Assembly (NCBI GenBank): GCA_019054805.1
Contig: JAHQIY010000001.1
Span: forward strand, 6,462,501-6,526,500
Direction: 5' to 3'
DNA: 64,000 nucleotides
Source: Brachionus manjavacas
Lineage: Eukaryota > Rotifera > Eurotatoria > Ploima > Brachionidae
Positions 1 to 64,000 of the stretch are shown one piece after another (the first letter of the stretch is position 1; each line of letters starts with the position of its first letter). The notes beneath the pieces were generated by a model that saw only the letters and a list, made by a program, of their open reading frames with translations, was not told the DNA's origin and did no database searches. The translations under genes were made by a program, and so were the position numbers.

Positions 1-2016
1 CTTGGAAAAAAATTGTAGATAATCGAATTACTTGGCAGAAAAAGTACTCGAGGCTGCTGAGTTTAAATAACTTGTATGCAAAATTAAGAAATTGAAGAAG
101 TATTTTTGGCGCTTTTTTCAGGTGAGAAAACAAGCTTAGATATTTTTTTTTGTAAATTTTTGAAAAAAATCTTTTTCGTCTTCTTTCAAATCAATGTTGA
201 ATCATTAGAATAGATAGCGAGAATTTTTTGAACGAGGACATTTAGTTTAATTAGTAAAACCTAATTAAAAGTATTTATTCGCACGGGTCTAATTGTGGCT
301 CTTAACAAGTCCTTGATTATTGTTTGCTTGAGCTATTTCTAATTTGTTCGCGAATCAAGAGCTTTTTTATTTTTTTTTTACTTTTCTATTTTATCTTGTT
401 TATCAAACGAAATCTCTATTTTTAATTAAAAATTCAATTCAAGCTTTGTAAATTATTCGTAAGTGACGTAAGAGCCGAGATAACCAATGTTTGAAGCTTG
501 CTTGAAAATTGATATATCTCCAAAAGGTGAACGCAAAAACCCAAAACTTGATTTTTAGCTCACCTTTTTGTTTGAGCACAAATCAAAATTTAAACATGGA
601 TTAGAAGAAAAATTAAATTTTTATTATTTTCAGCAAGAGAAAAAAATGTGTGTTGTTTTTTTTCTACTTTTGAAATATTCGAATTTTTTAGAGTAGAATA
701 CTTTTCTCTTTTACTTTTTAAAACAATACTCTGTGTAGTTGGGAAAAAAAATTTCTCTGGTTTCACAACAACTAATTTGTTATAGAGAAAGTATGATGTT
801 TTAATCGAATTTTCAATCTTTGTAAGTGACTAACTAAATTTTTTTATCTATTTAAAGGTAAAAAGAATTTTTTTTAGTTTAAAAAAAAAAATTTTAAATG
901 TTTTGTTTTCTAATGGCACAGGTTGTTCGATCAAGAATCTAGAATTTCCAATCTTTTGTCTATCTCGCACTTGATTTAAAATATTCATTTTTATCTGTTT
1001 AGGTTAGAAAAATTTATTTTCTTTTAGTCTTTCGAAAATAATTATTGAAAAAAATTAATGTATTTTAATGTTTTTTATTTGAACTTTAATCTAAAATGTT
1101 AAATCTTTATTCTAAATAAAAAGTGACAGACTAAGAATATTCAATTTTTTTTATCTATTTTAAGGCCTAAAGAAGGCTTCATTTCTAAAAATCCTCAATT
1201 TTGATCTGTTTTTTTATTTTGAGCTGGACTAAAAAATAATTTTTTATACGGCTTCCGCAGCATTAGCTAAAACCAGAAAAACAAAACAAAATGTCTTGCT
1301 GAAATTTTTTATTTTGTCTATTTTTAAAAATAAATGCTGACAATTACTGTAAGTCTAAAGGAGCTTTTGTTCCTTGATAAAAATTTAAGCAAAAATATTT
1401 TTGAATTTCTAATCTTTTATCAATTCTGAGGTTTAATGGAATATTTTTTCTTAAAGAGAAATTTTTCCATGGTTTCGTCAGCAATTAATTTAAAAAATAA
1501 TACAATGTCACACTCGAATTTTAATTTTTTAGCCAGTTGAAAAAAATGACAAGTTAAATTTCACAGATGCAAAAAAATTGATTTTTTTGTTGAGAAAAAT
1601 TTTTAAATTCTAAAATTTCTGATTCTCTAATATGTTATCTATTTTGAGGTCTAATGAAATATTTTTTTTCGGGCTTTCTGAAAAATTTTTGTTACAAGGT
1701 TTCCGCTGCAATTAATTTCTCAACAAAAAAAAGTATGATGTCTTGTTAAAATTATTAATTTTTGTCTATTTAAAAGAAAAAAAAGGCTAACAATCTATTA
1801 TCTTCATCTGTTTAAGAGTCTATAGTAGTTTTTTTCTTGAGAGAAATTTTTTTTTCAAAATAATAAATTCCTATATTTTTTGTAAAGGTAAATTTTTTAG
1901 CTTCAAACAAAAAAATAAAATAAAAAAAAATAAAACAGATTTTTCCAAATGTTTTACTATTTTGTTGGGCTTTGCTAAATTAAAATCTAAAAAATATTTA
2001 GATACACAAACTCAGA
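1..2016. other. AT-rich 5' flank of the intermediate filament gene
   Basis: No coding exon is visible here: all frames are broken and the sequence is dominated by A and T runs. The part from about 750 to 1870 is internally repetitive (see the repeat entry). Just before the ATG at 2017 the sequence reads ...ATATTTAG then a short leader ending CTCAGA, so a spliced 5'UTR exon with an acceptor near 2001 is possible, but no donor can be assigned. No TATA box can be separated from the general AT background. Confidence 0.5.
759..1870. repeat. Degenerate tandem repeat, about 225 bp period
   Basis: A recognisable motif (GGTTTCCGCAGCAATTAATT followed within 20-30 bp by AAAGTATGATGTCTTGTTA, then TTTTGTCTATTT) recurs near 759, 1250, 1471 and 1698. 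The spacings are about 491 (twice the unit), 221 and 227 bp. Intervening pieces such as TCTATTTTAAGG and TTCTTGAGAGAAATTTTT recur at matching phase. The copies are strongly diverged, so this would be an old satellite-like array in the upstream flank. Seen by eye only; a self dot-plot would settle it. Confidence 0.4.
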
Positions 2017-5000
2017 ATGTCTGACGATGAGGCTTCTTCAGATCGGTCGTCGTCGGTAGGGCGTTATATTTTCGGTGACACGAGCGTTTCGTCGGAGCGC
2101 TCATCGCACAATCAGCCCGACGCCAAGCTGCGCAGTCGCAGCGAGGACTCCTCTCGTTTGTTCCACGACTCGTCTGGCACAACCCGCATCCGCAACAAAG
2201 AGATCGAGCGCGGCGTCCGCATCCGCAACGTGATCAGCACGCAGCAGAACCGGCGCGCCGACGAAAAGCAGGAGCTGCACGAGCTCAACTCGCGCCTAGA
2301 CCAGCTGGTGGACGCAGTCAAGCAGAAAAAGAGCCAGAACGACGAGCTGCAGGAGCGCATCAACCAATTCCGCAACGACCTGCTGTACTCGTCGGGCGAG
2401 GGCCACCGCAGCCGCCTCGACCAAGACCTGCAAGGCGCCAAAGTCGAGCTGAACAGCGTCAGCGAGGTAAACACCATGTCCAAGATACGCGCCTCCAGAT
2501 CCATGTACGAGCTGGACAGACTGCGCGAAAAATATGACGAAGAAGTCAGATGGCAGAGCAGGGACCATGACAAAATTCGCCTGCTCGAGAGCCAGCGCAC
2601 CGAGAGCCTGCACGAGCTCAACTATCTCAAAGAGAATTGTGAGTCGAAAAAGAAATCCCTTCTGGACGACTCGGACCGCAATGAAAAGCTGCGCGAACAG
2701 CTCAGTAATTTGGCAAATGCGCTCGACCACGAACAAGAGAGTCGCATTGATCTAGAGTGCCAAATTCAGACTTTGCTGGAGAAGAAAAAGTTCGAGCAAG
2801 AGCTGCATCGTGTCATGCGCGATGAGCTAGAGCGTTTGTTCGCCAACCAGGGCAGTAATCCGATGGGCTTTTTTACCAGTGAGCTGCGCGACATCAAGGA
2901 AAAGATCAGGGAAGATTTCAAGAAGCTGAACGAGTTCAACAGTGACTCGATGAAGCACGAATACGAGCTGAGGTACTCGAAAATAGTGGAGGAGATCGAG
3001 ATCAAGAAGAAGCAAGCCGAGGAGGCCAGACTCAAGGCCGAGCTTGAGGAGAAGACAAGTTTTGAATCGCTGAGTGTCGAAGTAGAGAGCAACAAGGAAG
3101 AGCTGAAAAATTTGAAGCTTCAAGAGTTCAATTTGAACAAACTGCTTCAAGAGCTGCACGACAAGCTGAATGAATTGAGGAGTAGACATGCGGACACTGC
3201 GGACCAAAAGCAGACCGAAATCGACCAGCTGTACGAACAGATCAACAATTTGAAGGCTGATTTGTCTTCTATGCTAAGTTTTAGCAAGTCTCTTGACTCT
3301 GAAGTGGCTGTGTATGCCAGATTGCTTAACCAGCGCATGAATAGCTTTGTCGCCCAGACCTACACGTTCGAGAACTACGAGAATCTCGTCCTCAAGGACG
3401 AGATCAACGAAAGTCACCGTATTCTCGAACAGAATGAGCTGAAACGCAAGCAACAGGAGTTGGAGGAGAACAACAGACGCCTCAAGGAACTCGAAGAACA
3501 GCGAAGAAGACAAAAAGAACTTGACGAACTGCAAAGGTTAGTTGTTGTTTTTTTTTTAATTAATTAAATTAAATTTTTGATTTTTTTTTGGGGTGAAATT
3601 TTATTTAATTTTAACAAGATTTTTTTCAATTGCCTGAAGGCTGATTGACTTTTAGATAGATTTAATTTTTTTTGTCAAGCCCGTGATTTGTAGACTAATT
3701 CCGGCTATTTTTCTTATCTTTATTTACTTTGAGACTATTAAAATAAAAGATCATTAAACTTTTAAAAATGGGTCAATTGATTTAGAAAGAGAGAAAGAAA
3801 AAATGAGATAAAATAATATTTATTTAAATGCAAGGTTAAATTGAATATCATGTCACAAATAATAAAAAATTGATTTTAAATTTTAATTACTTGTCCAGAC
3901 CATTAGAGAAAAATGTCAATTAGTGCTAAATTTTTTTTAATTAGATAAATTATTTAAAAAAAGTTTTTATGCTTCTTTTCTTTTTCTTTTAGTTTTTTTT
4001 TTTATTAATTAAAGATTAGAGTCAACTGGAAAAAGAAAATGGCCATAAAAAATAATTATCCGTGATATTTAATTTTATTTTTTTTCCTTTGTTGTTCGTC
4101 AGTAATAGTTTGTTTGCTAATAAAATACGCTTTTTCGATTCTAGTTTATTTGTTTGTCATAAATTTTTATAGATTTTTTAATAAGGTTTTTCAGAAATTA
4201 TTATTTTAGTATAAAAATTTATATCATTTTAATTTATTGTTTTGCCGAAGACTTAGTGGTGTTTAGCTTTTTTTTCAGCCATTAAGTTAATTTTTTGACT
4301 GGGGCTTCCAAGCCGATAAAATTTCGAAATTCTACCTAAATAAAGAAAATAAAAATGTAAGTTTATCATTTTATGTTGATATAGTAAATATTCAAGATAT
4401 CAAAATCAAAAATTTAGTATCTATGTCATTCAGCTTGTTTACGATTTGTTTGCTAAACATAAAATTTTCTATCATTATGGAACGATATTTGAGTTGATTA
4501 GATAGTCTATTTGAATTTAAAAAAATATTTTCTAATATAAACTTGGTCTTTGAAAAATTTTGCATCAAATATATTCATGAGTAGCATTTTTTATATTAAC
4601 AAAAAAATAAAACCCTTTAATAAAAAAAATTTAAAATCAATTATAGAAAGAAATTTATTCAATATTAAAACTCATATAAGATTAAAAGATTCACAGATAT
4701 AAGAGAAAAATAAAATTTTTATGCCTGTTTAAAACGATTTAATTAATTAAAAATCTTAATTGCACTTCTTAATAAAAAATAATTTATCACAGAAGTAGAA
4801 AACTACAGGTTAATGAGAAAAAATCAAGCTTTGTTTTTTGGGATTAAATGGCAGGAAAAATATAATAAATTAAGTTTATTTCATGAATTATTTCTTATTT
4901 ATTTTTTAAGATTCAAGAGCGTTTTCTTTTTGTTAATTGTATCCCCGAGCATTAGACTGAAGATAAAGAACTTAAAATGAATCTAGTTTTTTTTTAAATA

Positions 5001-8000
5001 TGCTAAATATTCCAAGCTTTTTAATCTTTTTATGAACCTATATATTTTGAGATGAAATCTGAAGAGCTGAAAAAAAACATTTACTTTTGGTTTTGACTTA
5101 ATTTTTTTTCGAATAATTCGATAGCTTAATTTTGGTAGAAAATTATTTTTCTTTCAAATTGATTCCCTTAAGCACACTCTTCATTAAAAATCATATTTAA
5201 ATTTGAACACTTAAATATTGTTTTATAAAGAATTTTCAGAGTAGAATTTTAATCAAGTTATTAAAAAATAATTTTTGCTTAACTCAAGAATTCATTAGAT
5301 CAAGTTTTCTTTTTTCATTTTTAAAATAAATATCATCCTCAAAAAAGAGCTCTAAATTTGACACTTTGGTCATTTTAAAAAAAGATTTACAATTTTAATT
5401 ATATATTATATATAAGAATAGCGAATACTTTAAAAGTTAATTTAAAATCATTTAAGTTTATTTACTTAAATGGACTCTGATTAAAGAGCTTTTTCGTGAG
5501 AAGAATCATGAAAAAAAACCAAACCAAACTAATATAATAAATTAATTTACATGATTATACTTTAACTTTATGAATTAAATCCTTCTTTGAAAAAAAACTG
5601 AATTGACTTTAAATCATAAAACATCATCTTCTAATATTGAATTTTCTCATTAGTTGGTTTTACTCAGTCTTTGAGAAACAACTACTTCTCCGATTAAAGC
5701 TTTACATGGTAACATGCTCAATCTGTTTATCTGTCCTTTTTAAAAATTCAGTTCATACGAGTTAAAGCTTGGTTGTATAATATAAAATATAAATTTGAAA
5801 GGCTTTTATTTATTTTGAATAAAATATAATAATATTAAAGGAAAAATAAGAAATAAAATTATTTTCATGAATTGGTTTCAATATATACTAAACAAAATTT
5901 TAATTCCAATTTGATGAAAATAATTACGCAAAGCTAAAAAAATTTCCATTTAGGTTTTTTTTAAAGCTTCTTAATTGTGCAATCTTCAATACTAAAAATA
6001 TCAGAAATTTTGTTTAATTACGTTATTATTCTTTTCATAACATTTTACTTAAACACAAAAATTTATTTACGATTATTATCCCTCTCTTTTTTTTACTGAA
6101 AATTTTTTAATTAAAAAAAATTAAGTCAAATCTTGGAATATTTATAAAATTGTACTTAAAAAACGTCGTAATTTGTTTCTTTAGAATTAAATTCAAACTA
6201 ATTTTAAGATATTTTCAATGTTCAAAAAATAAGATGATTTTATGATCTTTTGTAAAATCTTTAAAAAAAACATAGTTAAAAATGGACCATATGGTCAAAA
6301 TTCTTTTCTATTAGAAGGTTTTAAAAAATTGTAAATAATTTCGAAATAATTTAAATTTTGACTTATTTGTTAAATAATTAGATGAAAAATTAAATTTATT
6401 TAATTTTTTTAATTTTTCTAAATATTCATTTATCTTATTTTAAAGATTGTGAATATTAACTTATTCACTTCTTTTATCTCTTTAAGTTTTATCATTAATT
6501 AATATACCATTTAGTAAAAGACAGATGGCTGACGCTTGAGCGAAACTCCAGTAATATTGCTTGCGCGCTTTTACTTTTTATTAAGTGTCAAAACTCAAAA
6601 GAAAAAAAGTTAAATAAAATAAAAATGAAAAAATTTTAAATTAAAAATCAAAATTAAAATAGATAAATTTAAATAAGATTTAAAGGTTATAATTGCTTAA
6701 ATATTTGAGCCTTTTGGAAAAAAAAAAGAAATAGTATGCTAGCAATTATACAATGGAGTCAAATATTCGATTTATATTTATTTGAAGCTTCTTTAAATTC
6801 ATTCAAAGTCTGTTAACCACTGGAATAGAATGACTCAACACATCTCTCACTCAATTAAAAAAGTCGATTCGAGACTGCTATTAGTATAAGTTTATTTAAG
6901 ATCTTGTGATGTAAAATGTTGGTGCTAGCATCATATTTTAGATTCAAAATGGATAAAGTTGCTGAGATTTGGATTAATTGTATTCTTTTGATATTAGTTT
7001 CTAAGAATATGGTCTTAGTGGCTATTTGTAAAATAAATAAATAAGTTTTTAAGAATGAGTTAAGACTTGGCAGAGCATAATCCATTGAGGATAGATCTAA
7101 CTGTTGTATTCTGAATTGCTTGTCGCTCACGATCAGCCACGATCGTTTAAATTATAAAAATAAATGAATTTAATATTAAAATAAGTTAACAATTAATTTT
7201 TCAAAAGGTTTATTTAGCTTTTAACAACAAAAATAAGTCTTTTAAATGATATCTTTGATAAATACTATTTTATGGAGACCCGATGCTCCTAATCCTTTTC
7301 TTTATACTTCTTTTATGCCAAACTTAGTCTCCCGACCTGCTAAAAAGCGGTTCACATGGCACACGTGTCGCTGGATTCTAAAAAGATTAGCCATCAAATT
7401 TTTTTAACTTTTGATTCTTGTGATTTTTTTAAAAAATCTTAAATAGTGAACCTTAAAAAAAAAAAAAACTTTGGCTGTTTTTTGTTTTTTGTTTTTTTTT
7501 ATTTTTTACTTTTACTGCTATATCTTTTGATCACAAAGAATAGAATCGAATTTAAGTTTATGATTTCCACCTCTTTTAAAAATTTTACACTCGTTTATTC
7601 TTCTTCTTCTATCTTCTACTACCAGTGGAGCATAAGGCGTCCACACGTCCCCTCCATTCTACCCTATCCTTGGCGACAATTTCTGCCTGCCCCCATGTGA
7701 GTTTCATCTCTTTCAGATCTCTTTCAACTGTTCTCCTCCAGGCTATCTTTGGTCTTCCAGCATTTCTCTTTCCTTGAGGTGTCCAAAATAGTGCTACTCT
7801 AGGTTTAAATTCTGTCCGTTGCCATTCTAAAAACAAACCGAAACAATTAAAAATTAAAAAAAAATTCAATTTAAAATGTTTTAAGACTAAAACGTGAACG
7901 CGAAGAGGAAGAGAAGCGAAGGCGACAACGAGAAAAGGAGGAAGAGGAGCTCAGAAAGCGAGAATATGAAGACCTGTTGAAAAAACAACGCGAAGAAGAA

Positions 8001-11000
8001 GAAAAACGTCGCAGAGAGCACGAAGAACAACTGCGCAAGAAAGGAGAAGAAGAAAGACTACGGAGGCAGCGCGAAGAAGAGGAGAAACACCGCAGAGAAT
8101 ACGAAGAGCAAGTGCGCAAGAAAGACGAGGAAGAAAGACTACGCACACAGCGCGAAGAAGAAGCAAAGCGTCGCAGAGAGCATGAAGAAGAAATGCGCAG
8201 GAAGGCTGATGAAGACAGACTACGCAGACAGCGAGAAGAAGAGGACAGGCTGAGACGGCAACGCGAGGAAGAGGAAAGAGTGTGGCGAGAGACTGAAGAG
8301 AGGCGCAGGCTGGAAGAAGAGCGCCTGAAGCGTCAGCGCGATGAGGAAGAAAGACTGCGGCATGAGGCCGAAGAAAAGGAGCGTTTGTGGCGTCAACGTC
8401 AAGAAGAAGAAAAACTACGCAGAGAATACGAACTGGAACAGGAAAGACTTCGTTTGCTTGACGAAGAGAAGCGGAGACGCGACGAACAGCTGCGTTTGCA
8501 GCGGGAATACGAAGAGAGGGTTCGTTTGCAGAAGATCGAGGAGGAAGAGAAGAGACGCCGCGAGTATGAGGAGCAAATTCGCATTCATCGCGAATACGAG
8601 GAGCAGATGCGGCACAAGAAGGGCGAAGAGGAGCGTGTGCGCGAACAACTCCGAATTCAACGAGAATACGAGGAACAAGTGCGCAAGCAGCGCGAGCTCG
8701 ACGAGCGTCGCAAACAAGACGAAGAGCGGCTGCGGATGGAGCGCAGCGAACAGCTCAGAATTCAAATGGAGTACGAGGAGAAGATTCGGCGACAAAGAGA
8801 AGCCGAGGAGAAGCTGCAGCGACAAAGAGAAGAAGAAAGACGCAGACAGCGCGACAGAGAAATCGACGACAAACTAAGGCGTCAACTAAGCGAGCAGAAA
8901 TTTCAAAACTACGTGGTCATCAACACCGAGTTTGATCAGGAGCGCACTGAACGCGAGCACAGACTCAAAAAAGAAAGAGAAGAACACGAAAAGTACATAC
9001 TGGAAAAGCTTAGACAAGAGCAAGAGCTTATTGAGGCACAGAAGCGACAAAAGTATCTGAGCGAACAGCGCATTCGTTCGCCGCATCCCATCAACTGTGT
9101 GGACAATGTGCACACGTACACTAAGCGCATTGTAGAGCAAAATCAGCAGTCGCGCGAGACATTCGAAGAGCACAAGTACAAGAGTGATTGTAACGGCGGC
9201 AACTATGAAAAGCAAATAAATATCCAATTGAATCCAGTGCCTAGTCAACGGTCGCAGTCCCACACCAATTTGAACAATAACACAGTGCACAAAAATATTG
9301 TGATCACAAATGTGAACAGGTCACAGTCGCCGCCAAAGAACCGGCTGGCAATTAACGGCTCGTATAGCGAATTGAACAAGGCCGAGTCGAACAACAAGTA
9401 CGCCATTAAGCACAAGGCCAATAGATATGTGTCAGGCGCGATTGGCATTTTGGAAACAGCGCTCAACGGCGAGTACATAATACTCGAGAATTTGAGCTCC
9501 AACAAATCAGTTAACCTAAAAGGTATTTTCTAGATTTTCATAGTGTTTTTCAGACTTGAGCTTAAGACAAAAATTTGAGTCATTTTTTGGTGAAGTCAAA
9601 GATTCGACTTTACTTGATAGATCACTTTAGTTTATTTAAAATTCTTTCCATAATAAAATCCAAAAATACTATGAGAATGGACTTTACTAAAAACTAATTG
9701 AAAAATAGGCTGAATTTTTAATGAAGAAGTCTTGGTTAGAGGATTTGACCTGCACATCATTAAAATATTTTATCTTTTATTTTTTCTAAATAAAATTGAA
9801 AATTTTAGAATTAACGCTTATCTTTGATGTAAGATGTTGGAGGGAGTATCATATTTTAATCTGAGGATAGATAGATCTAATTGTTGTATTCTGAATTGCT
9901 TGTACTACTCTGATATTATTTTCTGAGAATGAATTTAAGCAACGAAAAGAATAGTCTAGGATTGATTCGACTTAGGATATATGTTTTCTAGTCTATTTCG
10001 ATTAAGACCCTATTTTTTGTTAGAAAGTTTCTTAATATTTAGCCTTGCATTGCAGCGTTCTTTAATTTCGACTATCAATATGTGAAACAATAATTGATCA
10101 TGCTCAAAATAAATTCAAAAAAATATTTCAAACAATAAACTTTAGACTTGATAATATTACAACATTCCACAAATGTTTATTAATCATACGATAGAATGTA
10201 ATTGAAAAAGATTTTTCCTTTTACCTTGTTATTTATTTATTTATTTGTTTTCTGTACCGATCTAGGGCTCCTTCAGAATAAATTAAAAAAATCAAAATAA
10301 AAAATAAAATTAAAGTTAATAAAATGAGATAAAAAAAATCAAAATAAAGTAAATAAGCTAAAAAATTGAAAGTGTAGAAGACATAGATTGTTACATGTGG
10401 CACATGTTTACATAGTTCAGGTTTCAGGAAAAAAGTAGGAAATAGTAAGGTAGCAATTACACAATGGAGTTGGGTATTCAATATATCTCGATTCGAAACC
10501 TTCTTTGTATTCCTCCACCAGCCTGACAACTAATGGAATAGAATGACTCAGTCCTGTCCCAACATATCTCTCACTCAACTCAAAAAGCCGATTTGAGACT
10601 GTTAGTATTTTAAGTTTATTAAAAGCTTCATGATGCACGATGTTGGAGGGAGTATCATATTTTAACTTAAGGATAAATCTTACTGCTGTATTCTGAATTG
10701 CTTGTAGTTTTTTGATCTTATTTTCTGAAAATGAATTCAAGCAAGGAAAAGAATAGTCTAAAATTGATCCGACTAAAGATTTATATAAATTTCCTGTTGT
10801 GTTTTGAGTAAGACCCCATTTTATGTTTGACAATATCTTAATAATATTTAGCATTTTATTGCAGCGTTCTTTAATTTTGTCTACTAATATATTAAAATTT
10901 AATTTAGAATCAAATTTTATACCAAGAAACTTGATTTCTTTTTGGCTCATTATTCTGTTTCCATAAATTTTTAAGTTTAGATTATCACTCTCTTTTTTGT

Positions 11001-14000
11001 ACCAAGAGAAGACTACTGAACACGACTTTTAAACTGATATCTTCATTTTCCATTTAATAAGTCATTGTTCTAGTTCGTTGGTGTATTTATTTATCTTATT
11101 TTCTAGGTTCCCCTTTTTGTTAAAAATGAAGAATGAAACTAGATCATCTGCGAAAAGCAGAGAGTGTTCGTTATTAGTTTCGTTATTTGTTTCACCTAGT
11201 TTTGGACTTAAGCTTTTTATTATTTCCTTTTTATTCTAATGAAAGTGTGAAAGTAAAATTTATATTTTATCGGCTTTTATTTTCACAAGTATATTAAAAC
11301 TTAATTTTCTTTTGACTCACTATTTCATTTCAATTAACTTTTAAGCTAAGATTATCACTCTTTTTCTTGTACTAATAAAAGGCCACTCTAAATGATTTTC
11401 CAAATGATATCTTCATTTGACACTTAATAAGTAATGTCAGTTAAATGACCTAGAGTCTATGATGGATCTTGTCCAGTTAGTTAAGTAATTAGATGGATTC
11501 ATTTTGATCAATTTATAAAGTAAACCTTCATGCCATACCCTATCAAAGGCTTTAGAAATATCAAAAAAAAGGCCACAAACTCTTTTTTTCCATTAAATGA
11601 TTCCAAAATTTTTTGAATTAAAAAGGATAGATTATATGACGTTCGCCTGTGTCCGCTAAATTCAGATTGCTGCTGGATAAGAAGTGAATGTTCTTCTAAT
11701 AAAATTTATGATCTTGAGAAGATTATATGATCAAGTAACTTTTCTAGACAGCTTGTTATACTAATTGGTTTATAATTGGAAGGATCTTGCGAATTAGAGG
11801 CTTTTTTTGAATCATAGTAATGTTCCCAATTTATGCTTTAGAAACTCCATCCTTCTAGACGATTAAAAAGTTTTGTAAAAAAAATTTTTACTTGAAGCTA
11901 TGTTATGTGTTGGGTCGGGTACTGATGCTGTTTCACGCTTGAATCTTTTTTAAGTAGATAAAATTTTTAAAATTGATAAATAGAAATATAAAAAAAAAAA
12001 AACAAAGTGATTAACACTTATTTCTTTATCATCTTTTTGACTGATGCTCGCTCTAATTGTTACTGTAGACGTCTCAAGAAAAAGTTTGTTTTACACAATT
12101 GGAAATTTGCTTTTACATTTCGTAGTTTTTCATTTAAAAAAATGAATTATAATTAGTTTTTAGTTTATTAGTTTATATATAATTTCGTTTGTTTTTTTGG
12201 TTTTGGATTCGGACCTCGTGTCCCAATAAAGTTCTCTAAAAACCTTATTGTTTTGATCCGAAACCCCCCGAGTCTAGATTAGGACATGGGAAGTCTTGCT
12301 GGTTAAAATCAAAGTACCTTTTAGTAAAACCGAGAAATTTTACATTAGATTTGTTTGGTCTTTCACGTTTCCGTTTCTCAACAATTTGATTATTGTGTTC
12401 GACAAAATCTAGTCCTGTTGACTAGAAACAAGAAAGTAGAAGCCAAAACAAGTTTTTTCAAGTTTATTTTTCTGATTATTAAATGATAATTATCTCTCGT
12501 TAAATAAAAATATCTATAGAATATTATTTTTATCATATTATAAAAATGATTTATCAACTATTTATTTTATCTTCTAACGAAAAACTATGCTTTTACTAAA
12601 ATAGCTAATTTTTCACAAGTCTTACTAGATGAACTTAATTTTTCGGGCAAGTCGCGATTTCAATGAAATGGTAAATGAATTTGAAAGAGAGAAAAATTAA
12701 AAAATAAAATTCAAAATGCTTTTCATAATACATAATATATTGGTGCTTGTGTAGACAAAAGATGAAAACGATTGAGCGCTTGTGTAAAATGTAATTCTCA
12801 TTTCCATCTTAAGTTAGAAAAAATTTTTAGAAATTTTAATTTTAAAGCGCGAAGCTTTGTCAATTTAAAATCAAATTTATTTTTAAATCTAAAGAAATAA
12901 GCGATTTACAATTTTTTTTTAATCTAATGTGCAACAAAATTGTTGAAAAATGTAACATCTTAAGTCATAACTATTTCCTTTACTTTTTGTAAAGGAAATA
13001 GTTATGAAATTGAAACACTTTTTTATGTTATCATGAATGATAATGTAAAATATCAATGATAACAAAAATATACCTATGATAACTAAAAAAAATTCTATTA
13101 TAAAATCATTAGTTTAATGACAACATATCAGTCGACATTAAAAAAATAAAAACAATTTTTAATGTGAAAAAAATACCTACATTAAGATTTTAACAATAAG
13201 CATTAAAAATAAAAAATCAGAATTAAATAAAAATTAAAATTAAAAAAATTAAAATTACAAAAAAAACTGCTACTGATCATTTATTTATCATCGGTGTTTT
13301 ATCTGTAATTTACTAATCGCTTATTATTTATTTACTTTTTTTTTTTAATATTTATGTACTGATCATTTAAATAAAAAATTGATAGGGTTACTTAGATAAA
13401 TTTTTTAAAATTTTCAAAATCGTCTTTAGTTAAATAAAAACAATTCAAAGCAAGCTTTTCATTAATGTTATTTGAGAATTCGACTCTAGTTCATTATGTT
13501 CTTCAATTAGTTGGTTATGGTTTGACCTGCCTTTTTAATATTTTCTCAGTAATTTTTTTAAGATCATGTCATATTAATGTTTATCGCATATTTTTGCAAA
13601 ATAAATTGATACTTGGCGAAATACTTGGGCATGGTATAACATGGTTAGCTTCACATGCAATGTGTCTTTTCATTTAATTTTTCAAAAATAAATAATTTGC
13701 ATTTACTAGAAGTAATTTGATTGATTCATTTAAACGATATTTAATTAAAAAAATTATAGAAATTTTAAGATTTTGATGAAAAATTCCAAACTAGTATAAA
13801 GCACAAATAAAGTAAAAATTAAATATCAATAAATATTCGAAAAAATATTAGTTAAAATATATTTCGGTGCTATTTGTTTTAATTTCTGTTAAAATTTATT
13901 TTATAATGTTTGAGAAAGCCATAACTTGGTATATTTTTTAAATTCTTTTAACACTGGCTTGAAATTTGTCACTAAAATTTTCAAATTGAAATTTTAAATG

Positions 14001-15713
14001 AATCAATTAAAGATCAATAAAAAAAAATAAGGTTTTTTTATATTATCAAGATTAAACAATTAATGTTTTATTTTAAAACATTATTTTATTCATATTTTTT
14101 TTAGAAACTCTAATTATTAATGTTAAAGTTTTTAGGTTTTAAAAATTTTTAACCATTAATAGTTCAAAATTAGCTGATTATTTTATCTCATATTTACAAG
14201 AAATGGAATAGGTAATTTTTGACCTAATGACAAATGAAAAGGATAAAAAGGACGTTCTTTCAAGCCAGAGCGATATTAATTTTTTTCAGTCGAAATGCCA
14301 AAAAGTACTTAAGTATTTTTATTTGAGTAAATGAATAAAATTTGTAAAATCTGATACATTTAAAAAAAGAAAAACGAAAAGTCATGCCTTTTTTATCGAC
14401 TTAATTTAAAAAAAAATTTTGAATTCATTTCAAAAGAGAAACAAAATTTGCTTTTTTAAAAAATTTTACTTGAACTAGTCAAAGATAATTATTACCGATA
14501 TTATCACCATTAAATAAAGAAAAATACTTACTCTTTTTTTGGAACTTTTTTATAATCTTCAATACAAAAAAAGTCAGAATAATCATTCTTTAACATATTT
14601 TATATATTTTATTTCATTTTAACATTTATTTTATATTTTAGTATAACTTCATATTTTTTAGCGTTTTGAGGGCTTACATTATCTTCAAAACGCTAAAAAA
14701 TATGTCAATCCCAAAAACTTTTATAGGTCCCTAAAAAGAGTCGTTCAAACGATACTGATATTCAAAAAATTATTATAAAAAAAATGACCATGCTCAAAAA
14801 TTGTAATTAAAACAAAGTTTTCAATTTTTTTATCACTATAAAATTCAATTAAGAGAAAAATTTTTATCTTAAAATTAAAAATATAACAATATTTATTTGA
14901 GAAATAAAAATTAAAATTTTTTTTATGACTAATAAATGCTTTCTGACTCATTTAAATGTTAGATTAAAGCTAAGGTTTAAGCTAGTGTCAAAATAACATC
15001 AACGGTTATCTATGGTAACAAAAAAAATTGGTCCATCGAGTATTAAACTATCAAATAAATTGTTAAATAAACTATTGAATAAATTATTAAAACTATTTAA
15101 ATTTAATTTAAAAGGCTGGTACATACACAGGTTTGTGCCCGACCAGAACATCAATGTGACATATAAATTTGCCAATGACACTGTGTTAAATGCGGGCGAG
15201 AAGCTCAAAGTGTTGTCGAATAGACAAAGAAGCTCTAGCATGCATGACGGTCTCAATAGACCGCCAAGACCGATCAAGGCCATTGAAAAAGTGATCACTG
15301 CATATAATATTGACAATTGGGGTACTTATAGCAAGTTTAGTGTGACTAAGCTCATTAATCAGGACGGAGTCGACAAGGCAGTGCTGACACAGTCGCTGCT
15401 TAAGCTTCCGTCGTCGAACAACCTTAACCAGATGGAGGAGATTCCATTGCCAGAGGGCAGCGAGTTGGGCAGGAATTTTCGTACCGCGACCTCCAAGAGC
15501 ACGACTAATTTGAACGAGCTGGCCGGCAATCAGATGGTCAGGGCCCGCTCGGTATCCAAGCCGTGCTGTCCAGAGACAACCACCACCACTACAACCAAGA
15601 CTACGACCACGTCGACCACTCAACAAACAACCACCACTACTACCAAGAATTGCTGTCCCGATCAGTTAGTGACCGCCAAGCCGCCCATTGTACATGTGAC
15701 TCGCCAATTTTAG
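2017..15713 (+). CDS. Cytoplasmic intermediate filament protein with lamin-type rod, Arg/Glu repeat tail and lamin-tail domain
   Basis: Three exons: 2017-3536 (donor GTTAGT), 7886-9522 (donor GTATTT) and 15115-15713. Phases are compatible and give about 1,251 residues. Residues 1-80 form a Ser/Arg head. Residues about 82-440 are the coiled-coil rod; it opens with a coil 1A signature (EKQELHELNSRLDQLVDAV) and ends with a degenerate helix-termination motif (LDSEVAVYARLLNQ). Its length fits the long coil 1B of lamin/protostome type. Residues about 507-900 are Arg/Glu-rich heptad-like repeats. A lamin-tail (LTD) fold spans about 1020-1135; the GEYIILEN strand and GWYIHRF straddle intron 2, and NIDNWGTYSKFSVTKLIN follows. 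The C-terminus is Thr-rich between two CCP motifs and ends RQF. There is no CaaX box and no obvious nuclear lamin C-terminus, so a cytoplasmic filament is inferred. Typical protostome members are about 550-650 residues, so the tail is roughly doubled. The start is the first in-frame ATG, with A at -1 and three bases of AGA context. Confidence 0.9.
6715..7130 (-). mobile_element. LINE 3' fragment (family A) in filament intron 1
   Basis: The minus-strand translation keeps pieces such as FRIQQLDLSSMDYALPSLNS and LKYDASTNILHHKILNKL. At the DNA level it aligns along its length with 10430-10740, the C-terminal region of the longer LINE copy in intron 2. It represents the domain downstream of the reverse transcriptase, with several indels and frame breaks. 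It is dead, 5'-truncated and opposite to the host gene. Confidence 0.75.
7605..7830 (-). mobile_element. LINE C-terminal fragment (family C) in filament intron 1
   Basis: The minus strand encodes an intact end of a non-LTR retrotransposon polyprotein: ALFWTPQGKRNAGRPKIAWR, then VERDLKEMKLTWGQAE, then VEWRGRVDALCS. The W-P-GKR-GRPK-TWRRTVE-DLK...TW...A-DR-WR...ALCS series is characteristic of the extreme C-terminus of many animal endonuclease/reverse transcriptase LINEs. Only about 75 codons are left. It is preserved far better than the other LINE pieces in this intron and sits about 55 bp upstream of exon 2. The same end, more decayed, occurs at about 56340-56548. Confidence 0.8.
7979..8900 (+). 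repeat. Coding tandem repeat (about 81-84 bp, 27-28 residues) in the filament tail
   Basis: Exon 2 of the filament gene begins with successive units of the form REEEEKRRREHEEQLRKKG / EEERLRRQ, 27-28 residues long. At least three clean copies lie between 7979 and 8230, followed by increasingly shuffled REYEEQVR / RLRRQREEE modules to about 8900. The composition is almost wholly Arg, Glu, Gln and Lys with regularly placed Leu, as in trichohyalin and other single alpha-helix or coiled-coil proteins. Copies share codons, which suggests expansion by unequal exchange. Confidence 0.8.
9825..10085 (-). mobile_element. LINE fragment (family A), second copy in intron 2
   Basis: On the plus strand this stretch aligns closely with 10640-10890 (shared landmarks GATGTTGGAGGGAGTATCAT, GTATTCTGAATTGCTTGTA, GCGTTCTTTAATTT). 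It is therefore a second, independently truncated copy of the same LINE C-terminal region in the same minus orientation. All frames are broken. Confidence 0.75.
10225..11900 (-). mobile_element. Non-LTR retrotransposon (LINE family A), 5'-truncated and degenerate
   Basis: Read on the minus strand, fragments of a reverse transcriptase appear in the right order. An NYKPISITSCLEKLL block lies near 11760, an ISKAFDRVWHEGLL block near 11550, a FADDLVSFFIF catalytic-type block near 11150, and then an open stretch at 10417-10950 (FLGIKFDSKLNFN, LYKSLVGSILDYSFPCL, KKLQAIQNTAVRFILKLKYD). These follow the order of Jockey/CR1-like LINEs. The 3' end is a run of AAAT repeats next to 10225. Multiple stops and frameshifts show it is inactive. 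Plus-strand DNA at 17900-18430 is clearly the same family. Confidence 0.85.
12966..13006. repeat. Perfect 18-bp inverted repeat with 5-nt loop
   Basis: The arms CATAACTATTTCCTTTAC and GTAAAGGAAATAGTTATG are exact reverse complements separated by TTTTT, within intron 2 of the filament gene. It may be the relic of an inverted-repeat element; no flanking duplication is apparent. Confidence 0.9.
14650..14704. repeat. Perfect 20-bp inverted repeat with 15-nt loop
   Basis: Arms at 14650-14669 and 14685-14704 are exact reverse complements around a 15-nt loop, in intron 2 of the filament gene about 400 bp before exon 3. It would fold as a stable hairpin in the pre-mRNA. It could be a small transposon relic or a structured RNA; sequence alone does not decide. 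Confidence 0.9.
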
Positions 15714-16023
15714 GAAATTTTTGCACTTATTCTTTAACGCTTAGATGAATTTAAGAAAATTTTTTATTAAAAGAGGATAAGAGATTTTTGAGCATAGATT
15801 TTTTTGTAAATTTTTTTTTTCACAATGAATATTAATGCCATCATGTTAAACTTAAATGTGTAAAAAGTAGTTGTTTAACAAAATAGCGCATGATCGAGTA
15901 AAGTGAATTTATAAAAGACTTGACTCTGATTCATGCGACCGGCTGCATTCCACAGCGAGCATAATTTTTTTCCATATTTATTTAATTTTATAGAATAGAA
16001 TTGTTTAAAGTTTTATTTTTGCC

Positions 16024-16029
16024 AATAAA
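16024..16029 (+). terminator. Candidate polyadenylation signal AATAAA for the filament gene
   Basis: First convincing AATAAA after the stop codon at 15713, giving a 3'UTR of roughly 310 nt. Such motifs are common by chance in this AT-rich DNA, so confidence is limited. Confidence 0.35.
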
Positions 16030-16111
16030 ATATTTAATAAAAAATAACCTTTTTTTCCTAAAATATATCAAATATTTTTAGAGTCGGTCACAGCTGTGCA
16101 ATAAATACTTC

Positions 16112-16165
16112 TTTGTCGATATCACTGGAAAGATGATATACTTAACAATGAGCGTTTAAGTTTGA
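16112..16165 (-). mobile_element. Fragment of the TRIM long terminal repeat
   Basis: The reverse complement of this segment matches the LTR at 34505-34560. The shared core includes AAACGCTCATTGTTAAGTAT followed by ATCTTTCCAGTGATATCGAC. The match stops on both sides, so this is a truncated third copy of that terminal repeat, 18 kb away, showing that the element is a dispersed family. Confidence 0.75.
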
Positions 16166-16959
16166 AAGAAGCATTAATAGCTTATCCAATACGTCTTACT
16201 TTTTAATCTTCGTTTTTAACAAGAATGATAGCAAAATTTACTTGATTAAAGTGAAAGTTGACCAAAAAAATTGAAAAAATTTTTGTTATTAGGGAAAAAA
16301 ATTCTATAGAATGATTTTTTTTGTTTAAAAAGCAAATTTTAAACATTTAATTTATAAGGTCTTGTCACATCTACGACCAATTGAAAATAAAGTGCGAAAA
16401 TGTAAAAATGTGAATCAAACCCTCTGCTTATAATAAACAAATAAAGAAATCTAAAACCTTTTCCTTATGCATTTATAAAAAAACTTGAAATTTAGACCCT
16501 TAATTTTTAAAAAGAATTTATTGTTTCAAATTTTATAAGAATTTTTTGAATAATTTTAGAAATTAAAATACTAAAAGCTCAGTGCAATAAATAAAGAATT
16601 AAAAAAAAAATTCCTTTTTTTCACGTAATTTTACGTGGAATTTTGTTTGAAAATGGTAATTTTTAGTAAAAAAATTAAAATGTATAATTTTTTCAAAAAA
16701 TTTTTTTCATAATACCCTAGAATCTGTCCTTTTTCATTTACAAATCCCTTCACTATCTAATAAATAGATAAATTTACCAGATAAAAGATTTTTTTAATTA
16801 AATTATTAATTATTTTACAGTACTTGTATGAATTTCTGTTTTTACAGGAATTTATTAAAATTTATGAAAGAAAAATGAATTAGTTGTTTTTAGTCTTTAT
16901 AATCCAACCAATGTACTTCTGAACATTGAGCTTTTTAAAAAAGTTAATAAAAAAGTAGA

Positions 16960-18480
16960 AACTCCATCTTAGGTGGCGATCTAAACGCTAGAACAAAGCA
17001 AATAGGCTGCGTAGCGGAAAATGAAAACGGTATTATGTTGGAAAGGTTACTTTGAAATTCTTAATCTTTTATTAGATTCATCTTCATTAATTGACAAAAT
17101 TACAGACTTTAATGTCTAAAATATTCAAGACATGACTAGTGACCATTTCCCAATCAAAGCATCAATTTCTATGGGCTATCAATTAGAAAATAAATCAACA
17201 GCTAAAAAATTTAACTATAAGAAAGCGAACTGGCAATTATTTAGCGAGATTCTCAAATAGTTATTATCCCTGAAAGTTCCATCACTTGTTCGTAACAAGT
17301 TGTTACGAACATTGTTATTCTGATAAAAGAAGCAGAAAAGTAAGAAGAAACTTCCAAAAAACTCGCTGTCAAAAGCTCAAGCAAAAATATAATCAACTTG
17401 CATTTGAGTAAAAGGCCTCTTTAAAAAAAGTCTTAAATCAAAATTGGTTTGATTTTATCAAGAAATAGGAAAAAACTTACTTACAAGTAGACCTTACAAG
17501 TTTTAAGTGTAATTATTAATTTATCAATTCAATTATTGTATAATTTTAAGAAAATGTATAGGACTGCTATAGCTGAAAATAAAACGCTCAGGCGTTCTCA
17601 GCTTTGTGGATAAGATCCACGCAGTTATCTACTACTACTACTACTACTACTACCTTTATGGAAAAAAAATTAATTAATTTAGAACAAAAAAAGTATCAAA
17701 TTTAATCCCAAATTTATTTTCAAATTACAAGGAATTCAAAACTAATGAAGAAAAGGGAAAATGCTAAAACTCTTATCTTAAATATTTAGTCCAAATTCTG
17801 ATTTAATTGATCCTAAGAAAGATTTCGAAATTTACCTAGAAATTCATTAATAGAAATCACAGAACTTTTTAATTTATCTCTTAGAGAAGGTAAAGTCCCG
17901 AAAGCGTGGAAAACTTCGAACATTATAATGATTCAAAAAAACACCTCTAATTTACAAGATCCTTTAAATTATAGACCAATTAGTAAAACGAATTGCTTAG
18001 GAAAGTTCCTGGAACGAATAGTTTATTCAAGATTAAACAATTTTTTGAACAAAATTCACTCCTTATCCAGGAGCAATCTGGATTTAGGAAACACCAGCGA
18101 ACATCAGATAATCTATTCTTTTTAATTCAAAAAATTTTGGAATAAATTAATAGAAAAAAAAAGAGTTTGTGGCCTTTTTTTGATATTTCTAAAGCCTTCG
18201 ATAGGGTTTGGCATGAGGGTTTACTTTTTAAATTGATTAAAATGAATTCACCTCATTACTTGACTAACTGGATTAGATCCTTTTTAGAAAGGACATTTAA
18301 GGTAAATGTGAATGACCACTTGAGCGACGTATATCAAATAACTGCAGGTGTTCCTCAAAGCTCAGTAGTTAGTCCACTTTTATTTAGTATATATATTAAT
18401 GACATCCCCAAAAGAAACAAAACATAAAACGAATACTCTAGTTACATACTTCATTTATAACAAAAAGGGTGCTTTTATCT
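16960..18480 (+). mobile_element. Non-LTR retrotransposon (LINE family A), degenerate, with nested insertion
   Basis: On the plus strand an endonuclease portion begins near 16972 (GGDLNARTKQIGC, then MTSDHFPIKAS at about 17130, the SDH-type catalytic end of an EEP endonuclease). Reverse transcriptase blocks follow at 17905-18425: GKVPKAWKTSNIIMI, LNYRPISKTNCLGKFLER, FDISKAFDRVWHEGLLFKLI, TAGVPQSSVVSPLLFSIYIN. Frames are broken by stops and indels. A foreign ACT-tailed LINE 3' end (about 17520-17653) interrupts it between the endonuclease and the reverse transcriptase. The copy ends shortly after the YIND block. Confidence 0.85.
17520..17653 (+). mobile_element. 3' end of ACT-tailed LINE (family B), nested in family A copy
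   Basis: GGACTGCTATAGC, a GC-richer hairpin-prone stretch and then a CTA trinucleotide run (17629-17653) match, in order, the 3' terminus of the family B element read on the minus strand at 27060-26960. The 5' boundary is uncertain. Such short, 3'-anchored copies ending in a simple repeat are typical of target-primed LINE insertions. Confidence 0.65.
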
Positions 18481-18859
18481 GTTTTTCATCAAAAGCGATG
18501 TTACATCATTTATAAAAATATTCGTTAATCACTTATATGAATTTTACAAAGATAGTTAAAATCTTTATTACTTTAATAATTAAAGCTTAGAAAAATTTTA
18601 TAATTTTACGACTCAATATTATTTTAGATCATCAAACCGAAGCAAATTTTGTTTAAAAAAACTTTAAAAAAAGCAATGCCGAATTAATTTTTTGATAGGA
18701 TATATTCCGAAAATCTTAAAAATAAAATATTCTTGTATTTTTTTGTAATTTTCTGTTTTTTAATATCCTTTTTTAAAGCACTTGGAAATCGATTTTACTT
18801 TTTAATTTATTTCCATATTTTTTAAACAAATATAATTTTTAAATATTAATTTTTCTAAA

Positions 18860-19279
18860 TAAAGGTGTATGATCAGATATAAACAATTATCGCGGAATTT
18901 CAAATCTATCACCAATAGCAAATATATTTGAAAAATTTTTGGCAAAACAGGTATCCCACTATTTTGAATCGAATAAGATTTTATTTAATGGACAGCATGG
19001 TTTTAGATCTGTACATTCTTGTCAAACAGTTATCCATGAGTATATTACTGGAGTAAATTAAGCTAAAGAAAAAAAACTATCTCATTGTTTATTGAATTTA
19101 GGAAAGCATTTAATGTTATTGATACAAATTTTTTATTTTTTAAATTCTTCCATTTTGGTTTTGATAATTCTTCTTTGGGCCTTCTTTCAAATTATTTTCA
19201 AAAGTTAACCTCGCTGTTAATTTTCTTGTTTTTGTATTATAAAAAAAGGATTTTAAATCAACAAATCCAAGTCTCTTAA
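18860..19279 (+). mobile_element. Non-LTR reverse transcriptase fragment
   Basis: The plus strand keeps reverse transcriptase blocks DINNYRGISNLSPIANIFEK, NGQHGFRSVHSCQT and FIEFRKAFNVIDTNFLFFK (a block A-like F-D-F-KAFD-VD motif), in that order with one stop between. Upstream and downstream parts of the polyprotein are missing. The sequence differs from LINE family A 400 bp upstream, so it is a separate element. Confidence 0.75.
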
Positions 19280-19562
19280 GATTTAGAATTAGCTATTAAA
19301 AATTATAAAGACGAAGTTGTTCCCGGTGATGGAGGTTGTGGATGTTTTTTAATTTTTAAAAAAATCTATATGATGCCGTGTTCAGATTGAAAGCTTGTAA
19401 GTCGAATGCTCAAACGTAACGAATTCTGATAATTTTTAAAATTGATTGCTTGTTTAGCTTTTGTACATTCGGAACTTGTCGTCGTAGCGTTTGTTTTATT
19501 ACCACTAAATATTTCAATTAGATTGACTAAGTTGTACAAAAATTTTGAAAATATATAAATAT

Positions 19563-20615
19563 ATATATGGCTTAATTTTTTGTGTTTGAATTACAAAATG
19601 TATCCAATGTTGAAGTAACATTGAAAAAGTGCGATAAAAAATAATTTAAAGTTGAAATTGTAAGCATTTTCATATTTGAAATTAAACTCTCTAGTGAAAG
19701 AGAATGAGTTTAATTTTTATTTCGAAATTTAAAAAAAGTATAGAAAATTCATTTTTAATTTTTAAACAATTCATTTATTTATTTTACTGAGAAAATGCTC
19801 CTTCAGAATTAAAATACATGAAAAAAGTTAAAATAAAGTTAAAAAATGAAATAAAATAAAAAATGAATACAAAAAAAATATAAATAATTCACTAAGAATA
19901 AAGTTTTTATTCAATTGTTGAAAAACTGGGTCTAGACGGTTAGGTAAACCAAAGTTCACTTATTATCTAAAAAATTCTTGTTCTCCGGTTTTGTGAACTA
20001 TTGGTTCACCCAATTTTTTTGTTCAAAATATAATTAAGGTGAACCAAAATAGAATTAAGTGAACAAATTGAATAAACCTATTTAAAAAAATTCTTAATTT
20101 TCAAAACTGATATAACAATTAGTTAAAAAGTTTTTTTTTTAATTTGAAGGAGCTTTAAAAATAGCTTAGCATTTGCTCGGATCTGGTTGACTTGGAATTA
20201 CCCTTTCAACAATCCCAAATACCCAAATGCTCTCTTTACTTAAATCTTTGCCTTTCAGAATAAAATAATAAAAATTAAAGAAAATTTAATTTAATTTTTC
20301 ACCCTTTGTGTTTGACTTTGGGGAACATAGATTCATCTATTTCCCAAAATTTACTTACTTCACCCAACTTTAAATTTTCTTTGTAATTATTCTTTCTATC
20401 TTATTTTTTATAATTACATTAGCTTTTTTTCTAAATAGATGAAAAAATTATCATTATAAAATTTATAAAAAAACAAAGTTTTTCATGTTTGCAATATTAA
20501 CTTTAAATTATTTTTTTTTTGAAACTGAAAAAAATATTTGAAGCATCGCACTTTTTCAATGTTATTTCAACATTGGATATATATATATATATATTGGACA
20601 CAAACAAAAAGTTAG
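19563..20615. mobile_element. Terminal-inverted-repeat element, copy 1
   Basis: The left end (19563-19636: TTAATTTTTTGTGTTTGAAT ... CCAATGTTGAAGTAACATTG ... AAAAAGTGCGAT) recurs inverted at 20545-20612. The same ends bound the copy at 59662-60405. Inside is a minus-strand LINE 3' remnant (AATGCTCCTTCAGAAT near 19795) and a zone with many GTTCAC/GTGAAC motifs (19930-20075). No transposase is present, so the element is non-autonomous. The right end is partly overwritten by a TA microsatellite. Confidence 0.7.
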
Positions 20616-23600
20616 ATACGGAACACATTAAGAGCCAAGGTATTCAATTTTATTATGGAATTGTTATCAACAAACTAAAATTGGACTACCACGTACTAAT
20701 GATAATTTTGAAGACTGGCATTATGGCTTAAAGTCAACAACTGCTAGAAATAATCGAATTTCTTAAAAATATGTCCTTTCAAATTTAATTTGAATAAAAA
20801 TTTTTAAAATCAATCAATATTATTAAATTTAGATTGACATTTTTTTTTTACATAAATAAAACTTGTGTCTAAATCATCATTATCAATTATGTCCAAATTA
20901 ATTTTTTTCAAATTAACTTGTCGAAAACCATTTCTACATTTAATCATTACATTATACAAGATTAAACAGATTGCTCTTTATGGTAAAATTTCTGAGCCAT
21001 AATTGTTATATATTATTGTTGAGAACATGACTTCATTATTGGCGTTTAAGTAAATATTAAAAATAAAGCCGACTTTTATCAAATATAAAAATATTTTTTA
21101 AATGTTTTAAGCAACAAAACAATTTTTATTTCATTCAAACATTGAGCGTTTAGAAATCAAAAGGCAAATTATTAATCAATTTTTGAATATTTACTTTTAA
21201 TTAAAATGTACTGCTAGTAAAAAATACAACACAAATTAAAAATAAAAATCATTCATCAGCTAATTTATTTTTAATATTTATGCTTTTTGATTTAAATCTT
21301 AATCGAATTTTTTCAAGTACTCTATAACCATAATGGTTAAATTATCAATCTTTTGTCACAAAAATGTTTATACTGGAATTACGACTGTTTTAATATCTAA
21401 CTATTTTCTAGTCTAAACCTTTTAGATTCACATTACTCTTTTATTGATAGTGACAAATAATTATGAATAATAAAAAAAATCTAAATTATACTTTCAATTA
21501 TTAGTTAGAAGAAAATAATTAAATGTTATTTAAGCTGCTTTTATGTTTTGTCGAGCAAAGTTCCTTCAGGAAAAGAGTTAGAAAAAATAAAATACAATGA
21601 TTTATTGACATATGTGTTATTTTTCGTATCTTAAAAATTTTAGAACAACTGTTTTCTGATTACAGTATTACCAATTCTTTCTCAATTAATGTTGCTACTT
21701 CTTAAATCAAATTAAATGAGATGTAAGAATACATCAATGATTTAATAAATAAATGAAAAAACTGTCTATGAATAAATTATTCCATCATCAAACAATAGAG
21801 ATATTTGAATTGCTTATTATTAGCAAAAAAAAACAATTCCATTTTACTATTAGAGTTTAAAATAATTGATACAGGAACATTGAGTGAATTTTAATTTCTT
21901 TTTTTATTTGAAAAAATTTGAAATTTTTAATTAAAATAATTCAAATGTTTTTTTACAATTTTCCGATTAAAATATTGGAGGCTACTACAGACTGCTTTTA
22001 AATATTTATAAATTAAAATCTCAGTCAGTAATCTAATCAATCTTGACAGTCAATAACCCTGATCTGGGATAGTCTCTGCTGTTCCTGGCACTTAAATGCT
22101 AATTAAATTTAGCGAGTGTCCAGAAACCAGTCCAAGACTCAACTTGACCATAAAGCAGTTTAGCACTCAATTACCTGCTTGCGTCTATTTCATTTGTAGC
22201 TAAACAAATTTTGCATTTTGAATTATAAAAAAATGAATGAACAACAAATGTTGAAATAATTTTTTCATGTTGAAATTTGTTATTTAATCGTATGTTCAAA
22301 GTTTTTTCAAACTACGCAATTTGTTATTAAAAATTTAAATTATGTTTTTCAATTGTTCACTATTTAGTCAGCTGCTTGATTAAATACGCAAATGTTTAAG
22401 TTATGATTTACACAAACCAATCTAATTGCATTTTGTCAATTATGTTCTAAAAAACAACTTTAATTTTAATTTCGAAATTTTAAAAAATATTTATCTTAGT
22501 TCAATAATCAAGGTTTTTTAGTCTCTAACCAAGTTCTCCTTGTATTTGGTGCAAAAATTTAAAATAAAGCTAAATTGTCTGTGTAATAAAATATTTTAGG
22601 ATCATTGTTAGCTAAATATTGAAGTTTCGTTGTATTAATATGAATTTGATCCGGTGAGATTAGAGATAAAATTCTTCCAGTTTCTAACTTTAAATTATTT
22701 TCTTCAAGACCATTCAAATAAAAAGCTTATTTTAAATTTTTTTATCGGAATTAATTTTTGTTTATTTTTGTATTGAACAAATAAGTTTAAATGAGAAGGA
22801 AATTTTTATACCAAATTAATTTTTAGATTTATTTTGATTGAGAATTTAAAAGTTCATTTTATCTATTAAGATATATGATTACACTAAGATCAATAAATTT
22901 TCTTTTTTTAAATTAAGTATCTTTATTGTATTTTTTTTTTTAAATCTGTTGTTATATTTTTTAAGTATCTGTTGTAAAATAACTTTAATATTTTACTAGC
23001 ACTTATTTAGTGCATAATTTTCGCATTAATTTGCAAAGTCTTATAAAATTTAAGTATTTAGTAGAATTTTTCATTAAAGGTAAAGGTTTTTTCTATAACT
23101 TGAGAATTCAAAAAAGTTTGATGGAATTGTTTCAAATTTTAATTTTTGATATAAATACATTCGTAAAGAGGAAAAAAAGATATTTAGGCCCTTCTTGATT
23201 TTTTTCTTTTTTAAATTCTCAATTAAAATTGAATGAAGAAGTCATTTTAGCAATAAATAGTAAATAAAGTTAATTTAAGTTACCATGCAATAAATTTTAT
23301 GTTATTAAACGTTTATTTCAAAAATGTTCTTTTTAATAAGATATTTTAGAATTAAAGTTTAATGTTATAAAAATGAGACTTGTCAAGAATCCGTTGGGGG
23401 ACAGAAAGTTCAAGTTGAATGTTACTTAGATGTCAATTCGAGGAATGCCAGAAAATATTTATTGTTTATTTTTAAATTTTAAAAAAATTTAAGATATTTC
23501 TGTAAATATACCTCGCATTATCAATATATTCTTGTCTAACTTTAGACTTTGAATTTTAAAATATTATCTAAAATAAAATCTAATAATATTTTTACTGGAA

Positions 23601-26308
23601 AAATATTTTTTTTGAAATTACATGTACAGACATATTTTAAAGTAAGATTAAGTTCCAACAGTAAGATTCAAAATGTGCGGAAAATTTATATTTTCAAGAG
23701 AGAAATTTTCATTAAGTTTGATGATTTGAGCGTGTTTCAAATTCAATTTTTTGTAATGTTTGTAATCCGATATTTCAATAGTTATTGAAATATTGATTAG
23801 TTTATGAATCACGTCGAGAGTGATTAATATTACCTTCTTCTATCAATAATGATTGATTCCATAAATGTTTTTAAATCAAATTTTAGCTAAGTAATGTAAA
23901 AGTTTTTCCTTCCAACTTAATGGAAAATAAATATTTAACCCTTTATCAGCTAATCAATTTATTGTTTTAAATTCTTACAATTTTTATAATTTTTTAAGAG
24001 ATAATCAAAATGCTAAATGGCAGGATTTTATTAATAATTTTTAATTTTGAGATAAAAAATATAAGCTCTAATTAAAAAAATGAAGTAAGCAGAGTAAAAA
24101 GGTTGTAAAAAATAACATTTTTAAATTAATCTCATTTTTATTTCCAAAAATCAACAGCAATGCTTTTGATTTAATTTCTTTTGTCTAGAAAAGAAAATTT
24201 TTGCTCTAAAGATTTTTCTTGAACTTTTTTTCAAGTGACCATTGAAGAAAAGGCTAAAAATGAGCAATTCAATGTGTATCTTTTAAATTTCGTTAAATTA
24301 AATTGAATTAAATTAAAAATAATTTAAATTCTGAAAATATCAAATAAAATAAAGTTTTACTTTTGAGTTCCTTAACAAAACAAAGCCGTAATAATATGAA
24401 TATATTTTAGGCGGATGGTTAGCATTGCTTAGAGAACTTTAAATAAATCTAAAAAAAAGTTTTTATTTTAATTTTTAATAAATTATTAAAAAAAATATGT
24501 TTTTTTCTTTTTCACAAAATAATATTTGAATTCAAATTTGAGAAAATAAATTAATAAATTAATAATCTTATTTGTTATTTTGGTCAACGCTCTAAAACAG
24601 AAGAAAATCTTAAATAAAATTAGATAAATAAATAGATTAAAATTAAGTTTAATTGTTTATTTCTGATTTTTACCACAAATTGATGATAAAAAAATTAAAT
24701 CATTTAGTTATTTAAAATTAATCAATACCAAGACTGTGTAAAAATTAAATCGAGTTTTCATTTAGCGCAAGGTGAATTTTAATAATTTTTTTTACGTAAG
24801 CATACAATAATAATTTTTTTTAAATAAAAAAATTTAAAAATTTAAAATTTTTATGTGTAGCAATATTGAAAAATAAATTTTTTTAATTTTTTAATATTAA
24901 ATTAGTTTGAAAAACCAATAAAGTTTTCAAAAGTTAAAAAAGAATTAATCTTTGCTAATGAATTTGAATTGCCTTTTTGAATAGATAAGGTGAGTATAAA
25001 TGAAAAATTACTTATATTGAAATATAAACGTAAACTATGTGATAGTAGGTATTTAAATGAAATATGTGAATAAATTAGCGTTTAAAGTTGACATGATAAG
25101 TGTCAAAATATTATTTTATTAAATCTAAATTGATGATTAACTGAGAAAAAATGAAAAAAATGAAAAATTAAGTTCAAATTTGGAAAATTAACCTCATTGT
25201 TTCAATAAATTTAAACCATATTAAGTTCCAAATTCATTATTACTTTCAAGTATTGTTTTAATTAACCAGAAGCCCCATTAACTATTTATTAAAATTTAAA
25301 TAAACAAAATGATTTCTATAATTAATAAAGTGTATAATTATTGTTATAGTTTGTTTTAAATATGATTTTTAAAACTATCCAAATTTTCTCACCAAAAAGA
25401 TTTAAATTGCTATAATATTAAATAATGTATTTTAAGTAAGTACTGCATAACCATGTCCATATCCTATACTTTAGACTATGTACACATATTTTTTTTATTA
25501 AATGAATAGTCTTGTATTGACTTGTGACTTTGGTCTATAAGGCCCCACTTTTTGTATGGAAATTTTAGTGTATATTTTAGAAATAATAGAATGAATTTAT
25601 TTGTAAAAGATCATGAAATTTTAGAATTCTTCTTTAATAAGAGATACTAGCATTTTAATTTTGAGCTTTTATAAAATAATATTAATATTCTTAAAAATTA
25701 TTGTTGGAAACCGATTATCAATAATCGACTAACTTTAAATTAATTATATTTTTTTAGTTAACTATTAAATCGACTAATTTATCTCTAAATTAAAAGTTAA
25801 ATAAGCAAAAAAAGTTTTTTCTTTTTAAATAAAGTTTGTAAAAAAATTAAAAAATTTACAGCAAAAATTACAAGCTAACGATTTATTTGAAATTATTTAA
25901 TTTTTTAGTCGAATTAATAATCGATTAAAAAAAAAGTCGATTTTGAATTTTATCAATCAATTGGAGTCGATTACCAACACATTAAAAAACAAAGATTAAA
26001 TAATCATAGCCGAAAAAGTTTTAAAAAGTTGAATTTCTTTAACTAATAGCCAAAATTATTCCAAAATAAAAATTAAAAGATGAAACTTTTATTTAAATAT
26101 TTATGTTTTATTTAATAATTTAATTTGACATATTTAGACCCCTTTCTTTAAAAAAAAAGGGATCCGGTTTCGATTGGACTTATAAAAGAACTCTTAAGGC
26201 TTATGTGATCATTTTTTCAAGAAATAGATTAACAATGCTGATTAAAAAATATGCTAACAAAATAAAATAAGTATAATTAAAAAAATAAATTTAAATACAT
26301 TAATGTCT
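20616..26308. other. AT-rich intergenic desert
   Basis: About 5.7 kb with no coding evidence in any frame beyond what AT-rich sequence yields by chance. A GC-richer island at about 22030-22195 stands out but resembles nothing I know. A short stretch at 25512-25545 resembles an end of the hAT-type MITE family described below. Confidence 0.6.
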
Positions 26309-26461
26309 TTAAAAGAACATCTCCTCACATGTCTCCTCGATGCTGGCCTGTCTTTGGCTGATAGCATAATAGGCTTCTGGATTCTTCCGAACACATTGTA
26401 AATTAGGACTTAACATGTCCGTTTTATTTGTCTGGTATCTTGATTGCTGTTTTTTGCTCGA
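26309..26461 (-). CDS. Possible orphan terminal exon (50 codons), unknown product
   Basis: Read on the minus strand, a frame runs from a splice-acceptor-like CAG (26462-26464, preceded by a T-rich tract) to a TAA at 26309-26311. It encodes 50 residues that look protein-like rather than AT noise: SSKKQQSRYQTNK, then LQCVRKNPEAYYAISQRQ, ending IEETCEEMFF. Base composition is clearly richer in G and C than the surroundings, as for the host exons here. No upstream exon can be placed; the DNA beyond 26461 is transposon debris up to 31 kb. It may be the last exon of a gene with long introns, a pseudogene, or part of a mobile element. Confidence 0.35.
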   Translation of the reverse strand, partial: SSKKQQSRYQTNKTDMLSPNLQCVRKNPEAYYAISQRQASIEETCEEMFF

Positions 26462-26559
26462 CTGGTTATAAAAAAGTGGTTATAGACCCATGAATGGAGT
26501 TGTGAATTTAGGAACAAAAAACAAAATTTTTTAAATTAAAATTTCTTTTTTTGTTTAGG

Positions 26560-26873
26560 TTTGAAACTCGTTACGCAAAATCGATTAGCAGAACAAAACA
26601 TTGTATTTCTCAATTTAAATCTCTGCAAAAACACTTCACGTCAATTAAATGTATTGAAAAAACATTAGAAAAAAATTACAGAGTTATGGCAGAGACTAAA
26701 TTTGGGTTAGCTGATACAAACCATCTATCAGCTACAACATTTTGCAGAAGTTTTAGAGCTTTGTGGTCTTGATAAGAAAATGTCTCAAAATTCTTATCTT
26801 AGGTTTACAGTATCCCCAGATAGACGTCAAAATCATAATCCGAATGAAAAAGAAACAGAATACCAATATCCTT
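26560..26873 (+). pseudogene. Decayed coding remnant, unidentified
   Basis: One plus-strand frame, interrupted by two TAG stops, reads plausibly as protein: TQNRLAEQNIVFLNLNLC, then TIYQLQHFAEVLELCGLDKK, then LRFTVSPDRRQNHNPNEKE, ending in TAG at about 26873. It lies directly beside the tail of a family B LINE, so transposon origin is likely, but I do not recognise the domain. Confidence 0.35.
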
Positions 26874-26957
26874 AGAGGAAGTTTAAAAAATAGGTATTTC
26901 TCTCAGAAAAATGTTAAATGTCTTTAAATTATAATCTGAAAGAGCAAAATTTTTTAA

Positions 26958-27958
26958 TTAGTAGTAGTAGTAGTAGTAGTGTGAACTGCTGTACAGCGAA
27001 AATGATCGCTATACCAACGCCAATATGGCACCTGGCCCATTAAAAGCCATAGCAGTCTTTGCTTTTATCTATACCAAAAACTTCTCTGTCGATTATTGCC
27101 TTAAAACTATTGAGTGAAACAGCATTTACAGCTCTTGTTGACAAACCATTCCATATATCTACCACCCTATTAGTTAAGAAATTGAAACGTGGAGGACCCT
27201 TCTTGGTCAGTTATCTCACTAGTCTTTTGTCATGTCTTCTTAAATTACCAACTGGTCCTGTTGTTGTTTTTGCATAATTAATTCCATTTATTAAATTTAT
27301 ATTTTCCATACCTTTGACTAGTTTGTACATTTGGATTAAATCACCTCTTTTTCGCCTCTCTTCAAGGGTTGTCAAATTTAAAATCTTTAGCCTTGATTCA
27401 TATGGAATATTTTTTAGACAACTTAGAAGTTTAGTCGCTCTCCGTTGTACCTTTTCGATTATCTGTATATCACTTTTAGCTGTAGACGCTTACAGCATAT
27501 TCAAGATGTGGACGGACTAGTGCTGTATAGAGTAGCCTAAGAGAAGTAACACTTAAGTTTTTGAATGTGTGCTTGATCATACCTAATGCTCTGTTTGCTT
27601 TTGCAGATGCTGCTGAGCATTGTTTTTTCCATTTCAGATCATTTGTTATGTAAACACCTAGATCTTTTTCTTCTGCCGTGTCTTTTAGAGTATGACTTAA
27701 ACCATTTGTTAGGTTGAGCATTTGATATTGAAAGTTGGGATTTTTTTTTCCAATGTGCATTACTATACATTTCTCTAAATTTAGATCGGTAGACCATTTA
27801 TCTGCCCAACTAGCTAGGCTGTTTAAATCATTTTGAAGAGAGAGTGGTAAAGTTATGTATTGACTTAAAGGTCCAATTATTTTCAAATCATCTGCGTAAG
27901 ATAAATTAAATCCTTTAAAACTTCGACCAAGTCGTTTATGTAAATATTGTAAAAACAA
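26958..27958 (-). mobile_element. ACT-tailed LINE (family B), 5'-truncated
   Basis: The minus strand encodes the end of a CR1/L2-like polyprotein. An intact frame at 27476-27958 includes the catalytic-type LSYADDLKIIG, then LNLEKCIVMHIGK, DLGVYITNDLKWKKQCSAAS and LRLLYTALVRPHLEYAVSVY. A frameshift near 27490 follows; downstream pieces are RRATKLL, LEERRKRGDLIQMYK and PRFNFLTNRVVDMWN. The 3' end is a run of ACT repeats (plus-strand GTA at 26960-26980) instead of poly(A). The intact 160 codons suggest a comparatively recent insertion. Confidence 0.85.
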
Positions 27959-28532
27959 ATTTGTGAATTTTTGTCTTAAAAGTCTAAATTTTGTTTTATT
28001 TAAATCCAGTGATAAGGCAACCCTACGATCCTATATGATTTATATATATTATGAAACTATACAAATTTTTGAGTTAAATTGACAATATTGATTTTGTTGA
28101 ATTTTTTTTAATCAAAATCGACGTCTTTAGAATTTTAGGAACAAATTAAAACGTCAAGTCCTTTCCTTTGACTTTTTAATGTGTTTCTTCAACTAGTGCT
28201 AGTAGATCGGTTCATTCTGAAAACCAATTTTTCCTAAGACTAGTTTAAAAGTGGTTTTAATCTAAGTTTATGTCGAAAAAAAACAAAATTTGTTTGGCGT
28301 TTTTATGTATCTTAATGAAATTATTATTTCTCAAAGTAAAATATAAATAGAGTAATTAAAAGAATTTGGTTGAGTCATTTTCACTGTAAAAGACGAAGAT
28401 TCAAAGCAACTATTAAACATTTACACTTGATAAATTTGGCGATGTTTTCAAGAACACTATTTTAATTACTAGACTAAATGTTAGTTTAAAGAATATTAAT
28501 TTTAAAAAAATCAAATAAAAAAATACTTATGT

Positions 28533-29045
28533 ATGTCGCATAGAGCAAGCAAAATAAATTATTTAGCTAAAATTAAAAACAATTTAAGCAAAATAATAAT
28601 CAATTTTTTAATTTTAGTAGAATGATCGATTCCACATTTATTTTAGCTAAATTAAAACGAATTTAGAAAAATACTTAAATAACCTATGATTATTTATGTG
28701 ATATAAGCAAGTATATTAACCGGATCCGCAGGTCCGCGGTCTACATCCGGAAATGATAGTTGAACGGTATCGCCAACTTTGGCCTCACCTAACTAGTGAA
28801 TGTGTTGCATAGCCATCGCCTCAGCGGTAGTCTTCAAATTTTCACCACAACTTTGAATATCCCTTATTTTTATAGCATTGCCTTCGAAACATGTTTGCTT
28901 CGGTGTCATAAATTTTCGTTCTCCTTATCCTCTTCTATATAGTTCAATTTTATTCAGTATTTTTTTTAGGTAAAATTGTAAGTTCTTTTTTGATTTTATT
29001 GCAATTTCTTTTTAAATAATTTATTTTGCTTGTTCTATGCGACAT
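28533..29045. mobile_element. Terminal-inverted-repeat element carrying a transposon-derived coding fragment
   Basis: ATGTCGCATAGAGCAAGCAA at 28533 and the following AATAAATTATTTA recur inverted at 29010-29045 (TTTTGCTTGTTCTATGCGAC), giving roughly 33-bp terminal inverted repeats around about 510 bp. The interior (28700-28930) is much GC-richer than anything nearby and encodes, on the minus strand, the fragment described next. No transposase domain is present. A clear target duplication could not be read. Confidence 0.65.
28715..28890 (-). pseudogene. Fragment resembling the C-terminal tail of integrase-like transposon proteins (KRBA2-like family)
   Basis: The minus-strand frame reads NAIKIRDIQSCGENLKTTAE, AMAMQHIH, one TAG stop, then AKVGDTVQLSFPDVDRGPAD followed by PVNIL. 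The segment VGDTV...PDVDRGPADPVNI closely recalls a motif I associate with the tail of transposon-derived, integrase-bearing proteins annotated as KRAB-A domain-containing protein 2-like in invertebrates. That family assignment is from memory and needs a search. Only about 58 codons remain, all inside the TIR element. Confidence 0.4.
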
Positions 29046-29142
29046 TTACAATTATACAATTATATTTGATGTAATCGATTTTTTATAATGTAACAAGCTT
29101 TCAAAAGTAACTTCATTCTAATTTTTTTTTTTAGTAAATTTG

Positions 29143-29740
29143 AAACATCGCACTATTTCATGCTTTTTCAAAATTAAAAAAAAAAAAAAAAAAGAAAAAA
29201 AAATCATATCTTAAAATATTTTCAAAGATCATTAATGGACCTTTTTTTATCTTATATCTTAGATTATCTTAGTTGGCAAGAGTTCACCTAATATTTGAGT
29301 TGTTCACTTATTTTTAAATTTTTTCATCTACCTATAAAAAATCTAATATTATCGGGAATTTTTGTATTAGTGAGACAAAGTAAAAATCTAATTTAATTAA
29401 AGCTTTAACAGAAAGAAATACTCAGTTCCTTCAGGATCAATAGATAAAATTGAGCAACAAAAAAATCCTACAAAATGCGTAATCTGTGGAGGTTATTATG
29501 AAGGCGAAAGAAGTCTAAAACTTCATATTTCTAGGTCTCATAAAGATTAATTCAATAATTGATTTCTTAAATTTACTTAAAAATTATTAAATCATATAAA
29601 TATATTTATTTATCTTAGCTAAAGCTCCTTCAGATTAAAAAAAAATCAAAAACATAAACTCTATTCAATTTGTTCATCTAAATCCATTTTGATTCACCTT
29701 TTCGAACAAGGTTCACCTAACCGACTAGGCCCAAAAAAAC
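29143..29740. mobile_element. Terminal-inverted-repeat element, rearranged copy 3
   Basis: GAAACATCGCACTATTTCAT at about 29150 corresponds to the inner part of the right TIR of copies 1 and 2. The internal LINE 3' remnant (AAAGCTCCTTCAGATT near 29618) and the GTTCAC-rich segment with GGTTCACCTAACCGACTAG (about 29709) are also shared. Order and orientation differ from copy 1, so this copy is rearranged or composite. It includes the small zinc-finger frame at 29401-29550. Confidence 0.5.
29401..29550 (+). pseudogene. Short C2H2 zinc-finger reading frame
   Basis: A frame open from 29401 to TAA at 29548-29550 ends with KCVICGGYYEGERSLKLHIS then RSHKD. Cys codons at 29476 and 29485 and His codons at 29524 and 29539 give C-X2-C-X12-H-X4-H, a canonical C2H2 finger, five codons before... 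the stop follows two codons after the last His. No ATG is in frame, so it is a truncated end of a larger protein, probably transposon-encoded. A similar C-terminal finger occurs at 34.3-35.2 kb. Confidence 0.5.
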
Positions 29741-30284
29741 AATATCTATTAACTTTTTATTTCTTGGTGTAGCCCATGAATTTTAACCAAGTAAATTTCT
29801 TACATTACACTGATCTTTAATTGATGAAGAAGTTAAAGATGATAATTTTTCACACTTTTTTTTTATCAAATACTTTTGGATTTATCATTTTTTTACATAT
29901 TTTAACAAAAAAACAGTGTAATAAAAAATTATTTTTCTATTTCAATTATGAATGATGAATATTAATTCAGCTAACCATTTTTTTTTTAATTTAATTAATT
30001 TTCCGACAAAGCTTTTAGATTTTCAAGTATAATGATTTTCTAAAACAAAATGGCTATTTTAAGGAAATTAAAAAAATATTTTTTTCAAAATTTAGATTTA
30101 TTTTAAATTAAAAAAAAAACACTTTAAAGTCCTAGCTACAAGTCAAAGTCAAAACTTGTGACTCTGGTAATTAAGCAGACAGAACATTTATTTTTTTATT
30201 CTTCTTTATTGTTCAATATTGGACTAATAACTCAAAAATTGAGAAAATTAAAGTCAATGAGTTGTTCCGAATTTTTTCTAGTTC

Positions 30285-30450
30285 CACAGTATTTGTTGCG
30301 TGTAAGTCATGCAACCAGAGTGTCATATGTCTTTGCAGGATGGGACGCATGCTTAAGAGGGACCCGTTTCAACTGGGGAGTAGATGATCTCGACTCGATG
30401 CAGTAACCTTTGTGTCAGATCGGAACTGCCGCTCAGGATAATCTGCTGGA
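30285..30450 (+). mobile_element. tRNA-like SINE, degenerate copy
   Basis: GCGTGTAAGTCATGCAACCA at about 30297, ATGTCTTTGCAGGATGGGAC at about 30328 and TCGATGCAGTAACCTTTGTG at about 30395 align in order with the SINE at 33980-34260. The tRNA-like A box is eroded. Confidence 0.6.
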
Positions 30451-30837
30451 TGACTTGGAACAAATTATCATGTAGGGTGATAAGGTTGCATTTAAATTTT
30501 ATTGATCAGTACATTGTGTTCATTCAGAATATGATTGATTTATGGACCCTTGACATGTTCATGACATACCAAGGCGAAACTATGTATTTTACTTTCATTA
30601 GAAAAAATTAATTTATTATTGCAATGATTTGTTATAGAATTTTTATTGGATAGGTAAAAAATATACTGTTCTATCAAAAAGAAAAATGAATCTAATTGAT
30701 TGATTGATAATCGAAAACAACTTAGTAATTGATCCATCCTCTATTTTATCTTAACTCCCATACAATGTTGCCTCCTCTTTTTTGAAAGCAATTCATCTTT
30801 GGAATGCTGTTCAATTTAATAATTTTTTTAATAATGG

Positions 30838-30925
30838 GTTGGCACTCCTTTTCTAGTACCTTTTTGAGCAACGGTTCCGATCTGACATAGATGTTGCTGC
30901 ATCGAGTTGAACATTTAACATAGTC
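30838..30925 (-). mobile_element. SINE 3'-domain fragment, minus strand
   Basis: The reverse complement contains CTCGATGCAGCAACATCTAT then GTCAGATCGGAACCGTTGCT and AAAAAGGTACTAGAAAAGGA. This matches the 3' body of the SINE at 34150-34220. It lies in a larger LINE-tail-like stretch that ends in AAAT repeats near 31125-31143. Confidence 0.6.
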
Positions 30926-31140
30926 TCACAATGTCCAGAGGCCATCAATCGACTTCATATGAGTCTTAACTTCTTCTGGTCCAGATGAGGTTTTATCAAT
31001 GACTGTATCTTTTTCTTTTTCTACTTTTTATTTGTATTTAATTTTACTTTCTTTTTATTTTTATGCAAAGCTTTAATTTTAATTTTTATTTTTATTTTAC
31101 TTCTCCTTATGGAGGATAATTTGAATTAAATAAATAAATA

Positions 31141-31654
31141 AATATGAGACAACTATGTTCATCCGCTTACAATACACTTTTGATGGAACTGGTAATGTTT
31201 GTCAAAGTTGAGAGAGACAATCAAGTCTTTTGAGCTGTCTCAAAGTGCCAAATCTAAACAATATTGTATAGATTATTGATTTTTGATTAACTGTAGGCTT
31301 GAGCCGTTGAGTGGGCTAGAGCAAAAAAGAAAAGAAAAGGCGCGTTTGTGAAGCCTATGCATGAATTTTCGATATTTAGCTCAATTCATGAATTCATGAG
31401 TTGAATCAGCGCCAAAAAAATAAATTATGCTAATTTTACCTTTATATTCTTTATTTGATGTTATGATATTTCAAAATACCATAACTACTATGCATTTTTT
31501 GGGCTTAATAAAATGATGTTCTCGTAAAAAAAACTTAATTTATAGAATTTTGCTTTTATTTTGGATCGGATCCAAGATAAAAAACAAAATTTGAAAAAAA
31601 TTCTCCTTTTTTTTCTCTATTAGTAATAGAACAAAAAAAAAAATATTTATTTAT

Positions 31655-31685
<31 letters not shown>

Positions 31686-31863
31686 TTTACATGAATAACG
31701 CACTCGGTTACCATTCTCTCTCACTCATTTTTCTCCTTTCTGCCTTCTCCCTCGTTTTGCACACTTTTTCATTCAAAAAACTCATATGTTTTACTGTATT
31801 AGATAACTCGAACAATGAATTAAAACTACGTAGAAAAATAAAAAAAAAAAAAAAGAGAAAAAA
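31141..31863. promoter_or_regulatory. 5' flank of the AP-4 gene
   Basis: About 0.7 kb with no coding evidence. A TA then CA microsatellite occupies about 31655-31685, followed by a CT-rich stretch (TTCTCTCTCACTC / TTTCTCC) at 31712-31760 that resembles an initiator-type or pyrimidine-rich promoter. An A-run immediately precedes the ATG. Promoter assignment is positional only. Confidence 0.4.
31655..31685. repeat. TA/CA compound microsatellite
   Basis: A run of about 7 TA units runs directly into about 7 CA units, 180 bp upstream of the AP-4 start codon. Confidence 0.95.
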
Positions 31864-32892
31864 ATGTTAGCAGGCAACAACAACACGAATGACGATTTAG
31901 TCATGGATTCTACAGACGACTTGGACGACTTGAACGACGACACCAACGACCTGGAGAACAACTCCAAGTGCAAAGAGAGCGGCGACGGTGGCTGCAAGAA
32001 CTCGCCGGAGCTGAACGAGGACGACAAGCGCAAGAGACGGGCCATCGCCAACAGCAACGAGCGGCGCCGCATGCAGAGCATAAACGCCGGCTTCCAGACC
32101 CTCAAAAACCTGATACCTCACTCGAGCGGCGAAAAGCTGAGCAAGGCGTGCATTCTGCAGCGCTCCGCCGACTACATGCAGTTTCTCAACAAAGAAAAAG
32201 AGAAGCTCAACTGTCGACTGCAAATGGCCGTTAAGCTTATCGAGTCGCACGGTCTTTTGAGCGAGCTGCAGCAGCACGTGGGCGGCCTAGACGAGCACGA
32301 CTCGCACCGCACCGGCGCTGTCAAGTCCGAGTGTCAAAAAATATGCTCCAAACGAAAGTCGCTCAGTTCGATATCGAGCCTGCTGCGCTCGGACGAATCG
32401 CGCCAGCTCACCGACTCGACGAACAGGCCTAGTGTGAAGTGCAGCGAGCCAGAGGACGCCGAGAAGATAAAGACTCGCTCGAGCTCCATAGACCAGTTGA
32501 TCGCGGCCGCAGCGGTCGCCTCGTCGTCGCCGTCTAGCTCGTCGCAGCCGTCCAACTCGGCCTGCGACGAACCGCCCAAGAAAAACCTCAACCTGAACAC
32601 CATTTTCGAGGCGATCAAGCATGTCGAGGGAGGCAGGACTCTGGAGCAGCCGGACGTCAACAAACCGCCCAAGAAAAGAAAGTACACTGGCGAGGAGAGC
32701 GCTCAGGCCAACTCTGCCGCCTCCATGTGCTACATTGACCTCAAGCAATTGAATGCGCTTTGTCTCAATCAAAATCAAATGCAGCCCACTCAACTGGCCA
32801 TACTCACATCCAACGAGAACAAAAATTCCACCGATGAACAATCAAAAAAAAAAAATGATAAAATCATAGGCCTACTTGTGACAAGTTCCTAA
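31864..32892 (+). CDS. TFAP4: bHLH transcription factor AP-4 homologue
   Basis: Intronless frame of 342 residues. An acidic, Asn-rich N-terminus (9-32) precedes a basic helix-loop-helix at 55-115: KRKRRAIANSNERRRMQSIN, then AGFQTLKNLIPHSSGEKLSK, then the second helix ILQRSADYMQFLNKEKEKL. This is nearly identical to vertebrate AP-4, which binds CAGCTG-type E-boxes as a homodimer. A second AP-4 hallmark sits at 241-256 (NLNLNTIFEAIKHVEGG). Between them are a Ser-rich stretch (203-235) and basic patches KKKN / PPKKRK that could serve nuclear import. A short leucine-bearing helix follows the bHLH, but the long second leucine-zipper region of vertebrate AP-4 is not evident. The start is the first ATG, directly after an A-rich leader. 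The last 15 codons follow an A11 tract, so the exact C-terminus is sensitive to indel error. Confidence 0.92.
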   Translation: MLAGNNNTNDDLVMDSTDDLDDLNDDTNDLENNSKCKESGDGGCKNSPELNEDDKRKRRAIANSNERRRMQSINAGFQTLKNLIPHSSGEKLSKACILQRSADYMQFLNKEKEKLNCRLQMAVKLIESHGLLSELQQHVGGLDEHDSHRTGAVKSECQKICSKRKSLSSISSLLRSDESRQLTDSTNRPSVKCSEPEDAEKIKTRSSSIDQLIAAAAVASSSPSSSSQPSNSACDEPPKKNLNLNTIFEAIKHVEGGRTLEQPDVNKPPKKRKYTGEESAQANSAASMCYIDLKQLNALCLNQNQMQPTQLAILTSNENKNSTDEQSKKKNDKIIGLLVTSS

Positions 32893-33087
32893 CAGTGGGA
32901 AACTTTTTTTTTTTGGTCTTTTTTTTCTAATTTATTTTCGTTTATGTAGACTCAAAAAAATAGAGCGTTTTATGTGTACATGGCTCAAGTATAAATGGTG
33001 TGATTAATTTATTCGTGTTTAGGTCATTTATGAGAAAAAAGATCGGCTTTTTTTGTTTAAAATTAAGCTTTAAATTGAATAATTATA

Positions 33088-33133
33088 AATATATATATAT
33101 ATATATTTATATTTGTGTGCGTGTGTGTGTGTG
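33088..33133. repeat. AT/GT compound microsatellite in the AP-4 3' region
   Basis: About 10 AT units followed, after a short spacer, by GTGTGTGC and about 8 GT units. It mirrors in inverted orientation the TA/CA run upstream of the same gene. Confidence 0.95.
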
Positions 33134-33281
33134 AGGTTGTAATTAGAAAATTTTGATATCAATTCATTTTTAATGTTTTTTTTTCTACTTGATATAAATT
33201 GAGTATTTTGTTGGGATTTTTTTTTAAATTTTTTTTTTGTAAATAATTGCATTAAATTGTTTAGTTTTGTATTAAATTTTT

Positions 33282-33287
33282 AATAAA
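33282..33287 (+). terminator. Candidate polyadenylation signal of the AP-4 gene
   Basis: AATAAA about 390 nt after the stop codon, in a T-rich 3' region. Earlier exact hexamers are not evident between 32892 and here. Confidence 0.4.
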
Positions 33288-33394
33288 AAATCTTATAATT
33301 ATTAAGTCTAAATTAAAATAAAATACACTTTCAATTTTCTAGCTATGGTTTTTTATTAAAACAATTTAATTTTAAATTTCAGCCGGCATAAATT

Positions 33395-33475
33395 CAATCA
33401 GTGAATAAAAACCCTCTGAGGGAGAAAAATCTTTAACATATCTCTGTAGTACGGGACATATGTTTAAAATTGAAA
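33395..33475 (+). mobile_element. SINE fragment
   Basis: AACCCTCTGAGGGAGAAAAATC then CTTTAACATATCTCTGTAGT and ACGGGACATATGTTTAAA match 34040-34095 of the full SINE in the same orientation; the tRNA-like head is missing or unrecognisable. Confidence 0.55.
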
Positions 33476-33979
33476 AATTTAACTTTTTTTAAGAAGGGAA
33501 AAAGCAGAAAAATAGTGATTTCTCAATTTTTTTTGCTTGCCACTTCTTTTATCTATAAGAACCAGGGTAATCTTTAAAAAAATACCAATAAACACTAAAA
33601 TGAATAAGAACACTGGCTTTGCAAGTGGAAAATGAAGATTTCATTTGAAAAGTCTGTTCAATGGACTTTTTAAAATAGAAATAAAATGCTGATCGCTAAG
33701 AAAGTAAGGTAATAAAATCATTAGACAAAGGAAAACAAAAGAAAACAAGTTTCATGGTATAAATTTAAGTGGGACCTAAATTACAAAGCTTTAGAAAATC
33801 TTTAAAAATCTCTAGTTGATTATATTTTGGATTATACTTTCCCTCATGTCTCAACACATCCTCTGAAACTAATATCAAGAAAAATTAATATCAAAATTAA
33901 GCAGTTTGGTCTATTTTAAAACTAAAATAGGTGAACATTCTAATATTTAATAGGTAAACATTGATCCTTAATAAAAAAT

Positions 33980-34260
33980 TCCGTATAGCCGAATGGTTTG
34001 CGTGTTAGTCATGCAAGCGAGGATCGAGGGTTCGACACCCGCTGAGGGTGAAAAAATCTTCAAAATATCTTTGCAATACGGGGCGAATTTTTAAACCTCT
34101 TTCATCATAAAAATAGGGGTACCAGTTTAATAATTGCGGTGTAGATGATCATCTCGATGCAGTAGCCTCTGTGTCAGATCGTAGCCGTTGCTGAAAAAGG
34201 TACATGAAAAGAAGATGAGCGCCTCCCCATTATCCACTAGGATAGAATAGGGAGAATTAT
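33980..34260 (+). mobile_element. tRNA-derived SINE, best-preserved copy
   Basis: The head carries an RNA polymerase III-type A box (TAGCCGAATGG, 33986-33996) and B box (GGTTCGACACC, 34029-34039) with tRNA-like spacing. A non-tRNA body follows that includes TCGATGCAGTAGCCTCTGTG and GTCAGATCGTAGCCGTTGCT. A stem such as GCGTG/CATGC brackets the region where the anticodon arm would be, but I cannot assign an anticodon with confidence. Related pieces at 30285-30450, 30838-30925 and 33395-33475 show a multi-copy family. A decayed single tRNA gene is excluded by those shared non-tRNA bodies. Confidence 0.75.
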
Positions 34261-34272
34261 AAACATTGATCA

Positions 34273-35158
34273 TCAAAAAATAAGTGAACATAAAAAAATG
34301 TCAATTGTATTTAATAAAAAAAAGTATAAACTAGTCAAAAAATTATCATTTAACTCAAAAATTTTTTTTTTTTTATTCTTTGTGTTATGACTTTTTGACA
34401 TGTGAATAGTTAAACCCCACTCATGTAATGTTCACATCAGGACCCTTGAGCCCGTCTATCCGATCTTGTCGTAAGAGGTATTGGAGCAGCTATTTATGCT
34501 CCTTGCTAACTTAAACGCTCATTGTTAAGTATATCATCTTTCCAGTGATATCGACAAAGATGTCGCTATATCACATCTTCCCCCACTTTTATAAAGCGAA
34601 TGCTAGGGAACTGTCGACCATTGTGACCACTGCCGGATCACCAATGACCGAGACCAGCCCTAGACTATTATTTTTCCCTGGTACTAACTGAATCTAGTCA
34701 GGTAGCCGTTGCTAGCACTATAAACATTACTGCTACCGAGAAGCACTTTATTGGTCTTCTGGGGGGGCTTTTATCCTCGTCGCCAGATGTAATGTTTACA
34801 TTAGTACCCTTGGGCCCGTCTATCCGATCTTCTCCAAAGACGTTTTGAAGCAGCTATTGTTAACTTAAACGCTCATGGTCAAGTTAATTAAATTTCCAGT
34901 GATATCGACAAAGATGTCGCTATATCACAACTCATTGCGCAAAAATTTTGTTTCCCCATTATCCTTACAAATCATACATTGCACTTGACCATCAACTGAT
35001 AGATCTTTTTTCAAAACTTGTTCAACTTTTTCTTCAGCGCTTTTAGTGGTTTTTGGAAATTCATACGAGGCCTATCTAAGTAAAACAGCTACTCGCTTTG
35101 TATTTGAAAGACTTTGGTCACATGCTTTTAAATTTAAACTCTTAACTTTTTCTAACAT
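34273..35158 (-). pseudogene. Zinc-finger reading frame split by a TRIM insertion
   Basis: Minus-strand frame from an ATG at 35156-35158: MLEKVKSLNLKACDQSLS, NTKRVAVLLR, one TAG, then SAEEKVEQVLKKDLSVDG and QVQCMICKDNGETKFLRNE. It is interrupted at 34930 by the 506-bp TRIM. Resuming at 34418 and counting only one copy of the 5-bp duplication, the frame continues as GLTIHMSKSHNTKN. This completes a C-X2-C ... H-X4-H finger across the insertion and then enters a Lys-rich low-complexity end. The restored phase shows that the element landed in a previously continuous frame. The TAG and the insertion make it a pseudogene now. Whether it was a host gene or part of an older transposon is unknown. 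Confidence 0.6.
34424..34929. mobile_element. TRIM-type LTR mini-element with 5-bp target duplication
   Basis: Direct terminal repeats at 34424-34575 and 34788-34929 both begin TGTAATGTT and end TATATCACA. They share CCCGTCTATCCGATCTT, AACTTAAACGCTCAT and CCAGTGATATCGACAAAGA. The TG...CA ends and the flanking ACTCA duplication (34419-34423 and 34930-34934) are diagnostic of integrase-mediated insertion. The 212-bp interior has no coding capacity, so the element must be mobilised in trans. I could not identify a convincing primer-binding site; a G-run lies about 20 bp before the 3' repeat where a polypurine tract would be expected to abut it. LTRs differ by several substitutions and indels, so the insertion is not recent. 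Confidence 0.85.
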
Positions 35159-35165
35159 TTTGTAA

Positions 35166-35311
35166 TAACGTGATTATCCGAATTTAGTGACATGTCATTA
35201 AATTTTTTAGTGACATGTCACTATAGAATCATTTACATGTTAAAACAGAGTGTCACTAAAATAGAGTACTCTTTTTTAAAGACATGTCACTCAATTCGGA
35301 TGATTACGTTA
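35166..35311. mobile_element. Short inverted-repeat element (MITE-like), 146 bp
   Basis: TAACGTGATTATCCGAATTT then AGTGACATGTC (35166-35196) recurs inverted at 35281-35311 with only a few mismatches, giving 31-bp terminal inverted repeats. The interior contains further copies of GTGACATGTCA. It lies immediately upstream of the zinc-finger frame. No coding capacity. Confidence 0.75.
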
Positions 35312-35450
35312 ATTCGGGATTCTTTATTCAAAAATAGCAGTTTTTATTAGTCCCTTTTTTTTGGAATTCAATAAATTTTTTTCTTTTTTTTCAATTTCAT
35401 GTTTTGTCATTTTTGGTCAAAAAATAAGTGAGCAAAATTACAAAATTTAA

Positions 35451-35825
35451 TAATTAGGTTTTGTGAAATTCAGTACAAAATGAAAAAAAGAACAGAAAAA
35501 ATGTAAAATAATTGAATAACTTTTTTTCTAAAGGTTTTAACTTAGTTCTGTAAATGCAACATAGTGCAACTTTCAAAGTTGCATCAAATATCAAAACCTG
35601 CTAAATTTGCAGAGTTATGCAGAAATTAAATTTCAATATAATCGAGCGTGGTACACTTTGCAGAGATTCTGCACACCATTAGCAGACTTTTACAGTTGAT
35701 GCAACTTTGAATGTTGCACCATGCTACATTTACAGAATTTATTTTAAACTTTTAGATAAAAAGTTATTAAATTTTTTAATACTTTGTTCTGTTCTTTTGT
35801 ACTGAACTTCACAAAACCAATAATT
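35451..35825. mobile_element. Long palindromic (foldback) element, about 375 bp
   Basis: Outer arms TTTTGTGAAATTCAGTACAA (35459) and TTTTGTACTGAACTTCACAA (35796), middle arms around AGAACAG / TGTTCTGTTCTTT, and inner arms TTCTGTAAATGC ... GCAACTTTCAAAGTTGCATCA against TTGATGCAACTTTGAATGTT ... ATTTACAGAA pair in nested order. Inverted symmetry therefore extends through roughly 150 bp on each side of a short centre near 35640. This is a foldback-type MITE without coding capacity. Confidence 0.7.
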
Positions 35826-36349
35826 AGAGGTTTGAAAAAGTCACAACAAATAAATGTTCACATATTGCAATATCGCCGAAAATTTTAAGTAATCTTCCGT
35901 TCCTGAATAATTACTCTACATAGAAAAACAGGGACATTTATTTGAATAAACTGGAGAAAAAATTGACTTTGGAATCTCGGAACGTCGCGTCATCAAGATT
36001 AAGACAATTTATTATTTTAAAATATTTTAAGAATTTTTCTAGTCATGAAATTCATCGTGAAAAAAAAATTAAAAAATAAGTCTTTGACTCGGACTTGACT
36101 TGAGACTTGTGACTTTTAAAAAACTCTGCTCTTAACACTCATAAGACCGGCTATTTTTGACAAAAACTTTGTTTAAATGTTGCATTCGTTCCATTAGAGT
36201 CTATAAAATGAAAAGCAGAATATTAAAAAGAACGCTACCTAAGCTTTAAAAAAAATATTAAAACATGTAAATATGATTGATCGTTAACTAAAAAATTTAA
36301 TTTGAATTTTTAAAAAAGTGTCAAATTGACCCCGCCGATCCTTTGGGTG

Positions 36350-36700
36350 TTAAACTAATAGATAGAAGAAACAAAGGTGATATAATCTAATTTTACAAAT
36401 TTTATAATAGGTTTAATACTTTAAATTGGCGTCATAGCTATATAGAGAAAAAAATTGTCTAAACCATCTGGCCTTGTGGCAGGAGTTAGAAGAAGCTCGC
36501 ATCGCACCACTTAAGTAGACCAACCTTAACGAGTTGTGGTCAAAAGAAAAACTTTTATATACATGGTACTACAACCGAAATGGAACGTTCTACCAGATTT
36601 TGTCGTCAACTCTTCTTCTGTCAATGAATTCAAAAACCATCTGGATCAATAACTTAAAAACCAAAGCGTCACCTACACTGAAGGACTGAAGCACTGAGTC
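36350..36700 (+). mobile_element. LINE C-terminal fragment (CR1/L2-like)
   Basis: The plus strand keeps LIDRRNKGDII then FYKFYNRFNTLNWR and, after frame breaks, WNVLPDFVVNSSSVNEFKNH followed by LDQ. These are the usual last blocks of CR1/L2-like polyproteins (RR-KGDLI...; WN-LP--VV--S-V--FK--LD). 5'-truncated and inactive. Confidence 0.7.
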
Positions 36701-36839
36701 ATTAAGCTCCAATGTAACTCAAAAAGCTTTTCAATTTTTTGGTTTGAATATTTTTTATCTAGTTGTTAAATCAACCCAGGTTGCTAACAAAAAGGCAAAT
36801 CAAAAGCTCTTTCACTTACCTTGAAAAGAAAATTAAGTT

Positions 36840-37400
36840 CCATTGTACTTTACTTCAAAGACCTTTTTCGGAGAATGCAATTCGGTGCCATTCATTTAAG
36901 CAATGCATCAAAATTATTGAAAATATTCGATAAAGAGAGACAGAAAAAAAAATGAATTTAAGTAACCTGTCATATGAGGAATGACTTGGGATCCAAGGTT
37001 TGACGTGTTTGGAAGATGGACATCTGAGAAGAAATTTAATTGACACTTTTTAGATAATAAAAATACATAGATTGAAATTTAGTTAAAGGAATAAATTATG
37101 CGGATTACCTGAATGTTTGAAAAACAAATGACAAGAAACTTGTGAGAGAGATCAATTAAAAAGGACAGTATCGGTGACAAACAGAGTTTAGTCATACAAT
37201 CATGGAAAAATAGCTGAAGAAAGCAGTACCAACAAAAAAAAATATTTAGAAGGCAAAATTTGACCAAGAGATGTATAAAGTGGGTTCTAGGTCAATTGAA
37301 ATCGCCATTGAAAATGCTACGTGCAGCTTTGCTACAAAAAATTAAACTCCCATTAATACTGAAGAGTGACAAAAAATAGCTGTCCAAAATTCATTCGTAA
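36840..37400 (+). pseudogene. Decayed coding remnant, unidentified
   Basis: A plus-strand frame with many stops still yields protein-like runs: RMQFGAIHLSNASKLLKIFD, KTNDKKLVREIN and KAKFDQEMYKVGSRSIEIAI. Composition is less AT-rich than the flanks. I do not recognise the family; a transposon origin is likely given the surroundings. Confidence 0.3.
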
Positions 37401-38339
37401 AAAATAATCAACGGAAAATTTGAGGTCTTATTTATATAAATTTTTTAATTAAAATATGGATTTTGGATTATTTAATTTTCTTATAAAAAAAACATTTTTA
37501 AGTTTCTACTTAAAACTAAAGCGATATGGGGTAAAATATAGTGAGGTATAGACTCAATATTTTTATGCAATATTCTTGTAGATATTTTTGTTTTGACTAA
37601 GAATATATATTTCTATTTGGTCTTACATGTTACGTTGGGGAGCTATGAGCGTTCAAAGTTTTGATGGAAAATAATAATCGAAATTTTATTAATATTTCTT
37701 CAAGTCCATTTATTAAAAATATTTTAAAATCCGAAAAAATTCTAATTGAGGCTTAAACCCTTCGGATGAGGTTTCACCCCTGTACCAAAAATAAAAATAA
37801 AAAAAGAGATATAATTGATTGGTAAATTTTATTTATTTTATCAAAAAATTATAATTAAAAATTGATTAAAAAAATCTGTTCATTTATATTGATTAATTAT
37901 GTATAAACAACATTTCTTGTAAAATAAAGCTTGAATGAATGAATTTCAATGAATCTGAATATATTTTTTTCTTTTTTTTAATTTTTTATTAAAATTTTAT
38001 TTTTAAGTTGTAAAAATTTTTAGAATATTATATTATTTATAAAAATGGATAAAACAACTTAAAAGCATAATAATCAATTATTTAAGTTAGTTATCGTAAG
38101 TATATGCATGAAAATTTTAGTTTTTTAAACACATCTGGGTTTTAAATATTAAGATAAATAAAACAATAACTTGATTTATTTTTTCACATAGAATACCAAA
38201 AATTCATAAAATTATATTAGATTTGTTGATTTATTAAAAGAAAGGTAGAACGAAACATCTAATATGATTAAAAAACAAAAATAAAGAAAAAAACAAAATT
38301 TTTATTTAATTAAAGATAATAAGAAGATAAAACACATAA

Positions 38340-40065
38340 TTTCTTCATGATTCAAAACATTCATGATACTTTAAACACTTCATTTCGTAAACATTGTCTT
38401 GCCAATTCGACTTGTTCGAATTTAAATGTTCTCTTCAATTGTTCATTCGTGAAATAAAAGATTCTTTCTCTTATTAAACATTTTCCCACTATTTGTGGGA
38501 CAGAAATCACATCTTTGTTTACCAGATACTCAGTAAGTTGCTTTCTTGTATATCCTTAATACATAACACTATTGGTAATTTTTACTCCAATATATTATCG
38601 TTCTGAAACACAATTTTGTCAACAAAATTGTCTGGTTTTTGTGGAGATTGATAATAATGAATCTATAACATCCTCTTTTCTGACGTACTCATTTTGTCTC
38701 TCAATTCTTGATAATGCATCTGCATTTGAATTTTGTTTTTGTTTCTTGTAAATGATTTTGAAATTGTGTCATGCCAGTTTTAAACGCCATCTAATTTGTA
38801 TGGCCGATTATAACGTGATATTGTTTAAATATGTTAAAGGTTTATGATCCATGTAAATAATGATTTCAGTGCCGAAGATATAGCACTTGAATTTTTCAAC
38901 TGCATTAGATAGGTTTAACAGAATTGGCTGCTAAAGCTTAATTCGCCTTTAAGCGGTGATTAGCTCAGATTTCCTACTTGTTAGAATTTCGCAGCAAGAA
39001 CTACTACTACTACCACTACTACTACTACTACTACTAAGTCTCTGTCAAATGTGCTGTAATTCCGTTCAGCCTTTATTTATATTCTTTACTCCATTCGAAT
39101 CTAATTTTCTTTCCCGTTTAGTTTTTTAATGACTTTGTTCGAAAAATTTGGTACGAACTATCTATAATAACTCGCCATGCCAACAAATTCTTTTTATTTT
39201 AGCTTGATGGTCTCGGGTAGTTGCGAATTGCCTCAACACGCTTCTCGTAAATATTCATGACCTTATTGGAAATCTTGTACCCCAAAAACATTGTTTCAGA
39301 ACTTGCTATTTTATATTTTGATGGTTTACTTTTAAATTTTCTTCGAAGAGTCTTTTGAACAATTTTTCCAAATCTACAAAGTATTGCTTAAAAGTTTTTG
39401 AGAAAGCTAAGATATCGTCTATATTTGCTGTTGAATTCTCCAAATCAGTTAATACCAGTTCCGTTATTCTTTGAGATGTCGCACCGGCGTTACAGATTCC
39501 AAAAGGCATCATCTTGAATGAAAACAAACCTCGACTGCATATGAATGATGTTATTTGTTTTGCTCTATCACTCATCCGTATCTCCCAATATCCTGACGTA
39601 CAGTCTAAGAATGTAAACAGTTTAGACCCGTTCAATTTATTGAGCTTTGATTCAATGTTTGGCATTGAGAATCAATCTTCTACATTCACCATATTTACTT
39701 TTCGATAATCCACGCAAAACCTCTCCGATCCATCTTGTTTTTTAACAATCACAGTTGTTGAGGTCCAATCGCTGTTAGATGATTCTATAACATTCATTTT
39801 CAACATTTAATCAATACATTCATTTACTTTTCTTGCTTTTGAAAATGGTATCATTTATCATCGTTGTTTTATCAGTAGTTCGCTGGTAAGCTGAATGTCG
39901 TGATTGCCATATTTTGGGTCTACCATGCCTATATCCTCGTCGTTTCTTGAGAAACACAGCCAGTATTGATCGATCAATGCTTTTAAATTGTTTATCTGAT
40001 CACTTGAAAGTTTATGGTTTTTGAATTCAATTACTGAGCTCGGTTTCCAAGGTTTTCTGATGATC
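38340..40065 (-). mobile_element. Degenerate Ty3/gypsy retrotransposon pol
   Basis: Read on the minus strand from about 40060: a pre-RT region (KPWKPSSVIEFKNHKLS, NNLKALIDQYWLCFSRNDED, YGNHDIQLTSEL) leads into the reverse transcriptase. RT blocks are VIVKKQDGSERFCVDYRKVN, LNGSKLFTFLDCTSGYWEIR, MMPFGICNAGATSQR, NIDDILAFSKTF and MFLGYKISNKVMNIYEKRVE. RNase H follows (YIFGTEIIIYMDHKPLTYLN, NSNADALSRIERQNEYV). An ACT-tailed LINE end (about 38925-39036) interrupts the RT-RNase H junction. No integrase, gag or LTRs are visible; stops and indels make it inactive. A further frame at 38390-38560 (QLTEYLVNKDVISVPQIVGK) may be more of the same polyprotein. Confidence 0.85.
38925..39036 (+). mobile_element. 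3' end of ACT-tailed LINE (family B), nested in the gypsy copy
   Basis: GGCTGCTAAAGC, a GC-richer segment and a long CTA run (about 38998-39036) repeat the organisation of 17520-17653 and of the LINE end at 26960-27060. It is on the plus strand, inside the minus-strand gypsy pol. Confidence 0.55.
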
Positions 40066-40123
40066 TTTTAATTAATTATATTTTAACTTTACTTTTTTTA
40101 TCTGTTATCCATATTAATATACA

Positions 40124-40291
40124 GGACTGGTTTGCTACGAGGATTTGAAAATATCATTCCTGAATTATGATTATTTTACGTAAGAAAATGGAATTTTTCG
40201 ATAAACATGACTAAAAATGATTTGTAAATATATACGATAATTAACACTATATAACGTAATATATCGTCAAATCCTCGTAGCAAATCAGTGC
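40124..40291. mobile_element. Inverted-repeat element, 168 bp
   Basis: TTTGCTACGAGGATTTGA at 40131-40148 is exactly inverted at 40267-40284 (TCAAATCCTCGTAGCAAA), within 25-bp arms that match apart from a few outer bases. The centre is AT-rich. No unambiguous target duplication; probable MITE or snap-back remnant. Confidence 0.6.
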
Positions 40292-40938
40292 TTTTAGCTA
40301 GCAAAGTTAACTGAATGATGTTTTGTAATTTATTTTTTTAAAGCATTGCAATCATATTTCGATCCTAAATTTCTGTTTTTTATCAAGTTCCCGATCCTTG
40401 TTTTAGGATCATGTTCTGTATCCATTATTCTGAGTGATTAATTTTTTTTGCTATTGATTTTACCAAATTATTTTTAAAATATGCGTAATAAAATTTCTTT
40501 GAAGGAATTCTTCGGATCTGGATTTTTTTGATATTTTTTATCTTTGCATGAATATTTTATCACTGATTTCGAATCCAAGATTATGCTACCGGAAATCGGA
40601 CTCGTCTTGTTTGTGTTTATTATTCATATGAATAAAAATTTCTTGCTAACTAACTTATTTAACATCAATGTGTTGATTGGTTTAACTTGAAAGGTTATAA
40701 AGGATCATAATACATTTTATTGTTTTTTGAATTTTGAAATTCTTAAATTATATAAAATTTATTTGGATTTATCAAAATCAAGTGTAATTAAGTAAAGCAT
40801 TTGTAATTTAGGATTTTGCAATGATAATTTTTAATTTTTAAAAGCCTAACAATATAAAAAAAATAAAATTTACGCATGCCAAGATAAGTCTAAGACTGCT
40901 ACCTGTCTTTTCTTGGATATGGTATAACATGTTATGCC

Positions 40939-41260
40939 CAGACTTGTTAATAAGTCAAAGTTTTAAGTCTTAGTCTCAAAAATTTAAGTAAAAGTTATGA
41001 CTTGAACATAAATTTCTTTAATAATTAACAAACACAAAAATCAAAAAATGTTAAAAAATTAAATTCTATTTCTTTAAGAAATGTATCACCTATTTATAAA
41101 TGTGCGTTATTCAACGAAACATAACTTATGGATAAATGCAGATAACTCTGACCGATATAATTTTAAGATTATGGTTTATTTAGAAATTTATTCCATTAAA
41201 AAAAAAATTTAGGTCATTGACTTGACTTGACTTAAGACTTGTGACTTAAAAACAAGTCTG
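40939..41260. mobile_element. hAT-type MITE with perfect 8-bp target duplication, copy 1
   Basis: The element starts CAGACTTGTTAATAAGTC and ends GACTTAAAAACAAGTCTG, and is bracketed by exact GTTATGCC duplications (40931-40938 and 41261-41268). Eight-base duplications and CAG...CTG ends are typical of the hAT superfamily. Subterminal GACTTGACTTG / AAGTCAAAG repeats are shared with 54699-55050. Length is 322 bp with no coding capacity. Confidence 0.85.
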
Positions 41261-41776
41261 GTTATGCCACACATGAAAATATGTCTTTACGTTTTTTTTT
41301 ATAATTAAAAATACATTGAAATTTTTTATTTTGAACATGGTCAATTAATTTGATCGTAAACTTCCATTTGACACTTATTAGTCAATTTCTAATATTTTTG
41401 TCAATCTTAAAAATATTTCCAAAAAATATTCTTATCTTTATTGCTATCAGCAATTTAAAAATTGAGTGATGAAAAAATTCTCATCAATTTTTAAAAAGTG
41501 AAAATTAAATATATCTAGTTAGTTTAAATCTTTTGTTCGAAACTCACATGCAAATTGTGAATATTTTTTTAAATGTTCTCAGAATTTTTACTTTTTGACT
41601 ATATTTATTCAAACTTCAACAAGGAATAAATTACTAATAAATAAAACACTTGGAAAAATGTAACTTTGGTCCAAAATAAGACAACTTTTTTTAAATTGCA
41701 GTCATACCTTGAATCAAAAACAAAAAAATACAAAGCTACCTTTTCAAATTATAAATTTTTAAATTTAACATAAAAT

Positions 41777-42774
41777 ATGAGAGAAAACCAAATAGATTAT
41801 TTACCTGAGCTGGACGATCTACATAGGTCATTCAATGACATACAAGTAAAGAATAGACGAATAAAAAAAAGTACGCTGTTAAAAAATATTTTATTTACAG
41901 AAGCGAAAAATGGTAAAGATTGGTCAGGCTTTTTTCTCGGTTAAATTTTTTGCCGCAAGCATTCTTATTTTCGTGTCCGGTTTGTTCACTTTGTGCTCGT
42001 TTGCCGGTCCATACTGGTCCCAGTCTTATCCGTCAACAGGCAATGAATTCAAAAATATTGGCCTTTGGGAAGCATGTTTTTATCGCTACAGACATTGGAA
42101 AGACGACAATCAAAAGCCATATACGGGCTGTTTTTGGTTCTGGTCACCAGACATGATTAGATTTCGAGACTGGATCATGCCTCGTAATTAGAGTAGGCAA
42201 ATTTAGTAAAATTAAAATTAATTTTTTGTAAAAGCTTGGTTTATTGCTGTCCAGTTTTTTGCGTGCTTCGGACTTATATTCACATTTGTGGTTTTGGCTT
42301 TTTTGGCTGTCAGCTTCATGACCAACATCAGATTCAAATTTTACTTTGTTTTTCCAATTACAATTTTAACATTCTTTGCACGTAATTTTTACTCAAATTT
42401 TAACTTTAATGATTATTTTTCATAAATTCTTATCAAAGAAATAAACATGTTTTTGGCTCTGCTTGTTTATGGCATAAATGGTGATAACCGGGAATGGATG
42501 CCCAGGCCCGAATTTAATGTTTATTCATGGTCGTATTGGTTCGAGCTTGTGGCAAGTTTTTTCATGCTCATAGCAAGTAATTCTTTAATTTTTTCAAAGT
42601 AAATTTTACTTATTTTTTTTTAAAGCGATTTTGTTGCTACTGGAGTCTAAAGTTTTGTATATTATATACAAGAAGAATAGGGCTATTAAGCGACAATATG
42701 AAACTGCCTTGCCACTTAACTCAAATTTAAACTTGAACATGAATGCAAGCTTGTCTAATTCTAACTATGCTTAA
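41777..42774 (+). CDS. Claudin/PMP22-like four-span membrane protein
   Basis: Five exons join in frame with GT-AG introns of 50-60 bp: 41777-41845, 41901-42183, 42235-42381, 42439-42576 and 42626-42774, giving 261 residues. The first exon (MRENQIDYLPELDDLHRSFN) is inferred because it splices in phase; an internal ATG at 41910 is the alternative start. A first membrane span (FFAASILIFVSGLFTLCSFA) is followed by an extracellular loop with the claudin-family signature W...GLWEACF...C (YWSQSYPS, IGLWEACFYRYRHW, TGCFWFW). Further spans are FIAVQFFACFGLIFTFVV, FYFVFPITILTFFA with the following exon, and WFELVASFFMLIATILLLL. The cytoplasmic tail is short and ends SNSNYA, resembling a weak PDZ-binding end. 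A role in epithelial junctions or membrane organisation is inferred from the fold only. Confidence 0.85.
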
Positions 42775-42872
42775 ATATTTTTCCAGGATAAATTAATGTT
42801 GATTAGAAAATTTTATTAGTTCTTTTTTGTATGATAATTTAAATTAACCAAAAAGAAATCTCATTTTTTTTA

Positions 42873-42878
42873 AATAAA
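42873..42878 (+). terminator. Candidate polyadenylation signal of the claudin-like gene
   Basis: AATAAA about 100 nt after the stop codon at 42774. Confidence 0.4.
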
Positions 42879-42879
42879 T

Positions 42880-45010
42880 TTTTAAGTCCATTTTCAATTC
42901 AAGTAGAAATTCGACTTTTTTTAATCAAAAGCCTTATCTAGTGTCTCAAAAAATATTCCTAATAAATTAAAGCGAAATTATATTTTAAATTAAGCCTAAT
43001 GAAAAATTTATTTAAGTATTAGGAACCAAAATTTTCCAAATTGAATTGAATTGAAGTGCTATTTCGAAATTTTTGGTTTATTAATTTTTAAAATGTCAAT
43101 TTTTTATTCTATTTTTCAATGAAAAATATCCATCTAAATAAAAAAATCGATTAAATTAAAATAATTTTTTTTATCGATTCGATCTGAGGTATACCCAGTG
43201 AACCCAAAAGTAATTAATAATTATATATATATATATATATGCAATAGCAAATTTTATGATCTTATGATGAAATTTTGAGGAGAAAGTTATTAAAGAAATT
43301 GTCCTTAGATAATCATCACTTTTTCATAAAATATCCAAATAGAATAAAATCTATATAGAAGAAGTCTTTTTGTACTCTTTGGTAATTTTATTTATTTTTA
43401 ATAATGACCGACAGTCCGATGGCCAGGGGGTTGTTAAGTATTTTTCAATTCATTTGTTTCAATTCAGAATTTTTTTTCTAGAACCGATCGTCTGAAGACC
43501 GGCCATTTTTCAAACTTCATTTTATGGCTTCGCTATACTCCTCTTAACATTATAATAGTAGTAAAACTAATAAAATACTGCGACCCTTTTGGAAGCAATG
43601 GAAATAAATTTGACTTTTTATAATAATATTTATTAAGCAAATTATCGAAATATACTTTGAACACATTTAATAAGCATAGCTTAAATAATTTTAAATTACC
43701 ATAAATTATCAAAAGAAGCAAGACTTAATTAGTTAAAATTACCATAAAGGAAAATAAGTTCAAAAAGTACTAAGAGGAGCAGGACCCAAATAATATAAAT
43801 TACCATAGAGAACAATAAGTATTACAATTGAATAATTATTTAAATCTCATTGTCTATCCATGTTCGATCACGATTAATTAATTAATACAGGTTTTTTTCT
43901 ATTTTTTTCTTAAAGTAAATTCAAATCAGTGCATCCAGTCTTTTAAATATTTATTATCTCATTTTTTATGAAAAAAAATCATACTCTTTTAGTACCTCTA
44001 TCCAGCAGAAAAACGTAGGTCTACACTTTGAACATGTATAAAGGACTTTTAAATAACTTATCAAAACACTAAGATTTTAGTAAGACATTAAAATTACTAA
44101 AATTTCTAAAAAACAAAAATTTTAAAATAAAATTTATTTATAAAGATTATGATCTATTCCTTAGAATAAATTATCTTTCAACCAGGCTTTGATTTGTTAG
44201 AAAAAAAATTCTTGTATTTTTCTTGGATTTATCTCAATTAAATTAGCAAGCTATTCACTTAAAAAATTCATTAAAATTTAATAGTAAAAAAACAACAAAA
44301 AAAAACATCTCTCAATAAACCACAATCAAAATCCGGCATTAATTCGTGGCATTTTTTATTCAAATCATTTTTTTAAAGATTTTTGAACGATTTTACCAAG
44401 TTTTTGAATAAATTTTTCAAATTTTTGCTTTATTATCTCGGTAGTTCGGTTATCTAATTATTAAATTTTTTGGATCAAAATTAGTATTATTGAGACCGTT
44501 GGGTTATAAATAGGGTTATGGAAGTAAATTTGACATTTTGAAATAATATTTAATTAGCAATTTATCGAAATTTACTTTGAACACATTTAATGAGTAGAAC
44601 TTAAATATGTCTGTAAAAATTCTAATTTAATAATATTATATCATATATAATAAAATATAAAATACAATTTAAACTATTTTATTTTGAAAAAAACTTAGCT
44701 TTGGATTTAGTTGGATGAAAAAAAATGTCAAAATTCTCAATAATTGATTCTGAAAAAATTTAATAATAAAAATTTATTTTCATATACAATTTTTTAAATT
44801 TTAAATTTTGAAAGTCATTTCTTTTCTGAATAGGATATTTTTAAAATTTTTATTTTCTTTATTTGTCTGAAACAGCATCCATTAAGTAAATGGTCAATGA
44901 CCCCTCTTCTTTTGGAACAAACTCCTGGCTCTAACTAAAATTTTTGACTAGGTTAATTTGACAGTTATTTTCACTGGAATAAAGCATAGTCTAATATAAA
45001 AAATGAAAAA
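42880..45010. other. Intergenic AT-rich region
   Basis: No coding evidence. It contains a TA microsatellite (43221-43240), a GC-richer unassigned patch (43400-43520) and a diverged direct repeat of about 90 bp (43597-43690 and 44517-44610, sharing ATCGAAAT then ACTTTGAACACATTTAAT). Confidence 0.5.
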
Positions 45011-45061
45011 TTTATTTCTTTGATTTACAATAAAAATAAATTAATCAAAAAAAAATTATAA

Positions 45062-45067
45062 TTTATT
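45062..45067 (-). terminator. Candidate polyadenylation signal of the coiled-coil gene
   Basis: TTTATT on the plus strand (AATAAA on the minus) about 140 nt beyond the stop codon at 45204; a second lies at 45011-45016. Confidence 0.4.
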
Positions 45068-45203
45068 TCAAAATGTTCATCACTGTAAATATAAAAAAAT
45101 CCATCAAGCTGATCGGAAATCGATCTAACTAAATTATCGAAAATTGAAAAATAAAAAAAAAATGATTCACATTTAATTTAATAAAAAATTTTGCATAAAA
45201 AAA

Positions 45204-46574
45204 TCATTTTTTCACTTTATTAACTTTTGTATTAGCGCTAACCGGCATATTATTTTGATCCGTATAGTCCCACGAATACTGTGCATCAAACTCATTCAAT
45301 AAATTAATTGGAAACGTTTTTATAGATGTTTGCAGTTGATTTAACAATTTTATTTTATTTAAATCATTTCTCTTCATATCTAAGAGACACCGCTGCTGCT
45401 GAGAGTGCTGCTGTTTGCGCGCTCTCTCTCTTTCGGCCCTGAAGCCGGCCTCATCCATGGCCGCACTGGACACCTCCTCATTGTTGGACGACGACGACAG
45501 CTCTATGTTGCTCTCGTCCAAGTCTTCATTCTGAAAAGCACTCTTTACCTCATCATCATCCTCTTCCTGGTTCAAATCAGACGATACACAATTCACTATT
45601 TGTATTGGCGTGAAGTCGATCTGCGACGAAGTCCGGTACGACTTCTGCTCCACACTGGGCACATTGTCATAAAAGTTAATGCTCGAGCCCTGACTGTCCT
45701 CTTTTTTATAAATGGACAACAAATCTGTGTCCAAATTTTTTAGAGATGAATTTTTCGTTTGCCTCTCTTGTTTTTCCACTTGTTTTTTTTCACTCATCTG
45801 ATTACTGATTATGTTCTTCAGCTCCTGATTCTGGTACTTGAGACAGACCAACTCGTTGGTCAAATAATTGATGCCTTGGCATAAATCCCCTATTTTCTTG
45901 TTGGCTATTTCCAATTGACTTGTTGTGTCTATCAATCTGTCATCAATGAAGTCCTTGAGCTCTTCGATGAACGATGCCATCTGATCCACTAGGTCCGGTT
46001 TGTTCGACAGCGAATTCTGACTGCTGACCCTTTTCTGGTCGTTTTCGATGGCCACTATCATTTGGGATATGTCATCGAGCATGAATGAGTTGGACGACGA
46101 GGCCATTTTAGAGCCCTGGTTAAATTTAATGCTAGATGGGGACCTAGGCGTCGCCTCGCGACTCACGGACAATTTTTGTCTGTTCGTGTTCAACAAGTCG
46201 GTGCTGTTCTTCAGTTTAAATGAGGAAAAGTTGGAATTTTTAATGCGCGGTTGAGTGTCGCTTTTTTCCAAGTGTTTTTTCAAGTAGCTTTTTATGTTCT
46301 GTTTGGACAGGTCGGGTTTGCTCTGGTTGCTCTTGGGCTTTTGGCTCATGCTGTTGGTCAAAGACAGACCGAGCTTGTCGGTGGCATACAGCTCTTGGAA
46401 GTTTTTGCTTGAGTTCAAATATGGCTTTGAGATGTTGAGCTTTTTGTTGGAGCCAATGCGTGACTGGTAGCCGCTTGAATTTGTGCTCGAGTTGGTACTG
46501 CTGCTGCTCAAACTAGATTTTTCGATCGAGTGACGAAAATTAGTCGAAAATGGTCGGCTTTGCGTCGAGCTCAT
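45204..46574 (-). CDS. Unrecognised Ser/Asn-rich coiled-coil protein, 456 residues
   Basis: A single uninterrupted exon whose base composition is clearly above the background. Residues 1-190 are Ser/Asn/Lys-rich and probably disordered, with SP/TP sites (ATPRSPSS, 141-148). Residues about 193-270 are predicted coiled coil (VDQMASFIEELKDFIDDRLI, NELVCLKYQNQELKNIISNQ). An acidic stretch (335-365) is followed by a charged helix DEAGFRAERERARKQQHSQQ (374-393) and a C-terminal conserved-looking segment ending SWDYTDQ (434-440). There are no membrane spans, signal peptide or enzyme motifs. This architecture recalls cytoskeleton or centrosome scaffolds, but I cannot name a family. The ATG at 46574 is preceded by a CTTTAG acceptor-like site, so an upstream 5'UTR exon is possible. 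Confidence 0.8.
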   Translation of the reverse strand: MSSTQSRPFSTNFRHSIEKSSLSSSSTNSSTNSSGYQSRIGSNKKLNISKPYLNSSKNFQELYATDKLGLSLTNSMSQKPKSNQSKPDLSKQNIKSYLKKHLEKSDTQPRIKNSNFSSFKLKNSTDLLNTNRQKLSVSREATPRSPSSIKFNQGSKMASSSNSFMLDDISQMIVAIENDQKRVSSQNSLSNKPDLVDQMASFIEELKDFIDDRLIDTTSQLEIANKKIGDLCQGINYLTNELVCLKYQNQELKNIISNQMSEKKQVEKQERQTKNSSLKNLDTDLLSIYKKEDSQGSSINFYDNVPSVEQKSYRTSSQIDFTPIQIVNCVSSDLNQEEDDDEVKSAFQNEDLDESNIELSSSSNNEEVSSAAMDEAGFRAERERARKQQHSQQQRCLLDMKRNDLNKIKLLNQLQTSIKTFPINLLNEFDAQYSWDYTDQNNMPVSANTKVNKVKK

Positions 46575-49500
46575 TTATATCTAAAGCAATTAGAACAATG
46601 AAGTGTCTTCTATTTGAATAAGCTTTTGGTGTATTTCAAAAAGATGTAATTCAAGTCTAGATGTGGTGACGAATTGAAGTCTCTCTACCGTGACTTCTAA
46701 ATGTGGTGTCGAAATTTGAAAAACAAATGACTCAATCGCTTAATTACTTAAAATGTAAACAAATGAAAAATTTATTTATGTAATTATTTATTTAAGGTTA
46801 AACTGAATTCAAAATGAAGCCGAAATAATAATTTGGAATTTAAAATCTTCTAAAATTTTTAAAATTTATGACAATCATTTTTTAATGATTCTAAGAATAA
46901 ATTAAATTTAACACCAAAATTTTTTTTATTTCTAATGTTTTTTTGAGTTAAACTTGAGAGGCCAGCAAAAGTTATCATGACTGGATATTTTACTTTTATG
47001 AAATGGTAGAAAAGATTGCCAAGTCAATAAATGACGGAAAAAATTTAGAATTCTATCATTGTGTTGTAGCTCTCAGATTTTACAGATCTTGTATCTAAAT
47101 TTATTTTATTGATACATTTTAATTTTTTTAGATTTTTAATTAGCAAAAAAAAATCTAAAACCAACTAATTTTAAATTCAATAAAATATTAATTAATTAAT
47201 TAAAAATCATTGAATTAATTTCTTTCCTAGTTACTTAAAAAAAGTAAATCTCTTTGAATTAAATAAAAACGCAAAATAAGTATCCTAAGCTAAGTTAATT
47301 TAAAAGTTTTGAGTTTTAAGAAAATATATTCAAAGGCGCATGATCAAGTGGACCTTTTGTGTCATCTTATTCTTTTAAAAACAGAATTTATGGTTTCATT
47401 CGGATAAAAAGTTATCAAAATGTTTCTAACATGAGCGCGTCTTCATTCAGCTTTAAACTTCATATTATGGAATTGAATTAATTTTATCTAAATAAAACAT
47501 CAATTATAAAATTTTAAAAAATTCTTAATTAATAATTAAATAATATTTAAGGAATAAATTTTTGTTAAGATCGAGATTATTACTCAAAGCCAGTTCAAAA
47601 ATTGTAATAAACGAATCAAAAAAATATTTTCAATTTAAAATTTTTGATTCATTAAAGAAATATAATATCACAAATTTAACATAAAACTTTTAAAATTTTA
47701 AAATTTAATTTTTTACAGTAATTTTTGATGGGGAAAATAGCATAATTTGTTCTATAGTAACGATTTTTTAATATTTTAAAAACTGGTCAAATCTATCACT
47801 CTTTCTATTTTTAACATAAAAATTTTCTTCATCTACTTAATTTATTAAAGGCTTAAAATCAATATCACCAAATTTGTTCAATCGTTTTTGAATTATGTTA
47901 AAATATATCTTTGTATTTTAATATTAAAAATATAGTCTGTAAAATTATAAAATAAAGGTTGATAAATAAAAAAATTCGAACAAGAACTAAACCAGTTTAG
48001 AAGATTTTTAATTAAGTAAATGTAATAGTTAGCTCTTGATTGTTGAAATACAAATTAGAATAAAATACTTGAATATTCAAAAATCTGCTGCTGTAAATTT
48101 TTTGAAAATTAAATTTAATTAAATTCATTTTTTAATTTAAACCATTGTCTAGTATGAAGTTTCCTTAAAGATATATTATCTTATTGTCTATTTGAGTAAT
48201 AATTTTTTTAAAACTTGTTAAGTTGTTGATTCGTAACTTTTTAAAATTATAAATTGCCAATCGATATCATTGATTTTTAATCAGAAATTTTAATGTTTTA
48301 AAGAGCCCCTTAGTAAAGCATTTGAAATTTATTCTAATGATATTTTTTCAAATTTAAATCGTTTAATTTATAAAACAATAGAAAACAGAAAGACTAAAAA
48401 ACCGCTTTAAAAAATGAAAAGAAATTTAGTAAAATAATAAATTTAAAATTTTTCTTAATAAATATTAATAAATAAATCAAACTTTTTTAAGTTTAAGTCA
48501 TAAAATATTAAAAGATTATCCAACATGGTAAATATTTTTACTTTTATTGGCTATATCTTTAAATTCTTATTTAAAAAGAATAAAAATAAAAATCTTAAAT
48601 CATTAATTTTTAATAAAGCATGATCGATATATTATTTTTTCAATGTAAAATAATTTAAATAAATTACAATTTATCTAATTTCTGGTTAAAAAACTAAAGA
48701 GAAAAAAAAAAGCAATTTTTCTTTAAATCTTAAACTAAAACTGATTCAGCAAACTACTGATGACACAAAATTGTCATCCATGCTCATCAGATTATTTTTG
48801 GATATTTTTGAATTGTTTTAATGATTAAACTTAAGACTCCCATGTCACATAATTATTTGAAATTATTTGAGACCAACAAAAACAAAATATGTGAGAATAT
48901 CAATGTTAATAAATATGAAATTAAAATTCATTAAAATTTTTATTAAATTAAAAAAAAAGTGCTACGAAATAACATTCTTTGAATAAACCTTAGCTAATTG
49001 ATAATAATAAATAAAGTCTCAGCTATATGATAAATTTATTAAAAAAATTAATTTTTAAAATCTTGCTGATAAATAAAATATCTCGATTGTATTTTTATTT
49101 CTGATTAATCAAAATAAAGGCCTTATAATATAGCTAGTTCACAATAGTTATAAGTGATATTTATTATTAATTGATATCAAATCTGTAACAGTGGACTGTT
49201 AAAGAAATTTTATTGAACTTACAATAATCATAAATATATTCAAAATTTAATGCAAAAAAAACAATTGTTCCAATTTAAAAAAATATTTTTTTTATCAACG
49301 TTTAAATTAATTAAATTTTTGTACTCAAAACTTTTATTTTCTTTTAAATATCTTTTTTCTTCCTTCAACAAAATAGTATTAGCGTGTACAATATTATTTT
49401 ATTATCATTTTATCTTAAAAGGTCTAAAGTCAATTAAAAATTTTCTTGATAATTTCTCATTATATTTTACAAATGAAACTAAGTAAATGAATATAAAAAT

Positions 49501-52500
49501 TTCAGAGATCATTCCTAACCGAAGCATTTAATTTATAATAAAATTTTCCTTAAAATTCATGTCTTCTTGAGATGAAACGATTCCTTAAAAATATTTGTTG
49601 CATATCTTTTTTGTAAATCTTACAAAATAGGACTCACGAATACACTGTTTTTGCCTGAAGAAATTTTCTCAAAAATTGGAAAGCTTTTTGACAGAAACAC
49701 CATATCAAAGGCACGTTATTAAATTTATTTTAAAAAAATTAGAAAATTCTGTTTATAAAATTCCTGTTTTAATTCCTAAGTAAATATTTACAATAAAATT
49801 TAATTTTTTTTTCTAAATCTTTAAAAAAGAGCAAGTAGAAAATAATTTAAAAATAAAATTTCATAGCATAAAGTGTTTTTGTAGAAGCATTTTTTTTCTG
49901 TTGTCATATTTTTCAAGAATATTTTTCCTTTTTATTTAATAGTACTACTACTACTAGTAACCACACCACCTAGAAGACTATCCAAAATCTTTAGTCTTGA
50001 AAAAAAGACGTAATTCGTACTTTAGACGCTTATCAAACAACAACTTTTGTAAATCTAAATTTACCAATATTTACTTTAGAAATCATAATCATTTTTAGAT
50101 AAAAAAGGTACTGTTGATAAAAGCCGAAATTAATTGAGTCTACCTTTGGAAAGAGAGGATTTTTTAAAACAAGAACTTTTAAAAGCCCTTTAATAAAAAT
50201 AATATTTACATTTTTTAACATTCAAAAATTATTTAAAAAATCTAGTATTTAATTTGGAATAAATGGTTATCTTAATGTTCTGGCAAGGATAAGTTTAAAA
50301 AAAATACGATTCTATTTTTTGATCAAAATTGAGTTGAACCCTTAAAAAAATTGTTTAAAAAAAATCGAATCAATTCAAAAAAGAAATTCCCATAAACACC
50401 AAAGCACCTGAAAAATTAGTACTGTTTAGCAATGAGATGCAAATAAATTTATTTTTTAATTCAATAATAAACAATTAATAATTTATAAGTATTTACTAGT
50501 TTATTGGATATAATATATTTTTCTAGCTTGTTGACAAACTTAAAGGTATGTTTATCAAGCCTTTTAGAATCGCACAAACATAGACTTTTTTGACCATTTC
50601 TAAACTAACTTCGATATATTGAATAAATGGCAAATACATCCTAATTCTCTCTTTGCTTCAATTGCATTTGGCAATTGAAATTTTTTGAAACTAGATTTCG
50701 GTTGCTCGGCTACTGAATTATGTCCCCGGTGTAATCTAGTCCATCGACAAGACGAAAAATGTTAAAATTTACTTTGAATAAAACTATTCTCTATTTTATG
50801 ATTTGAAGAAAAAACATTAATTTTCCTAATTTTTATTTTTTCTATTTTGGAATAATTTTCCTCAATTATTTATCTAAAAAATCAAATATTAAAAGAAATC
50901 ATTTTTTTTTAAATGTTCATATGATTGATCTATTGAGACACTTGGCACATATTGAAAATCGTTCATGCACAATTCGTTATTGATTCAAGCGTTTGACCAG
51001 AAGCAAGTCACTAATTACTTCAAAAAATTCAATGGTATTTTAAATATTTGAATTTTCAAGAAACATATTTTTCTTACTAGTCGCTTTAAAAAAAATTAAG
51101 ATCGAGACTTGAGACTCTAGTTAAAAAATTTGCGAAAATTTGATTCACATAAACTTAATTTGTCAAGAACCAGTTTAGTTTTTTGGCCTCATTAAATCGG
51201 AATTTAATTCCTTAAAATTTTTAATTTGCACAGGCTTCATTTAATTGATGCAAATGTTGGCTGAACAAACTCTTCGATAAAAATTGTCTGGCCTGAGCAA
51301 ATTCTCTATTTATTTTATACAACTAATATTGCGAAATTAAGATAGGGCGCACAGGGTGGCCCTTATAATTGGACTTCTGGTGAAAGGTCGAACTACTCCT
51401 GGGCCGAATTCAATTAATAATTAAGCTATCCCACGCTAGAACAAAATCTACTTTACAAATTAAAATAATAAAACCATTTTATTAAAATTTAAAATTTTTA
51501 CTTTCTTGTTCTAAAAAAAGAATATATTTGTTTCAAAGAAGGAATTATAATGTGAATTTCATTAAACCACACTTGAACTAAATCTACTTGATTAAAAAAA
51601 TTCTGATATTTCTTCCATAAAATAATTCAATTAAAATTAAAAAAATTATTTTGTTTTGTTTTATATAAAAAAGATACTTTTTGTATTGAAGAACGGGTTT
51701 GGACTCTTAAAAAGAGACTCAATTGACCCAAATTGCTTGACCAATATACATAAAAGCTACAAGATTAAGAATTTGATTAAATTTTTCCTTGATTAAGCCA
51801 AAAGTAGACTTTTGACGATTCGAAAACATACTCAATTAATCTCTATTTTCGAAATGATTTTTGCTTAATTAATAAAAAAAATTTTCTTAAAAATATTTAC
51901 TGAATAGCTTATCGGTTTAGTTTGGGTGGTCAATCGGATTTTGTTGATCTATTAGGATAGAGAAAGGCCAGCGTAATCCGTTCTTTGGTCAATCAAAGGA
52001 TTACAGTTTAAGCCTCAAAAAGAAAACTTTTTCGTTTCGCACGATCACTTTGGGAAAAAAGGCTCCGATTTTCCTAAATAGCTACCATCAATGCTCAAAA
52101 AAATCCTCATGTCTACTACTTTATTTTTTTTCATTAATAAATGATACCAACACATCTTTCACTGCCTTTCCTGTTAAATTGACAATCATTTAGCCCATTG
52201 CAGCAGCATCATCAATGCACTCTTTTTCCCAAATAATAAAGAAAAATTTTCAAGATTTGAAGAAAAATAATAAAATATAAAATTAAAAATTAAAAAAAAT
52301 TTTTTTTCTCAGAATCGAAAAAAATAAGAGAGCTGACCTTTTTCAAAATGACTCGTTCTAACCAGCAACAATAAAAAAAAGCCACTAAATCATTAACGAT
52401 AATAACAAGAAAAGGTAAATTTTTGGAAAATTAAAAAAAAACATTTTTTTAGAATTTAGCTTAAACGGTCTTTAAAATGCCAAATATTATCTTTCTTGGC

Positions 52501-54690
52501 CGTATTTGAAAAAAATCAAATGAGTCCTTTCAAGATATATAAGCAAAATGCAAAACTCACAAGTAACCTTGGTTAGTTTAAGCCGTGGCTTAAACAATCT
52601 TACAACAATAAATCATATGATCAAAGAACCAAATAGTTTAGTAAAAGCCATTTAGCTAAGTATGCTAAATGCTTGATTGAAATTTGGGGCTAGTAAATTA
52701 AAAAACTTTTAGAAAATTGCTAGTCGTATCCATGCATTGTGGCAATTTGTTCAATTGGTTCATTCTGAAATTACTTAAGGCTCTCTAATCGAAAGAAATA
52801 TTTAGTTTAAAGCTAAAATCAACTCAAAGCTTGCTTTTTTGTCAAATTTTGAATAAATATTAAAATTTCAAAAGAAAGCACCAAATTAAGTCTGAGTAAA
52901 TATTTTCGATTTGAATTTGAATATGTGACCAGTTTTCTTTGTTATGCAGGACCTTTTATTTAGTGACTTAGCTCGTCAAAGCTTTTAATTAGAGCGAAAT
53001 TTATTGTTCGCCAAAAAAAAGGTAATTAAAATTTTAATTGAATTTTTCGATATATTCCGTTTGCTGAAGCCCAATTTGACCGAATTATTCGAAAGCCCTA
53101 CCAAGTCGACAATAATTTTAAGTACTTTGGCAGATTTGGCCAAATTTTCTTAAGTAACTTGCGTCATGTGTCCGAGATTTAGACTTATGAGTAAAGTATT
53201 CGCGTGGCTATTTAAATAAGACTAGAAATCAATTTAAATATGTAAATCCTATCCGTCGAGCTAGCTAGACTTGATAATCTTTTTTTAAGATTTTTCTTCT
53301 AACATTTAGAAAGGTGAAAGATAAAGAAAATTTTCAACAAATAAAACTGAGCAAATTGGGTCTTAAAAATCGGCAAATTCCTAAACCGATCTTGGCAAAC
53401 TCTTAGCATTTTTAGATCTTAGTGTACTGTAGTTAAATAGCTCCAAGTTTATTTGTATAATCGAAAAGGATTCTGTTATTAAAATGATGTATTATTGTTT
53501 TTAACTTTTTTTAGTTATATAATTTCAATAAAAAGTATTTGAACATACCAAAGTTAGCAGTGGTAAAAAAGTTCGATTTACTTTAACAATAGCTTTAATA
53601 ACACTCTTGAAAAAATTAACTTTGGAATTAGATTTTATTTTTTTAAGTTCTCATTTACTCAATTAAAAAAAAACTATGAAATATATTAAGTCTAAGAAAG
53701 CAGAGACCTTTTTTTATCTTTGTAGATAATTTGAAAAAATTCAAAAACTACATCTTAAAAGTATCTAAAATTATCAAATAGTTAAAAAGTGGCTAGAGCT
53801 TGTTTATTAAGTCAATAACGATCTTGTTTTAGTGCGAGAAGAAAAGACTGTCTTTAGGAGAATTAGTTGGAATATTAAGCATTTTCTTTAAATGCTAGAA
53901 TTTGAAAAATATTTTTATTATTTATGGGCAGGTGAGAAAATTCGAACAAATAGAAAAAATTATAAATCTAAAATTATGCATATTTTGAAATCAATTTTAT
54001 TTAAAACCGTTTAAATAATAAAAAAAAAAAGATTATCAAAATTTGGTGACATGTGTACATAAATTTAGACCAAATTTCAAATACAATTGTGTTATATGAC
54101 ACCGTTTGGTCCGGTATTTGTCTTTGTATTTCGTTACAACTTTGTTCAGTTTTTGTCTAAACCCTTAAAGACCAACTGAAGCAAAAATACTCTTAACAAA
54201 TTTTGAATTTAGTTATTAGGTACATTGATCTATGGATCACAAATTTTTTGCAAACTTTTTTGGTAATCTGCAAATAGTTTACTTCGTTCTTAATTAGAAG
54301 TTAACAATGAAAAAGCATTGACTGTAGGATTCCAGTATATATAGAAGAAATACTGATTTGGAATGAAAAAATTTGCTCTATTAGAAATACCTAAACAATT
54401 TTTATTTCAAATAAAAAAGTTTGTGTATTTTTTGATTTAATATTAAAAAGATTATGCTAGATGAAGAGTGTCTTAAATATAGATATAGACGCCAGTCGAT
54501 CTAATCACTTTGAAATTAAATTGTTGAAAAGAGCCAAACAATTTTGCTTTTTTTTATTTTTAATTTAAGGACCATTATAAACTATTACCATATATTTAAT
54601 AAAGCAACAAAGAATTAAATAAATTTTCACACATTCAGTTTTTTTCCAAAATTTAAATTGTAAAACCATTAAAGTGATAATTATTCGATA
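46575..54690. other. Large AT-rich region without recognisable genes
   Basis: About 8.1 kb. Adjacent to the coiled-coil gene, ATGTGGTG.CGAA occurs twice (46660-46720) in its likely promoter. A short CTA run at 49943-49956 may mark another family B LINE end. Slightly GC-richer patches at 50690-50760, 51340-51420 and 51900-52080 contain no open frame. Nothing else can be supported. Confidence 0.5.
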
Positions 54691-54698
54691 ATTCTAAT

Positions 54699-55050
54699 CA
54701 GAGTTGGTCAAAAGTCAAAGTCATGAAGTCAAAGTCAAGTCTGGACTTTGACTTTAAATTTTATCTTTTTGAAGTCAAGTCTGGACTTTGAATAAAACTA
54801 AAAATTTTTTTAAAAATTTTTGTTTTAAATAAAATTTGGTTCTCGAATTTCAATGTTTTTAAATTAAATTTTATCATTGTTAATTTTCTGTAATTTGGTG
54901 CTAATATGGAATGATGAGGTCTAATCTTATAGCCTGAGAATAATCAAGTCGACTTTGACTTGGACCCAAAAATAATCTCAAAGTCAAAGTCGACTTTGAC
55001 TTTGACTTTTAACGATTCTGACTTTAAAGTTAGACTTTTGACCAACTCTG
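54699..55050. mobile_element. hAT-type MITE with perfect 8-bp target duplication, copy 2
   Basis: The element begins CAGAGTTGGTCAAAAGTC and ends GACTTTTGACCAACTCTG. Exact ATTCTAAT duplications flank it (54691-54698 and 55051-55058). Interior subterminal repeats of AAGTCAAAGTC and its complement resemble the copy at 40939-41260, but the terminal sequences differ enough to be a sister subfamily. 352 bp, no coding capacity. Confidence 0.88.
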
Positions 55051-55139
55051 ATTCTAATAAAAAAAACAGAAATTAAATAAAAGTCTAATAATTTTTTAAT
55101 TTCAAACAGATTCTATTTTTATATTCAAATGGGGACTTT

Positions 55140-56560
55140 TAATAGAAAGTATTTTAGAAGATCCGACAGACTTAAATGAAAATGAAAGTAAAGAAGTGGA
55201 ATGAGTAAAAAAAAATGATATGAGAAACTATATAAACCATTGTGCTAGTGAAGCAGAAGAAGTCAACTCAAAAGGAGACCTTAATATCCTACACAAGATC
55301 ACTAATGCAATATGTGATCTTGAAAAGAAGAACTAACTGAAAAGAAGAACATTAGTGAAAGACAAAGAAGGTCGTATCCTAACTACTGAAATAAAGCAAG
55401 AGCAAAGATGGGTTAAGCACTTTAAGAATTTCTAAATAGGCCAGAACTTAAAGGGTCTTTACAGCGTAAACCAGCTACCACTAACCTCGATATTGACACA
55501 GAAGTGCCTAAACATAAATAAATTCAAACTGCAGTAAAGACCCGAAGAACAGAAAAGTCTCGGGTATTGACAGCAAGATAAGGCGGCAATGAATTATAAT
55601 AGAAGAATAATCATAAGGCCTTAAAGTCTAGCTCACTAAGAAAGATAAAAATCTGATTTGTGAAAATTGGCGAGGAATAACACTGCTATCAATAGCAAAC
55701 ATAGCGTTTTGCAGCATAATTCTGTAAAGAATCAGCAATGCTTTGGATTCTATAATTAGAGAATCACAAGCGGGAATTAGACGAAGGAGAGAACACATAG
55801 ACTAAATATTTGCACTACGGAACATCATAGAATAGAGTCTGGAATGGAATTTGCAAATGATCTAGTGCTAATATCTAATTCAGAAGCACATATGCATATG
55901 AAGAAGCAAGATTTGGCGAACAACGCTAAACCAACCAGACTCGAAATAAAACCAAAGTTATGGGTTTACATAAACACCAAATTCATTACCCCGGTGTCCA
56001 TCGATGGTACAAAAATCGAATAAGAAAATTTAAGATGAACCATCAGTTAATCGATATGAGCACAAAGATATTAAGAATAGACATACTAGAGCAAAGATCA
56101 CCTTTGCTAGATTCCGACTAGCATGGTTATCAACTAGCTACAGTAAGGAAACAAAACTTATACTCAGCAATACTGATGGACGGAAGCGAATGTTGGGGGA
56201 TGCGTGAATTTGAGAGGAAAAGGCTGAACACCTTCCACTCTGGATGATGATGATGACCTATGCACAAGAACAAATTTAGAGCCATTAAGTAAATGCATTA
56301 AGAATAAAAGACTGGGATGGCTTGGACATGTACTTAGAATGAAAGAAACACGGATACAAAAATACCCTTTCAATGGACAATTCAAGGGCGACGAAAGATA
56401 GACCGACCAACAGTGACATGAAGGTCAACAATCACGAAAGAGCTCATCGAAATGGAAATGGCATGGGGAGAAGTAAGGGTAAAGGCAAAATATCCACTTG
56501 AGTGGAAATCAAAAGTAATGATCCAATGCTGCACAAGGAGCAAATAAAAAAAAAATTATA
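55140..56560 (+). mobile_element. Degenerate LINE (family C) with internal deletions
   Basis: Plus-strand remnants appear in correct order: VKDKEGRILTTEIKQEQRW (about 55340), ENWRGITLLSIANIAFCSII (about 55660), RESQAGIRRRREHID, FANDLVLISNSEAH (about 55850, the catalytic block decayed to FAND), LYSAILMDGSECWG, KRLGWLGHVLRMKE (about 56300), and a GRRKIDRPTVT...TITKELIEMEMAWGEVRVKA tail ending IQCCTRSK. Most of the palm domain between the RESQAGIR and FAND blocks is missing. The 3' end is A-rich. It is the same family as the well-preserved end in filament intron 1. Confidence 0.8.
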
Positions 56561-57591
56561 TATTTTTTGCAATTTTTAATAACTTAATGGATTAAAAATA
56601 TTATCGCTTTTAATTTAAGTTCTTAAACTGGCTAAAAGCCGTTTAATTAAATACTAAAAAATACTCTTCTAATTTATATTAATAATTTGATTTTAAAATA
56701 ATGACAGTGTGAATTTTTTCGTTCAATTTTTTGTTAATTCAATGGCATAATGGTCTACGGTAATTTTATGTAAATTATCGTAAATTCACGCAATTAGACG
56801 AAAATTTGCAACCATCGACCATCATGTCAAATCAATACTGTAATATCAATCAGAAGAGCATTTAATTTTGAAAATTGTCAAGTACGAATTAAAGTGGGCT
56901 TTAGAATAAAAAACACAAAAGAATGAAAAAACAACAAAATTCATTTCTAAAATTATATCAACTAAATCACTTTGGATTGCTTTGAAAAAGTTAATTAGTA
57001 TCTTAAAATATTTCATTTTGAAAAATAAATTTTTTTAATGATATTGGAAAATCAAATTTTTAAAATTTTTTCTAATGATTCAATTATGGAAAAAAGTATG
57101 AAATGTTCAAAAACAATCTTTGAATAAACAATTTTGAAGCAGGTTTTAAAGCTAGGTGCCCATTATTCAACTAAGCAACCAGTTAAAGTGTGGCTGACAG
57201 CACATGCGCTGACTTTGGGTCAGCAGATCTAGCATTAATGGTTCTTCTTCTACTATTCGAAATCCACATAATGTGAAAATTACAACAAATTCAAAAATCC
57301 TTTATAAAAAAATGTTTTTTCCTCATTAAAATTAACAATGCCTAATTTTAAAATAAATTGAAAACTTTTAAGTTTTGGTTCTGTTGTTTCACTATTAGAA
57401 AAAAAGTGTTTCAACAAAGGCTTTAGAAAGAAACTTTCAGCTTAGTATTTGTTAGCCTTCGAGTGTCAAAATACTGCTTCCTAGAAAAGATATATCCAGG
57501 AAAGTTTTGAATTGAAGCTTTATAAAATTCTAAACAAATTTACCGAAGTCTGACAAAACTTTCAGTTACTCAACACAATTACACTTGTAGA
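56561..57591. other. Intergenic AT-rich region
   Basis: No coding evidence. A GC-richer patch at about 57150-57245 (GTGTGGCTGACAGCACATGC region) stands out and may be a repeat fragment. Confidence 0.5.
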
Positions 57592-58147
57592 ATGGAAGAA
57601 TGTATCGATGATTGTTTAGAAGATGTTAAATCTGCGAATAAATGTATCCAGAAATCTTGACAGACAACAAAAAATAGAAGAAAAACTCAAGGCCATTTTA
57701 GTAAAAATCATACCAGTTTTTTTTTGCGTTGGAAATTTTATTGTGAAAGGAGGCAATGCTATGTCACTTCAGAAAAGCGAAGAATCTGGAATGCACAGGA
57801 CAGCATTTTAATACCTAATGAAATACTTTTATGTACTATACAAAAGTAATTTTTCATATCAGTCTCTAAACATGCATATCGTATCAGAATTCAACTGCAA
57901 AAGTGTTTATTTAATTTTATATTATAATGTCGAAATTTCAAATATAAGAATGATTAGTATAACTAGAAGAGTCTTGACTTTGTTCAACCGTGAATGTAAA
58001 ACTCACGAAAATAAAATAGAATCGTTTTACAATGGCTCCAAAATTCAGATATCAAAAATTCCTAATTTCTTGAGTAGTTTTTCTTTATTTTTCATCTTGT
58101 TTGATGCCTCAGGAGTCTCTTTAAGTCAAAGTATTTCGGATACCTAA
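57592..58147 (+). pseudogene. Possible broken small gene, unidentified
   Basis: From the ATG at 57592 one frame reads MEECIDDCLEDVKSANKCIQ and stops. A +1 shift opens a frame from 57623 to 58147 that has only one internal TAA (57809-57811): LDRQQKIEEKLKAILVKIIP, later ITRRVLTLFNRECKTHENK, ending SQSISDT. About 175 codons with a single stop are unusual for this background, yet no family is recognisable. It could be chance, a pseudogene or a young gene. Confidence 0.25.
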
Positions 58148-59661
58148 ATAACTGTAGATAATTTTCGATCTTTTGGATTTATTTATCTCGAGGATTAAAA
58201 ATTTATCAAATATTCTCAGGTAATGTTCCAGACAGTGTTAGGATAGTTAATAGAAAATGAAATCAAAAAGAGATAACTATTTGGTGAGTAAGAATCATTG
58301 GCTTATCTGTTAAACAAAAAGATAAAAAATTTAAATTGAAAATGTATTAAAAACCCTTCACTGTTTTATGTGTAAATTAGAAAAACTATTGTAAATGAAT
58401 CTAATAAAATTGTTTATTTAGTCAAAAATATTTTGCCTTTTCTCTAAAAATAAGCTTTTTAGTAAGGAAATAAAAAGTTTAAAAATTAGTTTTGTGAATT
58501 TTTTGAAAAAAAATATTAAAATAATAGAAAACAGTTTGAGTGCATAATATTTACAAAGTGACATCAGATATCGATTTCTGCCTTCTTGAAGCATGTCATT
58601 TTTACACTGCTAATTACATCTGAGTTCTAAATCATCTTTACTAAAGAATTTTTTTGTTCCGTGACAACTTTAACCACTTCTTAAATTGGTAAAATAATAA
58701 AAGAAGCCGATAACTATAATTTAAATTTTTAGAATGGAGAAAGAAATCATTTAATTATTCAATCCCTTAAATTTTCTTCTAAAAAATTACAAAATTTCAT
58801 AGAAATTAATTTTTATTTCGATTTTTTATACCTCCTCAAGATTAAATACTGTGAAGATTTTTATAAAAATGAAAATATTTTTTTTGCATTTATTTTTTCC
58901 TGATTCTGTGCCTCCATGATAGAGGCATCTTGCTTCTCTTGGGCGTTTTGCTATAAATACTGTTAAAAAAATTATGATCACCTGATTCAGTAGCCGAAAA
59001 TAAAGAATGATTCATCATAAATTATTAATTCATATTTCCTATATTGTAAAAGCATCCGAGTACTTAAACAGTTCAGTCCTTGCCAGAATTTTAAGCCAGG
59101 TCTCTTGTGTTTTTATGTACTTCTTAATATTAGTATGCTGAAATGTTCGGGGAGTTCAAAAGTGATATTTGTTTATTAATAAATAAAGATAAAGAAAAAT
59201 CTGAGCCACTAGATCTAAGAGATGAGCTCTAATTTTAATGGCAAAAATTAAATTAGCTTGTTTTTAACAAAAGAATTTTTTGAGCCAAAATGCAATTCAA
59301 AAGATTTACGACGAGAGAAACTGGGTACAGTATTGAATGATTAACATCATATCAATACGTGATGTTACATGACATAGGTTTTGTGATAATTAAACTTCCT
59401 ACTCATATTTTTTCGATAACGAACTGACTTGTGATTGAAATAGGCTCTCAATTTAGACTTTATTAATTTAATAGCTCTACCATTTCCTTTCTTTTTACTC
59501 TGTGCGATTTCCAAATTGGCTGTTCCTATTAGTCATTGATCTTTAATTACCTGACCACTTAAGCTTCTCAAAACTTCGTTATTTTTCAAAAAGTTTTACA
59601 AATCTTTTTTTTGTAGATAAATTTTTTAAATTTCATTTATTTGAAAAAATTTATTTTTTAT
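58148..59661. other. Intergenic AT-rich region
   Basis: I see no coding content, repeats with clear ends, or RNA genes in this stretch. Confidence 0.5.
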
Positions 59662-60405
59662 TATATATGGTTTAATTTTTTGTGTTTGAATTATAAATTT
59701 TCCAATGTTGAAATTACATTGAAAAAGTGCGATGTTTCAAATATTTTTTTTCAGCTTCAAAATTAAATGATTTTAAGTTAATATGGCAAACATATTCATT
59801 TTTGATATTAAACTCTTTGGTGAAATAGAAGAATGAGTTTAATTTTTGTTTGGAAATTAGAAAAAAATATTAAAAATTCTTTTTTAACTTTAAAACAATT
59901 CATATATTTATTACCGAGAAAATGCTCCTTTAGAATAAAAACGTATGAAAAAACTAAAAATAAAGTTACATAGTTTAAAAGAAAAAAAAAATGAACAAAA
60001 AGAAAAAAAAAGATAAATAATTCATTCAGATTAAAGTTTAAATTCAATCGTTGAAAAATTGGGTCTAGCGACTAGACCCGAAAAACTTTGTTTTCTTGCT
60101 ATAAAATTTTGACTTTAGTATAATTTACTTTCGTTTGGTGAATTTTAATAAATACTTAATTAATGAAAAATCGAAAGCAGCTTAGATAGTTTTTTAAACT
60201 ACAAATATTATCTTTAAGGATCATCTTATCTTATCATATCAAAAACCCATAGTCAAAATTTATAAAAGAAAAAACAAAGTTATTTACTTAAAACTATTTT
60301 TTTTGAAACTGAAAGAAATATTTGAAACATCGCACTTTTTCAATGTTATTTCAACATTGGAGACATTTTGTAATTCAAACACAAAAAATAAAACCTTATA
60401 TATAA
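59662..60405. mobile_element. Terminal-inverted-repeat element, copy 2 (best preserved)
   Basis: Left (59662-59765) and right (60305-60405) ends are inverted copies of about 100 bp sharing TTTTTTGTGTTTGAATTA, CCAATGTTGAAAT.ACATTG, AAAAAGTGCGATGTTTCAAA and TATTT.TTTCAG.TTC. The interior repeats that of copy 1 (GAATGAGTTTAATTTTT, AAAATGCTCCTT.AGAAT). At 60061-60079 it holds an exact palindrome GGGTCTAG-CGA-CTAGACCC where copy 1 instead continues into the GTTCAC-rich segment. No coding capacity. Confidence 0.8.
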
Positions 60406-62768
60406 ATATTTTATATTCTAATAAATACATTATATTTTTTAAAATATTTGATTTTGAGCTAAAATAAATCTTTTAATCTAAAAAAATACTGATGCGGTCT
60501 CGTCCACTTATTTGCCTTGCATTTATCTAATTTTCCCCTCTTGTATCATTAAGCCTTTTTTAATGTGATTTAACCACTTTAACAAAGTATAAATAAATAA
60601 AAAATGCAATTTACAAAATTTAATACGTAATTTTGTAAAGTTACGTATTCTTCAGCATATATCTATATTTTTTGTTTCTCTCTAGTAAATTACTAAAAAA
60701 ATTTCAGTAAATTTTGATAACAAAAATTATACAAAAAAATGAAAATAAATTTTAAAAAACTAAAAACCATTTTCATGTATTGAAAAACCATTTTCAATAC
60801 ATATATACATATAAATAGCATACTTGACATAAAACTTTATTCAAAAATTTTATATTTAAAATAAGAAATTGTAGTCAAAGGGAAAATTTTTTTTTTCAAA
60901 TCGAACAGTACCAGTCAAGAACAGCTTGTCCCACATGTGTTCAATTCAAAACAGCTTCAAAACCAAATAAGATAAATTCATAGATTCAAATAATAATTAA
61001 AAAAGTAGCCGAATTATTATTTAAAACTTTATTTTAGAGAAATTTATCTTTTTAGTTCTTAGTGTTGTCTTAATTGGATCTAAATTTTAAACTTATTTAT
61101 TCCGTAATATTATTGTATGATTCAAGTTATTATTTAAATCATTTACACTATTAAAAAATTAGGTCTTCTGTCGCGGCTTTTTAATTTTTTTTTTAACTTT
61201 AAAAAAAAAGAAAAAATAAGTTCCATAGTCTAGAAATTCGTATAAAATCGATAAATTAATCAAATAGAACATGCTTTTTTTGTAACCCTTTTGAAATTAT
61301 TTATTAGTTTTCCCTTTATCTAGAGTAATTTGTGCACTTATGTTTATTATTTTAAATAATTATCTCTTTCTATTAATGCTCTTTTGAAATACCATCAATA
61401 CAGCATTCAGAATAGATGGTTATTAATTTCAGCAAGTAAAATTGAGAGATAACAAGTAACGGTTACCGAGAGAATTATCCTTAATTAATTGCCCCCAAAA
61501 AGTGTGACTCTTTGAGTCAAAGAGAAGTACTACTGCTAATACACTTCCAACTTCAATTAAAGAAAGTGGAAATGTCAGCAATTCTGAGTAAATTATAAAA
61601 TTTATTCTTAACAATTTAAATCAGTAATTGCAAAAAACTTCTTATTAAAAGAAGTTTATCTTTATTAAAAATATTTTAATTTTTCAAAATCGCAACTCAA
61701 AAAACTTTTTTCTATAAAATTATTAATTTATTTTAAAAAAATCCAAGGAGAAGATCAACAGTCAGGCTACTATTTATTGATTTTATAGACTGTAAAAACT
61801 TTTAGTTCGTTCGATAAGATTATAATTAGGAAATTGTCGAGACAGGTTGAAACGGAACTTGATCTTTTTTTCTTTTTTTTTTTTAAATTAAAAATATCTA
61901 AAAATAAAAAACAATTAAGTAACAATTTGTTTTGAATGTTTTGAAATGTTCTAGCAATTTGTAGTTCTTGCTGATTTTTATTAGGAAAGAAAAAATCTAA
62001 CAGTATTTAGACATTTTGTTAATACTTTTAAAGTAAAAGAACATATTTTTATAGAATTGATTTCTTCTTCGAAATTAAATTAGATACTTAACTCAACAAG
62101 GTCCAATTTTCCATTGACAAAAACTAAAGTTCTTCTCTTAAAATTAATTAAAACAACTCCCAAGTCAGCTTCTAAAAAAGTCTTAATAAAAAAATCTCGG
62201 GTATTTGAATTTAAGATGAGTCATTTTAAAAATTCAAGTGAATTTTTCATATGCTTTTTATAAATGACGAAATTAAGCTCAGAACTTAAGTTTTGATTGT
62301 ATATTTTTCAAACCTCGAAAAAGTGTTCACTTGGTTAGAATACAAAGTTTAAAGACTTCTCTGAATCCTATGAAAAAAAAACAAATAAAAAATTTTAATG
62401 AAAAAAAAAAAAATAAATCAAGAAACTCTGCAAAATTGTATAATCCTATTTGAAATAAAATTCCAATTAAAATTAGGTGTCAAATAAATGTTTGTCTTTT
62501 GGTTCTTAGTAATCTGACACCAAAATTATTTGCAATATGATCCAGATCTTGTGTCTTAATGATCAAAGTTGTCTCAGACCATCCAGACCATTAAAAGTCT
62601 TGCAATTCTAGTCTAATTTAATTTTCAAAAAGTCAATTAAATAAAAAAATAAATTATTAAAATTAGTTTTTATTCTTTAAAAAAAAAAATTAATTAAATA
62701 ATTTGAAATATTTTATGAACCAATTTTCTTTTTATTTCAAGATAATAAAATACAAACATAGAGATAAG
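60406..62768. other. Intergenic AT-rich region upstream of the zinc transporter
   Basis: No supported gene. Small palindromes occur (AATACGTAA/TTACGTATT near 60628-60655; CTCTTTGA/GTCAAAGAG near 61506-61522). The promoter of the transporter should lie at the right end but cannot be defined. Confidence 0.45.
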
Positions 62769-63823
62769 ATGCTTCATCTCAAAGAAAAGCTCAAGCGAGT
62801 ACCAAGTTTCAAATCAAATATTTTATCACAAAATATCGGTTTGTTTGCTAAGGGCCATGTGATAATTAAAATTTAACATTTTTTTTATATAATAAAGAGC
62901 TTGACGAGAATAAAATTCACAATATAGATATTGGGCTTGTATCTGATCTAAATCAATCAAGACATTTGTTTAACCAAGACGACGACGACGTTCCAATGTT
63001 GAATCCAAACTATGAGCCAGACAATGCTGCAGAGACACAGCCTTGTCCGAGCTTGCTCGAGTCCGACCACTGTCACGTGTACAAAGAAACAAATAAGGAC
63101 AAAAACAACCGAGTGGTGTGGCGCAAGTTGATTACTGTCTTGATACTGTGTGTTTTTTTTATGATCTTGGAAATAATTGGTGGTATCATGGCCCAATCGA
63201 TAAGTATCCAGACAGATGCGGCGCACATGGCCGCGGACATAGCTGGATTTTTCTTCAGCATCATGGCCTTGTACGTCTCAAATAAACAGCCTACCAGACG
63301 CATGTCTTACGGCTATCATAGGGGCGAAGTGCTTGGCGCTTTGTTCAGCACGCTGGTCATATGGGTTCTAACCGGTGTTTTAGTCTACCTAGCGGCCATT
63401 AGAGTAATCTACCTAAATTTTGACATTGAACCAAAAATAATGGTAATCACGGCCTCATGTGGTATTGTTTTTAACATTATTATGTATTTTGTTCTGCACA
63501 CAGATATATGCATTAATGGCATCAAACTAAAGCATCATGGTCACAGTCACTCTGGCGATGGTCATGGACACGGTCATGGTCATTCGCACTCTGCCAAAAA
63601 ACAAACAGTTTTAAATGTGCCTATAAATGATAATTTTAGTCAGATTGGAATTTTGGATGGCGATGTGGGCGCTGGCGATGAAGTGCCGAGTTCAGTCGAT
63701 GATTCGAATAACATAAATTTAAGAGCTGCAGCTATTCATGTCATTGGGGATTTTATTCAATCGGTAGGTGTACTGATAGCTGCTGTAATTATCTACATCA
63801 ATCCTGAATACAAATTGGCTGAT
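62769..63823 (+). CDS. Zinc transporter of the SLC30/ZnT (cation diffusion facilitator) family, 5' part
   Basis: The gene is cut by the window end. The supported exon runs from about 62900 to 63823, ending LAD|GTAAGT in phase 0 just before the expected PICT motif. It has no in-frame ATG, so the start is upstream; a candidate first exon 62769-62798 (MLHLKEKLKR, donor GTACCA) splices in frame across a 101-bp intron to 62900. Features: an acidic N-terminal stretch (QDDDDVP), a first span LITVLILCVFFMILEIIGGI, TM2 with DAAHMAAD (first H-x3-D zinc site), and the YGYHRGEVLGAL loop. A cytosolic His-rich loop at 63534-63594 follows, then TM5 with HVIGDFIQSVGVLIAAVII (second H-x3-D site). Both sites have the two-His/two-Asp pattern of the ZnT2/3/4/8 group, which exchanges cytosolic Zn2+ for lumenal H+. 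TM6 and the C-terminal domain are missing. Confidence 0.88.
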
Positions 63824-64000
63824 GTAAGTTTTTAATTAAAATTTTTTCTAATTTAAAACAGAGTTTTATAAAAGTCAAATGGAGCTTTAAGTTGGCTTAA
63901 GTTTATTTTTATCATTTAATTTTATTTTATGAATTCGGTTTCACAAACAGAATATTTTAAAATTTTGGATAATTTAGTTTTTATTAATTGATAATATTAT
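63824..64000 (+). other. Start of the next intron of the zinc transporter
   Basis: Begins with the consensus donor GTAAGT. No acceptor followed by the expected PICT coding sequence is present before the window ends. Confidence 0.75.

Follow-up and report, generated by a model that had tools for sequence, protein, structure and literature searches.

A gene in the 64,000-nucleotide stretch of Brachionus manjavacas DNA that we analyzed (the window) appears to encode a protostome-type cytoplasmic filament protein whose rod and lamin-tail domain are set apart by a stable single alpha-helix, approximately 370 to 440 residues long, that would project from the filament as a stiff arm. We hold this reading with moderate confidence; it was drawn from the sequence, namely from the domain order, the joined reading frame, the salt-bridge pattern, a tract with no heptad core, and an excess of synonymous changes. 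The sequence scores speak for the arm; any bridging of filaments, the tissue, and joint assembly with other subunits go beyond them and are inference.

The gene was modeled as three exons on the plus strand, flanked by GT and AG dinucleotides, which joined into 3,756 nt comprising 1,251 codons and a stop, with 0 internal stops. Exon 1 (2017..3536) begins with an ATG at 2017, is followed by a GT donor at 3537, and encodes the head (residues 1-81), the rod (about 82-440), and the start of a charged tract at about residue 464. Intron 1 (3537..7885; 4,349 bases, G+C 0.231) runs from the GT at 3537 to an AG at 7884-7885 and keeps the phase. Exon 2 (7886..9522) encodes the bulk of the Arg/Glu tract, a linker (about 906-1022), and the opening part of the lamin-tail domain, which is split by intron 2 (9523..15114; 5,592 bases, G+C 0.243). 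Exon 3 (15115..15713) encodes the remainder of that domain to about residue 1155 and a C-terminal tail with CCP motifs, and ends with the stop. The resulting order was the rod (82-440), the Arg/Glu tract (467-905), the linker, and the lamin-tail domain (about 1018-1155). The three exons had a G+C content of 0.517, 0.495, and 0.491, in contrast to the two introns. The coordinates, the frame, and the length of about 1,251 residues given in the original prediction were confirmed by the GT/AG-bounded exons, the open frame, and the G+C contrast, and the three-exon model holds up at the sequence level, with splicing itself being predicted. The junction 9522/15115 was supported by the lamin-tail homology that was restored once exons 2 and 3 were joined. 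At the junction 3536/7886, the end of exon 1 already lies within the charged tract, a block from residue 464 on, and the frame continues. Searches of exon 1 against prokaryote genome contigs and viral contigs yielded 35 and 9 pattern matches, respectively, with 0 confirmed, and a PDB sequence search yielded no match for exon 2 at E 0.001 and only two chance-like matches for exon 3 (E 1.5 and 2.7).

The rod (2260..3336, plus strand; residues about 82-440) has end motifs that are divergent yet can still be recognized. The Pfam Filament model (PF00038) matched residues 82-438 when exon 1 was searched (42.4 bits; cut-off, 40) and gave the gene 44.3 bits in a genome search; at E 0.001 it did not appear among the matches to the full 1251-residue protein. 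In the 114-Mb genome, 13 Filament matches were detected, 11 of them over the cut-off and two of these in one gene, resulting in ten rod genes. The window rod was the weakest of the ten, compared with 62.6-204.9 bits for the other nine, one of which was split into two match entries. Nine of the 14 strongly conserved columns of the initiation motif were kept, versus 12-14 in eight paralogues (L026 left out), and 7 of the 16 in the termination motif, versus 9-16. As aligned, the window rod comprised 365 residues, seven more than those of L019 and L021, and coil 1b was of lamin length, with no large gap against the lamin paralogue and thus no 42-residue deletion. The weakest Pfam score together with the degenerate end motifs indicates, at the sequence level, that the gene is a divergent member of the filament family, and the earlier description of the rod as canonical was too strong. 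Degenerate rod ends point to a co-assembling subunit over a self-sufficient one, and the window protein is more likely to be of the co-assembling type. A tree of the rods had one well-supported inner branch out of seven and joined the window row to the long-branched L026, the rod of which is truncated; because of the weak support and the long-branch partner, no placement of the window gene was drawn from it. L027, with a lamin-tail domain only, stood outside the rod alignment, and the sub-cut-off matches L016 and L017 (the same as L028 and L029) were left out of it and entered only the scan for charged helices.

The Pfam lamin-tail model (LTD) matched residues 1025-1105 of the joined protein with 33.8 bits (E 4.7e-8), 0.5 below its cut-off of 34.3, and neither exon 2 nor exon 3 alone matched any Pfam family at E 0.1. 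A lamin-tail profile built from five paralogues scored 57.5 bits on the joined piece, compared with 25.0 bits on exon 3 and 13.4 bits on exon 2; on the window protein it scored 53.2 bits with an envelope of 1018-1155, and the final 30 residues of exon 2 matched the start of the profile. A genome search with PF00932 missed this split domain. The lamin-tail domain is therefore present as had been predicted, but it is about 14 residues longer than that of paralogue L019 and does not deserve the word canonical. A canonical rod and tail domain was rejected on the Pfam score, the degenerate motifs, and these extra residues. The protein ends in VTRQF, with no CaaX. Two CCP motifs, at 1203-1205 and 1232-1234, flank a Thr-rich stretch (residues 1203-1234, about 15564-15659) and contain four of the eight cysteines of the protein.

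A rod and a lamin-tail domain were found in one chain in five of the ten rod genes: the window gene, the lamin (L020), L019, L021, and L025. The spacers between the two domains were 68, 51, 69, and 40 residues in the lamin, L019, L021, and L025, respectively, and 584 residues in the window gene, the longest by far. Four further genes (L018, L022, L023, and L024) contained no lamin-tail domain in the open frame, where further exons could hide one: paralogues were read as single open frames from the first Met, which lies 70 residues into the frame in L024, and exons may be missed, as L026 had more. Within the four sister genes with both domains, a long charged spacer was not seen.

By charge, the Arg/Glu tract extended from about residue 464 to 898, ending before proline 906. 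Residues 467-905 were 66% charged, with 130 Glu, 106 Arg, 38 Lys, and 43 Gln among 439 residues. In this segment 184 i,i+4 pairs carried opposite charges versus 15 with like charges, and the i,i+3 pairs were much less one-sided (135 opposite versus 76 like). The net salt-bridge score was z = 12.0 above 1000 shuffles of the same residues. The chain was free of proline from 283 to 905, and the run 285-905 contained neither proline nor glycine except Gly 560 and Gly 753. The original prediction of an unusually long charged helical tract between the rod and the lamin tail is borne out by the salt-bridge score and by the spacer of 584 residues versus 40-69.

A helix score was written after the description of Waggawagga-CLI in a passage of PMC5812594, with our own weights; the 0.25 cut-off was published for the Waggawagga matrices and is a guide only for this score. 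One positive control (Myo10) and 10 paralogue open frames as negatives were scored alongside. A score of at least 0.25 was reached by 89% of the 49-residue windows in 480-845 and by 75% in 470-905; the 11% in 480-845 that fell under this value included dips in places after residue 728. The peak score of 0.50 equaled that of the myosin-10 helix, and 47% of the windows in 480-845 reached 0.36, the lowest window value of myosin-10. Among the 11 proteins scored, only the window protein reached 0.25 (0 windows in the 10 paralogue open frames). No score of at least 0.25 was obtained in twelve 9.9-kb loci (six frames, every third residue), and in a six-frame scan of the window only the exon 2 frame reached it. 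The tract scores like a single alpha-helix of the myosin-10 type. Because only 47% of the windows reached 0.36 and some dipped below 0.25 after residue 728, the helix of the arm may be interrupted. With 0.15 nm per residue, 366-439 residues correspond to 55-66 nm, and the rod and the lamin-tail domain are probably separated by a stiff arm of about 60 nm.

A tandem repeat was detected within the charged helix by Tandem Repeats Finder (7985..8242, plus strand; an 81-base, 27-codon unit, 3.2 copies, 79% matches). When codons were compared at the 27-codon offset, dS was 1.29 and dN 0.14 over 59 codon pairs, which are overlapping comparisons from a single gene. As the differences were mostly synonymous, the protein sequence of the repeat looks constrained, in what is a small sample within one gene.

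One alternative is that the tract extends the rod into a single, very long dimeric one, either as a coiled coil of two strands or as a bundle of paired charged helices. Filament rods dimerize, so that both arms would start at one place and could be near enough to pair, and the stretch without proline (283-905) would accommodate such a structure. The hydrophobic signal at a period of 3.4 was also raised in 480-845 (1.94, compared with 1.86 in the L019 rod); modest as it is, this signal suggests that the helix surface is not entirely featureless. At a period of 3.5, however, the signal was 1.37 in 467-905 and 1.56 in 480-845, versus 2.49, 3.06, and 2.53 in three rods, and shuffled tracts gave a mean of about 1.0 with an s.d. 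of 0.33-0.38 (1.02, s.d. 0.38, for 480-845). In the best register, the aliphatic fraction at a/d positions was 0.26 in 480-845 versus 0.55-0.58 in the window, lamin, and L019 rods, and 4% of 28-residue windows had a fraction of at least 0.5 versus 74-84% in the same rods. As a passage of PMC8203680 notes, misidentification of single helices as coiled coils is a known problem. We regard the long dimeric rod as unlikely and the tract as a helix with no heptad core. It is more doubtful still that the protein is a lamin-side one, acting at the nuclear lamina and using the arm to span the distance to chromatin or membrane. Its long rod of lamin type and its lamin-tail domain would fit this, and the missing CaaX is not diagnostic against a lamin, since published rotifer lamins also have none according to a part of PMC10125929. 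Against it, the genome contains a clear separate lamin (L020, 632 aa), the C-terminus of which, AVQKFLGLWK, was identical in 10 of 10 positions to those of the Brachionus plicatilis, B. manjavacas, and B. paranguensis lamins in Table 2 of that paper. The five nearest rows to the window gene by path in the rod tree exclude the lamin, on a tree with a long lamin branch and weak support. The GKKRKM of the lamin paralogue had no counterpart by eye in the window protein, in which the tract is rich in Arg/Lys runs.

The tract could instead be a neutral low-complexity repeat expansion with no structural role. Tandem repeats grow easily, and no second copy of the tract was found in the genome or in the scanned filament loci, by a genome search that may miss low-complexity matches; yet the low dN relative to dS and a charge order far from that of shuffled sequences make this explanation improbable. 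The idea that the architecture is an artifact of annotation, with exon 2 taken from another gene or the tract removed by a splice into exon 2, is given even less weight. The introns are long, splicing is predicted, alternative splicing to sites inside exon 2 may occur, and in human genes single-helix domains act mainly as building blocks, with some transcripts of a gene lacking them (PMC5812594). Exon 1 nevertheless ends within the same charged tract, exon 2 carries the start of the lamin-tail domain, and splicing of exon 1 to exon 3 would produce a frameshift with a stop at codon 524; these findings argue against exon 2 being skipped or belonging to a different gene. Just as improbable is a trichohyalin-like covalent crosslinker, hardened into lorica or trophi by a transglutaminase or after prior citrullination. 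Trichohyalin is a protein of vertebrate hair and epithelia, the Arg/Glu-rich helical repeats of which are thought to act beside intermediate filaments; the composition of the tract and its 27-residue repeat resemble it, and Gln and Lys, at 43 and 38 of 439 residues, are present. The label "trichohyalin-like" fits the composition only, in a comparison that contained no trichohyalin sequence. No S100/EF-hand match was obtained on the whole protein (Pfam at E 0.001, only LTD) or exon by exon at E 0.1, where four Pfam families were listed for exon 1 with EF-hand not among them. The TPH domain (PF13868) was absent from exon 2 at E 0.1. The kinship with trichohyalin that had been proposed is not borne out, as the charge composition is common to single alpha-helices such as that of myosin-10, and membership of the trichohyalin family was rejected on the missing S100 and TPH matches. 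Transglut_N (PF00868), Transglut_C (PF00927), and PAD (PF03068) had 0 matches in the genome; they were also silent in 14 of 14 controls, so that zero matches are no proof of absence. Transglut_core (PF01841), positive in 10 of 14 controls, had seven genome matches, six of which were read (L039-L044); at none of these six loci did the two longest open frames contain GQC, the motif of animal transglutaminases. Trichohyalin-style crosslinking thus finds no backing so far. In the open-licence PMC literature, nothing was found for trichohyalin, intermediate filament, and lamin tail together or for rotifer, lorica, and keratin, and the only match for trichohyalin and rotifer was a tardigrade sequence study. 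The CCP cysteines could offer an alternative bonding route, which is speculation.

The protein was compared with known systems. It resembles the cytoplasmic filament proteins of protostomes (lophotrochozoans), in which a lamin-type rod is followed by a lamin-tail (Ig) domain, and for which three genes of the same genome plus the lamin provide short-spacer comparators; it differs from them in its long spacer, its degenerate rod ends, its longer tail domain, and its CCP-Thr-CCP C-terminus. With single alpha-helix domains such as that of myosin-10 it shares a richness in Glu, Arg, and Lys, an i,i+4 pattern of opposite charges, the absence of a heptad core, and an equal peak score. Its tract, unlike that domain, sits between a rod and a lamin tail, has more Arg than Lys, and is several times longer than the 62-residue stretch in the consulted part of PMC5812594. 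Trichohyalin differs from the window protein, which is fused to a filament rod and has no S100 or TPH match, in a genome where PAD and a standard transglutaminase were not found by searches with silent controls. Nestin and neurofilament M/H are filament subunits with very long tails, like the window protein, and squid NF-220 is another long-tailed filament protein; the neurofilament tails end the protein. In contrast to the neurofilaments, the window tract is predicted to be stiff, and a lamin-tail domain comes after it. A portion of PMC11121635 states that nestin is unable to form homopolymers, describes neurofilament tails as a bottle brush, and treats filament tails as usually non-helical and of low complexity. 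EXC-2/IFC-2 of Caenorhabditis elegans, also a cytoplasmic filament protein, likewise bears a long extension of an unusual kind, which in its case is the N-terminal domain (PMC7557474, in part), as also seen for nematode proteins in an excerpt of PMC4448529. No filament protein with a single-helix tail was among the matches listed for the open-licence PMC literature, as far as the matched text goes, and the order of rod, charged helix, and lamin tail appears to be a new variant among filament proteins.

If the single-helix reading is correct, the degenerate-ended rod would co-assemble with sister filament subunits instead of self-assembling, and the charged helix would project from the filament as a stiff arm of 55-66 nm. 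At its tip the arm would carry the linker, the lamin-tail domain, and the C-terminus with its cysteines, and there it could bridge neighboring filaments or anchor them to a membrane or to the dense lamina inside the cells of the rotifer skin. Charge may also make arms adhere laterally to one another. Single alpha-helices are described as rigid connectors and springs in a part of PMC5812594, where ordered Arg-rich model repeats are reported to aggregate and natural animal helices to prefer Arg to Lys and possibly to be stable. Rotifer skin contains an electron-dense intracytoplasmic lamina (a passage of PMC13403294), which is a plausible candidate site for the protein. A further and tentative suggestion, which we consider possible though rather doubtful, is a rotifer class of filament proteins with a single alpha-helix, about 60 nm long, that serves as a fixed-length strut, a genetically encoded ruler that spaces lamin-tail domains to build the skeleton of the dense intracellular lamina. 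With a rigid helix for an arm and a folded domain at its end, a filament subunit would be well suited to serve as a cross-bridge of defined length, and would offer a molecular candidate for the building of the intracellular skeleton layer of rotifers. The correction of the trichohyalin-like label means that the physics of the single helix probably matters, rather than kinship with a hair protein.

Other loci were observed in the course of the genome searches. The filament locus L026 (contig C1, about 5.263-5.266 Mb, about 1.2 Mb from the window) has exons at 4255-5305, 6000-6272, and from 6323, with GT/AG junctions; the second exon completes the rod, and after a 50-base intron calmodulin-like EF-hands follow in frame. 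Over residues 1-570, the joined product scored 77.9 bits with Filament and 100 bits with EF-hand_7 (two stretches), about four EF-hands were visible by eye, and no lamin-tail domain was reported by Pfam. L026 is apparently a fusion of a filament rod with EF-hands, which would be unusual, and these EF-hands, besides the charged arm of the window gene, suggest that unusual tails of more than one kind have arisen in rotifer filament genes. L027 (contig C13, about 0.719 Mb; 4816-5628, minus strand) contained a 265-residue frame with 38.7 bits for LTD and no Filament match. At L044, one of the Transglut_core loci, one open frame also carried KAKELEEK/KAKELAEK units in regular repetition.

Within the window, open frames at 7609-7950 (minus), 10417-11028 (minus), 17817-18125 (plus), and 27476-28030 (minus) resemble pieces of non-LTR retrotransposons, one of them located within intron 2 and one across the boundary between intron 1 and exon 2. 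Two more open frames on the plus strand, at 31834-32892 and 62870-63835, were taken by us to resemble an AP-4-type bHLH factor and a ZnT-type zinc transporter, respectively.
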